Shown here piece by piece: positions 1 to 64,000 of a stretch of 64,000 nucleotides of DNA. The position numbers were made by a program, and so were the translations under genes. Numbering within the stretch: position 1 is the first letter of the stretch; the number at the start of each line of letters is the position of its first letter. Source of the DNA: Kibdelosporangium persicum (lineage in GTDB: Bacteria; Actinomycetota; Actinomycetes; Mycobacteriales; Pseudonocardiaceae); assembly GCF_013280595.1 (NCBI RefSeq), contig NZ_JAAATY010000023.1, positions 1-64,000 on the forward strand, read 5' to 3'. The notes beneath the pieces are model-generated. The model saw nothing but the letters and a program-made list of their open reading frames with translations, was not told where the DNA came from and did no database searches.

Positions 1-160
1 TCGTGTTTCGAATGTCCCGGTCGATGAGAGTCGGGATCGGGGCGGTTCCTGGCGTCGCCGCGGGATCGCCGCGAATACTGGTTGTCTTTGGGCGGTCCCG
101 CGGTGGCGTCAGGGGCCGCATCCGGCCCGGCTATCGCGATCGGGCATTTGAAACACGGCC
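1..160. mobile_element. MITE-like element, copy 1 (cut by window edge)
   Basis: These 160 bases are identical, base for base, to 17187-17346. The right end reads CATTTGAAACACGGCC and is followed by TA (161-162). The left end lacks only the first two bases (GG) of the complete copy. The complete copy has 16-bp terminal inverted repeats matching at 14 positions, so this is a short non-autonomous element with no coding capacity. The ends resemble those of IS5/IS427- or IS630-type elements, but no transposase is in the window. It lies 60 bp upstream of the LapA-like gene and could supply or displace its promoter. Confidence 0.75.
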
Positions 161-220
161 TAACCCGAACGAGTGAACCGCGACCTGCGATCACTCCGGT
201 CAAGCGGGATGATTCCGGGC

Positions 221-625
221 ATGACGAACCCCGAAACCCCGCCGACCGACGAGTTCCCGGTGCAGCAACCCCACCCGACCGGCACGGACAGCCCCGTGCG
301 GGTGACCAAGGCGACCAGGACCAGCGGGACGTGGATCGCGGTCATCGTCGCCACGGTCCTGCTCGTCTTCCTGTTGATCTTCATCCTGGAGAACCTGACC
401 ACGGTCACGGTCAGTTTCCTCGGCATGTCCGGCGGGCTGCCGCTCGGCGTGGCGCTGCTGTTCGCCGCGATCTCCGGCGCGTTGCTCGTCGCCCTGATCG
501 GGGGCGCGCGGATCATGCAGCTCAGGCACCGCGTCCGGCGGGCGGCCAGGGTTTCCGCGACGCGGCCCGCCGAGCGGCCGACCGGCCCTGCCGGGCCCGC
601 TGGATCTGCCGGGCCCGTGACGTAA
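221..625 (+). CDS. LapA-domain (DUF1049-type) small membrane protein
   Basis: A 134-aa protein. The first 36 residues are Pro/Thr-rich and hydrophilic. Two hydrophobic segments follow (about 37-56 and 72-95), separated by the LapA-like stretch ILENLTTVTVSFLG. The tail is basic and then Pro/Ala/Gly-rich. This two-helix hairpin with an FILEN-type motif is typical of the lipopolysaccharide-assembly-protein-A domain, found in small actinobacterial membrane proteins of unknown role. The ATG at 221 is preferred over the in-frame ATG at 173 because the extra 16 residues look like upstream noise and abut the MITE. It ends 8 bp from the convergent GH2 gene. A structural membrane role is inference. Confidence 0.7.
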   Translation: MTNPETPPTDEFPVQQPHPTGTDSPVRVTKATRTSGTWIAVIVATVLLVFLLIFILENLTTVTVSFLGMSGGLPLGVALLFAAISGALLVALIGGARIMQLRHRVRRAARVSATRPAERPTGPAGPAGSAGPVT

Positions 626-632
626 CGGCTGG

Positions 633-2336
633 TCAGCCGCGGTCGCGGACGATCTCGTCGTTGATCGCGCGCACCTCCGCGAAGTCCATCTTGGCCACCT
701 GGCGGTCGTAGGTGAAGAAGCCGTTCAGCTCGTGCTCCACGTCGGTGATCTGGGTGTAGATCGCGCCGCTGAGCCCGTTGCTCCTGGCCACTTCCAGCAC
801 GTCCCGCTGGTTCTCGACGTAGCGCTTGGTCAGCGTGGGGATGTCCGGGGCCATCTCGTACGCGTCGCCCTTGCCGAACCACATGTGGCCGTCGACTTCG
901 AGGCCGATGCCGCCGTGCTCGCCGTCGATCGCGATCCGGGTGTCGTCGGGCACGGGCTTGGCGGGGCCGACGTAGTCGTGCAGGTCGATCACGTCACCGC
1001 GGCCGGAGTCGCCGAACGAGTCGGTCAGGTTGTAGCCGCTGTGCGCGTTGACAAGGCGCGTCGGGTCGAGGGCCTTGACGTCGTCGGCGATCCGGCCGGT
1101 GTCCTCCAGCGACCATTCGCCCCAGCCCTCGTTGAACGGAATCCAGCCGACGACACACGTCCAGTTCTTCTTCTGCGCCACCATTTCGTGCAGTTCGGCC
1201 TCGAACTGGCGCTGAGCGTCGGCGGGTGGTCGGCCCAGTCTGGTCGACGGCATGTCCTGCCAGACGAGCAGGCCCAGCCGGTCGGCGTGGTGGTACCAGC
1301 GGTCCGGCTCGGTCTTGATGTGCTTGCGGACGGTGTTGAAGCCCAGCACCTTGTGCTGCTCCAGGTCGAACCGCAGCGCCTCGTCGGTCGGCGCGGTGTA
1401 GATGCCGTCCGGCCAGTAGCCCTGGTCGAGCGTGGACAGCAGGAACAGGAACTCGCCGTTCAGGGTGAACCGCAGCCTGCCGTCCTCGTCCGGCTTCATG
1501 CCGAACTCCCGCATCCCGAAGTACGACGTGACGCGGTCACCCTCGTCGAGGATCACTTCGAGGTCGTACAGGAAAGGCGAGGTTGGCGACCAGAGCTTCG
1601 GCGCCGGCACCGGGACGTCCACAGTGCCCTGGCCGGACTGGCGGCTGACGATCGTGTCGCCGTCCCGCACGATGGCCTCGAAGGACCCGGCGCTGTGGAC
1701 GGTGAGGCGCAGCGACTCGTCGCGCACGGAGGGAACCATGTCCAGCGCCGCGATGTGCGTTTCGGGCACCGGCTCGATCCACACGGTCTGCCAGATGCCG
1801 GACGCGCCTTCGTAGAAGATGCCGCGGTCGGGAACCAGACGCTGCTTGCCGATCGGCTGCCACGTGGCGTCGGCACGGTCTTCGACCCCGACGATGATCT
1901 CCTGTGGCCCGTCGGCGTTCAGCGCGTCGGTGACGTCGAACGAGAAGGACCCGTAACCGCCCTGGTGCCCGCCGACCTCCCGGCCGTTGACGTACACGGT
2001 CGCGCGGTAGTCGACGGCCCCGAAGTGCAGCAGGACGTGCTCGTCCCAGCCGGGCGGCACGTCGAACATGCGGCGATACCACATGAAGTCCTCATGCCGG
2101 GCGATCCCGGACAAAGCGGACTCGATGGGGTAGGGGACAAGCACACGCTCGGGTAACGTCCGGCCGAACGGAGGCTGGTCGCCGGGTGTCGCGGGGCTGA
2201 ACTCCCAGACACCGTTGAGGGAGAGCCAGTCCGGCCGGACCAGTTGTGGTCTGGGGTACTCGGGCAGGGCGTTGGCGGGGGAGACCGAGTCGGTCCAGGG
2301 AGTGGGCAGCTTGGGTTCGGCCATTGTCCAGTCCAT
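633..2336 (-). CDS. Glycoside hydrolase family 2 (beta-galactosidase/glucuronidase-like)
   Basis: A 567-aa protein with the GH2 order: an N-terminal jelly-roll sugar-binding domain (about 35-190, with WYRR and VYVNGR), an immunoglobulin-like domain (195-285) and a TIM barrel (290-567). The acid/base motif IPFNEGWGEW puts the catalytic Glu near 403. A second Glu in DGEHGG near 473 is the likely nucleophile. There is no signal peptide, so it should act in the cytoplasm on an imported oligosaccharide or glucuronide. It is shorter than E. coli LacZ and closer to the compact GH2 group. The ORF opens with GTG at 2339 and ATG at 2336; a later ATG at 2324 is also possible. Substrate cannot be told. 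Confidence 0.85.
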   Translation of the reverse strand: MDWTMAEPKLPTPWTDSVSPANALPEYPRPQLVRPDWLSLNGVWEFSPATPGDQPPFGRTLPERVLVPYPIESALSGIARHEDFMWYRRMFDVPPGWDEHVLLHFGAVDYRATVYVNGREVGGHQGGYGSFSFDVTDALNADGPQEIIVGVEDRADATWQPIGKQRLVPDRGIFYEGASGIWQTVWIEPVPETHIAALDMVPSVRDESLRLTVHSAGSFEAIVRDGDTIVSRQSGQGTVDVPVPAPKLWSPTSPFLYDLEVILDEGDRVTSYFGMREFGMKPDEDGRLRFTLNGEFLFLLSTLDQGYWPDGIYTAPTDEALRFDLEQHKVLGFNTVRKHIKTEPDRWYHHADRLGLLVWQDMPSTRLGRPPADAQRQFEAELHEMVAQKKNWTCVVGWIPFNEGWGEWSLEDTGRIADDVKALDPTRLVNAHSGYNLTDSFGDSGRGDVIDLHDYVGPAKPVPDDTRIAIDGEHGGIGLEVDGHMWFGKGDAYEMAPDIPTLTKRYVENQRDVLEVARSNGLSGAIYTQITDVEHELNGFFTYDRQVAKMDFAEVRAINDEIVRDRG

Positions 2337-2382
2337 CACGCCCGAAGTTACCAGTGATCACCCCGCCCCCCACCCCACCGGC

Positions 2383-2436
2383 CCCCCTCGTGAGTGTTTA
2401 TCGGTGTTCTAACCCTGATAAACACTCACGAGGGGG
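2383..2436. repeat. Palindromic repeat, copy A (20-bp perfect stem)
   Basis: Perfect 20-bp arms at 2383-2402 and 2417-2436 share the core CTCGTGAGTGTTTATC. The 14-nt loop is GGTGTTCTAACCCT. The same stem and loop recur at 11965-12010 and 39497-39544. Here the element lies between divergent genes, the GH2 gene on minus and the CPBP gene on plus, where a terminator is not expected for either one. Flanking C-rich and G-rich runs extend the symmetry imperfectly. Confidence 0.85.
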
Positions 2437-2494
2437 ACCGGGGGTGGAGTGGGGCTGAGAAGATCGTCAGGCTGGCGTTCGTAGGTTTGACGAT

Positions 2495-3178
2495 GTGGCT
2501 GTGCGGACGGTGCCGAAGATGACGGTAGGTGCGGAGATCACCACCGGCCGGCGGGCTTACCTGCTCGCCGAGTTCGTCGTGCTGTTCTTCGGCACGATCG
2601 CGGCCTTCGCCGCGTTCGCCCAAGGGGTGAGCCCGATCCCTTTCCTCGTCGTGCTCGGCGTCGTCTCGGTGCTGTACCTGGTGCGGCAGAAGTCGTTCGA
2701 CCGTAAGGACTTCCTGCGGCCTGAGGCGGTACGCGGCCAGTTGCGCCCGATGCTGGCGCTGTGGGTGCTCGCCGCCGTTGTCGCGGTCGCCGCGGTCGCG
2801 ATCCTGCTGCCGGACGACCTGTTCGGGCTGCCCGCGAGTAATCCGTGGCTGTGGCTGGCGATCGCCATCGGTTATCCGTTGCTGAGCGTGTACCCGCAGG
2901 AACTGATCTACCGGGCGTTCATGTTCCACCGCTATTCGGCCGTGTTCGGCACGGGTGCGGGCATGGTGGTGGCGAGCGCGGCCGCGTTCGGGTTCGCGCA
3001 CATCATCTTCGGCAACTGGTTCGCCGTGGTCGCGACCACTGTGGGCGGTCTGCTGTTCGCCTCGCGGTACGCCCGCAGCCGGTCGCTGCTCGCGGTGTCC
3101 ATCGAGCACGGGCTCTACGGCGTGCTCATCTTCACCGTCGGCCTCGGGCAGTTCGTGTACCACGGAGCAGGTTCCTGA
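2495..3178 (+). CDS. CPBP-family intramembrane protease-like protein
   Basis: A 227-aa protein with about six to seven hydrophobic helices. The CPBP (Abi/Rce1-like) signatures are present: PQELIYRAFMFHRY near 134-147, FGFAHIIFGNW near 165-175 with His169, and a late SIEHGLYG. Motif 1 normally reads EExxxR; here the first position is Gln135, and Glu136 and Arg140 are kept. Family members are membrane metalloproteases or non-proteolytic scaffolds, in some cases linked to bacteriocin immunity. GTG at 2495 is the start used; an in-frame ATG lies eight codons later. It stands alone between divergent GH2 and the hydrolase at 3237. Substrate is unknown. Confidence 0.8.
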   Translation: MAVRTVPKMTVGAEITTGRRAYLLAEFVVLFFGTIAAFAAFAQGVSPIPFLVVLGVVSVLYLVRQKSFDRKDFLRPEAVRGQLRPMLALWVLAAVVAVAAVAILLPDDLFGLPASNPWLWLAIAIGYPLLSVYPQELIYRAFMFHRYSAVFGTGAGMVVASAAAFGFAHIIFGNWFAVVATTVGGLLFASRYARSRSLLAVSIEHGLYGVLIFTVGLGQFVYHGAGS

Positions 3179-3236
3179 CGCACCCCACAGCTTGTTGATC
3201 AACTAGCCACGGTTCGCTCGCGCGCTGTCTGGGTAC

Positions 3237-4118
3237 ATGCGTCGCATGGGGATATTCGCCGGATTCGACCTCGACCGGATCGAAGGCGCTGGGGTGAAGC
3301 TGAGGGTCCGTCACGGCGGTTCCGGCTCGCCTGTGGTGCTGCTGCACGGTCATCCGCGCACACACACGACGTGGTACCAAGTGGCGCCCGAGCTGGCTCG
3401 TGACCATTACGTCGTCTGCCCTGACCTGCGGGGATACGGCCAGTCGGACAAGCCGGCGAGCACTGAGGACCACGTGCCCTACGCCAAGCGCGCGATGGCC
3501 GCGGACATCGTCGCGGTCATGCGGGAACTCGGGCACTCGCAGTTCGCCGTCGTCGGGCACGACCGTGGCGCGGGCGTGGCGTACCGAACCGCGCTCGACC
3601 ACCCGGACGTCGTGACCAAGCTGGTCGTGATCGACGCCGTTCCCACGGTCGAAGCGCTCGAACGGTGTGACGCCACCTTCGCGCGCGAGTGGTGGCACTG
3701 GTTCTTCTTCGGCCAGACCGCCAAGCCGGCCGAGCGGGTGATCACCGCGGACCCGGAGACCTGGTACAACGCGTGGACGGTGAACTCGCCGGACCGGCTC
3801 GGGCCGGAGAACCACGCCGACTTCCTCGCCGCGATCCGCGATCCCGCCACGGTCCACGCGATGGTCGAGGACTACCGCGCCAACCTCGGTGTCGACCGCG
3901 TCCACGACGAGGTGGACCGTGCCTCGGGCAGGCAGATCACCTGTCCGACGATGATGCTGTGGTCGCTGCGTGACGACATGGAACAGCTCTACGGCGATCC
4001 GCTGGAGATCTGGAAGCCGTGGTGCCCGCACATCGTCGGGCACGGCATCGACTCCGGCCACCACGTCGCCGAGGAGGCCCCCGCGGAACTCGCTCAGGCC
4101 CTGGGCGACTTCCTCTGA
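3237..4118 (+). CDS. Alpha/beta hydrolase, haloacetate dehalogenase-like
   Basis: A 293-aa alpha/beta hydrolase. HGHPRTHTTWY forms the oxyanion-hole strand. The nucleophile elbow GHDRGAG has Asp109, so the chemistry is that of dehalogenases and epoxide hydrolases and not of Ser esterases. VIDAVPT gives Asp133, DSGHH supplies the catalytic His near 275, and the cap contains WHWFFF (153-158), a hallmark of fluoroacetate dehalogenases. In that family two Arg residues (D-R-x-x-R) bind the carboxylate. The first is present (Arg110), but the second position is Gly113. Substrate preference may therefore differ from haloacetates. It ends 44 bp before the aldo/keto reductase on the same strand and is probably cotranscribed with it. 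Confidence 0.75.
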   Translation: MRRMGIFAGFDLDRIEGAGVKLRVRHGGSGSPVVLLHGHPRTHTTWYQVAPELARDHYVVCPDLRGYGQSDKPASTEDHVPYAKRAMAADIVAVMRELGHSQFAVVGHDRGAGVAYRTALDHPDVVTKLVVIDAVPTVEALERCDATFAREWWHWFFFGQTAKPAERVITADPETWYNAWTVNSPDRLGPENHADFLAAIRDPATVHAMVEDYRANLGVDRVHDEVDRASGRQITCPTMMLWSLRDDMEQLYGDPLEIWKPWCPHIVGHGIDSGHHVAEEAPAELAQALGDFL

Positions 4119-4162
4119 AGTCTGGACTTGCTGGTCCATTTTTGGCTCGGCACCCTGGGCTC

Positions 4163-5245
4163 ATGGCACTTGACCAGTACTACCTGCTCGGCAAGTCGGG
4201 TCTGCGGGTCAGCAGGCTCGCGCTGGGCACGATGAACTTCGGCACGGCCGGATTCCACGCGGCCTACGGCAAGACGCGGGACGAAGCCCGGCCGATCCTG
4301 CGCGCCTACCTCGACGCGGGCGGCAACTTCGTCGACACGGCCGACTTCTACACCGCGGGCCAGAGCGAGATCATCATCGGCGATCTGCTGGCGGAAGCCG
4401 GTGTACGGGACCGCGTCGTGCTGACGACCAAGTTCACGAACACCCTCGACCCCAGTGATCCCAACGCGGGCGGCAACGGCCGCAAGCACATGATCAAGGC
4501 AGTCGAGGATTCACTGCGGCGGCTGCGCACCGACTACATCGACCTGTTCCTGCTGCACATCTGGGACCGGATGACCCCGGCTGAGGAAGTCGTCCGCACC
4601 TTCGACGATCTCGTGCGAGCGGGCAAGATCCGGTACGCGGGCCTGTCGGATGTGCCCAGTTGGTACGCCGCGCGTGCGCAGACGTACGCCGAGGCGCACA
4701 ACCTGACGCCGATGATCGGGTTGCAGCTGCCGTATTCCTTGGTGGCACGCGAGATCGAGCTCGAATACGTCTCACTGGCACGGAACCTGGGCATGGGCAT
4801 CACCGGCTTCGGGCCGGTCGCGGGCGGCCTGCTGTCCGGCAAGTACCGGCCGTCGGAGAACGGGCTGAGCGGCGACGGACGCCTGATCGACAGTCCTGGC
4901 TACCGGCCGGTCGGCGAGCGCGAGTGGCAGATCATCGCCGCTGTCGAGAAGGTCGCCGACGGACTCGGCCGCAGCATGGCGCAGGTCGCGATCAACTGGG
5001 TGGCCACCCGGCCCGGCGTCGCGGCGGCACTGATCGGGGCGAGCGGCGCCACCCAGGTGACGAGCAACATCGGCGCGCTGGACTTCGAGATCCCGGCAGA
5101 CGCCCGCGCACTGCTGGACGAAGCCAGTGCGCCGGCGGTGCCGGGACCGTACGCGCTGTTCCAGCCGGCTGCTCAGGCACAGTTCGTCGGGCGGAACGTC
5201 GGCGACAAGCCCACCGGGTACTCGCCGCCGCTGTGGGTCAGTTGA
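4163..5245 (+). CDS. Aldo/keto reductase
   Basis: A 360-aa NADPH-type aldo/keto reductase of the YajO/Tas-like group. The catalytic tetrad is visible: Asp58 in FVDTADFY, Tyr63, Lys90 in VLTTKF and His132 in LFLLHIWD. C-terminal cofactor-binding features (GPVAGGLLSGKY and the ALIGASG segment) are present, and the length is normal. ATG 4163 is chosen because homology starts there with a typical first strand (YYLLGKSGLRVSRLALGTM). The same frame stays open upstream, overlapping the hydrolase, but that part is out of character. The last 8 bases overlap the convergent LCP gene. Physiological substrate is unknown. Confidence 0.85.
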   Translation: MALDQYYLLGKSGLRVSRLALGTMNFGTAGFHAAYGKTRDEARPILRAYLDAGGNFVDTADFYTAGQSEIIIGDLLAEAGVRDRVVLTTKFTNTLDPSDPNAGGNGRKHMIKAVEDSLRRLRTDYIDLFLLHIWDRMTPAEEVVRTFDDLVRAGKIRYAGLSDVPSWYAARAQTYAEAHNLTPMIGLQLPYSLVAREIELEYVSLARNLGMGITGFGPVAGGLLSGKYRPSENGLSGDGRLIDSPGYRPVGEREWQIIAAVEKVADGLGRSMAQVAINWVATRPGVAAALIGASGATQVTSNIGALDFEIPADARALLDEASAPAVPGPYALFQPAAQAQFVGRNVGDKPTGYSPPLWVS

Positions 5246-6239
5246 CGCAGCCGTCGCCGCCCGCGCCGTTCGCGGGCTCGCCGGGCGTGCCGGGCTTGCC
5301 GGCGAAGAGGTCGGCGGTGAACTGCCGTGCCGCGGCCGGATCCACGATGACAAAACCAGTGGTCCCGCCCGTCGGTTCCGACCACGGCACGGTCGCGATC
5401 GCCACGCTGGGCCGCTTGGCCAGCCGGCGGGCGATGTCGATCAGGTCGAGACCGGGATCGGTGCGGACGTGCTGACGCAGCAACGGGGCGAGCGTCGCGA
5501 GCCGCGTCGCGTCCTCAGTGGACACCTTGCCGATCAAGGCACGCAGGAAGGCCTGGTGACGCGCGATCCTGTCGAGGTCACCCATGGGCAAGTGGTGCCG
5601 TTGCCGCAGGAACGCCAACGCCTGCTCACCGGACACGACCTGCTTGCCCGCCTTGAAGTCCGCCTTCGCGTACGGGTCCTTCGTCGGCGCTTTGAGGCAG
5701 ACCTCGACGCCGCCGACAGCCGAGCTGAGCGCCGCGAACCCGGCCATGTCCACCATCGCGTAGTGCTGGGCCCGGACGCCGGTGAGCTTCTCGACCTCCG
5801 TCACGGTCGCCTGCGCACCGGCGTCACCGCCGCCGTTGGTGCTGAACACGGCGTTGAGGCGAAGGTCCGAGCTGACCCGGCTGTCCCGCGGCAACGACAC
5901 TGCCCGGAACGAACCGTCCACACCGAACCGGGCGAGCACGAGCGAATCCGGGCGTTCGTCGCTGGCGTCCATCCCCATCAGCAGAATCGTTTGGTCGGCC
6001 GCGGGCGAGGGAGCGACCTCCTGTGCGGCGGGCGGTGCCTGCTCCCGTGCGGCGGTCAGGGGGACGACCACGGCCACGATGCCTGCGGCCACCGCGAGTC
6101 CCGCCACCGCGACGACCATGGTCCTGGTGCGCCGGGGCTTGCGGCCGCGCCGCAGGGTGGCCAGCACGACGCCGGGATCGACCGCCTGCTCGGCCTCCGT
6201 GGCGATCGCCTGGCGGATCAGCAGTTCGTCGTTGGTCAT
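5238..6239 (-). CDS. LytR-CpsA-Psr (LCP) family protein
   Basis: A 333-aa protein with a cytoplasmic N-terminus (about 1-38, ending RRGRKPRRTR), one transmembrane helix (39-62) and an extracellular LCP domain. LCP marks include LLMGMDASDERPDSLVLARF, SLPRDSRV with the conserved Arg, the LNAVFSTNGG segment, and RQRHHLPMGDLDRIARHQAFLRAL near the end of the domain. LCP enzymes transfer polyprenyl-linked wall polymers to peptidoglycan. Its ATG overlaps the stop of the upstream sigma-factor gene (ATGA), so the two are translationally coupled. The sigma factor may report on wall state through this membrane partner; that is inference. The C-terminus ends in a Gly/Asn/Cys tail. Confidence 0.85.
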   Translation of the reverse strand: MTNDELLIRQAIATEAEQAVDPGVVLATLRRGRKPRRTRTMVVAVAGLAVAAGIVAVVVPLTAAREQAPPAAQEVAPSPAADQTILLMGMDASDERPDSLVLARFGVDGSFRAVSLPRDSRVSSDLRLNAVFSTNGGGDAGAQATVTEVEKLTGVRAQHYAMVDMAGFAALSSAVGGVEVCLKAPTKDPYAKADFKAGKQVVSGEQALAFLRQRHHLPMGDLDRIARHQAFLRALIGKVSTEDATRLATLAPLLRQHVRTDPGLDLIDIARRLAKRPSVAIATVPWSEPTGGTTGFVIVDPAAARQFTADLFAGKPGTPGEPANGAGGDGCVN

Positions 6240-6736
6240 CGCTGCACCTCCATGACCCGGTTGTCCGCGCGCAGTGCCTTGAGCGCGAGCGAGATGTGAC
6301 TGCGCACGGTGCCTTCCGTGCAGTTCAGAACCGTGGCGATCTCCGCGTCGGTGCAGTCCTCGTAGTACCGCATCACGAGCGCTGCCCGCTGTTTTCGCGG
6401 CAGCATGGCGATTCTGCCGCGCATCGCGTCCCGTTCGGCGTGGTGCACAGCCGGATCCGCGACCGGCGGGGTGAGCCGGTCGAGTGTCCTGGTCGAGGAC
6501 GAGATGTCCCTGGCGGCCTTGCGGTGGCGCCAGGACAGGTACTCGTTCGTCACCATCCGCTTGACGTAGAGGTATGGCGCGTCCATCGCCGCGATCCGTG
6601 CCCACCTGCGCTGCGCCCGCAGCAGCACCTCCTGCACGATGTCCTGGGCCAGGTACCGGTCACAGGTCATCGCGGTGGCGTAGCGCAACAGCCGATCGAG
6701 ACGATCAGTGACGAACTGGTCGAAGCCGTCCGGCAC
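6236..6736 (-). CDS. SigE-family (ECF-type) RNA polymerase sigma factor
   Basis: A 166-aa sigma-70 family protein without regions 1 or 3. Region 2 runs about 10-75 (DRLLRYATAMTCDRYLAQDIVQEVLLRAQRRW, VKRMVTNEYLSWRHR). Region 4 runs about 100-155 (LPRKQRAALVMRYYEDCTDAEIATVLNCTEGTVRSHI). This matches the SanA/SigE subfamily common in actinomycetes. The GTG at 6736 follows an AAGGGAG ribosome-binding site. It overlaps the LCP gene by ATGA and is divergent from the tmrB-like gene. No anti-sigma gene is adjacent, so the membrane-anchored LCP protein is the only obvious partner. Confidence 0.88.
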   Translation of the reverse strand: MPDGFDQFVTDRLDRLLRYATAMTCDRYLAQDIVQEVLLRAQRRWARIAAMDAPYLYVKRMVTNEYLSWRHRKAARDISSSTRTLDRLTPPVADPAVHHAERDAMRGRIAMLPRKQRAALVMRYYEDCTDAEIATVLNCTEGTVRSHISLALKALRADNRVMEVQR

Positions 6737-6783
6737 CGCCGCTCCCTTCTGCTCGAGTGTCGAGTGCGGCAGGGAAACCCCGG

Positions 6784-6827
6784 AACACCCGCCCGGTGTT
6801 GAACGCCGCCGCTGTGACGTGTGTCAC
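6784..6827. promoter_or_regulatory. Two inverted repeats in sigma-factor/tmrB divergent region
   Basis: AACACC-N5-GGTGTT (6784-6800) and GTGAC-N4-GTCAC (6814-6827) lie in the 108-bp region between the two divergent genes. GGAAC at 6782-6786 resembles an ECF -35 element, which would suit autoregulation. A third inverted repeat, CTCGA-GTG-TCGAG (6752-6764), sits just upstream of the sigma start. Regulator identity is unknown. Confidence 0.4.
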
Positions 6828-6844
6828 TGTGAGAAGGTTGGCGG

Positions 6845-7465
6845 ATGTTGATCTGGATCAACGGCCCCTTCGGCGGTGGCAAAACGCAGACAGCGTACGA
6901 AATACGGCGCAGGCTGCCGGGCAGTGTGGTCTGTGACCCCGAAGAGGTCGGTTTCGGGCTGCACCGGATGACCCCGCGCGCGTTACGTTCGGACTTCCAG
7001 GACATGCCCGCCTGGCGGCAGGGTGTGCTCGAAGTGCTCGACCTGGTGCTGACCAGGCACGACGGCCCGGTGATCGCGCCGATGACCCTGATCAACGCCG
7101 GCTATTTCGGCGAGATCGTCGGCCGGCTGCGCGACAGCGGCCACGACGTGCGCCACTTCGCCCTGCTGGCGCACCGGGAAACCGTGCTGCGCCGGCTTTC
7201 CGGCCGCGGCTTGGGTTTGCTCGTGGGCAGGCAACGGGCCCTGCGCCTGGAGAGTTTTGCCGTGTCGAAGCTCGACGCCTGCCTGGAACGACTCAGCACG
7301 CCGGAGTTCGCCGAGCAGATCTGGACCGACTCGCTGACCGTCCCGCAGGTCGCCGACCACATCGCGACCTCGGTAGGAGCGCGGCTCGCCCCGGACACCG
7401 ACAGCCCGCTGCGGGGCCGGTTGCGCCGCACGTGGACACAGGTCCGCCACGTCCGGTTCGGCTGA
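6845..7465 (+). CDS. tmrB: TmrB-like ATP-binding protein (tunicamycin-resistance family)
   Basis: A 206-aa P-loop protein. It opens MLIWINGPFGGGKTQTAYEIRRRL (Walker A at 7-14) and continues CDPEEVGFGLHRM, then PMTLINAGYFGEIVGRL. This order closely follows Bacillus subtilis TmrB, an ATP-binding membrane-associated protein that gives tunicamycin resistance. Tunicamycin blocks polyprenyl-phosphate HexNAc-1-P transferases, so it is notable that the divergent neighbour operon carries an LCP wall-polymer transferase. The C-terminal 30 residues are basic and could associate with the membrane. Homology is recalled from family knowledge; the resistance phenotype in this organism is inference. Confidence 0.75.
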   Translation: MLIWINGPFGGGKTQTAYEIRRRLPGSVVCDPEEVGFGLHRMTPRALRSDFQDMPAWRQGVLEVLDLVLTRHDGPVIAPMTLINAGYFGEIVGRLRDSGHDVRHFALLAHRETVLRRLSGRGLGLLVGRQRALRLESFAVSKLDACLERLSTPEFAEQIWTDSLTVPQVADHIATSVGARLAPDTDSPLRGRLRRTWTQVRHVRFG

Positions 7466-7712
7466 CTGGCGTGTTCATGCCACAGGCCGTCATCTTCGGC
7501 GTCCACGTGGCACCGTTACCGCCGTCACCGGCCAGTGGACGGCCCGACACTGCGACGGCCGTCCGCGGCACCTGGACGGTGACGCCGAAGCCCTCGTGGG
7601 CGGTATCGGCGCCAGGCCGGAAACCCCCAGCAACCGGCGCCGCCGCCCATGGGGGCGACTACGGCATCCGTGGGCCGTACGGGTTCGGCGAGAGGTCCAT
7701 GCCGGTGCCGTC

Positions 7713-8468
7713 TCACTGTCCGTTGAGAACCATCTCGTGCACCTCCCGCAGGTGCCTGCCGGGTTCGATGCCGAGCTGGTCGACCAGTGTGTGCCGGGTC
7801 CGCTGGTAGACCCGCAACGCCTCGGCCCGGCGGCCGGTCGCGGCCAATGCCCGCATCAACTGCGCGGCGAACCGTTCGCGTAACGGGTACTGCCGCACCA
7901 ACGTGTCGAGCTCGCCGAGCAGCTGCCCGGCTTTGCCGCACGCCAGCTCGGCGTCGACGCAGTCCTCGACCACGCAGATGCGCTCGGTCTCCAGCCGTGC
8001 CGCTTCCAGTTCCAGGTGCGGCTGGTCGATCGCGCACGCGTCCGTGCCGCGCCACTGGTCGAGCGCCCGCCGCAAGTGGTGTGCGGCAATCTCGTACTCC
8101 CCGACGCGCGCGGCCCGTCTGCCGGCGTCGGCTTCGGCGTGGAAGGTCAGCAGGTCCAGATCGGTGACGTCCACCCTGATCCGGTAGCCGCCGTCGCTCT
8201 GCTCGATCGGGATGCCGCGGCCCCGCAGCCGGTGGATGTACGTGTGCAGGTTCGACATGTGCGACTTGGGCGGGTTGTCGCCCCACAGGACCGCCACGAG
8301 CCGTCGTGCCGGCACCCAGCGGTTGGCGTGGAACAACAACTCGGTGAGCAACGCCGGCAGCCGGTTGCCACGCAGCGCTACCCGTGATCCGTCGTCCGCC
8401 GACACGGTCAGTGGACCCAGCACGCCGAACCTCGGCTCGTCCCGGACCGCCATCCCGATGGTGATCAT
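7713..8468 (-). CDS. SARP/AfsR-type transcriptional regulator (short, BTAD only)
   Basis: A 251-aa regulator. An OmpR-like winged helix spans about 12-100 (FGVLGPLTVSADDGSRVALRGNRLPALLTELL, PARRLVAVLWGDNPP, LHTYIHRLR). A bacterial transcriptional activator domain spans 105-250 (TDLDLLTFHAEADAGR, RERFAAQLMRALAATGRRAEALRVYQRTRHTLVDQLGIEPG). It lacks the NB-ARC and TPR parts of AfsR, so it is a small SARP, a class that usually activates nearby specialised-metabolism genes. No biosynthetic cluster adjoins it. The nearest candidate targets are the divergent methylase-kinase pair. The 247 bp downstream (7466-7712) show no recognisable gene. Confidence 0.85.
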   Translation of the reverse strand: MITIGMAVRDEPRFGVLGPLTVSADDGSRVALRGNRLPALLTELLFHANRWVPARRLVAVLWGDNPPKSHMSNLHTYIHRLRGRGIPIEQSDGGYRIRVDVTDLDLLTFHAEADAGRRAARVGEYEIAAHHLRRALDQWRGTDACAIDQPHLELEAARLETERICVVEDCVDAELACGKAGQLLGELDTLVRQYPLRERFAAQLMRALAATGRRAEALRVYQRTRHTLVDQLGIEPGRHLREVHEMVLNGQ

Positions 8469-8548
8469 GCCCCACCCCTGTCACTGCTCGGTCGTTGGTT
8501 GCGGTGTTGCGACGAAATCGGACCATGAGCGTGTGAACTCTGTCAACA

Positions 8549-8565
8549 CGCATATCGATGATGCG
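8549..8565. promoter_or_regulatory. Inverted repeat in SARP/methylase divergent region
   Basis: CGCAT-N7-ATGCG is centred on the palindrome ATCGAT, between the SARP start (8468) and the methylase start (8614). TTGACA is present on the minus strand just to its left. It may be an operator for one or both divergent genes; there is no direct proof. Confidence 0.35.
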
Positions 8566-8613
8566 GTATGTTTCCCTCGATCAATGCGGGTGCACGGGGA
8601 AGGGGCGAGCCGG

Positions 8614-10482
8614 GTGTCGAACGAGGCTGCCGTCACGGCGGCGGACATCGCCAGGCTGTTCGGGCTCAGCCGGGCCACGGTGAGCAACTGGCGCCGCCGC
8701 TACGAGGACTTCCCCGAGCCCGTCGGCGGCACGCCCAACAGTCCGCTCTTCCTGCTCGCCGAAGTCGAGCAGTGGCTCCGGGACCAGGGCAAACTCATGC
8801 CGTCCTCGCCATGGGAGCGGCTGTGGCAGCTGCTGGAGGCCCACCGCGGCGACCAGGAGGCCGCGGACGTCCTCGCCGCGATCGGATCGTTCCTGCTGCG
8901 TCGCTCGGACGGCCGCCCGGTCGCACCCGCCGTGCTGAACCAGGTCGCGACGCTCGCGAACGAACACGGCGCCCTCGCCGTGGAAGAGGCGCTCTGGGAA
9001 CGGTTCGTCCAGGCCAACGCGCGGTGGATGGCGGTGACCACGCCGGACATGGCTCGGCTGGTGGCTGAGCTGACCGGGCTGTCCTCGGGCACGGTCCTCG
9101 ACCCGGCCTGCGGCGCCGGAACCCTGCTGGCCGCGGTCGCCGGGCGCACCGGCGGACCGGTGCGCTGCGTCGGCCAGGAGCTCGACCCCGGCCTGGCGTC
9201 GCTCGCGCAGGTCCGGCTGGAACTGCGCAACGTCCCCGCGGAAGTCCACGCGGCGGACTCATTGCTGCACGACGCGTACCGCGGGCGGCTCGTGGACGCG
9301 GTCGTCTGCGACCCGCCCGTCGGGGAACGCCAATGGGGACACGAAGAACTCCTGCACGACGAGCGCTGGGAGTACGGCATCCCGCCGCGGATGGAATCCG
9401 AACTGGCCTGGGTGCAGCACGCCTTGGCGCACGTGAAGCCAGGCGGCCTCGTCACGATGGTGATGCCGCCGTCGGTGGCGTCTCGCCGATCCGGCCGTCG
9501 CATCCGCGCCGAGTTGCTGCGGCGCGGCGCGCTGCGAGCCGTGCTCGCCCTGCCGGGCCCCGTTCACCTGTGGATGTTGCGTAAGCCGGGCCAGCCCGCG
9601 GATCCGCATGTGCTCGTGCTTGAGACCACGACCACGGACTGGGACCAGGCGGCGGCCCGCGCGGTCGCGGCGTGGCGTGCGTTCGACGCACCGGACGGCA
9701 CGGCCGAGGACGAGCCGGGCGTGTCCCGGATGATCCCGGTGCTGGACCTGCTGGGCGAGGAAGTGGACCTCACCCCGGCCCGTAACCTGCCGATCTCCGC
9801 CGCGCCGGACACCGCGGAGAAACTCCTCGCCGGGCACCGCGAGCTGGCCGCCAGGCTCAGCGCGCTGCCGCCGTTGCTGCCGGCCCTCGACTGGACCGGG
9901 CAGGCCGGGCGGCACCGGGTCATGACGACGATCGCCGAGCTGATCAAGACCGGCGCGTTGACGTTGTTCACCTCCGACGCGCCCGCGACGCCTGCCGGCG
10001 ACGCGCTCCCGTTGCTCGACTTGGCCGACGTGCTCGCGGACCGGCCTGCGTCCCGCCGGATCTCCCGTGACCTCGCCGCGTCGACCGTGCGCGTGCAACC
10101 TGGTGACGTCGTCATGCCCACGGCCGGGCACAAGCTCGTCGCGCGCGTCGCGAACGACACGGGCGCGGTGCTCGGACGCGGGCTGTGCCTGTTGCGTCCC
10201 AACCCTGACGTGCTCGATTCGTGGTACCTGGCGGGGTTCCTCAACGGCTCGGCCAACTCCCGGCAAGCGGGCACGCACGTGTCCACCGCGGCCCGCCTGG
10301 ACGTACGGCGATGTGAGATCCCGAGAATGCCACTGGCCGAACAGCGCGGGTATGCGGCAGTCTTCTCCGCGCTGGGGACGTTCGGCACGGCGGTCGGCCG
10401 CGCCGGGGCCTTGGCCGAACGGGTCATCCAGGCCACAGTGGACGGCTTGGTGGACGGGCTGGTGGCACCCGAGAGGAACTAG
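8614..10482 (+). CDS. HTH-containing N6-adenine DNA methyltransferase-like protein
   Basis: A 622-aa protein. An N-terminal helix-turn-helix (about 5-55: VTAADIARLFGLSRATVSNWRRRY) precedes a helical linker and an HsdM/N6-Mtase-type domain. Motif I is DPACGAGTLLAA near 163. Motif IV reads VCDPPVGE near 232, where the family consensus is NPPF/Y, so catalysis may be altered or lost. The C-terminal third resembles a type I specificity-like target-recognition segment. No restriction subunit adjoins it. GTG 8614 is chosen for its GAAGGGG ribosome-binding site; ATG 8584 in frame is the alternative. It is followed after 4 bp by a Ser/Thr kinase, so the two are coupled. Confidence 0.75.
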   Translation: MSNEAAVTAADIARLFGLSRATVSNWRRRYEDFPEPVGGTPNSPLFLLAEVEQWLRDQGKLMPSSPWERLWQLLEAHRGDQEAADVLAAIGSFLLRRSDGRPVAPAVLNQVATLANEHGALAVEEALWERFVQANARWMAVTTPDMARLVAELTGLSSGTVLDPACGAGTLLAAVAGRTGGPVRCVGQELDPGLASLAQVRLELRNVPAEVHAADSLLHDAYRGRLVDAVVCDPPVGERQWGHEELLHDERWEYGIPPRMESELAWVQHALAHVKPGGLVTMVMPPSVASRRSGRRIRAELLRRGALRAVLALPGPVHLWMLRKPGQPADPHVLVLETTTTDWDQAAARAVAAWRAFDAPDGTAEDEPGVSRMIPVLDLLGEEVDLTPARNLPISAAPDTAEKLLAGHRELAARLSALPPLLPALDWTGQAGRHRVMTTIAELIKTGALTLFTSDAPATPAGDALPLLDLADVLADRPASRRISRDLAASTVRVQPGDVVMPTAGHKLVARVANDTGAVLGRGLCLLRPNPDVLDSWYLAGFLNGSANSRQAGTHVSTAARLDVRRCEIPRMPLAEQRGYAAVFSALGTFGTAVGRAGALAERVIQATVDGLVDGLVAPERN

Positions 10483-10486
10483 TCAG

Positions 10487-11971
10487 GTGCAGCGCGTTGT
10501 GGGTGATCGCTACGAGCTCGTCCGGCCGCTCGGCCGCGGCGGGATGGGTGAGGTGTGGCTCGGCCGCGACCACCGGCTGGACCGTGACGTCGCGGTGAAG
10601 CTGCTGCGCCCGAGCTCCTTGCCGGCGGGCGCCGACGTGGACGCGTTGATCAGCCGGTTCGACCGGGAGGCACGGCTGACCGCGAGACTGGAGAACCCGG
10701 GAGTGCCCGCGGTCTACGACACCGGCACCGACGAGGACGACCTCTACCTGGTCATGCAGGTGATCGGCGGCGCGGACCTGGCGGAGTTCCAGGCGGAGAA
10801 CGAACCCGTACCGGTCGGCTGGGTGGCGGCGGCGGGCGCGCAGATCGCCGCGGTCCTCGCGGCGGCCCACGCGGCCGGGCTCGTGCACCGGGACCTCAAG
10901 CCCCGCAACGTGATGATCACCGAAACCGGCGAGGTGAAGGTCCTCGACTTCGGCATCGCGGTGCTGCGTGACGTCGACATGACCCGGATCACCCGCACGG
11001 CGGAAACCGTCGGCACGCCCGCCTACATGGCGCCGGAGCAGGCCATGCACGGGCAGACTAGCCCCAGCAGCGACCTGTACTCCCTGGGTTGTGTGCTCTA
11101 CGAACTGGTGACCGGGCGCGCGGTGTTCGAAGCCGGCACGGCGCTGGCGATGATGCACCGGCACTTCAACGACACCCCGGAGCCGGTGCTGTCCCTGCGG
11201 CCGGACGCCGGCCCGGTGCTGGCCGAGGTGATCACCCGGCTGCTCGCCAAACGAGCCGACCTGAGACCGGCCTCGGCCACCGAGGTCTACGAAATCCTGC
11301 TGCCGCTCGTGCCGCCGCCCACCGGTCCGCTCATCCCGATGGATCCGACCCGGCCGTTCCGCGACAAGCTCTCGGCGCCGCGCCCGCCGGCCGGCTCGGC
11401 CGCCACCGTGTCGGTCCTCGACACGCCGACCATGCCGGTCGGGTTGCCCGCGCCGGCCCCGGAGACGACGGTCGCGCCGGTCCCGAGGGCGGAGCCTGCC
11501 GACAGCGGGCCCCGGCGGATCGGCGAAGCGTTCCTGTTGATGTTCGGAATCCTGGGAATCCTGACCTATGTCGACGACCTGGCCACCGGCGTACCGGTGC
11601 CTGACGCGGGGTTCACGTTCACCGTCGTGTCGACTCCGGTGCTGATCGGGCTGTGGATGCGCAAGCGCCGGATGCGGCTGCGCCACGTGTGGTCGCTGGG
11701 GCCGTTCGGCAGCCGCGTCGGCCCGCCGAGGGCGACCGGGCTGGGGGAGCGGATTCTCGAACGGGTGCTGCTGGCCGTCGGCGGGCTGGGCAGCGCCGTC
11801 TACATCGGCCAGTTGATCGCCGGAACGGTCAACGGGAACCCTTTGCTGTACATTGATTCCCCGATCAGGGGCCTCACCATCTGCCTGGCGTTGCTCGTAC
11901 CCGGGCTGCTGATGCGGCAACGCCGGCTCGGGCGGCCCTACCCGTGGTCCCGTTCCAGCGTCCGCTCGTGA
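10487..11971 (+). CDS. Membrane Ser/Thr protein kinase (PknB-like kinase domain)
   Basis: A 494-aa Hanks-type kinase. The glycine loop GRGGMGEVW is at about 16-24, the ATP Lys is in VAVKLL near 38, the catalytic loop is HRDLKPRN near 133-140, DFG is near 155, and the activation segment ends GTPAYMAPEQA. A Pro/Thr-rich linker (about 285-335) leads to three or four hydrophobic segments in the last 150 residues, in place of PASTA sensor repeats. GTG at 10487 follows GAGAGGAACT, 4 bp after the methylase stop. Its TGA stop lies inside the left arm of palindromic repeat copy B. The kinase could phosphorylate the methylase or its HTH; that is inference. Confidence 0.85.
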   Translation: MQRVVGDRYELVRPLGRGGMGEVWLGRDHRLDRDVAVKLLRPSSLPAGADVDALISRFDREARLTARLENPGVPAVYDTGTDEDDLYLVMQVIGGADLAEFQAENEPVPVGWVAAAGAQIAAVLAAAHAAGLVHRDLKPRNVMITETGEVKVLDFGIAVLRDVDMTRITRTAETVGTPAYMAPEQAMHGQTSPSSDLYSLGCVLYELVTGRAVFEAGTALAMMHRHFNDTPEPVLSLRPDAGPVLAEVITRLLAKRADLRPASATEVYEILLPLVPPPTGPLIPMDPTRPFRDKLSAPRPPAGSAATVSVLDTPTMPVGLPAPAPETTVAPVPRAEPADSGPRRIGEAFLLMFGILGILTYVDDLATGVPVPDAGFTFTVVSTPVLIGLWMRKRRMRLRHVWSLGPFGSRVGPPRATGLGERILERVLLAVGGLGSAVYIGQLIAGTVNGNPLLYIDSPIRGLTICLALLVPGLLMRQRRLGRPYPWSRSSVRS

Positions 11972-12010
11972 GCGTTTATCCGGGTTAGAACACGGATAAA
12001 CACTCACGAG
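11965..12010. repeat. Palindromic repeat, copy B
   Basis: Arms 11965-11982 and 11993-12010 (18 bp, one mismatch) share the core CTCGTGAG-GTTTATCCG. The loop GGTTAGAACA is the reverse complement of the loop in copies A and C, so this copy is inverted. It lies between convergent genes: the kinase stop (11969-11971) and the MocR stop (12004-12006) both fall inside the arms. It is followed by a G-rich run. Confidence 0.85.
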
Positions 12011-13374
12011 GGGGAGGGGGCGACTTCCTGCAGGACGGCGAGGAGAGCGGCCAGGGCTCCGCCGAAGGAAGTCCGGGACGGTGCCCCGTAACCCACGATG
12101 AGGCCGTGCCGCATCTCGTTCACGCACATGGGCCGCACAGTCGCCAAGGCCACGGAGTTCCGACGGGCCACAGTGCCCACCTCCGCCTCGGCCTCGGCGG
12201 ACAACGGGACCATCAAATGCAACCCGGCCGAAATCCCCTGTGGAACGAGATGGTGCGGTAGCGCGGCAGCCAGCCGGTCACGCCGGGACCGGTACTCGAT
12301 CCGGCACCGCCGGACGTGCCGATCGTAAGCCCCGGTACTGATCATGTCGGCGAGAACCAGTTGATCCACCGAGGACGGCTGAGCCCCGCTGATCTCCAAC
12401 GCGGCCACGACAGGATCGACCAGCGACCGGGGAAGCACCAGCCACCCCAACCGCAACGAGGGAGCCAAGGTCTTGCTGGCCGTGCCGGCGTAGATCACCC
12501 GCTCCGGAGCCAACGCCTGCAACGCCCCGACCTGCTGCCGGTCGTAGCGGAACTCGCCGTCGTAGTCGTCCTCCACGATCACCGCGCCTGTCTGGGTCAG
12601 CGCGTTGCGGCGGTCAGGCGACAAGGTCACGCCGATCGGGGACTGGTGCGCCGGAGTGACGACCACAGCGGGACTGGCCAGTTCGGACACCCGCATCCCG
12701 TTCCCGTCCACCGGGACACCGGCGATCCGCTGCCCGGTCGACGCCGCCAGATCCCGGAACCGGTGGAACGAGGGGTCCTCGAAAGCCATCTCGTTGATCC
12801 CGATGCTTTGCAGCGCATGGCCGAGCACGATCATCGCGTGGGAGAACCCGGCGCAGATCACGATCCTGGCCGGATCGGCCAGCACGCCACGACTGCGGCC
12901 CAGGTACGCCGACAAAGTCGCGCGCAGCACCGAAGACCCTTGCGGCTCGCCGTAGCCGAACGTCGCGTTGTGCGTGTGCTGCAGAACCCGTTTGGTCGAC
13001 GCCAACCAGCTGTCCCTGGGGAACAACGCGGAATCCGGCTTCCCCGGCCGCAGATCCCACCGCATCACCTGCTCCCGGGACGGGACCGGGCGCGGCTGCG
13101 TCAACGGTCGCGCGCCCGCCGTGGCGACCCGGGTCGGCGCTCCCTGGCTGGTCCGCAGGTAACCCTCGGCCGCGAGGTCGGAGTAGACACGCGTGACCGT
13201 TCCCCTCGCCACGCCCAGGTCGTGGGCCAGTGCACGTGTTGAGGGCACGACTGATCCGGGAGCCCAACGGCCTTCCCGGATCGCCTTGCGGACGGCCTTC
13301 GCCAACCCCTTGCGGCCGCTTCCGGGCGTCCAGTCCAGGTGTACGTCGAGCGAACTGGACCACTGCTCTGCCAT
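12004..13374 (-). CDS. MocR/PdxR-like regulator (GntR wHTH + aminotransferase fold)
   Basis: A 456-aa protein. A GntR winged helix spans about 12-78 (KAVRKAIREGRWAPGSVVPSTRALAHDLGVARGTVTRVYSDLAAEGYL). A fold-type I aminotransferase domain spans about 115-450, with the PLP lysine in YAGTASKTLAPSLRLGW and EDDYDGEFRY upstream. MocR proteins sense PLP or amino-acid imines and often control pyridoxal-phosphate synthesis or amino-acid genes. None of those are adjacent; on the divergent side lies only a broken S8 peptidase. ATG 13374 starts the conserved HTH region. The open frame extends upstream into the peptidase remnant but is noise there. Regulon unknown. Confidence 0.88.
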   Translation of the reverse strand: MAEQWSSSLDVHLDWTPGSGRKGLAKAVRKAIREGRWAPGSVVPSTRALAHDLGVARGTVTRVYSDLAAEGYLRTSQGAPTRVATAGARPLTQPRPVPSREQVMRWDLRPGKPDSALFPRDSWLASTKRVLQHTHNATFGYGEPQGSSVLRATLSAYLGRSRGVLADPARIVICAGFSHAMIVLGHALQSIGINEMAFEDPSFHRFRDLAASTGQRIAGVPVDGNGMRVSELASPAVVVTPAHQSPIGVTLSPDRRNALTQTGAVIVEDDYDGEFRYDRQQVGALQALAPERVIYAGTASKTLAPSLRLGWLVLPRSLVDPVVAALEISGAQPSSVDQLVLADMISTGAYDRHVRRCRIEYRSRRDRLAAALPHHLVPQGISAGLHLMVPLSAEAEAEVGTVARRNSVALATVRPMCVNEMRHGLIVGYGAPSRTSFGGALAALLAVLQEVAPSPS

Positions 13375-14544
13375 GGAAAAGCACTCTACCCGTGGGCAAG
13401 TCGCGGTCAGGTGGCAACTGGGAACGGCCCCGTACGAATACCGCAGGTATGACGCTTCAGGGAGTCTGACGGTCCGGCTGCCGAAAGGCAGGTACTTCCT
13501 GGAAGCCCAGCTGGTCCAGGACGGCCACCCGATGGCGGTCATCGCCGAGCCGGGACTGGATCTGGCCAAGGACGTCTCGCTGCGGCTGTCCGGCCACGAC
13601 GCCAGGCCGGTCGGCGTGACCGTCGACCGGTCCGGGCTGCGCACGGCGGAGACCTTTGTCGAGCTGAGCCGGAAGATGGCCTGGGGAACACTGGACAGCG
13701 CCGTGCGTACCGATTTCGCCGACGTGGTGGTGAGGCCGTCCACGACCACAGCTCCCGCTGAGTTCCGGTACTCCGTGGGTGGTCGCTTCTCCGGAGAGTC
13801 GTTGCTGTACAACGTCCGTGGGACGTCGACGGCAAGGTGCCCGCGAATCCCGTTGTCCGTGTGAAGGACCGTGACCTGGTGAAGGTCAAGTCAGTGCACG
13901 GCGCGACCAAACCGGGCACGGTGGGCGACCGTGAGGGCCTGTTCGAGAGACCACTTCCGTACACTTTGGACGAGATGTACTCGCCTGGAGTCGGGTGGCA
14001 CGGTTCGTTCGCGGAGCGGGACGCCGACGGGATGCCCGTGCAGACCACCTTCACGAGTGCGCCGAGGAGTTTCACCCGGACCGGCGCGGCCGGCGGACTT
14101 TTCGAGGTGCCCGCCGGTAAGGCCGCCTACCGGCTGCACATCGAGTCCACACGCGACTGTGCGCTGAGCAGCAAGGTCGTCGCGGACTTCACCTTCACGT
14201 CGGACACGGTGCCGGGCGAGCTGTACGAGCCCCTGCCGCTGATGACGGTCAGGTTCACACCCCAGTTGGACGAGTTCAGCCGGGCGTCACGCGTGATCCC
14301 GGCGATCGTGCCGGTGTCGGTCGGGCACAACACCAAGGCGGCCGCGCGGCCGGCCCGTGTCGAGGTGTCCCACGACAAGGGCGCGACCTGGCGGCCGGTG
14401 CCCCTGGTGTCGTTCGCCGGCAAGTGGTACACCGTGATCGGTCATCCGCGGGACGCGGCTTCGGTCTCGCTGCGGGCGTCCGCGCGCGACTCCGCGGGCA
14501 ACTCGGTGTCGCAGACGATCATCGAGGCGTTCCGGCTGACGTGA
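13375..14544 (+). pseudogene. Remnant of a secreted S8 (subtilisin-like) peptidase: C-terminal part, frameshifted
   Basis: Two adjacent reading frames together encode about 385 residues resembling the C-terminal half of large secreted actinobacterial S8 peptidases, including the ending (LPLMTVRFTPQLDEFSRAS, RVEVSHDKGATWRPVPL, SLRASARDSAGNSVSQTIIEAFRLT). The first frame runs to a stop at 13862-13864. The sequence resumes in the next frame at about 13815 (WDVDGKVPANPVVRVKDRDL), a one-base frameshift near 13811-13820. The signal peptide, propeptide and catalytic Asp/His/Ser domain are absent; the homology begins right beside the MocR start. This is a decayed gene whose 5' half was lost. Family assignment is from recalled conservation of the C-terminal region. 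Confidence 0.7.
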
Positions 14545-16566
14545 TCACGCGTCGAGGTACGCGGAAGCCTGCAACGTGAACAGCTCCGCGTACCCGCCGT
14601 CCAGGTCCATCAGGTCGGCGTGGGTGCCCTGCTCGACCAGTTTCCCGTGCTCCAGCAGGATGATCCGGTCGGCCTGCCGGACGGTGGAGAACCGGTGCGA
14701 GATGTACAGGGTCGTGCGGCCCTCGGCGAGCTGACGCAGCCGGACGAACAGGTCGTGCTCGGCCTGGGCGTCCAGTGCCGACGTCGGCTCGTCGAGCACC
14801 AGGATCGGCGCTTCGCGCAGGAAGGCCCTGGCGAGCGCGATCTTCTGCCATTCCCCGCCGGACAGGCTGACTCCTTCGTCGAACCACCGGCCCAGCGGGC
14901 TGTCGTAGCCGCGCGGCAGGCGTTCGATGCGGTTGGCGATGCCAGCGCGGTCGGCGGCCCGGGCGATGCTCGGCCGGTCGGTCAGGTGTTCCAGGTCGCC
15001 AAGCCCGATGTTCTCCGACGCGGTGGCCTGGTAGCTGACGTGGTCCTGGAACACCGCGCTGATCCGGCGTTGCAGCTCGTCCGGGTCCAGGGTGCGGATG
15101 TCCACGCCGTCCAACAGGATTCGGCCGTCTGTCGGGTCGTACAGCCGGCAGAGCAATTTGATCAATGTGGACTTGCCCGCGCCGTTCTTGCCGACGACGG
15201 CGACGGTCTCGCCCGGCTGGATGTCGAAGCTGACGTCCTTCAGCGCCGGTTCCTCCGCGCCCGGGTAGGCGAAGGAGACGTGGTCGAACGTGATGTGCCC
15301 GCGTAACGGTTCCGGTACCGCCGCGGGATTCTCCGGCCGGTCGATCTCCGGTTTGGTGCCGAGGAAGCGGTACAGCGTGTCCAGGTAGAGGTTGTTCTCG
15401 TACATCCCGGAGAAACCGTTGAACAGGCCGCCGATCGAACTCTGCACCGAGGTCGCGGCCGCGGTGTACAAGGCGAGGTCACCGAGCGTCAGCTCGCCGG
15501 AGACGGCCCTGAGCGCGATGTAGAGGTAGATCGCCGAGCCGGCGACGGTGCTGATCAGGCCCCACAACGTGCCGGCCACGTTCTTCCTGCGGATCATCCC
15601 GCGCTGCCGGTCGTAGTAGACCTTGCCCAGCCGTTCGAACCGGTCGACGAGGTACGGGCCGAGGCCGAAGAGCTTGACCTCCTTGGCATAGCTGTCGGTG
15701 GTGACCAATGAGGACAGATAGTCCATCCGCCGCCGGATGGGGGAGACCATGTAGTTGAGGATGAACGTCTGCGCGCCGTACTTCGACTGCGAGATGAACA
15801 GCGGCACCGGCGCGAGCAACGCCACGATGGCCAGCAACGGGCTCACCGCGATCAGCAGGGCGATCATGCTGGTGAACGTGATCGCCATCCGGCCGAGCCC
15901 GAGCGCGGAGCTCATCATGGACATCGGGCGCATCGGTGCCTCGCGGTCGGCCTGGCGCAGCAGGTCGTAGGACGCGGAGTCCTCGAAGAAGGCCAGATGC
16001 ATCTTGCTGGCGTGGTCCATCACCTGGTGGCGGATGGTCAGCGTCATCCGTTCCTGCAACAACTGCTGGCTCACCGTGGTGAGCATCGTCGTGATGGACT
16101 GCAGGATGAACACGACGAGCTGGAACGCCGCGATACCAACGATCTTGCCGGTCGAGGTGGTGGTGAAGCCGCCGAGCAGCGGAATGTGCAGCACGGCTGC
16201 GTCCGGCCGGCCGGACGCGTGGATCTGGATCGCCTCGACGACGGCGTCCATCAGGATCTTGGCGACATAGGCGGTCGCGGTCGGGACCAGTCCACTCACG
16301 ACGGTGACGACGACGAGCGTGACCGTCAGCGGTCTGCTGGTTTGCCAGGACAACCGGAACACGCGCGGAAGCGCCCGCGCGGTACCGGCGACGGAGGCAC
16401 GTAACCGCTGATATCTGGACTTCCAGTCGTTCGGCTGGTCCCCGGGCGCCGGGTCCGGGATCTCCACCGGCCCGGTGAGACCGCTGTCGGCGACGGTCGA
16501 CGGCTGCCGCCTGCCCCGGCGGCGGCGCAGCATCATCGACTCGAAACCACCGCCACCCGGCATCAT
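14545..16566 (-). CDS. ABC transporter, fused permease-ATPase (exporter type)
   Basis: A 673-aa half-transporter. A polar N-terminus (1-75) is followed by a six-helix exporter membrane domain (about 78-370) and a nucleotide-binding domain (about 425-665). The NBD has Walker A VVGKNGAGKST, Q-loop AVFQDHVSY, signature SLSGGEWQ, Walker B ILVLDEPTS and H-switch SHRF. It probably homodimerises. It is translationally coupled to the upstream TetR gene (ATGA overlap at 16563-16566), which makes it the likely target of that repressor and suggests drug or metabolite efflux. Its stop abuts the stop of the S8 remnant. No substrate can be named. Confidence 0.9.
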   Translation of the reverse strand: MMPGGGGFESMMLRRRRGRRQPSTVADSGLTGPVEIPDPAPGDQPNDWKSRYQRLRASVAGTARALPRVFRLSWQTSRPLTVTLVVVTVVSGLVPTATAYVAKILMDAVVEAIQIHASGRPDAAVLHIPLLGGFTTTSTGKIVGIAAFQLVVFILQSITTMLTTVSQQLLQERMTLTIRHQVMDHASKMHLAFFEDSASYDLLRQADREAPMRPMSMMSSALGLGRMAITFTSMIALLIAVSPLLAIVALLAPVPLFISQSKYGAQTFILNYMVSPIRRRMDYLSSLVTTDSYAKEVKLFGLGPYLVDRFERLGKVYYDRQRGMIRRKNVAGTLWGLISTVAGSAIYLYIALRAVSGELTLGDLALYTAAATSVQSSIGGLFNGFSGMYENNLYLDTLYRFLGTKPEIDRPENPAAVPEPLRGHITFDHVSFAYPGAEEPALKDVSFDIQPGETVAVVGKNGAGKSTLIKLLCRLYDPTDGRILLDGVDIRTLDPDELQRRISAVFQDHVSYQATASENIGLGDLEHLTDRPSIARAADRAGIANRIERLPRGYDSPLGRWFDEGVSLSGGEWQKIALARAFLREAPILVLDEPTSALDAQAEHDLFVRLRQLAEGRTTLYISHRFSTVRQADRIILLEHGKLVEQGTHADLMDLDGGYAELFTLQASAYLDA

Positions 16567-17141
16567 CGGACGGCCCCGTGCAGCAGAACGTCGATCATGT
16601 CGGGGATCGAGGGCTTCTCGTCGCCCATCCGGCCCCGCATCATCAGCAGACCGGTGAACATCGCGGCCAGGTGTGCCGCCGGAACCCGCAACGAGTCCTT
16701 CTCCGGCTCGAACAACTCGGCCACAGCTTCCCGGAGCAAGTCGTTGCCAGGACGCCTCTTGTGCGACCCCCGCTCAAGCTTGTACGCGGTACCGCGCAAC
16801 GACCCGAACAACGCGCCCATCCGCTCCATGTGCGCGGCCAACGCCGAGGCCGCCTCATTGAGCCGGTCAGCCAACGGCGCATCCAACGGAATCGCCTCAA
16901 TGGCGGCGACGGCGTTGTCAGGCCGCAACGCCTCGGCCACACAGGCCCTGAGCAACTCGTCCTTGTCGGCGAACGCCCGGAAGACGGTCGCTTCCCCGAT
17001 TCCGGCGGCCCGCGCGATCTGGCTCGTCGTCACCGCGGCCCCATGCTCGACCAGCAGGGGCAGCACCGCCTGCACGATCATCGCCCGGCGCTTCTCCGGG
17101 CTCATTCCCGGCGCCCGACGCCGGGTGGAGGTCTCATCCAT
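16563..17141 (-). CDS. TetR-family repressor of the ABC exporter
   Basis: A 192-aa TetR protein. The HTH lies at about 15-65 (SPEKRRAMIVQAVLPLLVEHGAAVTTSQIARAAGIGEATVFRAFADKDELL), followed by a helical ligand-binding domain. ATG 17141 lies 13 bp from a perfect 20-bp palindrome typical of TetR operators, indicating autoregulation. It overlaps the exporter gene by four bases and so forms a regulator-exporter operon. A MITE-like element is inserted immediately upstream of the operator, at 17185, which may have altered the promoter. Confidence 0.9.
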   Translation of the reverse strand: MDETSTRRRAPGMSPEKRRAMIVQAVLPLLVEHGAAVTTSQIARAAGIGEATVFRAFADKDELLRACVAEALRPDNAVAAIEAIPLDAPLADRLNEAASALAAHMERMGALFGSLRGTAYKLERGSHKRRPGNDLLREAVAELFEPEKDSLRVPAAHLAAMFTGLLMMRGRMGDEKPSIPDMIDVLLHGAVR

Positions 17142-17153
17142 CCGCCCAGTCTG

Positions 17154-17173
17154 CGGAGTGAGTACTCACTCCG
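17154..17173. promoter_or_regulatory. TetR operator, perfect 20-bp palindrome
   Basis: CGGAGTGAGTACTCACTCCG is fully self-complementary. The TGAGTACTCA core is a classic TetR-family operator. It sits between the TetR start codon (17141) and the MITE (17185). Confidence 0.8.
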
Positions 17174-17184
17174 TCAAACGGTTA

Positions 17185-17346
17185 GGTCGTGTTTCGAATG
17201 TCCCGGTCGATGAGAGTCGGGATCGGGGCGGTTCCTGGCGTCGCCGCGGGATCGCCGCGAATACTGGTTGTCTTTGGGCGGTCCCGCGGTGGCGTCAGGG
17301 GCCGCATCCGGCCCGGCTATCGCGATCGGGCATTTGAAACACGGCC
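17185..17346. mobile_element. MITE-like element, copy 2 (complete)
   Basis: A 162-bp element with terminal repeats GGTCGTGTTTCGAATG and CATTTGAAACACGGCC (14 of 16 positions complementary). It is flanked by TA on both sides (17183-17184 and 17347-17348), consistent with a TA target duplication. It has no coding capacity; inside, TCCCG/CGGGA can form a small hairpin. Its last 160 bases are identical to 1-160, which points to recent movement or gene conversion. It is inserted upstream of the TetR-exporter operon. IS5/IS427 or IS630 relatives could mobilise it; this is inferred from end sequence only. Confidence 0.8.
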
Positions 17347-17433
17347 TAAGCCCGGCCTGCTGTTTTCAGGCAGGCAGGACCGTGCGCGAGCACAGAGGTG
17401 GGGCAAGAGATCGTTCGCGCGCGCAGGCTTCGA

Positions 17434-18246
17434 TCAGGGCTTTCGGGCGACGCCTGTCAGCAGGAGGTAGTCGCCGTCCACCTTGGGCGTGATCAACGGG
17501 CCGTCCGGCCACCATTCCCACGGGTGGACCAGGCCCGGTTCGACGATTTCCGTGCCGGTGAAGAACGCCTCGATCTGCTCGCGCGTGCGGAAGACGCACG
17601 TGTCCATCAGCGCCTTGAACCGGGACTGGACTTCCTGCGCGAGTTCCGCGCGTGTGCTGCCGTCGGCCGGGTTGTAGAGGTGGGAGATCGCGATGTACGA
17701 GCCGGACGGCAGGGCGTCGACGTACTTCGCCATCACGCCTGCCGGATCGTCCTTGTCCGCTACGTGGTGCAACGTGTTGCACTGGATCAGGGCCATCGGC
17801 CTGGTCCAGTCGAGGTAGCGGGTGACAGTCGGGTCCTGTAACAGCTCTTCCGGCTGGCGCAGGTCACCGACCACGAAATGGGTCCGGTCGTTCTCCTCCA
17901 GCAGGGCCCGTCCGTGCGCCGCCACCATCGGGTCGTTGTCGACGTAGACGACCTGTGCCTCGGCGTTGATCCGTTGCACCGCCTGGTGGGTGTTCTCCGC
18001 GGTCGGCAGGCCCGAGCCCAGGTCGAGGAACTGGTCGATGCCCGCCCCGCCCGCCAGGAAGCGCACCGCCCTGATCAGCCAGTACCTGGCCTCCTGGCCC
18101 GTTCTGGCGGACTCCGGCGCCACCTGCAGGATCTGCTGGTACACCTGCCGGTCGACCTCGTAGTGGTCCTTCCCGCCGAGGAACGCGTCGTAGACGCGCG
18201 CGATGCTCGGCACCGTCGGGTCGATCTCCGGCAGGTTGGTGGCCAT
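17434..18246 (-). CDS. SAV2177-family SAM-dependent methyltransferase (DUF574 type)
   Basis: A 270-aa protein with the family opening (DPTVPSIARVYDAFLGGKDHYEVDR), the SAM-binding motif FLDLGSGLPTAENTHQAV near 72-90, VVYVDNDPMV, and a late YLLLTGVARKP strand. These proteins are extremely abundant in actinomycetes, with several to dozens of paralogues and unknown substrates. The MITE and a weak GCCTGC/GCAGGC hairpin (17355-17375) lie downstream. It is divergent from the phosphotransferase gene with a 74-bp shared promoter region. The N- and C-termini look complete. Confidence 0.88.
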   Translation of the reverse strand: MATNLPEIDPTVPSIARVYDAFLGGKDHYEVDRQVYQQILQVAPESARTGQEARYWLIRAVRFLAGGAGIDQFLDLGSGLPTAENTHQAVQRINAEAQVVYVDNDPMVAAHGRALLEENDRTHFVVGDLRQPEELLQDPTVTRYLDWTRPMALIQCNTLHHVADKDDPAGVMAKYVDALPSGSYIAISHLYNPADGSTRAELAQEVQSRFKALMDTCVFRTREQIEAFFTGTEIVEPGLVHPWEWWPDGPLITPKVDGDYLLLTGVARKP

Positions 18247-18320
18247 GAACCAAGATTATCGGTTCCGGCCGGCCGATGATCCGGGAGGCTCGGTTCAAGA
18301 TCATCTGAGAGCCTTGACCA

Positions 18321-19265
18321 GTGACGTCAGCGGAGGTATGGACCACTGCGGCCTGGCGGGAAGTCGTCCAGGCGTGGGTGGACGAGCGGCTGGCCGAGGC
18401 AAGCATCCGACGCATAGGCGACCTGACGCAGCCGCGCGTCCGGCCGTGGGGCACGGTGCTGACCGCGCCGACGTCGCAGGGCGTGATCTGGGTCAAGGCG
18501 CCGGGGCCACAGACGGTCTTCGAGGTCGCGCTGTACGAGGTGCTGCGCGACGTCGCGCCGGAGTGGGTGCTTGAGCCGATCGCGATCGACGTCCAGCGCG
18601 GGTGGCTGGTGCTGCCGGACGGCGGGACCGCGGTGCGCGAGTCCACGGCCGATCCGGTCGAGAGCATGATGAAGATCCTCCCGCAGTACGGCGAACTACA
18701 GCGGCGGCTGTCACCGCACGTCGATCGCCTGCTGGCGGCCGGGGTGGCCGACATGCGCGCCGAGACCGTTCCGCGGCGGTTCGACGAGGCGGTGGACGCG
18801 GTGCGCGCAAGGCCGCACGACAAGGCACTGGTCGAGCGGATCGTGGACCGGCGCGACCTGGTGGTGGAGCGGGCCGGACAGCTCACGATCGCGCCGAGCC
18901 TCGACCACAACGACCTGCACCTCGGGAACGTGTTCCTGCGAGGCGACCGCGCGGTGTTCTACGACTGGGGCGACAGCGTGGTGTCGCACCCGTTCGCCAG
19001 CATGCTCGTGGCCATCGGGCACAACGCCGACCAGGCCGTGGTCGCGCGGCTGCGGGACAGCTACCTGGAGGCCTTCACCGACCTCGCGCCGCGCAGGGAG
19101 CTGGCCGAGCAGATCGACCTCGCCTGCTGGATCGGCATGATCGCGCGGACGCTGGTCTGGGACCGGGCGCTCGGCGCCGGCCCAGCCCCGGAGAAGTGGG
19201 CGACCGCATCACTGGAGACGCTTTCCGGCCTGCTGGACGGAAACTGGCTTAAGGTGGCGCAATGA
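18321..19265 (+). CDS. Aminoglycoside phosphotransferase (APH)-family kinase
   Basis: A 314-aa protein of the APH/choline-kinase fold. The catalytic motif SLDHNDLHLGNVFL (Brenner-type HxDxxxxN) is near 195-208, and the metal-binding FYDWGDS lies about 15 residues later. The N-lobe is reduced and lacks an obvious Gly-rich loop. Such proteins phosphorylate small molecules; resistance cannot be assumed. It starts with GTG at 18321 and overlaps the next gene, a LigD polymerase, by ATGA at 19262-19265, so the two are cotranscribed and coupled. That pairing is unusual and hints at a housekeeping or DNA-damage-linked role. Confidence 0.8.
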   Translation: MTSAEVWTTAAWREVVQAWVDERLAEASIRRIGDLTQPRVRPWGTVLTAPTSQGVIWVKAPGPQTVFEVALYEVLRDVAPEWVLEPIAIDVQRGWLVLPDGGTAVRESTADPVESMMKILPQYGELQRRLSPHVDRLLAAGVADMRAETVPRRFDEAVDAVRARPHDKALVERIVDRRDLVVERAGQLTIAPSLDHNDLHLGNVFLRGDRAVFYDWGDSVVSHPFASMLVAIGHNADQAVVARLRDSYLEAFTDLAPRRELAEQIDLACWIGMIARTLVWDRALGAGPAPEKWATASLETLSGLLDGNWLKVAQ

Positions 19266-20200
19266 GCGATGAAGAGCGGGACGGCGTCGCGCTGACCAAT
19301 CTCGACCAGTCGCTGTTCGAGGGCGCGACCAAACGCGACCTGGTCGACTACCTCGACGCCGTGTCCGGCCGGATCGTCCCGGTGCTGTCCGGCAGGCCGC
19401 TGTCGGTGATCCGGATCCTGCGCGGCCAAGGCCCGTTCATGCAGAAGAACGTCCCGAAGTACACGCCGCCGTTCGTGCGCACGGTGAAGCTGTGGGCCGA
19501 GTCGTCCAAGCGTGAGGTGTCGTACGCGCTGTGCGACGACCGCAAGACCCTGTTGTGGTTCGGCAATCAGCGTGCGGTGGAGTACCACCCGGGGCTGATG
19601 AAAGCGGAGTCGGATCATCCCACGCACATGATCCTCGATCTCGACCCGCCGGAGGGAGACGCGTTCCCGCTCGTCGTGCGGGCGGCGCATCTGGTTCGTC
19701 AGGCACTGGCCGACTCCGGCCTGGAGGGAGCCGTGAAAACCAGCGGTGCCAAGGGAGTCCATATCTTCGTGCCGCTGGAACGGCACAACATAGAGGACGT
19801 CGCCGCCGCGACCCGTGCGCTCGCCGCCCGCGCCGAACGGATCGATCCCGGGCTGGCGACGACCGCGTTCATCCGGGACGACCGGCACGGCAAGGTCTTC
19901 CTCGACTCCACCCGTGCGGGCGGCGCGACCGTGGTCGCCGCCTACAGTCCTCGCCTGCGGCCAGGCCTTCCGGTGTCGTTCCCGATCTCGTGGGACGACC
20001 TGGAATCCGTGTCACCGCGTGACTTCACCGTGCACAACGTCGCCGGGCTGCTGGGCGACGGCGACCCGTGGGCGGAGAACATGCCTGCGCCGCAAAGCCT
20101 TGGCGCGGACCTGATCGAGGAGGGCCACACGATCCCGATCGCCCGCGTGCAGGCCATGCACGAAGGGAAACGCCGCGCCCGTGCCCGGCGTACCGAATGA
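19262..20200 (+). CDS. LigD-type end-joining polymerase/primase domain protein
   Basis: A 312-aa stand-alone polymerase domain of the archaeo-eukaryotic primase superfamily. Key features are SNLDK-like LTNLDQSLF at the start, the metal-binding LDLDPPEGDAFP, the KTSGAKGVHIFVPL nucleotide-binding segment, DSTRAGGATVVAAYSPR and SWDDLESVSPRDFTVHNV. In bacterial non-homologous end joining this domain fills gaps and adds ribonucleotides at double-strand breaks, with Ku and a ligase. Neither Ku nor ligase genes are in the window. Length is typical of single-domain actinobacterial versions. A fragment of a second such gene lies at 63407-63490. Confidence 0.87.
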   Translation: MSDEERDGVALTNLDQSLFEGATKRDLVDYLDAVSGRIVPVLSGRPLSVIRILRGQGPFMQKNVPKYTPPFVRTVKLWAESSKREVSYALCDDRKTLLWFGNQRAVEYHPGLMKAESDHPTHMILDLDPPEGDAFPLVVRAAHLVRQALADSGLEGAVKTSGAKGVHIFVPLERHNIEDVAAATRALAARAERIDPGLATTAFIRDDRHGKVFLDSTRAGGATVVAAYSPRLRPGLPVSFPISWDDLESVSPRDFTVHNVAGLLGDGDPWAENMPAPQSLGADLIEEGHTIPIARVQAMHEGKRRARARRTE

Positions 20201-20367
20201 GTGGCCGGTCGCCCGGTCCGCACCCTGGATGACGGGCATCGTCCGAAGGCGTCAACCGGTTGAGCGGCCGGTGCCCGCCGGGGCGGACGCCTGAGTTGAT
20301 CCGCAGGTGGTGACCTGGAAAAGCCCTCCGTGGATTCGTCCGCACGGGGTTCGGGTACGTAACGGAC

Positions 20368-21042
20368 ATGGGTTCGGATGTCCAAGATGCGTTGATACGG
20401 ACCGTCACCAAAGTGGCGAGCGCGCTCCGGCCGACCGGAGTGCGTTTCGCGTTGACCGGCGGCTGCGCCGTCTACGCGCGCGGCGGGCCGGAGACCGAGC
20501 ACGACGTCGACATCCTGATTCTCGAACAGGACGTGCCGACCGCGGTGAAGGCGTTGGTGGATGCGGGTTTCCGGGCAGCCGACCCGCCGGAGGAGTGGCT
20601 GACCAAGGTCTACGACGGCGACCGGCTGGTGGACCTGATCTTCCGGGCGAACGAACGTCAGGTGACGCCGGAGATGCTCGACGAGGCCGAGGAGATCCGC
20701 GTCGGCCCCACGGTCATGCACGTGCAGAGCGGCACCGACGTGATGATCGGCAAGCTGCTGGCCCTGGAGGTGCATCGCTGTGACCTGGCCGCACTGCTGC
20801 CGATCGCCCGTGCGCTGCGGGAGCAGATCGACTGGCCCCGGGTCCGCGCGGAGACCGCGCGGTCGCCGTACGCCGAGGCTTTCCTGTTGCTGTGCGACCG
20901 GTTGGCGATCACGGACGACGAAGAAGGAGAAGGGAGGCGGAGCGATGACCCCGCCGCAGTATCTGGTGGCACACCTGCGCACCACGTTGGCCGAGGATCC
21001 CAGAACGGCCGAGCAAGGAGTGCGAGTGACCGTGCGGGGTGA
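20368..21042 (+). CDS. Nucleotidyltransferase-like protein
   Basis: A 224-aa protein whose first 185 residues have a minimal nucleotidyltransferase fold: FALTGGCAVYARGGPETEHDVDILIL supplies the GG and paired acidic residues, followed by a helical region. It resembles the families used in antitoxin/toxin and sugar-modification contexts, but no partner toxin is seen. The last 33 codons overlap the BON gene by 98 bases, and this tail is low-complexity. A frameshift or recent stop loss could have lengthened the protein. It heads a co-directional set with BON and metallophosphoesterase genes. Confidence 0.65.
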   Translation: MGSDVQDALIRTVTKVASALRPTGVRFALTGGCAVYARGGPETEHDVDILILEQDVPTAVKALVDAGFRAADPPEEWLTKVYDGDRLVDLIFRANERQVTPEMLDEAEEIRVGPTVMHVQSGTDVMIGKLLALEVHRCDLAALLPIARALREQIDWPRVRAETARSPYAEAFLLLCDRLAITDDEEGEGRRSDDPAAVSGGTPAHHVGRGSQNGRARSASDRAG

Positions 21043-21193
21043 GCACATCGTCGTCAGTGGTGACGTGGCCACCGAGCAGCGTCGCGCCGAAATCTCCGAG
21101 GTGCTCAGGGACGTGGCGCCGGACATGGTGATTCACAACGACATCCGCGTGGTGTGCGCGGACGAGCCGACCAGGCGGGAGGAGCTGAGGTGA
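20945..21193 (+). CDS. BON-domain protein
   Basis: An 82-aa protein. It is almost entirely one BON domain (QYLVAHLRTTLAEDPRTAEQGVRVTVRGEHIVVSGDVATEQRRAEISEVLRD), the alpha/beta module of OsmY-like stress proteins that binds phospholipid or other ligands. There is no signal peptide. ATG 20945 follows GGAGGCGG. It starts inside the 3' end of the nucleotidyltransferase gene, and its TGA overlaps the GTG of the next gene (GTGA), so the three genes are tightly coupled. A stress role is inferred from the family only. Confidence 0.75.
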   Translation: MTPPQYLVAHLRTTLAEDPRTAEQGVRVTVRGEHIVVSGDVATEQRRAEISEVLRDVAPDMVIHNDIRVVCADEPTRREELR

Positions 21194-21909
21194 TCCGGAT
21201 CGCGGCGGTGGGTGACGTGCATTTGGGCGAGGACGCGCGTGGCCGCCTGCGTCCCGCGCTGGAGCATCTCGGCGACCACGCCGACGTGCTCCTGCTCGCC
21301 GGTGACCTGACCAGGCACGGCGCGCTGGACGAGGCACAGGTGGTGGCGGACGAGTTCGCCGATCTGCCGGTTCCGGTGATCGCCGTGCTCGGCAACCACG
21401 ACTACCACAGCGACAAGCAGGTCGAGATCACCGACCTGCTGATGGAGCGCGGTATCCGGGTACTGGAGGGCACCAGCGTGACGCTCCGGATCGGCGAGTG
21501 CTCGCTCGGCATCGCCGGTGCCAAGGGGTTCGGCGGCGGCTTCGCCGGCAAGTCCGGCAGTGTGTTCGGTGAACCGGAAATGAAGGCATTTGTCCAGCAC
21601 ACGGTCGAGATCTCCGACCGGTTGCGGGCCGCACTGGCCGAACTGGACACCGACATCAAGATCGCGCTGACGCACTACTCGCCGGTCGCCGACACGCTGC
21701 GCGGCGAACCGCCGGAGATCTTCCCGTTCCTGGGCTGCTACCAGCTCGCCGAAGCGATCGACGCGACCAATGTGGACCTCGCGATCCACGGGCACGCGCA
21801 CTTCGGCACGGAACAGGGTGTCACGGCGGGCGGCGTACGCGTGCGCAACGTCGCCCAGCCCGTGATCGGTTCAGCCTTTGCCGTGTACTGCGTCGAGGGC
21901 GGGCAGTAG
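21190..21909 (+). CDS. Calcineurin-like metallophosphoesterase
   Basis: A 239-aa protein with the full metallophosphoesterase motif set: AVGDVHLGED near 6-15, LLAGDLTRHG, LGNHDYHS, LTHYSPVAD and IHGHAHFG. This is a dinuclear-metal phosphatase or phosphodiesterase of YmdB/Icc-like size. GTG 21190 is chosen because it overlaps the BON stop and homology begins at once. The last 39 bases overlap the convergent LLM oxidoreductase gene. Substrate unknown. Confidence 0.85.
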   Translation: MIRIAAVGDVHLGEDARGRLRPALEHLGDHADVLLLAGDLTRHGALDEAQVVADEFADLPVPVIAVLGNHDYHSDKQVEITDLLMERGIRVLEGTSVTLRIGECSLGIAGAKGFGGGFAGKSGSVFGEPEMKAFVQHTVEISDRLRAALAELDTDIKIALTHYSPVADTLRGEPPEIFPFLGCYQLAEAIDATNVDLAIHGHAHFGTEQGVTAGGVRVRNVAQPVIGSAFAVYCVEGGQ

Positions 21910-22845
21910 CCTGTCCCTGGCGAACTCGAGGAAGCCGTCCTGGTGATCGCCGCCGATCTGCACGATCGCCAGGTCGGTGAACCCGGCGTCGGCGTACTGC
22001 TTGGCGCTCTTCAGGATCGGTTCGACGTCGGGTCCACAGGGGATGGACTCGGCCACGTCCTCGGGGCGGACGAACGAGGTCGCCGCGGCGAAGCTGCTGA
22101 CGTCCGGCAGTTCGGCGTTGACCTTCCAGCCGCCGCCGAACCAGCGGAACTGCTCGTGCGCGCGCTTGATCGCCGCGTCGCGGTCCGGGTCCCAGCAGAC
22201 CGGCATCTGGCCGATCTTACGGCCCGGCTCGGACTTCAGGCCGCTCCACCGCTTGCACAGCTCCGCGTCCGGCTGCACCGCGATCATGTGGTCGCCCAGG
22301 GGCGCGAGGTGGGTGATCGACTGCTCACCGGAGACCGCGACCCCGACCGGCGTGCGGACGTCCGGCAGGTCCCAGAGTTTCGCGGCGTCCACCCGGAAGT
22401 GTGAACCGCTGTAGCTGAAGTACCCGCCGTCGAAGAGCCCGTGGATGATCTGCAGTGCCTCGGCGAGCATCTCGTGCCGGATGTTCACCGGCGGCCAGCC
22501 GCGGCCGATGACGTGCTCGTTGAGGTTCTCCCCGGCGCCGACGCCGAGGGTGAATCTGTTGTCCGACAGGATCTGCATGGTCGCGGCCTGCTGGGCGACG
22601 ACCGCGGGGTGGTACCGCATGATCGGGCACGTCACGTAGGTCATCAACTCGACGCGTTCGGTGCGTTCGGCCACCGCACCGAGCACTGTCCACGCGTTGG
22701 GCGCGTGCCCTTGTTCGGCGAGCCACGGGAAGTAGTGGTCGCTGGACACCTCGAACGCGAATCCGGCCGCTTCGGCCCGCACCGCGTGCTCGACCAGCTG
22801 TTTGGGACCGGCCTGTTCGGTCATCAGCGTGTATCCGATGCGCAT
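21871..22845 (-). CDS. F420-dependent LLM-class oxidoreductase
   Basis: A 324-aa TIM-barrel protein of the luciferase-like superfamily, close to the F420-dependent glucose-6-phosphate-dehydrogenase-like branch. Visible are IGYTLMTEQAGPKQLVEHAVRAEAAGFAFEVSSDHYFPW, LMTYVTCPIMRYHPAVVAQQAAT and TLGVGAGENLNEHVIG. F420 use fits an actinomycete. ATG 22845 matches the family start (MRIGYTLMTEQ). It overlaps the convergent metallophosphoesterase by 39 bp and is divergent from the CBS gene with only 54 bp between. The real substrate is unknown; the name reflects fold and cofactor. Confidence 0.85.
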   Translation of the reverse strand: MRIGYTLMTEQAGPKQLVEHAVRAEAAGFAFEVSSDHYFPWLAEQGHAPNAWTVLGAVAERTERVELMTYVTCPIMRYHPAVVAQQAATMQILSDNRFTLGVGAGENLNEHVIGRGWPPVNIRHEMLAEALQIIHGLFDGGYFSYSGSHFRVDAAKLWDLPDVRTPVGVAVSGEQSITHLAPLGDHMIAVQPDAELCKRWSGLKSEPGRKIGQMPVCWDPDRDAAIKRAHEQFRWFGGGWKVNAELPDVSSFAAATSFVRPEDVAESIPCGPDVEPILKSAKQYADAGFTDLAIVQIGGDHQDGFLEFARDRLLPALDAVHGKG

Positions 22846-22899
22846 GGGTGTGGGCTTCCCGCTGCCGGGTATCCGGAAACAGCGACGAAAGGAGACGCG

Positions 22900-23319
22900 A
22901 TGACGCGCGCACGCGAGATCATGACGCCTGACCCGGCCTGTGTCCGGTCGAGCCAGACGATTCGTGAGGCGGCGCAGCTGATGGCTGACAAGGGCGTTGG
23001 CGCGCTGCCGATCTGTGGTGAGGACAACCGTCTCAAAGGGATGATCACCGACCGTGACATCGTGGTGAAGGTGCTGGCCGAGGGCAAGGACCCGCGGTCG
23101 GTCACCGCGGGCGAGCTCGCCCAGGGCGAGGCCGTCACGATCGGCGCGGACGACGAGGCCACGGAGATCATGAAGACCATGGCCCAGCACAAGGTGCGCA
23201 GGCTGCCGGTGATCGACGGGCACGACCTGGTCGGCATCATCGCCACGGCGGACGTCGCCAGGGCGCTGCCGGAACCCCAGGTGGGTGACCTGGTCGAGGC
23301 GCTTTCGGTGGACAGGTGA
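22900..23319 (+). CDS. Tandem CBS-domain protein (Hrp1-like)
   Basis: A 139-aa protein made of two CBS motifs (about 4-60 and 70-130): REIMTPDPACVRSSQTIREAAQLMADKGVGALPI and EIMKTMAQHKVRRLPVIDGHDLVGIIATADVA. It resembles mycobacterial hypoxic response protein 1 in size and layout. Such pairs bind adenine nucleotides or related ligands. The start at 22900 follows AAAGGAG. Its TGA overlaps the ATG of the TPP enzyme (TGATG), so the two are coupled and may be partners. Confidence 0.85.
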   Translation: MTRAREIMTPDPACVRSSQTIREAAQLMADKGVGALPICGEDNRLKGMITDRDIVVKVLAEGKDPRSVTAGELAQGEAVTIGADDEATEIMKTMAQHKVRRLPVIDGHDLVGIIATADVARALPEPQVGDLVEALSVDR

Positions 23320-25100
23320 TGGCCGAGACCGTTGGCGACTACATACTGCAACGTCTCCGGGACTGGCACGTGGACCAGGTCTTCGGGTACCCGGGGGACG
23401 GCATCAACGGAATCGTGGCCGCGTTCGGCAAGGCGGGGAACCGGCCACGGTTCGTCCAGTCCCGGCACGAGGAGATGTCCGCGTTCCAGGCGGTCGGGTA
23501 CGCCAAGTTCAGCGACAGTCCCGGAGTCTGCCTGGCGACGTCGGGCCCCGGTGCCGTCCATCTGCTGAACGGCCTGTACGACGCGAAGCTGGACCACGTT
23601 CCGGTGGTCGCGATCGTCGGCCAGACCGCCCGCACCGCGCGGGGCGGCAGCTACCAGCAGGAAGTCGACCTGCAGGCGCTGGTGAAGGACGTGGCCAGTG
23701 AGTACTCGGTCGAGGTCACGGTGGCCGAGCAACTGCCGAACGCCCTCGACCGTGCCTTCCGCACGGCGATCGCGCGCAGTGCCCCCACCGCGGTGATCAT
23801 CCCGAACGACGTGCAGGAAGAGGCCTACCAGCCGCCGAAGCACGAGTTCAAGTACGTGCCGTCCAGCAGGCCCGGCCTGGCCTCGCCGGTGCTCACGCCG
23901 CCGCCGGGGGAGATCGAGCGGGCGGCTGAGGTGCTCAACGCCGGGCAGAAGGTCGCGATCCTGATCGGGCAGGGTGCCCGGCACGCGACCGCCGAGGTCC
24001 GGCAGGTCGCCGAGCTGACCGGTGCCGGTGTCGCGAAGGCCTTGCTGGGCAAGGACGTGCTCGCCGACGACCTGCCGTACGTGACCGGGTCGATCGGGCT
24101 GCTGGGCACCAGGCCGAGTTACGAGCTGATGCGCGACTGCGACACGTTGCTGATCATCGGCTCGAACTTCCCGTACAGCCAGTTCCTGCCGGAGTACGGC
24201 AAAGCCAGGGCCGTGCAGATCGATGTGGACGGTACGCGGATCGGCATGCGGTACCCGACGGAGGTCAACCTTGTCGGTGACTCGCACGCCACCCTCCGGG
24301 CGTTGCTGCCTTTACTGCGGCGCAAGGACGACCGGTCGTGGCGGGACAAGATCGAGAAGGACGTCGTCGCGTGGTGGCGGACCATGGAGCACCAGGCCAT
24401 GGTCACCGCGGATCCGATCAACCCGATGCGGATCGTGCACGAACTGTCGCTGCGGGCGCCGGACAACCTGATCGTCACCGCCGACTCCGGGTCGTCGACG
24501 AACTGGTACGCGCGGAACCTGAGGATGCGCGGCCGGATGCGTGGCTCGTTGTCCGGCACTTTGGCCACCATGGGCGCTGGTGTGCCGTACGCGATCGGTG
24601 CGAAGTTCGCGCATCCCGACCGGCCGGTGGTCGCGCTGGTCGGCGACGGCGCCATGCAGATGAACGGCCTCGCCGAGCTGATCACCATCGCCCGGTACCA
24701 GGACCTGTGGCCCGACCGCCGGTGCGTGGTCTGCGTGTTCCACAACAACGACCTCAACCAGGTGACGTGGGAACTGCGGGCGATGGGCGGTGCGCCCAAG
24801 TTCGAGGAGTCCCAGACGCTGCCGGACGTCAACTACGCGGCCTTCGCGGCTTCGCTGGGCCTGCTCGCGCTCAATGTGGACACTCCGGACGACCTCGGCC
24901 CGGCGTGGGACCAGGCGTTGGGCGCGGACCGGCCCACGGTGCTGGACGTGCGATGTGACGCGGAGATCCCGCCGATCCCGCCGCATGCCACGGCCGAGCA
25001 GCTGAAGTCGGTGACCGAGGCGATCCTGAAGGGCGACCCGAAGGGCGCCAGGATGGCCTACGAGGGCATCAAGACGAAACTCGCCGAGCTCCTACCGTAG
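23319..25100 (+). CDS. Thiamine-pyrophosphate enzyme (pyruvate oxidase/acetolactate synthase-like)
   Basis: A 593-aa enzyme with the three-domain POX/ALS layout. The PYR domain (about 1-180) has the catalytic-type Glu in SRHEEMSAFQAVGYAKF. The central domain spans about 200-330. The PP domain (about 360-540) has the ThDP/Mg motif VGDGAMQMNGLAELITIAR ending in FHNNDLNQ. It is nearest to PoxB-like pyruvate oxidases or quinone dehydrogenases, but lacks anything that fixes the substrate. It is coupled to the CBS gene, whose ligand might regulate it. Its last 9 bases overlap the convergent NrfD gene of the formate dehydrogenase operon. Confidence 0.82.
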   Translation: MAETVGDYILQRLRDWHVDQVFGYPGDGINGIVAAFGKAGNRPRFVQSRHEEMSAFQAVGYAKFSDSPGVCLATSGPGAVHLLNGLYDAKLDHVPVVAIVGQTARTARGGSYQQEVDLQALVKDVASEYSVEVTVAEQLPNALDRAFRTAIARSAPTAVIIPNDVQEEAYQPPKHEFKYVPSSRPGLASPVLTPPPGEIERAAEVLNAGQKVAILIGQGARHATAEVRQVAELTGAGVAKALLGKDVLADDLPYVTGSIGLLGTRPSYELMRDCDTLLIIGSNFPYSQFLPEYGKARAVQIDVDGTRIGMRYPTEVNLVGDSHATLRALLPLLRRKDDRSWRDKIEKDVVAWWRTMEHQAMVTADPINPMRIVHELSLRAPDNLIVTADSGSSTNWYARNLRMRGRMRGSLSGTLATMGAGVPYAIGAKFAHPDRPVVALVGDGAMQMNGLAELITIARYQDLWPDRRCVVCVFHNNDLNQVTWELRAMGGAPKFEESQTLPDVNYAAFAASLGLLALNVDTPDDLGPAWDQALGADRPTVLDVRCDAEIPPIPPHATAEQLKSVTEAILKGDPKGARMAYEGIKTKLAELLP

Positions 25101-25898
25101 TGACTGCTCCTGCCGAAGGGATGCTGGTCCGGCGCGGTAGATGCCGAACCGGGTGCAGACACCGGCCGCCAGGTAGCTGGCACCGGCCAGCACCGACGCC
25201 ACCCGGTGGCGAGGCAGGAGGGACAGACCGGCTCCGGCGACTGTGAGCGCCTTCGCGGCGGTGAGCAGTCCGCTGGACCGGTATGTCTCCACCCGCCGTT
25301 CCAGCACGGCTTCCGAGGCCAGTTCGAGCCCGCCGCCGAGCAGGCCCAGCCGGACGGCCGGACCGGAAGGGCGGCTGAGCAAGGACGCCCCCGCGGCACT
25401 GGCCATGGCGCTGCCCGCGAACACGAACGGCAACTCGGGATAGGCCTGGTGCCAGGCGGGAACCGCGGTGTCGGCGAGCAGAACCGAGGTGTACGTGCAC
25501 ATCGCGGGTCCGAGGATGCCTGCCGCCATCCCGGCCAGCGTGCCGATCCCGCCGAAGCGTCCGGTGACCGAAGTGGCGGCGCTCAAGGCGGTCAGGCCGG
25601 AGAACGGCGCGAGGATCCAGGAGCCCACGGACAACGGTGACGTCACCTTGAACACCCGCAGCATGTTCAGAAACCGCGCGGGACGGCCGAGGTCGTGCAC
25701 GAGCGCGCCCACGCTGGCCAGGGACCCCACGGCGGCGGTGATCCGGGCGGGCCCGACAAGCTCGGAATGCCCGGAAACCTGGGCGGCCACGGCCATCGAG
25801 GCGGACGCACCGGCCATCCCGCCGAGGAAGAGATACGCGGGGACGTCAGGAACCTTCCACACGGGCTCCTTGACGATAGGCCTGCCGTAGTAACCCAT
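25092..25898 (-). CDS. NrfD-like membrane subunit of formate dehydrogenase
   Basis: A 268-aa polytopic protein with eight or so hydrophobic segments. The opening MGYYGRPIVKEPVWKVPDVPAYLFLGGMAGASA is typical of the NrfD/PsrC family, and HDLGRPARFLNMLRVFK follows. NrfD subunits anchor molybdopterin oxidoreductases and pass electrons to menaquinone. It overlaps the Fe-S subunit gene by ATGA at 25895-25898 and so completes a three-subunit membrane formate dehydrogenase. It overlaps the convergent TPP enzyme by 9 bp. Confidence 0.87.
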   Translation of the reverse strand: MGYYGRPIVKEPVWKVPDVPAYLFLGGMAGASASMAVAAQVSGHSELVGPARITAAVGSLASVGALVHDLGRPARFLNMLRVFKVTSPLSVGSWILAPFSGLTALSAATSVTGRFGGIGTLAGMAAGILGPAMCTYTSVLLADTAVPAWHQAYPELPFVFAGSAMASAAGASLLSRPSGPAVRLGLLGGGLELASEAVLERRVETYRSSGLLTAAKALTVAGAGLSLLPRHRVASVLAGASYLAAGVCTRFGIYRAGPASLRQEQSLR

Positions 25899-26656
25899 CA
25901 GCGCTTCCCCAGGAACGACGCCGCCACCCCGGCCACCACGGCGACAGCCGCCACCCCGGCCCGTTTCCACATCGCGGGCAGATCCCTCGTCGTCACCACC
26001 GGGTTCTCCGGCAGCCCATAGATCTCGGGTTCGTCGAGCAGCAGGAAGAACGCCCCGGCGCCGCCGACGCCGTCGTCCGGTGAACGCCCGTACAGCCGGG
26101 CGTCCTTCTCGCCCTTGGCATGCAGCTCCTCCAGGCGCTTGTCGGCCCGTTCGCGGAGCTCGTCCAGCGGGCCGTATTGGATCGACTCGGTGGGACAAGC
26201 CGTGGCACACGCCGGCGTCAACCCGTCCCTGATCCGGTCGTAGCACAACGTGCACTTCCACGCGCGGCCGTCGTCCTCGCGCCGGTCGATCACCCCGAAC
26301 GGACAAGCCGGAACGCAGTACCCACAACCGTTGCACACGTCCGCCTGCACCACGACCGTGTCGAACTCCGTACGGAACAACGCACCCGTCGGGCACACGT
26401 CCAGGCATCCGGCCTCCGTGCAGTGCTTGCACACATCGCTGGACATCAGCCAACGCGTGTCGTCCTCGACGGTCTGCTCGATGAACGCGACATGCCGCCA
26501 CGTGTTGGCGTTGAGCGAACCGGTGTTGTCGTAGGACATGCCGAGCAGGTCCATGCCGTCCGCCGGAACGTCGTTCCACGTCTTGCAGGCCACTTCGCAG
26601 GCCTTGCAGCCGATGCACACCGACGTGTCGGTGAAGAACCCCATGCGTTCGCTCAT
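25898..26656 (-). CDS. 4Fe-4S ferredoxin-type subunit of formate dehydrogenase
   Basis: A 252-aa electron-transfer subunit with four Cys-rich cluster motifs: CIGCKACEVACKTW, CKHCTEAGCLDVCP, CNGCGYCVPACP, and CTLCYDRIRDG with CATACP. This is the four-cluster FdnH/HybA-like pattern. A C-terminal hydrophobic helix (about 230-248) ends in GKR and probably anchors it to the membrane side. It is translationally coupled on both sides (ATGA overlaps with the catalytic subunit and with NrfD). It passes electrons from the Mo/Sec active site to the NrfD quinone site. Confidence 0.9.
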   Translation of the reverse strand: MSERMGFFTDTSVCIGCKACEVACKTWNDVPADGMDLLGMSYDNTGSLNANTWRHVAFIEQTVEDDTRWLMSSDVCKHCTEAGCLDVCPTGALFRTEFDTVVVQADVCNGCGYCVPACPFGVIDRREDDGRAWKCTLCYDRIRDGLTPACATACPTESIQYGPLDELRERADKRLEELHAKGEKDARLYGRSPDDGVGGAGAFFLLLDEPEIYGLPENPVVTTRDLPAMWKRAGVAAVAVVAGVAASFLGKR

Positions 26657-29600
26657 CCCCGCCTCCGGTACTCCTCGACCAGGTCGAGCATGGCCTGCCC
26701 GCGTGGCCGTCTGCCCGGCCGGATGTCGCAGGTGGCGGCCTTGGACTCCTGGATGTGCACGTTCGGGTCGGCGGCGACGCCGAGGATGTCGTTGGCGGCG
26801 TCGCCCATGGACAGTCCGTTCGGGCCCCAGTGGTACGGCAGGCCGACCTGGTGGACCACCTGCCCGCCCATCCGCAACGGTTTCATCCGCCGCGTGACCA
26901 GGACACGGGCCTCGATCGCGGTTCTGGACGTGATGATCGTGGCCCAGCCGAGGTGCTCCAGGCCCCGCTCGGTGGCCAGCTCCGGGGAGACCTCGCAGAA
27001 GAACTCCGGCTGGAGTTCCGACAGATACGGCAGAGTCCGGCTCATCCCGCCCGCGGTGTGGTGTTCGGTCAGCCGGTAAGTCGTGACCACGTAAGGGAAG
27101 GCCGATCCGTTGTACGGGTTCGCCGGGTGCTCGTACCGCTGCATGGCCGGGTTGACCTGCTGGCTGTACAACGGGTTGGAGTACGGCGACTCCAGCGGTT
27201 CGTAGTGCGTGGGCAGTGGCCCGTCGGCGAGACCGGCCGGGGCGAACAGCCACGCCTTGCCGTCGGTCTGCATGATGAACGGGTCGTCACCGGCCAACGC
27301 GTGCTGCGCCTTGGCGCCCGGCTCAGGGGTGAAGTCCGGCGGTTTGGTGGGTTCGAAGTCGGGCACGTCCGCACCGGCCCACCTGCCCTCGGACGCGTCC
27401 CACCAGATGTACTTCTTGCGTTCGCTCCACGGTCTGCCCGCCGGATCGGCGGAAGCCCGGTTGTAGATGATCCGGCGGTTGGCGGGCCACGCCCAGCCCC
27501 ATTCCGGCGCCACCCAGGTCTGCTCCTGTCCCGGCTTGCGCCGGGCGGCCTGGTTCACGCCGCCGGCCCGCACTCCGCAGTAGATCCAGCAGCCGCAGGT
27601 CGTCGAGCCGTCGGTACGCAGCTCGGTGTACGCCGACAGGGGCCCGTCCGGGCCGTTGCCGTTGATCTCGGCGAGCACCGAGTCCGCAGACGGTTCGCCC
27701 AACGGCCCTTCTTCGGCGTAACTCCAGGTCAGGTGCTGCAACGGCAGGTCACGCGGGTCCGGGCTGGCACGGACCTTGTGCCGGACCAGCTTGCCCAGGT
27801 GGTAGTAGAACCACAGGTCGCTGCGGGCGTCCCCGGGCGGTTCGACCGCCTTGTGGTGCCACTGCAACAGGCGCTGGGTGTTGGTGAAGCTGCCGTCCTT
27901 CTCGGTGTGCGCGGCCGCCGGGAGGAAGAACACCTCGGTGCCGATCTCCTCGGTGCGCAGCTCCCCGGTCTCGATCTCCGGCCCGTCGCGCCAGAACGTG
28001 GCGCTCTCGATCATCTGCAGGTCCCGGACCACCAGCCAGTCGAGGTTGGCCAGGCCGAGGCGTTGCAGCTTGCCGTTGGCCGACCCGACCGCCGGGTTCT
28101 CGCCGACCAGGAAGTAGCCCTTGCACTCGCCGTTGATCTGCCTCAGCACCGTGTCGTACGTGCCGTGGTCGCCGGTCAGCCGGGGCAGGTAGTCGAAGCA
28201 GAAGTCGTTCTCAGCCGTCGCGTGCTCACCCCACCATGCCTTCAACAGGCTGACGGTGTAGGCGTCCATGTTGCCCCAGAACCCGGTCCGGCCCGCGTCC
28301 CTGGCGACGAAGGACGCCAGGTCGAGGTGCTGGCGCGCGTGCGGCATCGGGATGTAGCCGGGCAGGATGTTGAACAGCGTCGGGATGTCGGTCGAGCCCT
28401 GGATGCTGGCGTGCCCGCGCAACGCGAGGATGCCGCCGCCGGGGCGGCCGATGTTGCCCAGCAAGGTCTGCAGGATCGACGCGGTCCGGATGTACTGCAC
28501 GCCGACGGTGTGCTGCGTCCAGCCGACGGCGTAGCACAACGCGGTCGTCCGGTCCCGGCCCGAGTTGGCCGTGATCGCCTCGGCGACCTCGAGGAACTTG
28601 GGGGCCGGGACGCCGCAGATTTCCTCGACCATCTCGGGCGTGTAGCGGGCGTAGTGCCGCTTGAGGATCTGGAACACACAGCGCGGATGCTCCAGCGTCA
28701 GGTCGACGTCCGGTTTCGCGCTGACCGGCGCCCCGCCGCTGCCGCGCTTCTCGGCCTGGGCCGCCTCCTGATGCCGCCGGCCACCGGTCCGGTCCTCCGG
28801 GTCACCTGCCAGCGCCTGCGCCTCGGCGCCCTGGTACGCCCAGGACGTGTGGTCGTAGACGTGTCCCTCCGGGTCGTACCCGGAGAACAGGCCGTCGAGG
28901 TCCTCGGTGTCCCGGAAGTCCTCGTTGATCAGCGCGGCCGCGTTGGTGTACGCGACCACGTACTCACGGAACTCCTTGCCGTGCCGCAGGACGTAGTTGA
29001 CCAGCCCGCCGAGGAACGCGATGTCACTGCCCGCGCGGATCGGCACGAACAGGTCGGACACCGCGCTGGTCCGGGTGAACCGCGGGTCGATGTGGATGAT
29101 CTTGGCGCCGCGGGCCTTGGCCGCCATCACCCACTGGAAGCCGACCGGGTGGCACTCGGCCATGTTCGACCCCTGGATGACGACGCAGTCCGCGTTCGCC
29201 AGGTCCTGCTGGAACGTCGTGGCGCCGCCACGGCCGAAGGAGGTCCCCAGACCGGGAACCGTGGCGGAGTGTCAAATCCGGGCCTGGTTCTCGATCTGCA
29301 CCGCCCCCAGCGCGGTGTAGAGCTTCTTCATCAGGTAGTTCTCTTCGTTGTCCAGCGTCGCGCCGCCCAGGCTGGCGAAGCCCAGGGTCCGGCGCAGCGT
29401 CAGGCCGTCCTCGTCCCGCTGCTGCCACGTCGCCGCACGGGTGGCCAGCACCCGCTCGGCGATCATGTCCATCGCCTGGCCGAGGTCCAGTTCCTCCCAG
29501 TCGGTGCCGTACGGCCTGCGGTAGAGGACCTTGGTGACTCTCGACGGGCTGGTGACCAACTGCTTGCTCGCTGAGCCCTTCGGGCACAGCCTGCCGCGCG

Positions 29601-29841
29601 AGATGGGGGAGTCGGGGTCGCCTTCGATCTGCGTGACCCGGCCGTCCTGGACGAACACCCGCTGGCCGCAGCCGACCGCGCAGTAGGGACAGATCGAGCG
29701 GGTGACGGAGTCGGCGTGGGCGGTCCGGGGCGCCGTCCGCTCGGTGGCCGCCGAACGGACGGCGTTCCCTCGGCCCGACGGGTCGTCACCGGTGATCTGA
29801 CGGATCACCGGCCAGCTCCGCAACCACTGGCGCACGCCCAT
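26653..29841 (-). CDS. Selenocysteine-containing formate dehydrogenase, catalytic subunit (TGA read as Sec)
   Basis: A 1062-aa molybdopterin oxidoreductase if the in-frame TGA at 29272-29274 is read as selenocysteine (residue 190). The context QARI-U-HSATVPGLGTSFGRGG matches the active site of FdnG/FdhF enzymes, in which Sec ligates Mo. An N-terminal 4Fe-4S motif (ICPYCAVGC near 50-58) and GRLCPKG are present. A SECIS hairpin follows the TGA at the standard spacing. The genes selA, selB and selC lie directly upstream on the same strand and selD is divergent. It oxidises formate, passing electrons to the Fe-S and NrfD subunits. No clear twin-arginine signal is seen (N-terminus MGVRQWLRSW), so location is uncertain. 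Without Sec decoding the gene would look like two fragments. Confidence 0.93.
29225..29271 (-). promoter_or_regulatory. Bacterial SECIS element in formate dehydrogenase mRNA
   Basis: Starting 12 nt after the UGA, the RNA GGUUCCCGGUCUGGGGACC folds into a hairpin: GGU pairs with ACC, a U at +15 is bulged or wobbling, CCC pairs with GGG, and the apical loop is GGUCU. E. coli fdhF has the same spacing, the bulged U and a GGUCU loop, which bind SelB. A lower stem CCGCCAC/GUGGCGG (+5 to +11 with +41 to +47) closes it. Confidence 0.88.
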
Positions 29842-29855
29842 TGCCCTTACGGTAC

Positions 29856-31553
29856 CTACTGGTCAGACGTCTCGCAGATCACGCGCGTGCCGTCCGGGCG
29901 GTGCTCGGTCACGCCCAGTGCGTCGAGCCGTTCGAGCAACGGGATGACCACCCGGCGGGTGCTGTCGAGCGCTTGCCCGGCCGAGGCGGGCGTGAACGGG
30001 ACACCGGTGAGGATCTTCGCCGCCCGGCCGGGCGCGTCCGGCAGCAGCACCACGTTCCCGGCCAGCCTGATCAGCGCCCCGGTCCGGACGGCGGCGGCGA
30101 TCTCCCTGCGGCCGAGGCCGAGGTCCCGCAGCCGGTCCGCGTCCGGCGGGCGGAACGGGGTTTCCCGCAGGTGCGCCACGACCTGGTCGACCGCCCGCCG
30201 GACCCGGGCGGGCAGCCGGTCGCCGGTGTCGACGTGTCCTTCGTGGACCGTGAATCCGGCACGCTCGGCGAAGGCGGCGGCGAGAGCGACGTCCGGCAGG
30301 CCGAGCCGCTGCCGGAGCGCTTCCACCGGCATGGGCCGCAGCGGGTCCCAGCCGTCCACCGCGGACTTCACGGCCGCGGTCCGGTCGGCGGCGATGTACC
30401 AGCCACCCGCGGTCGGCAGGTCCGGTTCGGGCAATCCGAGCACCCGCAGGTGTTCCGGACGCAGAAATCCCTTCTGGGTCAGGTGGAACATGGTCAGGTC
30501 GGCGGCGGAACCGAGATCGGCGCCGCGGCGGCGGGCGTCACCCCGCCGGTGCAACGGTGGCGGGTCGATGTCGAGCACGTCCGCGCCCGCGGCGATCTCG
30601 TGCCTGCCGGGGTCCCGCAACACCACACGATCCCCGATGCGCAACGGCAGGGGAACGCTGAGCCGCAGGCGGGCCGCATGCGTCCCGAGTGGACGGACGT
30701 GCACGGGCACCGCGGCGGAACCGATGTGCAGCACGAGGCTGCCCGGCAGTTCCGACGACGTGAGCCGGACGTCGGCCAACGCGGTCCTGGCCCACACGGA
30801 GGGGGTCAACAGCGCGTCACCTCGGCGGATCGCGGAGCGGTCCAGGCCCCTGAGGTTGACCGCGACCCGGGCGACCCCGCTTGCCGACGGCACCTGTCTG
30901 CCCAGCGAGTGAAGACCTTTCACGTGCACCGTCCGCGATCCCAGAACGAGCTCGTCGCCGACCGAGATGGTCCCGGCCGCGAGCGTCCCGGTGACCACGG
31001 TGCCCGCGCCGTCGATGGTGAAACTCCGGTCGACCCACAGCCGGACGTCCGCCGCGGGGTCGGGGTGCGGCAGGTCCAGGCCGGTCAGCCGCTCCTTCAG
31101 TTCGCCGAGGTCCCGGTCCGGGCTGACGATCACGGACGGGATGTCGCCGAGACTGGTCCGCCGGATGTGCTCCCGGGCCTGACGCAGGGCGGGCCGGGGA
31201 TCGGCCAGGTCGGCCCGGGTGATCACCAGCAGCCCGTGCCGCACCCGCAAGGCGTCCAGGACCGCGAGGTGCTCGGCCGACTGCGGCATCCAGCCGCCGT
31301 CGGCGGCGACCACGAACATCACGGCGGGCACGGGACCGACGCCGGCCATCATCGTGCCGACGAACCGCTCGTGCCCGGGCACGTCGACGAACGCGAACTC
31401 GGTGCCGCCGATCGTCGTCCACGCGAAGCCGAGGCCGATGGTCAGGCCACGCCTGCGCTCCTCGGCCCAGCGGTCCGGCTCCATCCCGGTGAGCCTGCGG
31501 ACCAGCGTGGACTTGCCGTGATCGACGTGCCCGGCCGTCGCGATCACATGCAC
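29856..31553 (-). CDS. selB: Selenocysteine-specific elongation factor SelB
   Basis: A 565-aa protein: a GTPase domain (1-170) with P-loop GHVDHGKST at 8-16, DVPGHERFV and the TRAD guanine-recognition motif; EF-Tu-like beta-barrel domains (about 175-340); and C-terminal winged helices (about 345-560) that bind the SECIS. It delivers Sec-tRNA to the ribosome at UGA. GTG at 31553 is chosen because it gives the family start MHVIATAGHVDHGKS. This start overlaps the selA stop by 10 bases; GTG 31547 is the alternative. It lies 14 bp upstream of the formate dehydrogenase gene that needs it. Confidence 0.93.
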   Translation of the reverse strand: MHVIATAGHVDHGKSTLVRRLTGMEPDRWAEERRRGLTIGLGFAWTTIGGTEFAFVDVPGHERFVGTMMAGVGPVPAVMFVVAADGGWMPQSAEHLAVLDALRVRHGLLVITRADLADPRPALRQAREHIRRTSLGDIPSVIVSPDRDLGELKERLTGLDLPHPDPAADVRLWVDRSFTIDGAGTVVTGTLAAGTISVGDELVLGSRTVHVKGLHSLGRQVPSASGVARVAVNLRGLDRSAIRRGDALLTPSVWARTALADVRLTSSELPGSLVLHIGSAAVPVHVRPLGTHAARLRLSVPLPLRIGDRVVLRDPGRHEIAAGADVLDIDPPPLHRRGDARRRGADLGSAADLTMFHLTQKGFLRPEHLRVLGLPEPDLPTAGGWYIAADRTAAVKSAVDGWDPLRPMPVEALRQRLGLPDVALAAAFAERAGFTVHEGHVDTGDRLPARVRRAVDQVVAHLRETPFRPPDADRLRDLGLGRREIAAAVRTGALIRLAGNVVLLPDAPGRAAKILTGVPFTPASAGQALDSTRRVVIPLLERLDALGVTEHRPDGTRVICETSDQ

Positions 31554-32815
31554 GCCAGCACCGCCGCGACGAGCGCCTCGTCCTGGTCGGGCCGGACCGT
31601 GCGCAGGTCGAGCAGGCACCGGCCGTGTTCCACCCGGCCGGCCACCGGCAGCCGCGACCGGCGCAGCCGGACCGCCAACTCCGCCGGCAGGCTGATCGCC
31701 AGGCTGGGCAGCCGGACTCCGGGGGCACCGCCGCCACCCACCGCGGCTGCCGACTCCACGATCCGCGCTCCGGGAATCCTGCGCTGGATCTCCCGCGCCC
31801 GCCGGATGTCCACTTCAGTGTCCAAAGCGGACACCACGGGCGGCGGTGGGCCTTGCAGCGTCGCCTCAAGGGCGGCCAGCGTCAGCTTGTCCACTCGAAG
31901 TGCCCGGGCGGCCGGATGCCGTCGCAGCTGCTCGATCAGGTCGTGGTCGCCCAGGAGCAGTCCTGCCTGGGGACCGCCGAGCAGTTTGTCGCCGCTGGCC
32001 GTGACCAGGTTCGCCTTGTTCCGCAGCACGGTGGTGGCGTCCGGTTCGTCCGGCATGAGCGGATGCGGGCGCAGCAGGCCCGAGCCGATGTCCACGACCA
32101 GCGGCACGCCAAGGCCCGCGAGCGCGCGCACGGGCACGTCCGAGGTGAAGCCGCTGACCACGAAGTTCGACGGGTGCACCTTGAGCACGAAGCCCGTCTG
32201 GTCGTTGATCGCGTCCTGGTAGTCGCGCAGGTGGGTCCGGTTCGTCGTGCCGACCTCCCGCAGCCGGGCACCGGTGGACGCCAGCAGGCCGGGAATCCGG
32301 AACCCGTCGCCGATCTCGACCAGTTCGCCCCGGCTGATCACGATTTCCTTGCCCGGCGCCAGGGCCATCGCCGTGAGCAGCAGCGCGGCGGCGTTGTTGT
32401 TCACGATGTGCACGCCGCCCGCGTCCGCGACGGCCTCCCGCAACGCGGCCAACGCCCCTCGGCCGCGTGTGGCCCGTTTGCCGGTCTCCAGGTCGAACTC
32501 GACGTCCGCGGTCCCGGCGGCCATCAGCAACGCGTCCCTCGCCGCCTGGGAGAGCGGCGCCCGGCCCAGATTGGTGTGCACGAGCACGCCGGTCGCGTTG
32601 ATCACCGGCTGCATGCTGGTCGCGCTCATCGGCAGGGCGGCGATCGCCTCGTCGATGACGCTTTCGGGCTTGATCTCGCCGGTGCGGGCCTTGTGCTGGG
32701 CGGCCAGCACGCACTTCTTCACCAGCGGTCGGCCGAGCAGGTCGATCGCCTTGGCCAGGCGGGGGTCGGCCAGCGCGGCGTCGGTCGCGGGGATGTCCCG
32801 CCGGGGGTCGGTCAC
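31544..32815 (-). CDS. selA: L-seryl-tRNA(Sec) selenium transferase SelA
   Basis: A 423-aa PLP enzyme that converts Ser-tRNA(Sec) to Sec-tRNA(Sec) with selenophosphate. Marks are the SelA-type opening (DPRLAKAIDLLGRPLVKK), NATGVLVHTNLGRAPLS near 73-89, and the PLP lysine Lys277 in TASGDKLLGGPQAG. Length is normal for SelA. It lies 15 bp downstream of tRNA-Sec and overlaps selB, so it probably forms one transcription unit selC-selA-selB-fdh. Confidence 0.93.
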   Translation of the reverse strand: MTDPRRDIPATDAALADPRLAKAIDLLGRPLVKKCVLAAQHKARTGEIKPESVIDEAIAALPMSATSMQPVINATGVLVHTNLGRAPLSQAARDALLMAAGTADVEFDLETGKRATRGRGALAALREAVADAGGVHIVNNNAAALLLTAMALAPGKEIVISRGELVEIGDGFRIPGLLASTGARLREVGTTNRTHLRDYQDAINDQTGFVLKVHPSNFVVSGFTSDVPVRALAGLGVPLVVDIGSGLLRPHPLMPDEPDATTVLRNKANLVTASGDKLLGGPQAGLLLGDHDLIEQLRRHPAARALRVDKLTLAALEATLQGPPPPVVSALDTEVDIRRAREIQRRIPGARIVESAAAVGGGGAPGVRLPSLAISLPAELAVRLRRSRLPVAGRVEHGRCLLDLRTVRPDQDEALVAAVLACM

Positions 32816-32830
32816 CGGGCACGTCCAGGG

Positions 32831-32925
32831 TGGCGGAGGCGGACGGGAATCGAACCCGCCAGCGACAGGTCCTGCCGCTCGACGGTTTTGAAGACCGGGC
32901 CGGTCACCAGACCGGATACGCCTCC
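32831..32925 (-). tRNA. selC: tRNA-Sec (anticodon UCA)
   Basis: A 95-nt tRNA, including an encoded GCCA 3' end. The acceptor GGAGGCG pairs with CGCCTCC. The D stem has 6 bp (CCGGTC/GACCGG), a tRNA-Sec hallmark. The anticodon arm reads CTTCAAA with anticodon TCA. A long variable arm (AGCGGCAG with CTGTCGCT) precedes the T arm with TTCGATT. All of these are diagnostic for selenocysteine tRNA. It heads the selA-selB-fdh genes, and its 5' end abuts a perfect inverted repeat shared with selD. Confidence 0.95.
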
Positions 32926-32987
32926 CTGGGGCATGCGTTCATCCTGCCAACCCGGGCCGCGCTCGGCAGGATGAACGCATGCCCCAG
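32926..32987. promoter_or_regulatory. Perfect 23-bp inverted repeat between selC and selD
   Basis: Arms 32926-32948 and 32965-32987 are exactly complementary, with a 16-nt GC-rich spacer. The left arm touches the first base of tRNA-Sec; the right arm contains the selD ATG (32979) and its GCAGGA. Each arm carries CAGGAT, which could be a -10 box for symmetrical divergent promoters. CTGCCA lies 17 bp upstream on the selD side. Transcription of selD would then start at or next to its ATG. Confidence 0.7.
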
Positions 32988-33974
32988 AGGTTGACCCAGA
33001 GGTTGACGCAGTACGCGCACGGCGGCGGGTGCGCGTGCAAGATCCCGCCGGGTGAGCTGGAGCGGATCGTCGCGGGACTGCACTCCTCCGGGGATCATCG
33101 GGACCTCCTGGTCGGGCTGGAGACCGGCGACGACGCCGCGGCCGTGCGGATCGACGGGGGAGTTGCCCTGATCGCGACGACCGACTTCTTCACCCCGGTG
33201 GTGGACGATCCGTACGACTGGGGCCGGATCGCCGCCGCGAACGCGCTTTCGGACGTGTACGCGATGGGCGGCCGCCCGGTGGTCGCGCTGAATCTGCTGT
33301 GCTGGCCCCGGGACGTCCTGCCGCTGGAAGTGGCCCGCGAGGTGCTGCGCGGCGGACTGGACGTGGCGGCCAAGGCCGGGTGCCCGGTCGCCGGTGGACA
33401 CAGCGTGGACGACCCGGAACCCAAGTACGGCATGTCGGTCAGCGGGATCGCCGACCCGTCCCGGCTGCTGCGCAACGACGCCGGAGTGCCGGGAGTGCCA
33501 CTGTCGTTGACCAAGCCGTTGGGCATCGGCGTGCTCAATTCCCGGCACAAGGCGACCGGCGAGGTCTTCCCTCAGGCCGTCGAGGCGATGACCACCCTCA
33601 ACCGGGACGCCTCGGAGGCGGCCTTGGCCCACGGGATCACAGCGGCCACGGACGTCACGGGATTCGGCTTGCTGGGGCACGCGTACAAACTCGCCCGCGC
33701 CAGCGGAGTCACCGCCGTGATCGATTCGTCGGCTGTGCCGTATCTCGACGGCGCTCGTGAGGCACTGCGCGACGGGTACCTCAGCGGCGGCACGCGCCGC
33801 AACCTCGACTGGGTCCGGCCGCACACCGATCTGTCCATAGTGGACGAATTCGAGGCCCTGCTGCTCGCCGACGCCCAGACGTCGGGCGGATTGCTGCTGG
33901 CCGGGGCCATTCCCGGAGCGACGGTGATCGGCGAGCTGATCCCTGCGGGCGAGCACACGGTGGTCGTGCGCTGA
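32979..33974 (+). CDS. selD: Selenide, water dikinase SelD
   Basis: A 331-aa selenophosphate synthetase that makes the selenium donor for SelA from selenide and ATP. The N-terminal catalytic region HGGGCACKIPP has Cys18 and Lys21, equivalent to E. coli Cys17 and Lys20, so this version uses Cys and not Sec. GDDAAAVRIDGG, TTDFFTPVVDDPYDWGRIAAANALSDVYAMGG and the C-terminal GFGLLGH are all present. The first residues include a 12-bp tandem duplication (RLTQ-RLTQ). It is divergent from selC. ATG 32979 lies inside an inverted-repeat arm. Confidence 0.93.
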   Translation: MPQRLTQRLTQYAHGGGCACKIPPGELERIVAGLHSSGDHRDLLVGLETGDDAAAVRIDGGVALIATTDFFTPVVDDPYDWGRIAAANALSDVYAMGGRPVVALNLLCWPRDVLPLEVAREVLRGGLDVAAKAGCPVAGGHSVDDPEPKYGMSVSGIADPSRLLRNDAGVPGVPLSLTKPLGIGVLNSRHKATGEVFPQAVEAMTTLNRDASEAALAHGITAATDVTGFGLLGHAYKLARASGVTAVIDSSAVPYLDGAREALRDGYLSGGTRRNLDWVRPHTDLSIVDEFEALLLADAQTSGGLLLAGAIPGATVIGELIPAGEHTVVVR

Positions 33975-34019
33975 GTTCCCGCTCGCCACAGTCGTCCGTC
34001 GCCGTTCACCCCGACCGGA

Positions 34020-34412
34020 TCAAGGCCGTGGCGCCGCCGTCACAGGACTGTTGCGCACCGCCCATTCGGCGAGCGCCGACAACGGCTCGAGCAGGCTTTC
34101 GCCCAGCGGCGTGAGGCTGTACTCGACGCTCGGCGGGACGGTCGGGAACACCTCGCGCCGTACGAGTCCGTCGTTTTCCAGATCGCGCAACGTGCGCGTC
34201 AGCATGCGCTGGCTGATGCCCTCGATCGACCGGTGCAGCTCGTTGTACCGGTAGCGCCGCTTGCCCAGCATGATCACCAGCAGCATGCTCCACTTGTCGC
34301 CGATCCGCCGGAACAGATCGTTCACCGGGCAGGCGGCGAGTTCGTCCCGCGGCACCGGGTTCGGCAGCTCATGCGCCAGTACAGCAGGCACATGGGTGTT
34401 CGTACCGGACAT
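34020..34412 (-). CDS. HxlR-family winged-helix regulator
   Basis: A 130-aa protein with the HxlR signature: ACPVNDLFRRIGDKWSMLLVIMLGKRRYRYNELHRSIEGISQRMLTRTLRDLENDGLVRREVFPTVPPSVEYSLTPLGESL. Cys41-like CP at the domain start is conserved in redox- or aldehyde-sensing members. ATG 34412 follows AGAAGGCAG; an in-frame start at 34451 is less likely. It is divergent from the SDR gene with a 72-bp shared region, the usual arrangement of an HxlR regulator and its target oxidoreductase. Confidence 0.88.
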   Translation of the reverse strand: MSGTNTHVPAVLAHELPNPVPRDELAACPVNDLFRRIGDKWSMLLVIMLGKRRYRYNELHRSIEGISQRMLTRTLRDLENDGLVRREVFPTVPPSVEYSLTPLGESLLEPLSALAEWAVRNSPVTAAPRP

Positions 34413-34484
34413 GGAACTGCCTTCTTTCGCTTGTCTCACCCCGTCACCCACGATGGGCGCACATTCCCCAGCTTAGGAGAGAGC

Positions 34485-35255
34485 GTGCGCAAGACCGTGG
34501 TGATCAGTGGCGGGACGAACGGTATGGGCCGTGCGACGGCACTTGCGCGGATCGCGCGCGGCGACCGTGTCATCGTGATCGGCAGTGATCCCGCCAAAAC
34601 CGTGGAGGGCGCCAGGTTTCTGCAAGCCGATCTCTCCTCGGTGCCGGAGGTTGTGCGCGTCGCGGGCGAGATCGACGGACCGGTCGACGCCCTTGCCCTG
34701 TTCGCCAACCGGATCCAGCCCAAGCGCGTCGAGACCGCCGAAGGACTGGAGTACACGTTCGCGCTGTACTACCTGAGCCGCTACCTGCTCGGCGAGCTGC
34801 TCACGCCCCAGTTGGAGGCCAGCCCGGCGCCGGTGATCATCAACGTGGCCGGGGTGGGCACCAAGGCGGGCCGGATCCACTGGGACGACCTGCACCTGGA
34901 ACGCAAGTACAGCGTGGTCCGGGCGCAGTTGCAGGCCGGGCGGGCGAACGACCTGCTGGGGGTGTCGTTCGCCGCGGCACAGCGCCGTACCCGGTACGTG
35001 CTCTACCACCCGGGATTCACCCGCAGCGGCAGTGACAACCCGGTGATCAAGCTGCTCGCCCGGTTCTTCGGCCGGCCGGTCGCCCAGTCCGTCCAGCCCG
35101 TCGTCGACTGGATCTCGAAGCCGCCCGCGGAGCCGTTGACGGCTAGAGATCGAGAAAAGCCTGTTCCGTTGTCGTTGCGGACGTTGTCGCCTGACGACGC
35201 CGCTCGTCTCGCCGCGCGTACCAGCGGCTTACCAGCGCTGTCAGGCCTGACGTGA
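34485..35255 (+). CDS. Short-chain dehydrogenase/reductase-like protein (atypical active site)
   Basis: A 256-aa Rossmann protein. The cofactor loop SGGTNGMGRATALARIARGDRVIVIGSD is clear, and NVAGVGT follows strand 5. The usual Tyr-x-x-x-Lys is not evident: the region where YxxxKxAN is expected reads LQAGRANDLLG, so catalysis may differ or be lost. GTG 34485 follows AGGAGAG. It is divergent from the HxlR regulator that probably controls it. Its 3' end overlaps the convergent MFS gene by 113 bp, far more than the usual few bases, and both reading frames look intact there. Confidence 0.72.
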   Translation: MRKTVVISGGTNGMGRATALARIARGDRVIVIGSDPAKTVEGARFLQADLSSVPEVVRVAGEIDGPVDALALFANRIQPKRVETAEGLEYTFALYYLSRYLLGELLTPQLEASPAPVIINVAGVGTKAGRIHWDDLHLERKYSVVRAQLQAGRANDLLGVSFAAAQRRTRYVLYHPGFTRSGSDNPVIKLLARFFGRPVAQSVQPVVDWISKPPAEPLTARDREKPVPLSLRTLSPDDAARLAARTSGLPALSGLT

Positions 35256-36384
35256 CCATGGCGGCGGCCTGCAGGTCGAGCAGCGCGGTCAGGCTCCACG
35301 CGTCGGCCAGCGGGCCCGCCACCAGCATGCCGACCACCTGGCACGCGGCCATCAGCGCGATCGAGGTGGCCACGATCCGGCCGGACCGTTCCGGCCCGCC
35401 GACGGTCTGCAGAATCGTGAACGTGCCGGACATGACGAAGACACTCGGCGCGCCCGCGACGCCGAACAGGACGAAGTAGACCGTCAGGCCGGTGGTCAGC
35501 GCGGGCATGTTCCAGACCGCGAACAGCAGCAGACCGATGCCGATCCCGCCGAACGCGCACATGCTCTCCGGCGCCATCCGCCGGGCCACGGACGCGATCA
35601 CCAGGCCCGCCACCAGCCCGCCGATCGCCTGGACGCCCCGCAACAGCCCGACCGCCGCCTCGCCGTGGGCCAGCGGGCCGGTCACGAACAGCACGAACAG
35701 AACCAGGAACATGCCCTGTGCGAAGGAGGACACGACCAGCATCAGCCCGACCAACCGCAATCGCCGGGCACGCCAGAACTCCCTGAGCCCGTCCAGCCAC
35801 GCCCGCACGATCGGCTCCCGCGCCACGGCCTGCCCGTTCACCACGTCGAACCGCCGCACCAGGAACGCCGCCGCGATCGCCATCGCGGCCAGGTAGACGA
35901 GAAGCACCGCGGACAGACCACCGGTCGCCAGCACTATCCCGCCGAGGGAACTGCCGACCAGTCGTGCGGCGCTGGCGTTGAATCCCGTCAGCCCGTTCGC
36001 GGCGACGATCCGGTCCCGGTCGACCAGTTGCGGCAGCAACGCGGTCCGCGCGGGTTCGAACAGGGTCGCGGCGGAGGACTGGGCCACCATCACGGTGAAG
36101 ACCAACCAGATCGGCGGCCCAGGCAGCAGCAGCGGCACCACGCTGACCGCCTGCCCGAGACAGACCAGCCATAACGTCCGGCGCCGGTCCCATCGGTCGG
36201 CCACGAACCCCGCCAGCGGGCTGAGCAGGACGATCGGCAGGACACCCGCCGCCATGGTCACCGAGGTCGACCCGGCCGAGCCCGTCGCCTGGTAGATGTG
36301 GACGGGCAACGCGATCTGCAGCATCCACTCGGCGATCTCGGAGAACAGGCTCGCGAGCCACAGCCGAGCGAATGCCCTGGTCAT
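35143..36384 (-). CDS. MFS transporter (drug efflux-like)
   Basis: A 413-aa protein with 12 predicted helices. The loop 2-3 motif GFVADRWDRRRTLWLV is the major facilitator signature; FARLWLASLFSEIAEWMLQIALPVHIYQATGSA is typical of the Bcr/MdfA-type and enterobactin-exporter-like subgroup. The C-terminal cytoplasmic tail (RRDERRRQATTSATTTEQAFLDL) lies wholly within the 113-bp overlap with the SDR gene. ATG 36384 overlaps the stop of the upstream ArsR-like regulator (ATGA). The pair is therefore a repressor-efflux operon, probably controlled by the operator at 36980. Confidence 0.87.
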   Translation of the reverse strand: MTRAFARLWLASLFSEIAEWMLQIALPVHIYQATGSAGSTSVTMAAGVLPIVLLSPLAGFVADRWDRRRTLWLVCLGQAVSVVPLLLPGPPIWLVFTVMVAQSSAATLFEPARTALLPQLVDRDRIVAANGLTGFNASAARLVGSSLGGIVLATGGLSAVLLVYLAAMAIAAAFLVRRFDVVNGQAVAREPIVRAWLDGLREFWRARRLRLVGLMLVVSSFAQGMFLVLFVLFVTGPLAHGEAAVGLLRGVQAIGGLVAGLVIASVARRMAPESMCAFGGIGIGLLLFAVWNMPALTTGLTVYFVLFGVAGAPSVFVMSGTFTILQTVGGPERSGRIVATSIALMAACQVVGMLVAGPLADAWSLTALLDLQAAAMVTSGLTALVSRWYARRDERRRQATTSATTTEQAFLDL

Positions 36385-36968
36385 GAGCTGGGTTTCGGGT
36401 CGGCCTCGATCCTGGGGAACGCGCGCCACGAGGCATGCACCGGCCGGGCGTCCGGGGGCGCCTCCTTTCTGATGGCCGCCACGTACGGCCTGATCAGCGC
36501 GTCCATCGCGGCGGTCAGCTCGGACAGCTCGGCCGCCGTGACGCGCAGGGTGTACGTGTTCATGCCCGAGACCTGCTGCCAGTCCCGTTCGAGCGCATCG
36601 ACGGATTCGACGAACCGCTGGGTGAGCGACTGCTCGTGCGCGATGGTCGTGCCCAGCACCGCCAGCTGTGCGGCTCTGGTCGTGGCGTCGCCGTCGAACT
36701 CGCCGAGATCGAGCCCGACTTGGGTGGCCCGCCAGGGCTTGTCCCGGCCGTTGCCACCCTCAGCACGTTCGACGAGGCCGAGGCTCGCGAGGTGGCGCAG
36801 GTGCCAGCTGCAGTTGGAGGCGGTCGATCCCACTGCCGTCGCGCATTCACTCGCCGTGCGTGGGCCGACTGCCATCAGGTAGTTCAGCAGCTCGGCGCGC
36901 AGCGGATGGGCCAACGCCCGCATCAGCTCGACGTCACGCACTCGCATCCGGGGAGGCAGTTCGGCCAT
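36381..36968 (-). CDS. ArsR-type helix-turn-helix regulator of the MFS pump
   Basis: A 195-aa protein. An N-terminal ArsR/HTH_20-like winged helix (about 12-85: DVELMRALAHPLRAELLNYLMAVGPRTASECATAVGSTASNCSWHLRHLASLGLVERA) is followed by a helical C-terminal half of unknown ligand. Metal-binding Cys pairs of classic ArsR are not seen. ATG 36968 is preferred over GTG 36971, with GAGGTG upstream. It lies 12 bp from a strong symmetric operator and overlaps the MFS gene by four bases. Confidence 0.85.
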   Translation of the reverse strand: MAELPPRMRVRDVELMRALAHPLRAELLNYLMAVGPRTASECATAVGSTASNCSWHLRHLASLGLVERAEGGNGRDKPWRATQVGLDLGEFDGDATTRAAQLAVLGTTIAHEQSLTQRFVESVDALERDWQQVSGMNTYTLRVTAAELSELTAAMDALIRPYVAAIRKEAPPDARPVHASWRAFPRIEADPKPSS

Positions 36969-36979
36969 CACACCTCACT

Positions 36980-37009
36980 TGAAAGGATTCTTTCGAAAGT
37001 GTCCTTTCA
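36980..37009. promoter_or_regulatory. Symmetric operator upstream of the ArsR-like/MFS operon
   Basis: TGAAAGGA-N2-CTTTCGAAAG-N2-TCCTTTCA is symmetric at 26 of 30 positions, with a perfect 10-bp centre. It is placed 12 bp before the regulator's ATG, which suggests repression of its own operon. Confidence 0.7.
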
Positions 37010-37029
37010 CGTCGGCGGGAAGTCAACCC

Positions 37030-37341
37030 TCACGGCACGCCGAGCAGGCGGAGCATTGCCGCGGTGCCTGCCGCGGCGAGGACGACGAGGACAAACGGTG
37101 CCTTGCGCCACGCGAGAATCCCGCCGACCAGAACGCCCGCGGTCCTGGCGTACCCGGCGAAGCCGTGGTTCTCGATCAAGGTCGAGGTCGCGACGAGCGC
37201 TGCGAAGAGCACGGCCACGCCGATGACCATGAGCGTCTCGACTCGGGGGGAGATCTCCACACGGGCCCGCAGGGCCGGTCCGGCGACACGGAAGGCGAAC
37301 GTGCCCGCGCCGAGCACGACAACAGCCAGGACCAACATCAT
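37030..37341 (-). CDS. azlD: AzlD-family branched-chain amino-acid exporter subunit
   Basis: A 103-aa membrane protein with three or four helices (AzlD fold): VLGAGTFAFRVAGPALRARVEISPRVETLMVIGVAVLFAALVATSTLIE. AzlD works with AzlC to export branched-chain amino acids or analogues. Its start overlaps the azlC stop (ATGA at 37338-37341). It is followed downstream by the ArsR-like operon, 61 bp away. Confidence 0.88.
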   Translation of the reverse strand: MMLVLAVVVLGAGTFAFRVAGPALRARVEISPRVETLMVIGVAVLFAALVATSTLIENHGFAGYARTAGVLVGGILAWRKAPFVLVVLAAAGTAAMLRLLGVP

Positions 37342-38018
37342 GAGGCGACCTTCTCTCCACCGAGGCTGGCCACGACGCCCACCAGCGCCAGCAGCACCGG
37401 GACACCCGGGGTGACGAACGGCGCCGTCGCCAGCGCGATGGCCACGCCGACAGCGGCGGCCCGGCGTGTCGGCCCGTCCTTCAACGACGGCAGGACAAGC
37501 GCGAGCAGGACGGCGGGAAAGGCCGCGTCGAGCCCGAAGGCGTCGGTGTCGCCGATGACCGTTCCGCCGAACGCGCCGAGCAGGGTGCCGATGTTCCAGC
37601 ACACGAACAAGCCGATGCCGCACATCCAGAACACCGCTCGTCGCTTGCCCGGGTCCTGTTGTGCCATCGCGAACGCCGCGGTTTCGTCGGTGGTCACGTG
37701 GCTGCCGAGCAGGCGCCGCGGCCAGCCGTCGCCGAAGACGTCGCCCACGGCGAAACCGAGGGGGAGCAGCCGGGTGTTCACCAGCAGACCGGTGAGCACG
37801 GCCGCGAAGAGGTTGCCGCCCGAGACGATGATCGCCACGAACATGAACTGGGCGGCGCCGGCGAACACGACCACCGACATGAGCATCGGCAGCCACACCG
37901 GCAGGCCCGAGCTGACCGTGATCGCGCCGAACGACGCGCCGACAAAAGCGCAGGCCACGCAGACCAGCGCGACATCTCGCGCCAGTTCTCGATCCAGGGT
38001 TCTCCATAACGAACGCAT
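37338..38018 (-). CDS. azlC: AzlC-family branched-chain amino-acid exporter subunit
   Basis: A 226-aa polytopic protein. AzlC marks are VACAFVGASFGAITVSSGLPVWLPMLMSVVVFAGAAQFMFVAII, LLVNTRLLPLGFAVGD and the TTDETAAFAM segment. It is the larger half of the AzlCD exporter and is coupled to azlD. It is divergent from an XRE/cupin regulator with 55 bp between the starts, a common arrangement. TTGACA lies on its strand in the shared region, close to the start codon. Confidence 0.9.
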   Translation of the reverse strand: MRSLWRTLDRELARDVALVCVACAFVGASFGAITVSSGLPVWLPMLMSVVVFAGAAQFMFVAIIVSGGNLFAAVLTGLLVNTRLLPLGFAVGDVFGDGWPRRLLGSHVTTDETAAFAMAQQDPGKRRAVFWMCGIGLFVCWNIGTLLGAFGGTVIGDTDAFGLDAAFPAVLLALVLPSLKDGPTRRAAAVGVAIALATAPFVTPGVPVLLALVGVVASLGGEKVAS

Positions 38019-38073
38019 CGACCGCTATGGTGAACAGGAGGCAAAACGTTTGTCAAGTCGAACGCGCGTACCG

Positions 38074-38652
38074 ATGGAGCGAACGATGGACCAGAATCCG
38101 GCCCCGCTGTCGGTGATCTCCGTGATCGCGACGTCCCTGCAGCGCGAACGCCGCCGCGCGGGACTGTCCCTGGCGGAGCTCGCGCGCCGGGCCGGCGTGG
38201 CCAAGTCGACCCTGTCCCAGCTGGAGTCCGGCACCGGCAACCCGAGCATCGAAACCCTGTGGGCGCTGTGCGTCGCTCTCGACGTGACGTTCGCGCAACT
38301 GGTCGAACCGCCGGAGCCGAAGGTGCACGTGATCCGCGCGGACGAAGGGTCGACCATCGCGGCCGAGCACGCCGAGTACGTCGCCAAGGTTCTCTCGGCC
38401 TCGCCGCCGAACGCGCGGCGCGACCTGTACCTGATCACCGCGCAGCCCGGCACGGTCCGGGAAGCGGCGCCGCACCGCTCGGGTACGTACGAGCACGTCG
38501 TGCTCAGCGTCGGCCGTGCCCTCGTCGGCGTGCAGGGCAATCCTGTGGAGATCGGGCCCGGTGACTACATCGGTTACCCGGCGGACGTTCCGCACGTCTT
38601 CGAGGCGCTTGAACCCGACACTGTGGCGGTCATGGTCTCCGAGCACGTCTGA
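38074..38652 (+). CDS. XRE-family regulator with C-terminal cupin sensor domain
   Basis: A 192-aa protein. The XRE HTH spans about 18-72 (IATSLQRERRRAGLSLAELARRAGVAKSTLSQLESGTGNPSIETLWALCVAL). A cupin beta-barrel spans 115-190 (GTYEHVVLSVGRALVGVQGNPVEIGPGDYIGYPADVPHVFEAL). The cupin probably binds the effector, plausibly an amino acid given the divergent azlCD exporter. ATG 38074 and ATG 38086 are both possible. Control of azlCD is inferred from arrangement only. Confidence 0.88.
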   Translation: MERTMDQNPAPLSVISVIATSLQRERRRAGLSLAELARRAGVAKSTLSQLESGTGNPSIETLWALCVALDVTFAQLVEPPEPKVHVIRADEGSTIAAEHAEYVAKVLSASPPNARRDLYLITAQPGTVREAAPHRSGTYEHVVLSVGRALVGVQGNPVEIGPGDYIGYPADVPHVFEALEPDTVAVMVSEHV

Positions 38653-38662
38653 GGCCGCCTGG

Positions 38663-38687
38663 ACGCCGTGTTAACGTTTTACGGCGT
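38663..38687. promoter_or_regulatory. Inverted repeat upstream of TetR gene 38707
   Basis: ACGCCGT-N11-ACGGCGT encloses GTTAACGTTTT, 20 bp upstream of the GTG start of the TetR gene. A likely autoregulatory operator. Confidence 0.55.
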
Positions 38688-38706
38688 AATGCGTTAGGAG
38701 TGGCGA

Positions 38707-39504
38707 GTGGTTGTCTACGCGGGGCAGGGCGAGAACAAGCGGACCATGGCCCTGCTGTGGCGGGCGCACGGGGTGATCGAGGAGAAGGTCAGCCCGGGGC
38801 CGAAACAGCAGCTGAGCGTGGACGAGATCGTCGAGGCGGCGATCGAACTCGCCGACTCCGAAGGCATGCCCGCGGTGTCCATGCGTACGGTCGGCAAGCT
38901 GCTCGGCCGTAGCGGAATGGCGTTGTACACCTACGTGCCCAGCAAGAGCGAACTCGTCGACCTGATGTACGACCACGCGCTCGGTGAACTGCCGACCGAG
39001 TACGACTTGTCCGTGGGCTGGCGGCAGGCGGTCGTCGCCTGGGCGCACGACTACTGGGCCTTCTTCCTGCGGCATCCCTGGGTGTTGCAGGTCTCGTCGG
39101 CCCGTCCGGTGCTGGGGCCCAACGAGTTCGCGTCCGTCGACACGCTGGTGCGCCTGCTCGACGGCATTGGCCTGCCGGCGCTGCGGCAGCGCCGGATCGT
39201 CGGCACGTTGACCAACTTCGTCCGTGGGGCCGCGCGGATGATCGCGGAATCCCGGCAGGCTCCGGGAGCGACCGGGGTGTCCGACGACGAATGGTGGTAC
39301 GCGCGGTCGGCCGCGCTCCAGGAGGTCGTGCCCGACCTGGCCGAGCGCTTCCCGTCGGTGATCCGGGTGGAGAGCGAGGGCGCGACGCCGTCCGACGAGG
39401 ACGACGACACCCCGTACCTGGAACGTGAGGCGACAGCGACGTTCAAGGCCGGCCTGACGGTACTGCTCGACGGCATCGAAACCGCCATCACCCAATCCTC
39501 GTGA
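38707..39504 (+). CDS. TetR-family regulator with TetR_C-type effector domain
   Basis: A 265-aa protein. The HTH is at about 35-82 (LSVDEIVEAAIELADSEGMPAVSMRTVGKLLGRSGMALYTYVPSKSELVDLM), preceded by an N-terminal arm of 30 residues. The C-terminal domain is long and acidic near 230. This layout is closer to classic tetracycline-type repressors than to AcrR. It starts with GTG at 38707, after GGAGTG. Its TGA (39502-39504) lies inside palindromic repeat copy C. No obvious target gene adjoins it. Confidence 0.85.
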   Translation: MVVYAGQGENKRTMALLWRAHGVIEEKVSPGPKQQLSVDEIVEAAIELADSEGMPAVSMRTVGKLLGRSGMALYTYVPSKSELVDLMYDHALGELPTEYDLSVGWRQAVVAWAHDYWAFFLRHPWVLQVSSARPVLGPNEFASVDTLVRLLDGIGLPALRQRRIVGTLTNFVRGAARMIAESRQAPGATGVSDDEWWYARSAALQEVVPDLAERFPSVIRVESEGATPSDEDDDTPYLEREATATFKAGLTVLLDGIETAITQSS

Positions 39505-39544
39505 GTGTTTATCCGTGTTCTAACCCGGATAAACACTCACGAGG
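39497..39544. repeat. Palindromic repeat, copy C (19-bp perfect stem)
   Basis: Arms 39497-39515 and 39526-39544 share the core CTCGTGAGTGTTTATCCG; the loop is TGTTCTAACC. It sits between convergent genes, gives the TetR gene its stop codon, and would be transcribed from both sides. A G-run follows the right arm. Confidence 0.85.
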
Positions 39545-39556
39545 GGGATGGGGCTG

Positions 39557-42500
39557 TTATGAGCGCCAGTGCTCGGCCAACGCCCTGGCATCACGATCCA
39601 GCAGCGCGGCGACTTCCTTGTCGGACACGGTCAACCGGACGTCGATGCGGAACCCGGTGAGGACCACCGAGGCCGCGTGTTTGTGTCCCGCCGCCGCCAG
39701 TTGCTCGGCGCGGTCGACCAACGGAACCAGGTCCGCCTCGCGTTCCGGCGCGAACCGCCGGATCAGGGACCGCAGATCATCGGCCGATGTCCGTACCGTG
39801 AAAGCGATCCGGTACAGCGACGTACGTCCGGCCTTGTCGACGGCACTGACCTCGATGACGTGCGCACCGAGCGCCAGCTTGTGCAGCGACAACGTCCCGG
39901 CCTCCAGCGGCGCCCCGTCCAGCGTGGCCTTGCCGTACACCAGGCCCGATCCGGCGTCCGTGGCGTTCCACGTGACCGGGATCTGTTGGGAGGAGCCGTA
40001 CACGCCACCCGGATCGATCCCGGTGAAGGACAACGCGGGCGACGACGTGTCGACCTTGATCTCCGCCGTGCGTTCTCCTTCGACGTTGCCCGAGATGTCC
40101 GTCGACCGGTACCGCACGACATGCGCCCCGTCACCGGACACCGCGAACGGTGCGGTGTAGGCAGTCCACGCGCCACCGTCCACACTGTACTCGGTGGACG
40201 CGACAGCCGAGTCGTCGTCGGCCGTGAGGCTGACGGTCGGAGCGGTCAGGTACCAGCCGTCCTTGCCGTCCGGCGCGGCCACCGAGTGCGAGGTCCGCGG
40301 CGCCTGCTTGTCGACGATCCCGTTGCCCACGAACGTCATCGAGTCCAGGTCGAACGGGCTCGGCTGGCTGCCGCGGAACACCATGAACAGCTCGGTGGTC
40401 CCGGCCGGCCTGGTGATGTCCACGGCGGGCAGCAGCACGTAGTTGTCCCAGCCGCCGGTGCTCGGCACGGGCACGTTCGCGATCAGCTGACCCGTGGCCG
40501 ACCCGGCCCGCAGTTCGACCGAACCGCCGCCGGTCGGCGACGAGACCCGCAGCCGGACCTGGTCGATGCCGGTGAAGTTGACCGGCGTGAACGAGATCCA
40601 GTCGCCGTCGGAGATGTCGCCGATCCGCCGCCCGGACTCGGCTCCGGCCTGCGAGACGATCCGGATGCCCGACGAGTTGGTGTAGTACTCGGCCTGCTTG
40701 TGCTTGGGCTGCAACACATGCGTGGCCCTGGAGGTCAACGGCGGCACGCCCTGGCTGCCGTTGTCGGTGTAGGACGCGTCCACCGAGTAGAAGATGTTCG
40801 CGTCGGCGTGCCCGGAGTCCAGCACGGTCGGGAACGATCCCTGACACGCCTTGATCGGGTCCGTCGGGTGGGCGTGCGAATCATGGCCCAGAGCCGGGCT
40901 GACGGTGACCTTGGCGCAGTCGATCCGGTCGTCCTCGGGGTCGGTGACCTTGATGTCGAACGGGATCCGGTCGCCGAAGTCGAAGAACCCGCCGTGCAAC
41001 GGCTTGGTGATCGCCACGGTCGGTGCCGTGTTGCCGACCGACACGGTGACGTTGGTCGACCCGGACTTCCCGGTCGCGTCCGTCACCTCCAAGTGCACGT
41101 TGTGCGCGCCCCGTGCGGTGAAGGTGTGCGTGGGGTTGGCCTCGGTCGACGTGCCGCCGTCGCCGAACGTCCACTTGTACGTCACGGCCGTGCCCTCCGG
41201 GTCGGTCGACCCGGCGCTGGAGAACTTCACCTCCAGCGGCACGCCACCCGATGAGGGCGTCGCCGTGGCCTTGGCGATGGGCCGGCGGTTGCCCTGCGAG
41301 TAGTCGATCCGGTAGAGGCCGGAGTCGGGGTTGTCACGGCCGTAACCGCCGCCCCATTCCAGCAGGTACATCGCGCCGTCCGGACCGAACCGCATGTCCA
41401 TCGGCGCCAGCGTGGTCTGGCTGGTGTACCACGGGTCGATCTTCAGCAGCGACCCGGCGGAGTCCAGGTTGAAGGTGAAGATCCTGTTGCGGGCCCATTC
41501 GTAGAAGAACGGCTTGCCGTCGTAGTACACCGGGAACTTGCGCTCCGACTGCAGGTTCGGGTCGAACCGGTAGACCGGCCCGGCCATCGGCGCGCCGCCA
41601 CCGGTCGCCAGCTCGGGGAACTCCGGCGAGGCGCCGTAGCCGTACCAGACGTCGGCCGCGATCGCCGCGGGCAGATCGGTCAGCCCGGTGTTGTTCGGCG
41701 AGTCGTTCTTCAACGCCGCACAGTCGAACTTCGCGCCGGATGTGCTGGTGGCGAAGTCGAAGTCGTTGTACGGGATGTTGTTCGCCACGCAGTACGGCCA
41801 GCCGTAGAAGCCGGGGGAGCGGATGACGTTCCACTCCACCTTGCCGTCCGGACCGCGGGTCTCGTCGGCCGTGCGGGCGTCGGGCCCGTAGTCGGCCATG
41901 TAGAGGGTGCCGTCGGTGTCCACGGTGAACCGGAACGGGTTGCGGAAGCCCATCGCGTAGATCTCCGGCCGGGTCTTCGCGGTGCCCGGCGCGAACATGT
42001 TGCCCGCCGGGATGGAGTAGCCACCGGCTGCTTCCGGCTTGACGCGCAGGATCTTGCCGCGCAGGTCGTTGGTGTTGGCCGATGTCCGCTGCGCGTCGAA
42101 CAGGTCCCGGCCGGGCCGCTCGTCGATCGGCGCGTACCCGCTGGACTGGAACGGGTTGGTGTCGTCGCCGACGCCGATGTACAGGTTGCCGTTCGGCCCG
42201 AACGTCAGGTACCCGCCGGTGTGCCCCGGTTCCTCCTTGCGGGACGCGGGCACCTCGATGATCTTCACCTCGGACGCCGGGTCGATGTGGTTGCCGTGCG
42301 CGGTGAACCGCGACACCCGGTTGATCTCCTCGGTGCCCGGTGGCGAGTAGTAGACGTAGAGCCAGTTGTTGGTGGCGAACGCCGGGTCGACCGTGATGCC
42401 GACGATGCCGTCCTCACCGCCCGAGTACACCGGCAGTTCCAGGGCGACCGGCGTGGTCCCGGTGGCCGGGTCGAAGACCTTGATCTGGCCGAGGATCTCG

Positions 42501-43378
42501 GTGTAGTACACCCGGCCGTCCGGAGCCACGGTCAACGCGGTCGGCGCCTTGGTGTTGGTGTCCAGCGGAACCTTCTCGAACGCACTGTCCACAGTGGCCG
42601 AGCAGTCGGACGGCACGGCCTTCGCCGCGGTCCGGACGCCGCCGAGCAGGTGCTGGGCGAACAACGGTTCGCTGTACGCGCCCTGCGGGTGGCCCATCGC
42701 GGTGGACCAGACCTTGCTCAGGCCGACGTCCCGGCACCACGAGATCGGGTGGTCGGCGCCCATCGCGTCCGGGCCCGGGTTGTACGTCCGCTCGTCCGCG
42801 GTCACCAGGACATGGGCCTTGCCGCGGATGTTCTGGTCGAAGTTGTACCACTCCTCGGCCCGCTGCCAGCGGTCCGGCAGGCCCGCGGTCGACGCGTGCT
42901 GCTTGTCGGCGACCTTGGCCGTTCCCTGCAGCACGCCGGGGGAGTGGCTGGGCATGTGGGCGCCCGCGTTGACCAGTTCGTCCCACCACGGGAAGGTCGA
43001 CTCGATGCCCATGTCGGTGGCGTTGTGGATGGCCGCGATCCCGCCGCCGTTGGCCACGTACTTCTGGACGGCCTGCCGCTGCGCCTCGGTGTCCCAGACC
43101 ATGCCCGAGGTCTGGAACATGATCACGACCTGGAAGCCCGCGAGGTTCGCGTCGGTGAACGCCGAGGCGTCCTCGGTGTGCACCACTTCGAAGTTGTTGT
43201 CGGCGGCGAGCTGTTTGAACAGCGCCACACCGGCCGGGATGGAGTCGTGCCGGTAGCCGGCGGTCTTGGTGAACAACAGGGCCCGGAACTCCGGTGCGGC
43301 CTGTGCTTGTGCCATCACGGGGAGAAGACCGAGTGCCAGTAACACCGCGGCCAGGACCGCGGTCACGCGTCTGCGCAT
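39557..43378 (-). CDS. Large secreted ThuA / glucose-sorbosone dehydrogenase-like / PKD / CBM6-like protein
   Basis: A 1273-aa secreted protein. A signal peptide (1-28, cleaved after AQAQAA) precedes a ThuA domain (about 32-245: ALLFTKTAGYRHDSIPAG, GGGIAAIHNATD). A beta-propeller of the soluble glucose/sorbosone dehydrogenase type spans about 275-695 (GEDGIVGITVDPAF, GHTGGYLTFGPNGNLYIGVGDD, MGFRNPFRF). A PKD domain follows at about 705-790 (GTAVTYKWTFGDGGTSTEANPTHTFTARG). Beyond that are a CBM6-like module (about 890-1010), an Ig/OmpL47-like repeat (1050-1100) and a helical tail. ThuA proteins act on 3-keto sugars. The operon with a sugar importer suggests extracellular sugar oxidation; the substrate is unknown. 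It lies 10 bp after the TIM-barrel gene. Confidence 0.85.
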   Translation of the reverse strand: MRRRVTAVLAAVLLALGLLPVMAQAQAAPEFRALLFTKTAGYRHDSIPAGVALFKQLAADNNFEVVHTEDASAFTDANLAGFQVVIMFQTSGMVWDTEAQRQAVQKYVANGGGIAAIHNATDMGIESTFPWWDELVNAGAHMPSHSPGVLQGTAKVADKQHASTAGLPDRWQRAEEWYNFDQNIRGKAHVLVTADERTYNPGPDAMGADHPISWCRDVGLSKVWSTAMGHPQGAYSEPLFAQHLLGGVRTAAKAVPSDCSATVDSAFEKVPLDTNTKAPTALTVAPDGRVYYTEILGQIKVFDPATGTTPVALELPVYSGGEDGIVGITVDPAFATNNWLYVYYSPPGTEEINRVSRFTAHGNHIDPASEVKIIEVPASRKEEPGHTGGYLTFGPNGNLYIGVGDDTNPFQSSGYAPIDERPGRDLFDAQRTSANTNDLRGKILRVKPEAAGGYSIPAGNMFAPGTAKTRPEIYAMGFRNPFRFTVDTDGTLYMADYGPDARTADETRGPDGKVEWNVIRSPGFYGWPYCVANNIPYNDFDFATSTSGAKFDCAALKNDSPNNTGLTDLPAAIAADVWYGYGASPEFPELATGGGAPMAGPVYRFDPNLQSERKFPVYYDGKPFFYEWARNRIFTFNLDSAGSLLKIDPWYTSQTTLAPMDMRFGPDGAMYLLEWGGGYGRDNPDSGLYRIDYSQGNRRPIAKATATPSSGGVPLEVKFSSAGSTDPEGTAVTYKWTFGDGGTSTEANPTHTFTARGAHNVHLEVTDATGKSGSTNVTVSVGNTAPTVAITKPLHGGFFDFGDRIPFDIKVTDPEDDRIDCAKVTVSPALGHDSHAHPTDPIKACQGSFPTVLDSGHADANIFYSVDASYTDNGSQGVPPLTSRATHVLQPKHKQAEYYTNSSGIRIVSQAGAESGRRIGDISDGDWISFTPVNFTGIDQVRLRVSSPTGGGSVELRAGSATGQLIANVPVPSTGGWDNYVLLPAVDITRPAGTTELFMVFRGSQPSPFDLDSMTFVGNGIVDKQAPRTSHSVAAPDGKDGWYLTAPTVSLTADDDSAVASTEYSVDGGAWTAYTAPFAVSGDGAHVVRYRSTDISGNVEGERTAEIKVDTSSPALSFTGIDPGGVYGSSQQIPVTWNATDAGSGLVYGKATLDGAPLEAGTLSLHKLALGAHVIEVSAVDKAGRTSLYRIAFTVRTSADDLRSLIRRFAPEREADLVPLVDRAEQLAAAGHKHAASVVLTGFRIDVRLTVSDKEVAALLDRDARALAEHWRS

Positions 43379-43388
43379 GTGGGTGTCC

Positions 43389-44246
43389 TTACAGCAGGGA
43401 TTTCAGGAAAGCGAGGCCGTCCGCGGCCAGGTCGTCCTGGCTGGTGGCAAGCGGGCGCCAGATCGACGCGGCCGTGGCGATGCTCGCGTTGTGCGCGGTG
43501 AACGATTCGATACACAGTGGACCGTCGTAACCGGCGTCGTCGAGCGCGGTGAGCATGCCGCGCCAGTCGAGGTGGTCACGGCCGGGGGTGCCACGGTCGT
43601 TGGCACAGACCTGGACGTGCGCGATCCGGCCGGTCGCCGCCCGGATCGCCGCCGGGATGTCGCTCTCCTCGATGTTCTGGTGGTAGAAGTCCAGTGCCAC
43701 CCCGCAGGACGGCAGGCCGGCCAGCGCTTCGAGGGTCTGGTTGACCGTGTTGAGCAGGCTGGTCTCGTACCGGTTGAGCGGTTCGACGGCGACCGTCACG
43801 CCTGCCTGCTTGGCGTGGTCGAGCACGGGGCCGAGGTTCTCCCGCAGCTCGATGATGTCGTGCTTGCGTTCCACGTCGGTCGCCCGCCAGGTCCGGCCGA
43901 CCGACGTGTACGCGGGGCCCGCGACGACCGCGGAGCCGACCCGGGTGGCGACGTCCACACAGGACCGCAGGTAATCCTGTGTGGACGTCACCGTGCCGGG
44001 ATCGGCCCGGACGAGCTCACGCCCTGGTGGCATGACGAGCACCACGGTCGCGGTCAGGCCGAGGTCGTCCAGCAGGGCCTTCGCCGCGTCCGGTGCCCAG
44101 TCGCCCGGGTTCTCCACCGGCATCTCGATCGTGTCGAACCCCCACCCGGCGATCTTCGGCGCGAGCACGCGCAGCGCCTCGTCGTCGAGCGGGGACGTCC
44201 ACACCCACGTGTTCACTCCGATGCTGTGCCGCCTGTTTCCGGACAC
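43389..44246 (-). CDS. Sugar phosphate isomerase/epimerase-like TIM barrel
   Basis: A 285-aa AP-endonuclease-2-type TIM barrel: GVNTWVWTSPLDDEALRVLAPKIAGWGFDTIEMPVE at the start, then AVEPLNRYETSLLNTVNQ with the metal-binding Glu, VALDFYHQNIEE and HVQVCANDRGTPGRDHLDW. These residues fit xylose-isomerase-like or D-psicose/tagatose-3-epimerase-like enzymes that act on keto sugars, which matches the ThuA/dehydrogenase partner. GTG 44246 begins 5 nt after the stop of the sugar-binding protein gene. It probably interconverts a sugar imported by the ABC system. Confidence 0.85.
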   Translation of the reverse strand: MSGNRRHSIGVNTWVWTSPLDDEALRVLAPKIAGWGFDTIEMPVENPGDWAPDAAKALLDDLGLTATVVLVMPPGRELVRADPGTVTSTQDYLRSCVDVATRVGSAVVAGPAYTSVGRTWRATDVERKHDIIELRENLGPVLDHAKQAGVTVAVEPLNRYETSLLNTVNQTLEALAGLPSCGVALDFYHQNIEESDIPAAIRAATGRIAHVQVCANDRGTPGRDHLDWRGMLTALDDAGYDGPLCIESFTAHNASIATAASIWRPLATSQDDLAADGLAFLKSLL

Positions 44247-44251
44247 GGGGC

Positions 44252-45412
44252 CTACTTCCACTTGTCCGGATAGCCGGGCATCTGCTGGCAGCCGCACAAC
44301 GCGTAGTGCAACGGCGGCATGCCCTGGCTGCGGTACTGGTCCAGCGTCTGGTCGGTGATCACCGGCTGGGGCAGGATCCACTCCTGCGGCACCTGCTCGC
44401 CCTTGAGGATCTTCAGCGCCGCGATCACCGGCGTACGCCACTGGTAGGTCGGGTACGTCGGCGCCTGGGCGGTCAGGCCCTCGGTCTTCCACTTGTCCAG
44501 GAACTGCTGCTGGTCCTCGCCGGAGATCGCCGGTGCCTTCTTGCCCGCGTCCTCGAACGCCTCCAGCACCGGGACCGCGGCCGTGCCGTCGTCCATCCAG
44601 ATCCCGTTGATGTCGCCGCGCTGCAGGTAGTCCGACACGATGCTCTTGGCCTTGGCGCCGTCGTTGCCGGTGAACTCGACCCCGGCGACCTGGACGCCCT
44701 TGGCCGCCAGGATCCGCTCGGCCGCGGCCCAGCGGTGCTCCAGCACGTCGACGCCCGGCAGCACACGCAGGGCGAGCACCTTGCCGCCCTGGCCGACCTT
44801 CGAGGCCAGGAACTCCGCGGCGGTCGCGCCGAACGCGTAGCCGCCGATCGGGTGGATGAACGTGACCGGGCACTTGGTGTTCACGCCCCGGTCGAACACG
44901 ATCACCGGAATCCCCTTGGCACAGGCCGCTTCCACGGCGGGGGTGAGGGTCGCGGTGGTGTTCGGCGAGACGATCAGCGCGTGGCAGCCGCCGGAGGTCA
45001 GCTGCTGGATGTCGCTGATCTGCTTGTCGTCCTTGGCTTCCGCGTCCAGCACGGTGAACTTCGAGATCTCCGGGTGCAGGGTGGCCTCGACCTGCATGGT
45101 CTTCCAGCCGACCTGCCGCCACGGGTTGTCGACCGACGCGTTGGAGAAGCAGATCTCGTACGGTCCCGGCTTGGCGTACTTGCCGGTGTCGACCATGGTG
45201 GGGTTCAGCGCCTGCTCCCACGGCTTGTCCGCGGGGCCCTGGGGTGCGGCGTCCCGTAAGGACAGTTGCCGGTCGTGCTCCGCCTGGTCGAAGAACTCCG
45301 ATTTGGTCGCCGACGGCGCCGAGGAGACGGTGGGCGGAGCCTCCGGTAAGTCGGAGGAGCATCCGGTGAGGGCGAGCAGACCGGCGACGCCGACGGTCAT
45401 CAACCGTTTCAC
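44252..45412 (-). CDS. Sugar ABC transporter substrate-binding lipoprotein
   Basis: A 386-aa periplasmic-binding-protein-like lipoprotein. The lipobox LLALTGC puts the lipidated Cys at 18. The fold resembles ribose/galactose-binding proteins: FSNASVDNPWRQVGWKTM, IQQLTSGGCHALIVSPNTTATLTPAVEAACAKGIPVIVFDRG and INGIWMDDGTAAVPVLEAFEDAG. GTG 45412 follows GGAGG and overlaps the permease stop (GTGA). It delivers a sugar to the two permeases. Confidence 0.9.
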   Translation of the reverse strand: MKRLMTVGVAGLLALTGCSSDLPEAPPTVSSAPSATKSEFFDQAEHDRQLSLRDAAPQGPADKPWEQALNPTMVDTGKYAKPGPYEICFSNASVDNPWRQVGWKTMQVEATLHPEISKFTVLDAEAKDDKQISDIQQLTSGGCHALIVSPNTTATLTPAVEAACAKGIPVIVFDRGVNTKCPVTFIHPIGGYAFGATAAEFLASKVGQGGKVLALRVLPGVDVLEHRWAAAERILAAKGVQVAGVEFTGNDGAKAKSIVSDYLQRGDINGIWMDDGTAAVPVLEAFEDAGKKAPAISGEDQQQFLDKWKTEGLTAQAPTYPTYQWRTPVIAALKILKGEQVPQEWILPQPVITDQTLDQYRSQGMPPLHYALCGCQQMPGYPDKWK

Positions 45413-46392
45413 GGTTTTTTCCTCCTCCAGTTGACGGCCGCGTACGCCACGGCCGCGATGATGATCACGCCCTGCACGGTGGACTCCAGCCCACCGGCCA
45501 CACCGAGCAGGTTCAGCAGCGAGAACAGCGACTCCAGGGTCAGCGCGCCCGCCATCGCCGCGACCACGGACCCACGGCCGCCGCCGAGCACCACACCGCC
45601 GAGCACGACCGCGGTGATCACCCGGAACTCCAGGCCGTCGCCGACCTGCGCGGACACCCCGGCGAACCCGCCGAGCAGGATCGCGGCCACCGCCGCCGAC
45701 AGCCCGGAGAGCACGAACGCGAGCGTGCGCAACCGTTCCACCCGGCCACCGCCGAGCCACACCGCGGTTTCGTTGTCGCCGACCGCGAGCAGCGTGCGGC
45801 CGGTCGGGCTGCGCATGAACAACACGGCCAGCACGACGATGACCGCGAGCACCACCACCGACCACGGCAGCTGGCCGATCACCGGGACGCCGTCGATCCC
45901 CTGCCTGCCAACGGTCCGGAACGAGTCGGACAGCGCTCCCCGTGGTGCGCCGCCCGTCCACAGGAACACCGCGCCGTCGAGCACGAGCAGCATGCCCAGC
46001 GTGACGATGAACGACGGCACCAGCAGCCGGGTGGTGATCGCACCGTTGACGAGGCCGACGAACGCGCCGATCCCCAGCATCAGCAACATCACCCACAGCG
46101 TGGCGGACTCGTCACCGTCGATCAGCCGGGCCGCGATCACCACCTCGGCGGTGACCAGCGAGCCGACCGACAGGTCGAACCCGCCGCTGACGATCACGAA
46201 GTACTGGCCGATCGCCAGGATCATCAACGGCGCCGCCCGCTTGAGCAACGCCAGGTATCCCGCTGGTTCCTGGTACGCCGACCCGGCGAAGGCCAGCGCG
46301 ACGAGCAGAACCGCCAGCACCGCGAGCACCGGAATGGTGCTGGAGGCCAGTTTCGGGCGCCGGCTCTGGGACTGGGTCTCGGTCTGGGTCAT
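45409..46392 (-). CDS. Sugar ABC transporter permease (RbsC-like), second subunit
   Basis: A 327-aa membrane protein with about ten helices and the RbsC/BPD_transp_2 marks IGQYFVIVSGGFDLSVGSLVTAEVVIAA and VLGGVVLGGGRGSVVAAMAGALTL. It forms a heterodimeric channel with the neighbouring permease. Both ends overlap neighbours (ATGA upstream, GTGA downstream). Confidence 0.9.
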   Translation of the reverse strand: MTQTETQSQSRRPKLASSTIPVLAVLAVLLVALAFAGSAYQEPAGYLALLKRAAPLMILAIGQYFVIVSGGFDLSVGSLVTAEVVIAARLIDGDESATLWVMLLMLGIGAFVGLVNGAITTRLLVPSFIVTLGMLLVLDGAVFLWTGGAPRGALSDSFRTVGRQGIDGVPVIGQLPWSVVVLAVIVVLAVLFMRSPTGRTLLAVGDNETAVWLGGGRVERLRTLAFVLSGLSAAVAAILLGGFAGVSAQVGDGLEFRVITAVVLGGVVLGGGRGSVVAAMAGALTLESLFSLLNLLGVAGGLESTVQGVIIIAAVAYAAVNWRRKKP

Positions 46393-47390
46393 CGTGCCCT
46401 CCTCGCGAGCTGGCTGCGGGCGTAGAGGGCGACCGCGACGATCAGGACCGCGCCGCGGACCACGTCCTTGAGGAACGGGGTCACGCCGAGGTCGTCGAAG
46501 ATCGTGTCGAGGGTGGCCAGGATCAGCACACCGCCGATGGTTCCGGCGACACCGCCGCGGCCGCCGGACAGCAGCGTGCCGCCGAGCACCACGGCCGCGA
46601 TCGACTCCAGGTCGTAGCCGGCGTCCGTGCCGACGTAGGGAGCGCCCGAGCCCAGCCTGCTGACCAGGAACAACGCCGCGAGCCCGGCCATCACCGAGCA
46701 CAGCACGTGCATCGTCACGATGGTGCGGCCGGTCCTGATCCCGGACAGCCTGGCCACTTCCTCGTCGCCGCCGACCGCGTAGACGTGGTAGCCGCCCTTG
46801 GTCCTGGTGAGGTACCACCACACGATCACCGCGAGGACCAACATGACCACTGTGGACACCGGGATCGGCCCGATCCGGTCGTAGCCCAGGTGCTGGAAAC
46901 CACGCGGCACCGACCCGGCCGGACCGGTGTAGGTGTTCTCCAGGTAGCCCCGGATGATCAGCGCGACGCCGAGGGTGGCGATGAAGGCGTTCACCTTCAG
47001 CGCGGTGATCACCAGGCCGTTCACCAGGCCGACGACCGCGGCGAACCCGATGGTCAGCAGGACCGCGGGCACGATCATGCCCGGATCGCCCGCCATGGTC
47101 TCGGCCGCGATCAGTGAGCACAGGCCGATCAGGTAGGCCACCGAGAGGTCGAGGGAACCGGTCAGGATCACCATGGTCTGGCCGATCGCCACCAGGCCGA
47201 GCACGGTGCCGCGGGTGAGGATGTTGAGGATGCCGCCGTGGTCGAGCAGCACCCCGCCCCGCATCCCGACCAGGACACTGCCGGCGACGAGGAGAACGAC
47301 GAGTGCGATGTAGACGGACATGGTCGGCGTGAGCCGGAACTTGCGCGTTCCGTGGCGCCGCACGGGTTGCCTCGTCGCCGTCGCCGTCAT
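46389..47390 (-). CDS. Sugar ABC transporter permease (RbsC-like), first subunit
   Basis: A 333-aa membrane protein. Its marks are VAIGQTMVILTGSLDLSVAYLIGLCSLIAAE, NAFIATLGVALIIRGYLENTYTGP and VLGGTLLSGGRGGVAGTIGGVLIL. It is paralogous to the next permease, so the importer has two different channel subunits. It overlaps the ATPase stop and the next start by ATGA. Confidence 0.9.
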   Translation of the reverse strand: MTATATRQPVRRHGTRKFRLTPTMSVYIALVVLLVAGSVLVGMRGGVLLDHGGILNILTRGTVLGLVAIGQTMVILTGSLDLSVAYLIGLCSLIAAETMAGDPGMIVPAVLLTIGFAAVVGLVNGLVITALKVNAFIATLGVALIIRGYLENTYTGPAGSVPRGFQHLGYDRIGPIPVSTVVMLVLAVIVWWYLTRTKGGYHVYAVGGDEEVARLSGIRTGRTIVTMHVLCSVMAGLAALFLVSRLGSGAPYVGTDAGYDLESIAAVVLGGTLLSGGRGGVAGTIGGVLILATLDTIFDDLGVTPFLKDVVRGAVLIVAVALYARSQLARRAR

Positions 47391-48847
47391 GCCTGACCTC
47401 CGGTCGCGAGCGACATCACGGCTTCCTCGGACGAGCCGGCGGGTAACTCGCCCGCCAGCCGTCCGTCGTGCATGACCAGGATCCGGTCGCTCATGCCGAT
47501 CAGCTCCGGCAGTTCGCTGGAGATCATCAGGATCGCCACGCCGCTGTCGGCGAGCTCGCGCAGCAGCTCGTAGACGGTCTTCTTCGCGCCGACGTCGATG
47601 CCGCGGGTCGGCTCGTCGGCGACCAGGACCTTGGGGTTGACCGCGAGCCACTTGGCCAGCACGACTTTCTGCTGGTTGCCGCCGGAGAGGTACCGCACCT
47701 CCTGGTCGGTGCCCCTGGACACCAGCCGGACCGACCGCAGCAGCCGCTCGACGTCGATCCTTCGCCGGCCGAAGGCCGCGTTGCGCACCAGCATGGTGTT
47801 ATCGTGAACACTCTGTCGCAGGGCGAGCCCTTCCCCTTTGCGATCCTCGGTGACGTGCGCGATCCCGTGCCGGATCGCCGCGCGCGGGGACCGGACGCGC
47901 ACCGGTTGACCGTCCACTTCGAACTCGCCGGTGGTCAGCGGGTCGACTCCGCAGAGGGCGCGGGCCACCGCGGACCGGCCCGCGCCCTGCAGACCGGCCA
48001 GCCCGACGATCTCACCGGCGGAGAGTTCGAGCGAGATGTCGTGCAGCCGGCTGTTGCCGCCGCCCCGGACCGCCAGCCGGACCGTGCCACGGGTTTTCGC
48101 GCGGTCCGGGAACATGGTGTCCAGCGGGCGGCCGACCATGGCCCGGACCACCTGGTCCTGGGTGATCTGGTTCGTCCGCGTCGAGGTGACGAGGGTGCCG
48201 TCCTTCAGCACGGTGATGCGTTGACTGAGATCGAAGACCTCGCGCATGCGGTGCGACACGTACAGCACGGCGATGCCACTGGATCGCAACCGGTCCACGA
48301 GGTCGTACAGCAACTCGACCTCGTGGTCGGCCAATGCCGCTGTCGGCTCGTCCATCGCGATCACGCGGGCGTCCATCGACAGTGCCTTGACGATCTCGAC
48401 GACCTGTTGCTGTGCCACGGGTAACCGGCGGACCTGGGTGCGTGGCGCGATGCCGTGCTCGCCCAGCCGGTCGAGCAGGTCCGCGGTGTCGGCTTCCATC
48501 CGCCTGCGGTCCACCTGGCCCCGCCGGACCGGTTCCCGGCCGAGGTGGACGTTCTCCGCGACGCTCCGGTCGGGCAGCAGCGTCAGCTCCTGGTGCACGA
48601 TGGCGATCCCGGCCCGTTGCGCGTCGCGCGGTGACGCGAAGGACACCTCTTGTCCATTGAGGACGATGGAGCCGGTGTCCGGCCGGTGTGCCCCGGCCAG
48701 TACCTTCATCAGGGTGGACTTGCCCGCGCCGTTCTCGCCGACGAGGGCGTGCACCTCGCCGCCGTGCAGGTCGAGGTCGACGTCCTTGAGCACGGTGACA
48801 CCGAGGAACTGCTTGCTGATCCCGCTCATCCGGACGATCGGTGCCAT
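47387..48847 (-). CDS. Sugar ABC transporter ATP-binding protein (RbsA/MglA-like, two domains)
   Basis: A 486-aa tandem ATPase. Domain 1 has Walker A GENGAGKST near 38-46, Q-loop IVHQELTLL and Walker B VIAMDEPTAAL. Its signature region reads LPVAQQQVVE in place of the canonical LSGGQ, as is usual in this family. Domain 2 has a degenerate P-loop GLQGAGRSA and a good signature YLSGGNQQKVVLAKWL with VLVADEPTRGIDVGAK. It is the first gene of the six-gene sugar operon; a promoter candidate lies 72-101 bp upstream. Confidence 0.92.
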   Translation of the reverse strand: MAPIVRMSGISKQFLGVTVLKDVDLDLHGGEVHALVGENGAGKSTLMKVLAGAHRPDTGSIVLNGQEVSFASPRDAQRAGIAIVHQELTLLPDRSVAENVHLGREPVRRGQVDRRRMEADTADLLDRLGEHGIAPRTQVRRLPVAQQQVVEIVKALSMDARVIAMDEPTAALADHEVELLYDLVDRLRSSGIAVLYVSHRMREVFDLSQRITVLKDGTLVTSTRTNQITQDQVVRAMVGRPLDTMFPDRAKTRGTVRLAVRGGGNSRLHDISLELSAGEIVGLAGLQGAGRSAVARALCGVDPLTTGEFEVDGQPVRVRSPRAAIRHGIAHVTEDRKGEGLALRQSVHDNTMLVRNAAFGRRRIDVERLLRSVRLVSRGTDQEVRYLSGGNQQKVVLAKWLAVNPKVLVADEPTRGIDVGAKKTVYELLRELADSGVAILMISSELPELIGMSDRILVMHDGRLAGELPAGSSEEAVMSLATGGQA

Positions 48848-48918
48848 GCCCCACCCCAGTCCCCGGCCAACTGCCCGACAGGCCTCAGACTGTGAGGCCG
48901 CTCACAGTCATGATCGAG

Positions 48919-48948
48919 AACTTAATGGAGCACTTACGTCGCCGTCAA
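48919..48948 (-). promoter_or_regulatory. Candidate promoter of the sugar ABC/ThuA operon
   Basis: On the minus strand TTGACG (48943-48948) and TAAGTT (48919-48924) are spaced by 18 bp. The 312-bp gap 48848-49159 holds this and no gene. GTGAGC-rich sequence near 48895-48905 might be part of an operator, but no clear palindrome was found. Confidence 0.4.
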
Positions 48949-49159
48949 ACAAAAGTTCGGTCGTATCAGGCAAAACTGCTCAAAGTCCCTCGAATGCAGT
49001 AGCCGTCGCCGAGCTGCGCGTAGCCGAATTCTCCGGACGGCCACCCGGGCGGAGGCAACCGGTACGGCGCCCGGAGCGAGTGTTTGTGTGTTGTTAGTGG
49101 CGTGTGGTCAGGTGGCGGACGCTTGATGTGACTGGGCACAAGGGGTTGGGGAGGTACCC

Positions 49160-52144
49160 GTGGAGTTTCAACTGCTGGGGCCGGTCCGGGCGTGGAACGA
49201 CGGCAGGCCGATCGACCTGGGGGTACGCAAGCAGCGCTTCGTGCTGGCGATGATGTTGCTCGACGCGAACAAACTGGTGCCGGCGCAACGGCTGGTCGAG
49301 CTGACGTGGCCGGAGGAGGCGCCGCGCAGCGCCCGAGGCGTCATCCACACGCATATCAGCAGGTTGCGGTCGGTGCTCAACGCCGCGGACGCCGAGCGGC
49401 ACGGCGTCGCGTTGATCAGCAACGGGCCGGGGTACATGCTCCGGTGCGACCCGAAGCGCATCGACGTCAACAAGTTCATGGAGCTGTGCGCCGAGGCGCG
49501 CGGCAGCGCCGACGACGAGACCCGCATCCGGATCCTGGACGAAGCACTGGCGCTCTGGGAGGGCCCGGCGCTCGCGTCGGTCGCCGCCGAGGAGGTCCGG
49601 ACCCGGCTGACCCGGCACCTCGACGAGGCCCGGCTGCTGGCCATGGAGCAACGGATCGACGCGCACCTGCGGCTGGGACGGCACGCCGAAGTGATCCACG
49701 AGCTCACCGAACTCGAGGCACAGCACCCGTACCGCCAGCAGATCGTGGCCCAGTTGATGCTCGCCCTGCACCGCAGCGACCGTGGGCCGGACGCGCTGAC
49801 CGCCTACCAGAAGCTGTACCACCGGCTTGACAACGAACTCGGGGTGGAACCGGCGCCCGCGTTGCGCGACCTGCAGACCCGCATCCTTCGTGACGACCCG
49901 TCGCTGAACCTCAACCCGAAGGAGAAGCTCAAGGCCGGACCCCGCCAGCTGCCGCCGGACGTGGACCACTACACCGGCCGGGCGCGGTACATCGAGCAGA
50001 TCTGTGAGCTGCTCACCCCGCAGCCGGGCGGCGTGCTGCCGGTCGTCGCGATCACCGGCAAACCGGGACTGGGCAAGACCGCGCTGGCGGTACGGGCCGG
50101 GCGCAGGCTCGTCGCCGAGTTCCCGGACGGCCAGTTGTTCATCGACCTGCAGGGCAACGGCCCACGCCCCCGGGACCCGAGCGAGGTACTGGCCCGGTTC
50201 CTGCGCGACCTCGGCGTCGACGGTGCCGACGTGCCGACCACTCTGGAAGAACGGGTCGGGCTGTTCCGCGACCGCACCGCGGGCAGGCGGATTCTCGTCG
50301 TCCTGGACAACGCGGCCACCGAACAACAGGTGCGGCCGCTGATCCCCGGCAACTCCGAATGCGCGGTGCTGATCACCAGCAGACGCCGGCTGACCGGCCT
50401 GGACATGCGCCAACTCGTCGACCTGGACGTGCTGGACCAGGCCGACGCGCTGGCGTTGCTGCGCGACCTGATCGGCGAGGACCGGCTGGCGAGCGCGGAC
50501 GCCAGCGCGCGCCGGATCGCCGACCTGTGCGGCGGCCTGCCGCTGGCCCTGCGGATCGTCGGCACCAAACTGCGGTCCCGGCCGCACCTGACCGTCGAGA
50601 CGCTGGCCGAACGCCTGGAGGACGAACGGACCCGGCTGGACGAGCTGGTCGGCGGCGACCGGGAGATCCGTGCCAGCTTCCTGCTCAGCTACGACAGCCT
50701 GGACGCCGAACACCAGCGGGCGTTCCGGCTGCTGGCGTTGATGCCGGACAACGGGCTGCCGCCGTGGGCGGTCGCGGCCGTGCTCGGCGTGGACCACCGG
50801 ACCTCGGAACGGCTGGTGGAGGACCTCGTCGACGTCAACCTGGTCGAGGCCGTGCCCGGCCGCTACCGGTTCCACGACCTGATCCGGTTGTACGCCCAGG
50901 AGAAACTGGCGGCCGACCAGGAACGGGACGCCGCGCGCACCAGGATCGTCAACGCCTACCTGTACCTGGGCAAACGCGCCGACGCGTTGCTGGAGTTCGG
51001 TGGGCTGTACCAGTTCGAGCCGCCACCGTTCACGCCGGACACGCCCGGTGTCCTCGCCGAGATCGACCGGGGCCCGGCCGCCTGGCTGGACCAGGAGTAC
51101 CCGGCGATCCTCGAGGCCATCGAGTACGCCGCCGCCCACGGCCAGGACGAACTGACCTGCCGGCTGTCCGCGACGGTCGCGGCCTTCTTCGAACTGCGGG
51201 CACAGTGGGCCGACCTGAAGCGCGTGGCCGAGCTGAGCCTGGCCGCGGCCGAACGCTTCTCCAGTCCTTATTGGACGGCGTACGCGCTGTTCGCGGCCGG
51301 TCTCGCGGCCAGGGAGACCAGGGACTTCCGCCGGGCCGAGGAGTCGTTCCGGGCGGGGTTGAAGATCCTGCCGCAGGCCGACGACCCCTTGCTGGAGGTC
51401 GTCACGCTGCTGTCGGTCGGTGTGGCCGAACGGTTGCAGGGCCGGTGGGACGAGGCCGCCAAGTACTTCGACGGGTGCCTGTCCGTGCTCGACGCACTCG
51501 ACAAACCCCGCTGGCGGGCCTACACACTGCGGGAATCCGGCGTGCTCGACCGGTATCGCGGCAACTGGGAACGGGCCGAGCAGCGGTTGCTCGCGGCGGT
51601 CGACACCTTCGAGCGGCTGGGCGACCAGCGCTGGATCGGGGCGTCCCTGCGGGAACTCGGGATCGTCCGCCGTCACGTCGGCGATCTCACCGGCTCGCTG
51701 GAGATCCTGATCAGGAGCCGTGACGAGCTGCGTGCCGCCGGCGACCCGCGGCGCGAAGGCGCGGCCCTGCGCTGCCTGGCCGAGACGCACCGCGCGGTCG
51801 GATCGCTCGACGAAGCACGCGCGTGTGCCGAGCGTGGCCTCGATGTCCTTGAGCTGACACTGGATTCGCACGGTCTCGCGTGCACCCGGATCGTGCTCGC
51901 GGACGTCCTGATCGACCTCGGTGACCTGGACGGTGCCCGTGCGCAGCTCGACAAGGGCCTTCAGGCGCTCAGTGTCAGCCGCGACCCGAGGTGGCACGGC
52001 AAAGCCCTGATCACCCAAGGCCGGTACCTGGCGGCCACCGGCGACACCACCGGCGCCGAGGCGGCCTGGGACACCGCACATCGGTTGTTGTCCGGCGTCG
52101 GTGCGGTCGAGGCCAGGCAGGTCAGCGAGTTGCTTGGTCGTTAG
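49160..52144 (+). CDS. AfsR-like regulator: wHTH, BTAD, NB-ARC, TPR
   Basis: A 994-aa regulator with the AfsR layout: winged helix (about 1-95: FQLLGPVRAWNDGRPIDLGVRKQRFVLAMMLLDANK), BTAD (98-245), NB-ARC ATPase (about 270-560, with P-loop ITGKPGLGKTAL near 298, RILVVLDNA Walker B and GGLPLAL) and C-terminal TPR-like repeats (about 640-990). AfsR proteins activate secondary metabolism after phosphorylation or ATP binding. GTG 49160 follows GGGGAGGT. It faces the STM4011-4015-type operon and overlaps its last gene by 4 bp tail to tail. Whether it controls that operon or the divergent sugar operon is open. Confidence 0.9.
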   Translation: MEFQLLGPVRAWNDGRPIDLGVRKQRFVLAMMLLDANKLVPAQRLVELTWPEEAPRSARGVIHTHISRLRSVLNAADAERHGVALISNGPGYMLRCDPKRIDVNKFMELCAEARGSADDETRIRILDEALALWEGPALASVAAEEVRTRLTRHLDEARLLAMEQRIDAHLRLGRHAEVIHELTELEAQHPYRQQIVAQLMLALHRSDRGPDALTAYQKLYHRLDNELGVEPAPALRDLQTRILRDDPSLNLNPKEKLKAGPRQLPPDVDHYTGRARYIEQICELLTPQPGGVLPVVAITGKPGLGKTALAVRAGRRLVAEFPDGQLFIDLQGNGPRPRDPSEVLARFLRDLGVDGADVPTTLEERVGLFRDRTAGRRILVVLDNAATEQQVRPLIPGNSECAVLITSRRRLTGLDMRQLVDLDVLDQADALALLRDLIGEDRLASADASARRIADLCGGLPLALRIVGTKLRSRPHLTVETLAERLEDERTRLDELVGGDREIRASFLLSYDSLDAEHQRAFRLLALMPDNGLPPWAVAAVLGVDHRTSERLVEDLVDVNLVEAVPGRYRFHDLIRLYAQEKLAADQERDAARTRIVNAYLYLGKRADALLEFGGLYQFEPPPFTPDTPGVLAEIDRGPAAWLDQEYPAILEAIEYAAAHGQDELTCRLSATVAAFFELRAQWADLKRVAELSLAAAERFSSPYWTAYALFAAGLAARETRDFRRAEESFRAGLKILPQADDPLLEVVTLLSVGVAERLQGRWDEAAKYFDGCLSVLDALDKPRWRAYTLRESGVLDRYRGNWERAEQRLLAAVDTFERLGDQRWIGASLRELGIVRRHVGDLTGSLEILIRSRDELRAAGDPRREGAALRCLAETHRAVGSLDEARACAERGLDVLELTLDSHGLACTRIVLADVLIDLGDLDGARAQLDKGLQALSVSRDPRWHGKALITQGRYLAATGDTTGAEAAWDTAHRLLSGVGAVEARQVSELLGR

Positions 52145-52539
52145 TGCCGCTGCGGCGGTTGCGGGTGCCATCCCTGGTGCGGCGCTTGCTGGTAGTAGGG
52201 ATGAGGCTGCTGCGGGCCTTGCGGACCGGGCTGGGCCGGCGCCGCCTGGGCGGTCGCGCGGTTACGCAGGCCGATCCGCAGGTTCTGGGCGCCGATGACG
52301 ATGACCAGCAGCCCGAACCCGATGCCGATGACACCGCCGACCGTCTCCGAGGTCCTGGTCTCCGCGAGACTGTCCTCGGAGACGACTGTGCCGCTCCGGT
52401 TCTCCCGGACGCAGACCTGGCCTTCGCTCATCGTCTCGCCGCCGCAGTCGACCTTGTCGTCGAGCAGGGCGAACGTGGCGGAGACGATGAAGAGCACGCC
52501 GAGCGCCATTCCCGCGCACGACCAGACGATTCGCTTCAC
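52141..52539 (-). CDS. Small two-helix membrane protein at the end of the radical SAM operon
   Basis: A 132-aa protein. The first helix is at about 4-26 (IVWSCAGMALGVLFIVSATFALL), a short Cys-containing loop follows (about 27-65, with CGG and VCV), the second helix is at 68-90 (VGGVIGIGFGLLVIVIGAQNL), and the tail is Pro/Gln/Tyr-rich and cytoplasmic. No family is recognised. The start GTG 52539 overlaps the stop of the radical SAM gene (GTGA), which makes it the sixth gene of the operon and a possible membrane partner. It overlaps the convergent AfsR-like gene by 4 bp. Confidence 0.65.
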   Translation of the reverse strand: MKRIVWSCAGMALGVLFIVSATFALLDDKVDCGGETMSEGQVCVRENRSGTVVSEDSLAETRTSETVGGVIGIGFGLLVIVIGAQNLRIGLRNRATAQAAPAQPGPQGPQQPHPYYQQAPHQGWHPQPPQRH

Positions 52540-53432
52540 GGACCGGGATGCTGCCAGCCGCTGCTTTCGGTTTTCTTCCGATCCGGCCGGCCCCGGCTCA
52601 GCGGGATGCGTTCCAGGATACCGCCCGCGAACACGTCGTACAGGCCGGTCTCTGCCAAGTGGACATAGCCGATGTGACAGTCGCACGTGGCCAGCGGGCA
52701 CGGTCGCGGTCGCAACGCGGCACGGAACGAGTCGTCATAGAGGTTGCCGATCGTCTGCGGGACGAAGTGGCACCGCTTCACCGTGCCGTCGCCGAGCACC
52801 GAGATCACGGTGTCGCCCGTGCGGCATGGCAGTCCTTTGCTCACGTGCGCGTGTCTGCTGTAGTGGAACAACGGGTCGATGTCCTGCCACAGCGCGGCTT
52901 CCGCGTCGGTGTAGGTGTGGCCCTCCGCCGCGTTCACCCAGACGTAAACGCTGTCCGGTAACGCCTCCCGCAGGCGACGAGCGCCATCGAGGTGTTCGGG
53001 GACACCGACGATCCCCACGCTGAAGCGGGCACCGAGCCGCATCAGCTCCTCGCACTTATGGACGAACCGGTCATGCGTCACCTGCGTCGGGTGATAGGTG
53101 ACCCAGAACGCCGCGGTGTCCAGGTCGCAGTCGGCGATCCAGCCGAGCCGGCAACTCAGGTTGGTCTGGATCGCCACCCGCCGGACATGCGGCATCCGGC
53201 TCAGCGCGACCATCGCGTCCCGGTACCACGACCGGACCAGCCCTTCACCCCACGGCGTGAACAGCACGGACACCTCGTCCGAGGTTCCGCCCACCCAGCC
53301 GGTGAACCGCTGCAACGCGGCACGATCGGCCCGCAGTTGCTCTCGGCTGTCCCTTCTTTTCGCGAACGGGCAGTATCCGCAGTCGTAGTCGCACGACGCC
53401 AACGGACCGCGGTACAGCATGGTCAGATGCAC
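52536..53432 (-). CDS. STM4011-family radical SAM protein
   Basis: A 298-aa radical SAM enzyme. The 4Fe-4S motif SCDYDCGYC (Cys14, Cys18, Cys21) opens the barrel. Cysteines near the C-terminus (LPCRTGD, KRCHF, RPCPLATCDCHIGY) resemble a SPASM-type auxiliary cluster, often used in peptide modification. I recognise it as the STM4011 family, named after a Salmonella cluster of unknown product. GTG 53432 lies 2 nt after the STM4012 stop. It probably works after or with the neighbouring radical SAM protein. The reaction is unknown. Confidence 0.8.
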   Translation of the reverse strand: MHLTMLYRGPLASCDYDCGYCPFAKRRDSREQLRADRAALQRFTGWVGGTSDEVSVLFTPWGEGLVRSWYRDAMVALSRMPHVRRVAIQTNLSCRLGWIADCDLDTAAFWVTYHPTQVTHDRFVHKCEELMRLGARFSVGIVGVPEHLDGARRLREALPDSVYVWVNAAEGHTYTDAEAALWQDIDPLFHYSRHAHVSKGLPCRTGDTVISVLGDGTVKRCHFVPQTIGNLYDDSFRAALRPRPCPLATCDCHIGYVHLAETGLYDVFAGGILERIPLSRGRPDRKKTESSGWQHPGP

Positions 53433-53434
53433 GG

Positions 53435-54718
53435 CTATCTCCGGTCGTACGCGGCCATGGCGGCACGGACGGCGGGCGAGAACAGCGCCGGGCCGATCGC
53501 GTCCGACCAGGCCAGGCCTTCGGGCGTGAGCTGTAACCGGTCTCCGCTGTCGACGAGCCAGCCACGGTCGGCCAACGCGGCCAGTTCGCCGAAGTCCTCG
53601 GTCACGTCCGTGCCGAAACGTTTGCGGTACCAGGCTTTCTCCAGGCCGTCGGCCTGGAGGACGGACTGCAGCAGATGCCTGCGGCGCTGTTCCGCGGCGT
53701 CCAGCGGAATCCCGACCTCGGCTCTGGTGAAGTCGGACAGGGGCCGCGACACGTAGTCGTCGATGATCCCGCGCACGGTGCCGGGACTCACCGCGTAGTC
53801 GAACGAATAGTGCAGGCCGCGGGTGTAGGACCGTGCGCCACAGCCCAGCCCGACCATGCCGTCGGACTGACACGAGTAGTCGTCACCGCCCAGTGCGGGG
53901 GCGTCGGCGCGCCGGAACATCCGCATGGACTGCTGCTCGTATCCCCGCGCCAGCAGATGATCGCGGCCCAGTGTGTACAGTCGCATCCGCTGCTCGTCCC
54001 ACTCCTGCGGGGTTTCGCGCCCGGCGAGACCGGTCAACGGCCGCACATACAGCGGGTACAGGTACAGCTCTTCCGGCTGCCACGCGAGCGCGGCGTCGAG
54101 CGACGCCAGCCACGTGACGTCAGTCTGACCGGTGATGCCGTAGATCAGGTCGATGTTCAGCACCGGGAACCCGGCTGCCCGGATCGCGTCCAACGCCGCC
54201 TCGACCGCGGCTCGTTTCTGCGGCCGCACGGCCGCTCGGGCCTCCTTGTCGTCGAAACTCTGCACCCCGCAGCTGATTCGCGTGACGCCCCGCCCGGCCA
54301 GCACGGCGAGGCGATCGGGCGTCGCGGTGTCCGGCGAGGTCTCCACCGACACCGGAATCCCGTCGAGGCCGACGATGTCGAACAGCCGATCGAGTTCCCC
54401 CGGCTCGAGGTAGGTCGGTGTACCGCCACCTATCGCGGCTTGGACGAACGTCGCTCGTCCGTCGAGCTCCTCGCGGACCGCGTTCGCCTGGCGCCGCACC
54501 GCGTCGAGATACCGCGTGACCAGCTCGGCCGGTGCGCCTGTCCGGGTGAAGAGGTTGCAGAAGCCGCAGCGGATTTCACAGAACGGGATGTGTACATAGT
54601 GGAACAACGCGTCCCGAGGCTCGTTCGCCCAGACATCCCGCAGTCTCGGTCGTGGTTCGAGCGGCCGGTACGCGGTCTTGTGCGGGTACGCGTACACATA
54701 GTCCTGGTAGGGCCTCAT
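53435..54718 (-). CDS. STM4012-family radical SAM protein (HemW/HemN-like)
   Basis: A 427-aa radical SAM enzyme. VHIPFCEIRCGFCNLFT carries CxxxCxxC (Cys47, Cys51, Cys54). GGGTPTYLEPGELDRLFDIV and SCGVQSFDDKEARAAVRPQ place it in the coproporphyrinogen-oxidase-like (HemN/HemW) group, but the operon context fits the STM4012 family and not heme synthesis. A C-terminal winged-helix-like segment (about 360-425) is as in HemN. The ATG overlaps the upstream hydrolase stop (ATGA). The substrate is unknown. Confidence 0.82.
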   Translation of the reverse strand: MRPYQDYVYAYPHKTAYRPLEPRPRLRDVWANEPRDALFHYVHIPFCEIRCGFCNLFTRTGAPAELVTRYLDAVRRQANAVREELDGRATFVQAAIGGGTPTYLEPGELDRLFDIVGLDGIPVSVETSPDTATPDRLAVLAGRGVTRISCGVQSFDDKEARAAVRPQKRAAVEAALDAIRAAGFPVLNIDLIYGITGQTDVTWLASLDAALAWQPEELYLYPLYVRPLTGLAGRETPQEWDEQRMRLYTLGRDHLLARGYEQQSMRMFRRADAPALGGDDYSCQSDGMVGLGCGARSYTRGLHYSFDYAVSPGTVRGIIDDYVSRPLSDFTRAEVGIPLDAAEQRRRHLLQSVLQADGLEKAWYRKRFGTDVTEDFGELAALADRGWLVDSGDRLQLTPEGLAWSDAIGPALFSPAVRAAMAAYDRR

Positions 54719-55524
54719 GTGGTCGCCTCCAGGAAGAACTCCGCGTACGGGACCGTCCAGACAACTTCGTGACCGAGACGGTGGCCGGTGTATCCGTCCT
54801 CGCCGTACGCGGTGCCGTGGTCGGAGCAGACGATCACGAAGCTCGGTCGCCGCAACGCCGCGAACAGCGGAGCCAGTTCGCTGTCGACGTACTCCAGCGC
54901 GGCGGCATGGCTGGCCAAGGTGTCGCCGTCCTGGCGGGTCCCGCCGGGCAGGTGGAACCAGTTCGGCTGGTGCAACGCGGAGACGTTCAGGAACAGGAAC
55001 AGCCGCCGATCCGCGGGCTGGGCCTCGACGACCTCCCTCGCTCGGTCGACCTGGGACCGTGTCGAGGTCGGTGACGTCACGCCGAAGCCGGGCGACCAGT
55101 GGCTCTCCGCGAACATCCCCGGCAGCACAGATCCCAGCGCGCCCTGCTTGTTGAAGAACCCGACACCGCCGACGCACACCGTGTGGTAGCCCGCTTCGGC
55201 CAGGCCACTGACCATGTCCGGTGCGTCGAAGACCCACGTGCCGCCGGCCGTGGTCGCACTGCCGGCGAACCGGGCCGCGAACAACCGCGGGTGCGGGCCC
55301 TGGCCGTCCGGGGTCGGCAGGAACCCGGCGAACATCGCGGCGTGCGAGGCGAAGGTGAAGTTGCCCGGCGCGTGCCGTCGCTCCCACCGCCCGCCGGGGA
55401 TCAGCCCGGCCAGCACGGGGGTTCTGCCTTCGTCGGCCAACGAGCACGCGACGTCGTAGCGCAGGGTGTCGATCGTGATCAGGACCAGGTCGTGGCTGCC
55501 GATCACGCTGTTCATGTCCGGCAT
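54715..55524 (-). CDS. STM4013/SEN3800-family hydrolase (alkaline-phosphatase fold)
   Basis: A 269-aa protein of the sulfatase/alkaline-phosphatase superfamily. Metal ligands are seen in LITIDTLRYD (Asp19) and VIVCSDHGTAYGEDGYTGHRLGHE. The nucleophile region APGNFTFASHAAMFAGFLP has Thr/Ser and no sulfatase CxPxR, so it is not a formylglycine sulfatase. It may be a phosphohydrolase or transferase. It is shorter than free-standing sulfatases. It overlaps the ATP-grasp-like gene by 13 bp and the radical SAM gene by ATGA. The role in the pathway is unknown. Confidence 0.8.
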   Translation of the reverse strand: MPDMNSVIGSHDLVLITIDTLRYDVACSLADEGRTPVLAGLIPGGRWERRHAPGNFTFASHAAMFAGFLPTPDGQGPHPRLFAARFAGSATTAGGTWVFDAPDMVSGLAEAGYHTVCVGGVGFFNKQGALGSVLPGMFAESHWSPGFGVTSPTSTRSQVDRAREVVEAQPADRRLFLFLNVSALHQPNWFHLPGGTRQDGDTLASHAAALEYVDSELAPLFAALRRPSFVIVCSDHGTAYGEDGYTGHRLGHEVVWTVPYAEFFLEATT

Positions 55525-56585
55525 GGCACACCCGTACAGGCAGCGACCTGGGCGGCGTACGTGTCCAGCCCCGCCGCCGGGCCGTCCGGCAGCCCGGTGA
55601 GCCGCGGCAGGAGATCGCCGAACGCGTTCACCTCACCGATCACGTGCCGCCGCCAGCCGATCCCGGGCAGCAGATCCACGCCGACCATCAGCGTCCGGCC
55701 GAACCGCGCCGCGGCCTTCTCGCACGTGTCCAGCCATTCGCGCCAGCGCGGCTCGCCGATGACCGCGCGCAGGCCGGCCACGTCCATCCGGGTGCCGCCC
55801 AAGTGCAGGTTGGTGATCGGATGACGGCTGGCCCGGACCACGGCGTGCGTCGCCTGGCCGGCGATGACGACCACACGCAGGTCGATGGTCCGGCCGTTGA
55901 GCGACGCCTTGGGAAACCAGCGTTCCACGTGCACCGGATCCACGCACAGGCGGTCCACCAGGTCGGCGACCTCGTCATCGCGATACGTGTGCACGCGCAG
56001 GCTGTTCATCAGCCCTTCCGGCGTCATCGCGACCGATGTCGTCGCGGCTGCCCGCGAACCATGCGCCGTCAACGCGACCACGCCCGAGGCCGACGACCCG
56101 TGCGCGGGTTTGAGGAACACCTTCGTCCACCCCCGCTCACGCATCTTCTCCCGCAACGTCGCGTAGCCATCGACACCGTCGATCGTCGGCGGCACCGGGC
56201 AACCAGCCTGCCGCAGGACCTCGTGACACCGTCTTTTGTCGAACATGACGGCGATATCGTCCACGTCGTTGAGCAGCCGTGCGCCCGGAGTACCCGCCAC
56301 GGTCTCGCGCAACCGTTGTAAACCCTTGGTGAACGCGGAGTACCACGCGCCACTACCGTCCACTCGGTACGGATGCGCTTTCGCTCCACGCAGGAGCCGG
56401 TCCACATACGGGTCCTCACCCGGCGAGTCCACGCGGACGAGGGAATCGGTCGGGATCGCACACGTTCCGGCGAGAATCTCCCGCCAGGCCACCACTTTCG
56501 CCGGTGGCAGGCCGGCCGCGCGGACAGCGTCGGCGAACATCGCCACGCGCCTGTTCCCCGGGTTGCCGACGACGACGAACTTCAT
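55512..56585 (-). CDS. STM4014-family protein (ATP-grasp-like)
   Basis: A 357-aa protein. The N-terminus is a small Rossmann-like region (MKFVVVGNPGNRR). The central part looks like an ATP-grasp: KVFLKPAHGSSASGVVAL near 155-172, RTIDLRVVVIAGQ and a late VGVDLLPGIGWRRHVIGEVNAFGDLLP with the metal-binding Glu/Asn. ATP-grasp enzymes join a carboxylate to an amine or thiol, which suits peptide or amino-acid ligation. It overlaps the LRR gene upstream by ATGA. It matches the STM4014 family by context. Confidence 0.78.
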   Translation of the reverse strand: MKFVVVGNPGNRRVAMFADAVRAAGLPPAKVVAWREILAGTCAIPTDSLVRVDSPGEDPYVDRLLRGAKAHPYRVDGSGAWYSAFTKGLQRLRETVAGTPGARLLNDVDDIAVMFDKRRCHEVLRQAGCPVPPTIDGVDGYATLREKMRERGWTKVFLKPAHGSSASGVVALTAHGSRAAATTSVAMTPEGLMNSLRVHTYRDDEVADLVDRLCVDPVHVERWFPKASLNGRTIDLRVVVIAGQATHAVVRASRHPITNLHLGGTRMDVAGLRAVIGEPRWREWLDTCEKAAARFGRTLMVGVDLLPGIGWRRHVIGEVNAFGDLLPRLTGLPDGPAAGLDTYAAQVAACTGVPCRT

Positions 56586-57508
56586 TCCGACACTGCCGTG
56601 TAGTAGTACGGCCGGCCGTTGTAGTGCTCCGGCTCCAGTGCTTCATCGAGGTTGAGCAGAACACCCTTGGACTCAAGCGCTTCGCGCAGCCGCTCGCGCA
56701 TCCGTTCGGAGAGGAAATGGTGGTGCAGGTCGAGGTTTCGCAAGTGCGTCAGGGAAAGCAGGTGCTGACCACCCTCGTCGGTCAGGATGCCCATGGACAA
56801 GTCCAGCGTCTCCAGCCTGCGCACGATGGCGGACTGGGCGACGAGCTCGCAGACGTGGTCCTGCCTGTCACTGTTCTGCAGGCCGAGCACCCGCAGGCTG
56901 GGCAGCCTGTCGCCGGCCAGCAGCGGTTCCAGGTCCTCGGGCCGCCAGTCGCCGCCGTACTCGTCGACACCGAGCCAGAGCCGCAGTTCCCGCAGCGCGG
57001 GCAGGTCCGACTGGGCCACCCCGGCGACCGCCTCGCTCGGCATGCCGCCGGTCTCGATGCGCAGGACCTGCAGATTCTCGTGCCGCACCGGGTGCAGCTC
57101 CAGCTCGTTGCCGCCACGGACAGCCAGTTCGGTCAACGCCGGGAAGGTCCGCAGCAGCGGGGTGATGTCGTCCTGCTCGATCCAGGAGATCTCGTTCTCC
57201 TCGCCGATGATGTCGCCGAGGAAGAGCCCGGTCAGCGCGGGGAACCGGTCCTTCTCGGCCAGCAGGAGGTCGATGACGGTGCCCGACCGGGTTCCGCTGC
57301 CCGCCTCACCCCAGTTGCCGATGACCAGCGCCCTGACCGCCGAAGTGTCCACTGTGGTGAGAAACCGCCGCCACAGTTGCTCGAACGTCTCGTCACTGTC
57401 CCACGTCTCGACGCCCAGGAACCACGTGGGCGTGCCCGGGACGTCCGCCGAGGTGAACTCGGTGACGCCCGAGCCGTGGAAGGTGCTGAGGTGTTCGTGG
57501 ATCTGCAT
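56582..57508 (-). CDS. STM4015-family leucine-rich-repeat-like protein
   Basis: A 308-aa protein that opens the operon. It has no signal peptide. From about 85 it shows irregular leucine-rich repeats (FPALTELAVRGGNELEL, LQVLRIETGG, LPALRELRLWLG, LPSLRVLGLQNS, LETLDLSMGILTDEGGQHLLSLTHLRNLDLHH), spaced about 25-45 residues apart. It is likely a binding scaffold and not an enzyme. ATG 57508 follows AAGGGGGCACG and is preferred over the upstream in-frame ATG at 57547. In related clusters an STM4015-type gene lies with the radical SAM genes, as here. Confidence 0.75.
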   Translation of the reverse strand: MQIHEHLSTFHGSGVTEFTSADVPGTPTWFLGVETWDSDETFEQLWRRFLTTVDTSAVRALVIGNWGEAGSGTRSGTVIDLLLAEKDRFPALTGLFLGDIIGEENEISWIEQDDITPLLRTFPALTELAVRGGNELELHPVRHENLQVLRIETGGMPSEAVAGVAQSDLPALRELRLWLGVDEYGGDWRPEDLEPLLAGDRLPSLRVLGLQNSDRQDHVCELVAQSAIVRRLETLDLSMGILTDEGGQHLLSLTHLRNLDLHHHFLSERMRERLREALESKGVLLNLDEALEPEHYNGRPYYYTAVSE

Positions 57509-57550
57509 CGTGCCCCCTTGATCGGCGTCGTCGGGAGCATCATGCACCGG

Positions 57551-57576
57551 GCCACCGACAGTTTTTCACGGGTGGC
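57551..57576. promoter_or_regulatory. Hairpin GCCACC/GGTGGC upstream of the STM operon
   Basis: Perfect 6-bp arms at 57551-57556 and 57571-57576 flank a loop that includes TTTTT. It lies in the 150-bp gap between the metallophosphoesterase stop (57659) and STM4015 (57508). On the minus strand it could terminate the upstream gene or bind a regulator of the operon. Confidence 0.35.
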
Positions 57577-57658
57577 CGCTGACCAGCCGATTCGGTGCGA
57601 GGGCGGCCCGGCGGCATCGCCATCCCGGCATGTGACGCCGGAGCGACTCCATGTCCGC

Positions 57659-58783
57659 TCAGGCTCGGAGCGTGATCACGGTGATCTCGCTGGGCGCGAA
57701 GACCCGGAACGGGGGACCCCAGAACCCGCTGCCCCGGGTCGTGTAGAGCTGGGTACGCGAACCGTGCCGCGACAATCCATGCACGACGCCCTGATCCAGG
57801 CGGACCAGGTAGTGGAACGGCCAGATCTGGCCGCCGTGCGTGTGCCCCGAGATCTGGAGGTCGACCTTGTCGACCGCCTGCTTGACCTGCTTTGGCTGGT
57901 GGGCAAGCAGGATCACCGGAAGATCCGGGTCGGCGCCGTCGAGCGCGCGCGTCAGGTCGGCGCCGTGGCCGTCGAGGCCGGACGCCCGTGCGGTGGCGTC
58001 GTCGACGCCCGCCAGCACCAGCCTGGCTGTGCCGCGTTCCACCACGATGTGCCTGTTGTGCAACGTTTCCCAGCCGAGACCGGCCATGTGGTCCAGCCAG
58101 GCCTGTGCTTCGCCGAAGTACTCGTGGTTGCCGGTGATGTAGGCCTTGGCCAGTCTGGATCGGACAGTCGCGAGCGGGGCGGCCTGGGCTTCGCGGCGGG
58201 ACGGTGAGCCGTCGGCGATGTCGCCCGCGTGACAGACGATGTCCGCGTCGAGGTCGTTCACCGCCGCGACGAGCCGGGCCGACCACCGGGCGCGGTCGAG
58301 CGGGCCGTAGTGCGTGTCCGAGATGACGACGAGCCTCGTGCCCGCCAGGTCTTCGCCGAGACGAGGGATGGTCACGTCGACGGTCCTGATCCTGGGCACG
58401 CGCAGTGCTTCGCGGTAACCCCACACCAGGAGCCCGATCGCGGCAATTGCGACAAACCCGGCGACGATCCGCGATCTGGCCGGATCGTCGACGCCGAGCA
58501 GTGCCAGTTCCAGGATCTGGCCGATCACCGACCACACGAGCAGGACCCAGATCGCGCCGAGGGTCGTGTCGCCGATCCGGGCCGCCCAGTCCCTGGCGCC
58601 CCTGTTGTGCCCCAGGTACATCATCACGGGGAACGCGACGAGCACGATGGCGAACAGGGCCGTTCCCGTCACGAACACGCCGGCCGGCCAGTCCGTGCCG
58701 GACCCGATCAAGGTCCACCAGGGGATACCGAACATGACCAACAGGACGGCGACCAGGATCAGTGCCCGGACAAGGCTTTTCAC
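57659..58783 (-). CDS. Membrane-anchored metallophosphoesterase (YkuE-like)
   Basis: A 374-aa protein. Four hydrophobic helices at the N-terminus (about 5-130) precede a calcineurin-like catalytic domain (about 155-370): VVISDTHYGPLDRARW, VCHAGDIADG, ITGNHEYFG, LLAHQPKQVKQA and ISGHTHGGQ. This is the YkuE/YaeI-like layout, thought to act on lipid-linked or nucleotide phosphates at the membrane. GTG 58783 is the likely start, placed just before the first helix; the frame stays open upstream but lacks a good start. Same strand as the STM operon, 150 bp upstream, so weak cotranscription is possible. Confidence 0.82.
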   Translation of the reverse strand: MKSLVRALILVAVLLVMFGIPWWTLIGSGTDWPAGVFVTGTALFAIVLVAFPVMMYLGHNRGARDWAARIGDTTLGAIWVLLVWSVIGQILELALLGVDDPARSRIVAGFVAIAAIGLLVWGYREALRVPRIRTVDVTIPRLGEDLAGTRLVVISDTHYGPLDRARWSARLVAAVNDLDADIVCHAGDIADGSPSRREAQAAPLATVRSRLAKAYITGNHEYFGEAQAWLDHMAGLGWETLHNRHIVVERGTARLVLAGVDDATARASGLDGHGADLTRALDGADPDLPVILLAHQPKQVKQAVDKVDLQISGHTHGGQIWPFHYLVRLDQGVVHGLSRHGSRTQLYTTRGSGFWGPPFRVFAPSEITVITLRA

Positions 58784-58964
58784 GAGGACAACGATAACTT
58801 CGCCGGAGGCGGTGCGGTTCCTGGTCCGCTTGGGCTGAGGAGAACCGGGCCGCGGAGCGGTGCCGACGCCGATACGCTGGGTAGTCGCGACACCAATTCG
58901 TAGCCTGTTCGAGTCCACGCGGGTATGGACTTCCGACCATCCGATTCGGACAGTCACCCCCGCT

Positions 58965-58993
58965 GTCGACGCGCTGTGGCGTTGGTCTAGTGT
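58965..58993 (+). promoter_or_regulatory. Candidate housekeeping-type promoter of the LppU-like gene
   Basis: GTCGAC (58965-58970), 17-bp spacer, TAGTGT (58988-58993), as in actinobacterial HrdB promoters. The ATG is 63 bp downstream. The 273-bp gap 58784-59056 holds nothing else recognisable. Confidence 0.4.
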
Positions 58994-59056
58994 TCGCTCG
59001 CCAAAGCCCAGCCCAGGAAGGCGGTCCTGGCGCCATCAAGAGGGGAAATTCCTTAT

Positions 59057-59644
59057 ATGTCTGCTGATGTCTCGACCCCGCCTCCTGCGCCGCAACAGCC
59101 AGGACAGCAAGGTCAACCCGCGCCGCAACGCAAGAAGGGCGTGCCGAAGTGGCTGATCAGCGTCATCGCGCTGGTCGTCATCGGTGGCGGCGTGTACGCG
59201 TACAACTACTTCACCAACGACGTCGCGCAGGCCAAGGCCGGCGACTGCGCCAAGATCACCGGTGAGAAGAACGCGCCGAACTACGAAGCCGTCGGATGTG
59301 ACGCGGGCGGTGCCACCCACGTGGTCGGCAAGGTGCTGGCCAACACGTCGGACAGCTGCTCGGAGCCGTACGCCTCGTTCACCATGACGGCACGTCGCGG
59401 GCCGGACGCCAAGTTGTGCCTGCTGCCGAAGTGGACCGAGGGGCAGTGCTACAAGGAGGACCCGTCGGCATCGGAGTTCGCCACGGTCGACTGCGCGGCG
59501 CCGACCGACGAGACCCTGAAGGTCGTCAAGATCGTCCAGGGCAAGTCCGACCCGGCCGCGTGCGAGGGCGACGCCATCGTGCCCATCGCGTTCCCCGAGC
59601 CGCCGATCACGATGTGCCTGACCCCGGCGAAGCAGCAGCAGTAG
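59057..59644 (+). CDS. LppU/SCO3897-like membrane-anchored Cys-rich protein
   Basis: A 195-aa protein. A short Pro/Gln-rich cytoplasmic N-terminus (1-30, ending QRKKGVPK) leads to one membrane helix (31-50) and an extracytoplasmic domain with eight cysteines (AGDCAKITG, EAVGCDAGG, SDSCSEPY, AKLCLLPKW, GQCYKED, VDCAAP, AACEGD, ITMCLTP), likely four disulfides. This pattern matches the LppU/SCO3897 family of actinobacterial lipoprotein-like proteins of unknown role, but the anchor here is a helix and no lipobox is seen. AGAGGGG precedes the ATG. Confidence 0.72.
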   Translation: MSADVSTPPPAPQQPGQQGQPAPQRKKGVPKWLISVIALVVIGGGVYAYNYFTNDVAQAKAGDCAKITGEKNAPNYEAVGCDAGGATHVVGKVLANTSDSCSEPYASFTMTARRGPDAKLCLLPKWTEGQCYKEDPSASEFATVDCAAPTDETLKVVKIVQGKSDPAACEGDAIVPIAFPEPPITMCLTPAKQQQ

Positions 59645-59653
59645 CCGAAGCGG

Positions 59654-61042
59654 TCACTTCCGTTTGAGGTACAGCACAGCGGCGCCGGTGAACGGCGCCG
59701 CGAACTCGGTGGCCTGACCGCCGCCGGCCTCGGACACGGCAGTGGTCCGGCTCGTCTGCGGGTCGAACCACTGCCCCTCGTACTGACCGGCCACGATGGA
59801 CACGGTGAACCGTCCGCCAGGGCTGAAGACCAGGTACTCCTGGGAGTTGGCCAGGCAGTAACCGGTCGAACTCAGGTCCCCTCGCGGTGTGGCGGTACTC
59901 AGGTCCATCCGCGAGGCGTAGGCCCGGACGTGGCCGAGGTTCGTACGGATCGCGACCTGGGTGTTGTCGTCCATGCTTCCGCCGATGCCGTAGGCACCGT
60001 CGTAGGGGTCCATGTAGATCGGGTTCTCGCCGCGGGTGAACGACTTCCACGGCCAGGAACTGTTACCGCACAGCCCGCACAAGTGGTCCGTGTCCGACAG
60101 GATGACCTTGCCGCCGTCGGCGACAGGCGGATTGTTCACGTCGCCGTTCGGCGAGATCCAGTCAGCGGGCGATGCCAGCAGGTCGTTGTTGTCGCCGCCG
60201 GGATACGTCGACGTCATGCCGATCGGATGCACCTTGCCGCGGCTTCTCCCGTACGCCCGGATGACGTCGATCATGTGGTACTGCCACGCGACCGACGTGG
60301 CCGGAGCTTCGTTGGCGACCTCGTAGAGCACGTTGTCGAGGTCGCCGACCGCGTCGATCACCTTGCGCACGTAGGCTTCCTGCCGAGCGGTCACGGCGGG
60401 CACAGCCAACGTGTGGACCTCCTCGCCGCTGCCGTCGCCGTTGAGGTCGCCGTCGATCCCGTTGACGTTGTTGGCCTTGTTGAAGGGATGGCCCTTCCAC
60501 GGGTTGTTGTCGCAGAACTGGCCTTTGCACGACTCGATGCTCCAGCCGTTGAACAACATCACCGAGACGTAGATGCCGCGCCGACCGGCGTCGGCGACCC
60601 GCTGCCGGACGCGGGCGAAGTAGCCGGGATCGAACTTGTCGAGGTCGAACTTCGGCTGCCCGTCCGGCCCGCTCGTCCTCAGGTACGGCATCGGCGCGGT
60701 GAAGTAGTCGTCGCTGGCGATCTCGTTGGAGAACCTGGCCTGTTCCCACGTCCACAGCCGGAAGAAGTTGTGGTTGTTGCGCTCCAGGAAGTCCAGGTAG
60801 CCCGGGTAGTCGAACTCGCGCGGCGGGTTCGTCACGCCGGTGTCCTGGAGGTTCTGCCAGGTGTGCGCACCGGTCAGCAGGACCGGCTTGCCGTCCGGGG
60901 TGGCGAAGTACCTGGGGTTCTTGGCGTCCCGCTGCAACGGCCCGATGGCCGGTGCTGGCGTCGACGGAACCGTCGGCGTCTCGCCCACGAGCATCACTCC
61001 CGTCACGATCATGCACAGGGCGAGCGGGACAATCCGGACCAT
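59654..61042 (-). CDS. Secreted glycoside hydrolase-like protein (apiosidase/DUF4038-type)
   Basis: A 462-aa protein with a signal peptide (about 1-24). A TIM-barrel glycosidase region spans about 40-370. The strand ending in LYEVANEAP carries Asn-Glu, the usual acid/base pair of clan A glycosidases. RYFATPDGKPVLLTGAHTWQNLQD and FFRLWTWEQARF are typical of the apiosidase/DUF4038 group. A beta-rich C-terminal domain (about 385-460) resembles a putative collagen-binding module. The protein probably acts on a plant or microbial polysaccharide outside the cell. It lies 9 bp from the convergent LppU-like stop. Substrate unknown. Confidence 0.72.
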   Translation of the reverse strand: MVRIVPLALCMIVTGVMLVGETPTVPSTPAPAIGPLQRDAKNPRYFATPDGKPVLLTGAHTWQNLQDTGVTNPPREFDYPGYLDFLERNNHNFFRLWTWEQARFSNEIASDDYFTAPMPYLRTSGPDGQPKFDLDKFDPGYFARVRQRVADAGRRGIYVSVMLFNGWSIESCKGQFCDNNPWKGHPFNKANNVNGIDGDLNGDGSGEEVHTLAVPAVTARQEAYVRKVIDAVGDLDNVLYEVANEAPATSVAWQYHMIDVIRAYGRSRGKVHPIGMTSTYPGGDNNDLLASPADWISPNGDVNNPPVADGGKVILSDTDHLCGLCGNSSWPWKSFTRGENPIYMDPYDGAYGIGGSMDDNTQVAIRTNLGHVRAYASRMDLSTATPRGDLSSTGYCLANSQEYLVFSPGGRFTVSIVAGQYEGQWFDPQTSRTTAVSEAGGGQATEFAAPFTGAAVLYLKRK

Positions 61043-61225
61043 AACCGAAGGTTATCGGCGGCGGTGTGATGGCACAGTGATCGGTACAGCGACGATCAGT
61101 ACAGCGGCCAAGCCGACCTGACGTCACCTGTCCTTTCCTGCCCAGCCGTCTGGTGTTCGGGTCTTCTTCGTGGGATGGATGTGTTGAGCCGGTCGGCGAT
61201 GGAGCGGGGCGGCAGGCCGCAGCGA

Positions 61226-62209
61226 TCACTCGCCCTGACCGGGGGCGAAGCGGTCGGTCGCGGCGATGATCGCCGCGGTCATGCTGCCGCCGCCGTGACC
61301 GGTGTCGTCGAGAACCACGAGCTCGCTTCCGGGCCAGGCCCGATGCAGCGCCCAGGCTGTGCCGAGCGGACCGCTGACGTCGTAACGCCCGTGGATCAAC
61401 ACGGCAGGAATCCCGTGGAGCCGCTTGATGTCACGCAGTAACTGCCCGTCTTCCAGAAAACAGCCGTGCGACCAGTAGTGGGTCACGAGGCGGGCGAAGG
61501 CCAGCTGAAATGCCGGGTCGGCGACCGACAGGAATGGTGCGGCGTCAGGGGCCAGCGACATGTGCGTGTCCTCCCACTCGCACCACCCGCGTGCGGCCTT
61601 GGCCCGGACTTCGGGGTCGGGATCGTGCAGCAGCCGGCTGTAGGCGGCGGACAGGTCGCCGTCGCGTTCGGCGGAGGGTACGCCGTCGCGGAACCGTTCC
61701 CACTCGCGCGGGAAAACACGGCCCATGTCACGAGTGATCCAGTCAGTCTCGCTCCGGTCGCCGCTGGTCACGGCCGCGAGCACCATCTCGGTCACCCGCT
61801 CCGGATATGCCTGCGCGTAGGCGAGAGCGAGTGTGACGCCCCACGAGCCACCCCACACCAGCCAGCGCTCGATTCCCAGGTGCACCCGCAGCGCCTCGAT
61901 GTCGGCGATGAGGTGCTGAGTGGTGTTCGCCGACAGGTCCACGACCGGGTCGGCCGCCGACGGGGTGCTGCGCCCGGCGTTGCGCTGGTCGAACTGGACC
62001 ACGCGGTAGCGGTTCGGGTCGAACAGGCTCCGCGTTCTCGGAGAGCTGCCCGAGCCGGGACCGCCGTGCAGCGCGACGGCGGGCTTGCCGTCGGGATTGC
62101 CCGACACCTCCCAGTACAGCGAATGGCCGTCGCCGACCTCCAACATGCCTGACTGGTGTGGCTCGCTCGATGGATATGGATGACGCTCGTCGTCGGATGT
62201 ACTCGCCAT
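61226..62209 (-). CDS. pip: Proline iminopeptidase
   Basis: A 327-aa alpha/beta hydrolase of the S33 peptidase family. HGGPGSGSSP near 50-60 is the oxyanion motif, and VWGGSWGVTLALAYAQAYPE supplies the nucleophile Ser in GGSWG. The catalytic Asp is in HGRYDVSGP and the His in DDTGHGG. DQRNAGRSTP is a family mark. It removes N-terminal proline from peptides in the cytoplasm. The ATG at 62209 starts the clear homology after a short polar N-terminus. Confidence 0.9.
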   Translation of the reverse strand: MASTSDDERHPYPSSEPHQSGMLEVGDGHSLYWEVSGNPDGKPAVALHGGPGSGSSPRTRSLFDPNRYRVVQFDQRNAGRSTPSAADPVVDLSANTTQHLIADIEALRVHLGIERWLVWGGSWGVTLALAYAQAYPERVTEMVLAAVTSGDRSETDWITRDMGRVFPREWERFRDGVPSAERDGDLSAAYSRLLHDPDPEVRAKAARGWCEWEDTHMSLAPDAAPFLSVADPAFQLAFARLVTHYWSHGCFLEDGQLLRDIKRLHGIPAVLIHGRYDVSGPLGTAWALHRAWPGSELVVLDDTGHGGGSMTAAIIAATDRFAPGQGE

Positions 62210-62344
62210 ACAGGCATGATCGCGCACCGTGCCCGACGGGAGGAGGCGGCCCACGCCACCCAGCCACTCCCGTGACGGGTACTTCGAGGTGCCGACCGAA
62301 TAACGACGAAGGCCGGGTTGACCCGGCCACATGGTGGGAGTGAG

Positions 62345-62851
62345 GTGCTGCCACTCGTACTGCTCGTCACGGCCGCGCTGGTCGCCAGTCCGGTGCCGGT
62401 GTCGGCCGCTTCGCTCGACCTGGGCCGTGTCGACCTCGATGGGGCGACCATTCCCGACCTGCGGCGCCTGATGGACAGGGGACGGCTCACGTCCGTCCAG
62501 CTGGCCAAGGCCTACCTGGGCCGGATCAAGGCGGTCGACAGCAGGATCCGGTCGGTGGTGGCGGTCAACCACCACGCGCTCGCCGAAGCCGCGGCGAGCG
62601 ACGCGCGCAGGCACGGCGGCAGGGAGTTGGGGCCGCTCGACGGCATTCCCGTGCTGCTGAAGGACAACGTCGACACACGTGCCATGCCGACAACGGCGGG
62701 CGCACACGCGTTGCGGTCCTTCTCTGGACTGGCCAAGGGAACGGGTGGGAGGCTCGCAGTCGCTTGGTGTGCTGTCCTTGGTCACCTCCGCGTCGGCTTC
62801 GGAGGTGCTCGACGACGCGGGGTCATACGTAGAAGTGCTGCCAGGCGATGA
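62345..62851 (+). pseudogene. Truncated secreted amidase (N-terminal third only)
   Basis: GTG 62345 follows GGGAG and opens a good signal peptide (MLPLVLLVTAALVASPVPVSAAS). About 100 residues of amidase-signature-family N-terminus follow (DGATIPDLRRLMDRGRLTSVQLAKAYLGRIKAVDSRIRSVVAVN, GPLDGIPVLLKDNVDTRAMPTTAGAHAL) with the catalytic Lys in LLKDN. From about 62723 the sequence no longer resembles the family, and the GGSSGG Ser-cis-Ser region is missing. Normal length is about 480-530 residues. The break lies near the small orphan gene, so a deletion or insertion joined unrelated DNA. Confidence 0.75.
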
Positions 62852-63188
62852 CGTCGTCGATGATCACTGAGCCGGTGCCGCTGAGGATCGTGAACTTCAG
62901 CTTGTTCTGAGGCGGCGGGTCAGCGAAGACTGTGGGGGCGATCGCGTAATCGGCTCTGCTGGCGCTCACCGAGGTCGGACCGTAGCCGTAGATGGTCGTG
63001 CCGTTGAACTTGACCCCCAGGTGGAGGTTGTTCGGCGATTGCGCGATGATCCGGAACTGGATGATCGCATTGTCCGAGCCGGGCGAAACCTGTTCGAACT
63101 GGAAGCTCAGTTCCTTTTCGGTTGTGCCGGAGCTTGAGAGAGTGAAACTGGTCGCGGCGACCACGGAGAAGTTTGACACTTTTGGCAC
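62823..63188 (-). CDS. Hypothetical 121-aa beta-rich protein
   Basis: A small protein with no recognised family. It has no signal peptide, cysteines or long hydrophobic segment. It is rich in Ser, Thr, Asn, Phe and Ile, with alternating polar/hydrophobic stretches (FSVVAATSFTLSSSG, AIIQFRIIAQSPNNLHLGVKFNGTTIYGYG, LKFTILSGTGSVIIDDVIAW), which suggests an all-beta jelly-roll or lectin-like fold. GTG 63188 has GGGAGG six bases upstream, a good ribosome-binding site. Its sequence is less GC-rich than its neighbours, and it lies between two broken genes, so recent acquisition is plausible. Its 3' end overlaps the amidase remnant frame. Confidence 0.6.
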   Translation of the reverse strand: MPKVSNFSVVAATSFTLSSSGTTEKELSFQFEQVSPGSDNAIIQFRIIAQSPNNLHLGVKFNGTTIYGYGPTSVSASRADYAIAPTVFADPPPQNKLKFTILSGTGSVIIDDVIAWQHFYV

Positions 63189-63406
63189 GACATGCCTCCC
63201 TGGTGAACAACGCTGCTCCGTTGGAAAGTACCGGTCGTTGTCCGGGACGGCGTGCCCCAACAGGCTGGCTCTCGGGCAGTGTGGTCCCCCTGAAACGCCG
63301 CCTGAACCGGTCTCGCGTGATCGAGCAGCGCGCCGTCGTTCCGTTCGGTCGGCGGGCACCGCGCGATGCTCACTGGCCGATTCGTCGGCCTGGGCGTCGA
63401 TCGCGG

Positions 63407-63646
63407 TGTGAAGCAGGCCGCCGGATACAGCACCTTGTCCAGATTGGACAAGCGAAGTATTCGTTCTCCCACCTGTACGGTGACTTTCTTGCTTGGCGGC
63501 GTCGCATGTGCAGCGTCATGTTGTGGCTGGGGTGTCGCGGTGTGGCTGGTGGGGGCGATGACATCGCGCGGTTGTTTGTCGTGACCGGTCTGTTCGTCGA
63601 ACACGGTCACCCGGGCGGCAAAGGGACTGACGAACATCCCGGTCAC
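63407..63646 (-). pseudogene. N-terminal fragment of a second LigD-type polymerase gene
   Basis: In this frame the stretch at 63407-63490 reads KKVTVQVGERILRLSNLDKVLYPAA, closely matching the conserved opening of LigD polymerase domains (RLSNLDKVLYP). Beyond that point the frame stays open but no polymerase motif follows, so only about 28 residues of the roughly 300-residue domain survive. The 511-bp gap 63189-63699 contains this fragment and otherwise nothing recognisable. A complete relative is at 19262-20200. Confidence 0.65.
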
Positions 63647-63699
63647 CCCTTGACCTGTCGCGGGAGAAATCGGTCGCCTCGATCCCTATGCTCGTGTTC

Positions 63700-64000
63700 A
63701 TGGAGTGGACGCGAGGGGTGACCAGGGTGTCGGTGCTGACCGGGGCCGGGATCTCCACTGACTCGGGGATTCCGGACTTCCGTGGGCCGGACGGCGTGTG
63801 GACCAGGAACCCGCGCATGGCCGACATGTTCACCTACCAGAACTACATGGCGGATCCGGCGGTCCGCGAGCAGTTCTGGGCGACGTACAGCGGTCATTCC
63901 GCCTGGACGGCCGAGCCGAACGCGGCGCACAAGGCGATCGCCGAGCTCGACCGTGCCGGTCTGGCTGTTCGCGTGCTGACGCAGAACATCGACGGGCTGC
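63700..64000 (+). CDS. Sir2-family NAD-dependent deacylase (partial, runs off the window)
   Basis: The first 100 codons of a sirtuin. The NAD-binding loop VLTGAGISTDSGIPDFRGPDGVW lies at about 12-34, and LTQNIDGL comes at the window edge; these are the defining class motifs. It removes acyl groups from lysines of metabolic enzymes using NAD. ATG 63700 is preferred (MEWTRGVTRVSVLTGAG), though ATG 63688 is in frame. The catalytic His and zinc Cys pairs lie beyond the window. No bound substrate can be inferred. Confidence 0.88.
   Translation, partial: MEWTRGVTRVSVLTGAGISTDSGIPDFRGPDGVWTRNPRMADMFTYQNYMADPAVREQFWATYSGHSAWTAEPNAAHKAIAELDRAGLAVRVLTQNIDGL

Follow-up and report, generated by a model that had tools for sequence, protein, structure and literature searches.

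RimK acts on a C-terminal glutamate residue, and graspetide cores combine a constant serine, threonine or lysine acceptor with glutamate or aspartate. In AmCP pathways, the enzymes exploit the acidic charges of the carrier, and the pearlins 3-thiaglutamate and 3-thiahomoleucine arise by amino-acid chemistry at the C terminus of a carrier made by the ribosome, the latter compound with the help of a radical SAM enzyme (PMC9303977). The GSWGR motif of LysX reads the sequence EDWGE (PMC10433800), and the 50-residue peptide TglA is loaded via cysteinyl-tRNA (PMC9016710). For the STM4011-STM4015 system, by contrast, literature searches returned no description, in keeping with an initial reading of the DNA (the sequence-only reading) that knew of no assigned product. 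Two papers that name STM4013 and STM4015 list them in tables of sigma-54 binding and of positive selection, in entries that carry no function (PMC3844500, PMC2784778).

The window, a 64,000-nt stretch of Kibdelosporangium persicum DNA, contains this system. On balance, we lean towards the view that it is a C-terminal-glutamate modification system, in which STM4015 would be the substrate and STM4014 the ligase. The features on which this proposal draws are as follows:

56582..57508, minus strand: leucine-rich-repeat (LRR) protein of the STM4015 family, 308 aa, proposed substrate or carrier (NF038076, 360.5 bits, cut-off 275)
56585..56608, minus strand: codons of the octapeptide YYYTAVSE with the terminal Glu308, proposed attachment site (terminal Glu found family-wide)
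55512..56585, minus strand: ATP-grasp ligase of the STM4014 family, 357 aa (NF038074, 422.6 bits, cut-off 175)
54715..55524, minus strand: alkaline-phosphatase-fold hydrolase of the STM4013 family (NF038075, 410.5 bits, cut-off 250)
53435..54718, minus strand: HemN-like radical SAM enzyme of the STM4012 family (NF006067, 623.4 bits, cut-off 380)
52536..53432, minus strand: radical SAM enzyme of the STM4011 family with five extra cysteines in its C-terminal part (NF038073, 400 bits, cut-off 200)
52141..52539, minus strand: small two-helix membrane protein with a Pro/Gln-rich tail, 133 aa (from translation)

In the profile search, five out of five proteins exceeded the NCBIfam cut-offs of the families STM4015, STM4014, STM4013, STM4012 and STM4011, to which the sequence-only reading had assigned them, and transcription runs in the order 4015-4014-4013-4012-4011, followed by the membrane gene, entirely on the minus strand. 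The junctions, previously described as ATGA or GTGA overlaps or gaps of at most 2 nt, agree with the preferred starts of STM4013, which is probably ATG 55515, and STM4011, which is probably GTG 53432, since two Streptomyces relatives of each begin with MN and MDLT, respectively. Thus, 4015/4014 (56582-56585) and 4013/4012 (54715-54718) meet in ATGA overlaps, as do 4014/4013 with the start at 55515 (otherwise a 13-nt overlap), while 4012/4011 are separated by 2 nt with GTG 53432 (14 nt with ATG 53420) and 4011 overlaps the membrane gene by GTGA (52536-52539).

Of 88 loci, drawn from five phyla, 78 share the gene order 4015(n)-4014-4013-4012-4011, among them a Bacteroides locus (L027) in which 4013 and 4012 persist as remnants only. 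The conserved co-occurrence that a joint pathway, as envisaged by the sequence-only reading, would entail was found: in a genome-wide search of 41 relatives, STM4011, STM4013, STM4014 and STM4015 all passed their cut-offs in an identical set of 9, and in a phylum sample of 198 genomes STM4011 and STM4015 likewise shared one set of 5. This shared distribution excludes a chance grouping, and the operon is a genuine unit. Deviating arrangements comprise a locus with 4014 and 4011 and no 4015 detected nearby (L106) and two loci in which 4014 is displaced, lying directly behind a 4015 in one case (L166) and directly behind a 131-aa 4015 remnant still ending in VVVGE in the other (L167).

A role in anti-phage defence was dropped, as the PADLOC models gave no match among eight proteins, and so was a phage or viral origin, as viral contigs yielded, among the matches listed, only STM4011 relatives, at least seven of them and all weak (22-25% identity). 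Three records of phage collections, two named after Salmonella and one after Escherichia, matched STM4014. A megablast search with the Salmonella operon returned no match in E. coli.

The sequence-only reading regarded the LRR protein as a scaffold and the precursor as missing. We revise this assignment: the evidence, drawn from comparison of the family's sequences, suggests that STM4015 is what the enzymes act on, as substrate or carrier, by way of its invariant C-terminal glutamate. Besides the window's own protein, 138 of 138 family members scoring at least 249 bits end in Glu (128 from the Actinomycetota and 10 from five other phyla), although the distance from the conserved L251 to the C terminus varies between 52 and 71 residues and takes 16 different values (n = 137 measured). 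An aromatic residue occupies position -6 or -8 in all 138. Among paralogs within a locus, the last seven residues are 74% identical, as opposed to 16% for the preceding 15 (53 pairs from 26 loci, counted without gaps from the C terminus). Residues -28 to -9 contain 36% Asp or Glu, compared with 15% in the body (n = 118 proteins); the linker of the window protein is weakly acidic (net -2). As a caveat, terminal residues are conserved elsewhere as well, with Lys or Arg in 91 of 96 STM4012 proteins, Thr in 63 of 66 DUF6745 proteins and Asp in 31 of 32 copies of a small neighbour. Gene overlap can be ruled out as the source of the terminal Glu, because the family uses GAA as well as GAG and every one of the three stops, another copy lies closer to 4014 for 35 of 117, and in 31 of 117 the stop is not overlapped by a start codon. 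Loci carry one to five STM4015 copies (counted at 250 bits or above), as against single enzyme genes, and copies without an adjoining operon in Calothrix, Embleya, S. cadmiisoli and genome G161 bear the same tail.

LRRs often serve as scaffolds, and the tail could instead be a docking or stability tag, with the enzymes acting on a small molecule and STM4015 holding them together. Several residues of the LRR body are indeed near-invariant (W109 in 136 of 136, S108 in 135 of 136 and Y184 in 133 of 136 proteins), and in the AlphaFold2 model of the window protein (pLDDT 93.8; top Foldseek match 2ra8, the Bacteroides fragilis family member, E 1.9e-20) residues 301-308 are predicted fairly confidently, with a mean pLDDT of 85, rather than as a disordered free arm. 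However, a tag need not stop at one exact residue across six phyla, orphan copies and 16 linker lengths, and the adjoining STM4014 has its kin among ligases whose target is the C-terminal Glu of a protein, so that we consider this reading highly improbable.

The ATP-grasp-like ligase named by the sequence-only reading is borne out by the STM4014 profile, the predicted fold and the ATP- and metal-binding residues, with D116, K117, K159, R237, R251, N259, D304, E318 and N320 each conserved in at least 93 of 95 proteins. By profile and predicted fold, STM4014 is close to LysX/ArgX and RimK. Its only other NCBIfam matches are LysX_arch (25.3 bits against a cut-off of 275.6), RimK (24.3 against 143.4) and MptN, its best PDB profile matches are LysX structures (1uc8, 1uc9 and 3vpd), and Foldseek with the predicted model (pLDDT 92.7) lists first the ArgX-LysW structure 3vpb (query TM-score 0.53-0.57, within a listed range of 0.47-0.61) and also returns RimK complexed with RpsF (5zk6).

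The graspetide ligases PsnB and MdnC likewise rank among the top fold matches, with PsnB level with ArgX (both E 1.9e-13). The STM4015 tail might be a RiPP-like core for which the folded body serves as a large leader; the radical SAM enzymes would alter the aromatic residues of the tail, and STM4014 would form a lactone, a lactam or a C-terminal extension. The constant aromatic at -6 or -8, the combination of a variable linker with a conserved tail and the RiPP maturase SkfB, whose C-terminal region is the sole PDB profile match of STM4011 (E 1.3e-4), would fit such a pathway. Yet the terminal Glu is the only invariant residue of the tail, and the last eight residues contain Lys in 0, Ser or Thr in 76 and Cys in 1 of 138 proteins and hence no constant ring partner; moreover, STM4014 has no match to a graspetide family in NCBIfam. 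We thus regard a RiPP-like role as distinctly improbable.

The remaining enzymes agree with their earlier description as two radical SAM proteins, one of them with a set of C-terminal cysteines, and an alkaline-phosphatase-fold hydrolase. STM4011 carries its CxxxCxxC cysteines (10, 14 and 17) in 100 of 101 proteins and five additional ones (199, 217, 241, 246 and 248) in 101 of 101; of two family members scanned against Pfam, the window protein gave no match and a Bacteroides protein reached 18.3 bits for SPASM against a cut-off of 21.5. STM4012, with C47, C51 and C54 in 96 of 96 proteins, matches the PDB profiles of HemN (1olt, E 1.8e-51) and NocN (9p2u, E 4.7e-32); it was rejected as a HutW, HemW or HemN proper, as it falls below all three NCBIfam equivalog cut-offs (124.3/400, 123.2/205.4 and 121.6/324.95 bits). 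STM4013 matches Pfam Sulfatase (44.1 bits) and conserves D19, T57, D235 and H236 in 95 of 95 proteins. Type I sulfatases carry the formylglycine motif C/S-x-P/A-x-R; STM4013 has F-T-x-x-[SA]-H in its place, with Thr57 and His61 in 95 of 95, and is thus not assigned to that class. The invariant Thr57 at the presumed nucleophile position makes phosphate-ester chemistry likely.

For the ligation, its site and the order of steps, we infer a scheme modelled on LysX/ArgX with LysW and on RimK with ribosomal protein S6. STM4011, a radical SAM enzyme with an auxiliary-cluster-like cysteine set, the HemN-like STM4012 and STM4013 would construct the group that STM4015 carries or make the amine ready beforehand. 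STM4014 would activate a carboxylate of the C-terminal Glu of STM4015 and link it to the amino group of a small molecule, with the linker and the aromatic and aliphatic tail presenting the Glu and the LRR body probably acting as a docking surface. The end product would be an LRR protein with a permanent C-terminal group.

The same ligation chemistry could have another outcome if STM4015 resembled an amino-group carrier that holds a small molecule on its terminal Glu during synthesis and then releases it, as LysW does in the lysine pathway. The kinship of STM4014 with LysX/ArgX, the acidic stretch ahead of the tail and the carrier logic set out in the relevant portion of PMC9303977 are all compatible with this fate, and release may fall to a housekeeping peptidase. 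However, up to five divergent STM4015 copies per locus, along with orphan copies, would be unexpected in a carrier, and the flanks point the same way. A DUF6745 gene and a small-protein gene were both found beside the operon in 52 of 69 genome loci (those longer than 15 kb among 80). This pair aside, no cluster occurred in more than 20 of the 69 when ORFs of at least 60 aa outside the operon and the pair were clustered and the 30 largest clusters judged by eye, although such clustering can miss short or divergent genes. A widespread neighbour able to release an attached group was not seen in these flanks, and neither was a separate short precursor peptide gene, as the sequence-only reading had likewise noted; the absence of the latter would be explained if STM4015 is itself the substrate. 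Release from a carrier is therefore unlikely in our estimate, and the amplification of STM4015, the retention of its tail in orphan copies and the fact that no widespread release gene was seen beside the operon make a permanent group the more likely fate. The modified LRR protein itself may thus be the product. It is tempting to speculate, as a tentative and still rather doubtful extension, that a dedicated maturation operon places a permanent, radical-SAM-built prosthetic group on the C-terminal Glu and that the paralog-variable LRR surfaces aim it at different partners or targets.

The sixth gene does encode a small protein of 133 aa with two hydrophobic stretches in its translation, as described before, which has no Pfam or NCBIfam match. 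Five of the six operon loci retrieved from the same genus contain it, and it did not turn up in loci L022-L124 or L154-L157. Being confined to the genus among the loci compared, it looks like a genus-level accessory and was discarded as a core part of the operon; the earlier placement of the chemistry at the membrane is accordingly not supported.

Collectively, these considerations give five curated families, found in five phyla and with no assigned product, a common chemistry that can be tested and for which substrate, residue and ligase are specified. If correct, the proposal would add a folded repeat protein to LysW and S6 as a target of C-terminal Glu ligation, and it may uncover a protein-borne cofactor or a natural-product carrier of a new kind.

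Within the STM4015 family, the solved structure of Q64V53_BACFR (2ra8) has a WGR-like N terminus and a matched end reading ...YSYPMITE; it was deposited as uncharacterised, and eight residues, probably a tag, follow the matched Glu in the chain, so that the proposed site is not free there. Among described systems, graspetide biosynthesis (PsnB, MdnC) shares the ATP-grasp fold and a ribosomal precursor, whereas in the last eight residues of STM4015 no Ser, Thr or Lys that could close a ring is constant. Pearlin formation shares C-terminal chemistry on a ribosomal carrier and the involvement of a radical SAM enzyme, but the loading of TglA depends on cysteinyl-tRNA and not on an ATP-grasp enzyme. 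RimK and ribosomal protein S6 (RimK with RpsF, 5zk6) combine an ATP-grasp fold with a protein substrate; RimK, however, is not known to have radical SAM partners and makes poly-glutamate (title of 5zct). In comparison with the LysW pathway, the candidate carrier is a 308-aa LRR protein unrelated to the cysteine-bearing LysW, lacks its Zn-binding cysteines and ends in YYYTAVSE without EDWGE, and in place of the later LysW-pathway enzymes the operon contains a pair of radical SAM enzymes and one of alkaline-phosphatase fold. Although the window STM4014 stays below the LysX and RimK family cut-offs and GSWGR was not found in it, it shares the LysX-like fold and the ATP-grasp residues, and, as in LysW/LysX and ArgW/ArgX, this LysX-like enzyme is encoded beside a protein whose final Glu follows an acidic stretch.

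The five-family operon proposed by the sequence-only reading is borne out in the window, with STM4015 (a leucine-rich-repeat (LRR) protein), STM4014 (an ATP-grasp ligase), STM4013 (an alkaline-phosphatase-fold hydrolase) and the radical SAM enzymes STM4012 and STM4011 each scoring above its NCBIfam cut-off (5/5), and so is its tightly joined arrangement, with closely packed genes on the minus strand. The small two-helix membrane gene that the same reading included is indeed present, and it was found again in five of the six genus loci fetched, but we exclude it from the core because, among the loci searched, it was seen in genus loci only and did not turn up in loci L022-L124 or L154-L157. The operon and its surroundings in this 10.35-Mb genome, probably that of an actinomycete judging by its relatives, comprise:

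49160-52144, convergent with the operon: presumably an AfsR/BTAD-like regulator, named from its sequence; its stop codon and that of the membrane gene overlap by 4 nt
52141-57508, minus strand: the STM4015, STM4014, STM4013, STM4012 and STM4011 genes plus the small membrane gene
57659-58957, minus strand, 150 nt upstream of the operon: what we take, from its sequence, to be a metallophosphoesterase-like membrane protein

STM4011 was detected in 13 records of a plasmid collection, from Actinomycetota, Pseudomonadota (alpha and gamma), Deinococcota, Bacillota and Bacteroidota. Eight of these (L022-L029) entered the first locus count, four (L119, L121, L123, L124) were fetched later and one Salmonella record was left out. 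Together with 80 genome loci (the best 80 of 537 relatives in a genome scan, all Actinomycetota by title), the eight records gave 88 loci, whose genes were sorted by stop position. The order STM4015 (one or more copies)-STM4014-STM4013-STM4012-STM4011 on a single strand was found in 78 of them, including a Bacteroides record (L027) in which STM4013 and STM4012 are remnants only (72 and 28 bits). The ten exceptions comprise short contigs (L038, L042, L101), loci with genes in pieces (L053, L084, L108) and four loci with genes missing from their place: STM4014 in L030 and L090, STM4013 in L069, and STM4015, STM4013 and STM4012 in L106. STM4014 exceeded its cut-off in all five genomes or records checked (L030, L090, L069, L106, L119) and was displaced from the operon only for L030 and L090, where it lies directly behind a second STM4015 copy (L166) or a 131-aa STM4015 remnant (L167), both with a C-terminal Glu. 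STM4011, STM4013, STM4014 and STM4015 exceeded their cut-offs in the same nine of 41 relatives, and STM4011 and STM4015 in the same five of 198 phylum genomes.

The most striking feature of the system is the terminal Glu of STM4015. First noticed in 21/21 proteins, it was present in 118/118 scoring at least 250 bits and in all 138 proteins of the final set (at least 249 bits; 128 from Actinomycetota, 10 from five other phyla), none of which extends beyond it. Of the 126 frames from which the 118 were taken, 123 end in Glu, the three exceptions being low-scoring (57, 105 and 132 bits). One of the ten proteins from outside Actinomycetota, a Calothrix plasmid copy without an adjoining operon, ends in RYCSVAE, and the match to a solved Bacteroides fragilis protein (2ra8) reaches its YSYPMITE end, followed by eight residues in the deposited chain. 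The Bacteroides STM4015 (L027:5513-6586) has an N-terminal WGR domain. LRR body and tail are joined by a variable linker (counted from L251 onwards, 52 to 71 residues, with 16 lengths among 137 proteins measured), which is acidic on average (D/E 36% versus 15% in the body; 118 proteins) and weakly so in the window's own protein. Paralogs within a locus share 74% of their last seven residues and 16% of the preceding fifteen (53 ungapped pairs, 26 loci). An overlap with the next gene is ruled out as the cause, since GAA and GAG as well as each of the three stop codons are in use, including in the 35 of 117 copies not nearest STM4014. Conserved ends also occur in STM4012 (K/R in 91/96) and in two proteins encoded beside the operon, a DUF6745 protein (T in 63/66) and its small neighbour (D in 31/32), while the terminal residue is not conserved in STM4011 (commonest R, 27/101), STM4013 (A, 28/95) or STM4014 (A, 25/95). 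The STM4015 tail differs from its neighbours' conserved ends in its full invariance across six phyla, behind a linker variable in length and sequence, and in tandem and orphan copies.

Apart from its own family, STM4014 matched only LysX_arch, RimK and MptN in NCBIfam, all far below cut-off. Among solved structures, LysX (1uc8, 1uc9, 3vpd) was the top profile match, in an alignment covering the D-[IL]-R and R-S...I-T-N segments, followed by biotin carboxylase and RimK. The first-listed match of its AlphaFold2 model (pLDDT 92.7) was ArgX with LysW (3vpb, E 1.9e-13), tied in E-value with the graspetide ligase PsnB and followed by LysX and RimK. ATP and metal residues are conserved in at least 93 of 95 proteins. 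We propose that STM4014 would couple an amine to the terminal Glu of STM4015. Graspetide-type rings on the tail look less likely, as the 138 proteins have no constant Ser, Thr or Lys that could serve as the ring partner.

The remaining operon enzymes may make the attached group or its precursor. STM4011 contains the radical SAM motif CxxxCxxC in 100 of 101 proteins (one gap) and five additional invariant Cys (101/101); its only PDB profile match was the C-terminal region of the RiPP maturase SkfB. Distant radical SAM relatives (22-25% identity) occur on at least seven viral contigs (L110-L116), on which the other operon families were not found. STM4012 is HemN-like by PDB profile, with NocN as the next match, and falls below the NCBIfam cut-offs of HemN, HemW and HutW. 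STM4013 carries the metal residues of alkaline phosphatases, and its Thr57 is invariant (95/95); a formylglycine motif was not found in it. In a Salmonella plasmid record, STM4011 overlaps a gene for a HAD-IIB phosphatase (L026:8831-9565), and in Bacteroides it is fused to a HAD domain (L027:7965-9530), making a phosphorylated intermediate plausible.

As to the fate of the product, STM4015 could be a carrier from which the attached group is later released, or an LRR protein that keeps the group for good and is itself the end product. We slightly favour the second, given that a locus can hold up to five STM4015 copies, that orphan copies retain the same tail, and that, among the flank clusters listed for 69 genome loci, the only widespread neighbour is the pair of the DUF6745 protein and its ~100-aa neighbour (MYRQGDVL...). 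The DUF6745 pair adjoins the operon in 52 of the 69 genome loci, on the opposite strand, and also occurs at L022, L023, L024, L028, L029, L123 and L124, sharing the operon's strand in Methylobacterium (L022); it was not found in the 64,000-nt window. In Methylobacterium and Deinococcus, the N-terminus of the DUF6745 protein is LRR-like in appearance.

Searches of the open-licence literature by gene names, family names and the combination of LRR, radical SAM and ATP-grasp returned no description of the STM4011-STM4015 system; where the gene names turned up (PMC3844500, PMC2784778), it was in tables only. The ligation logic proposed here has precedents, but no described system is known to share its carrier, its set of enzymes or its likely end product.
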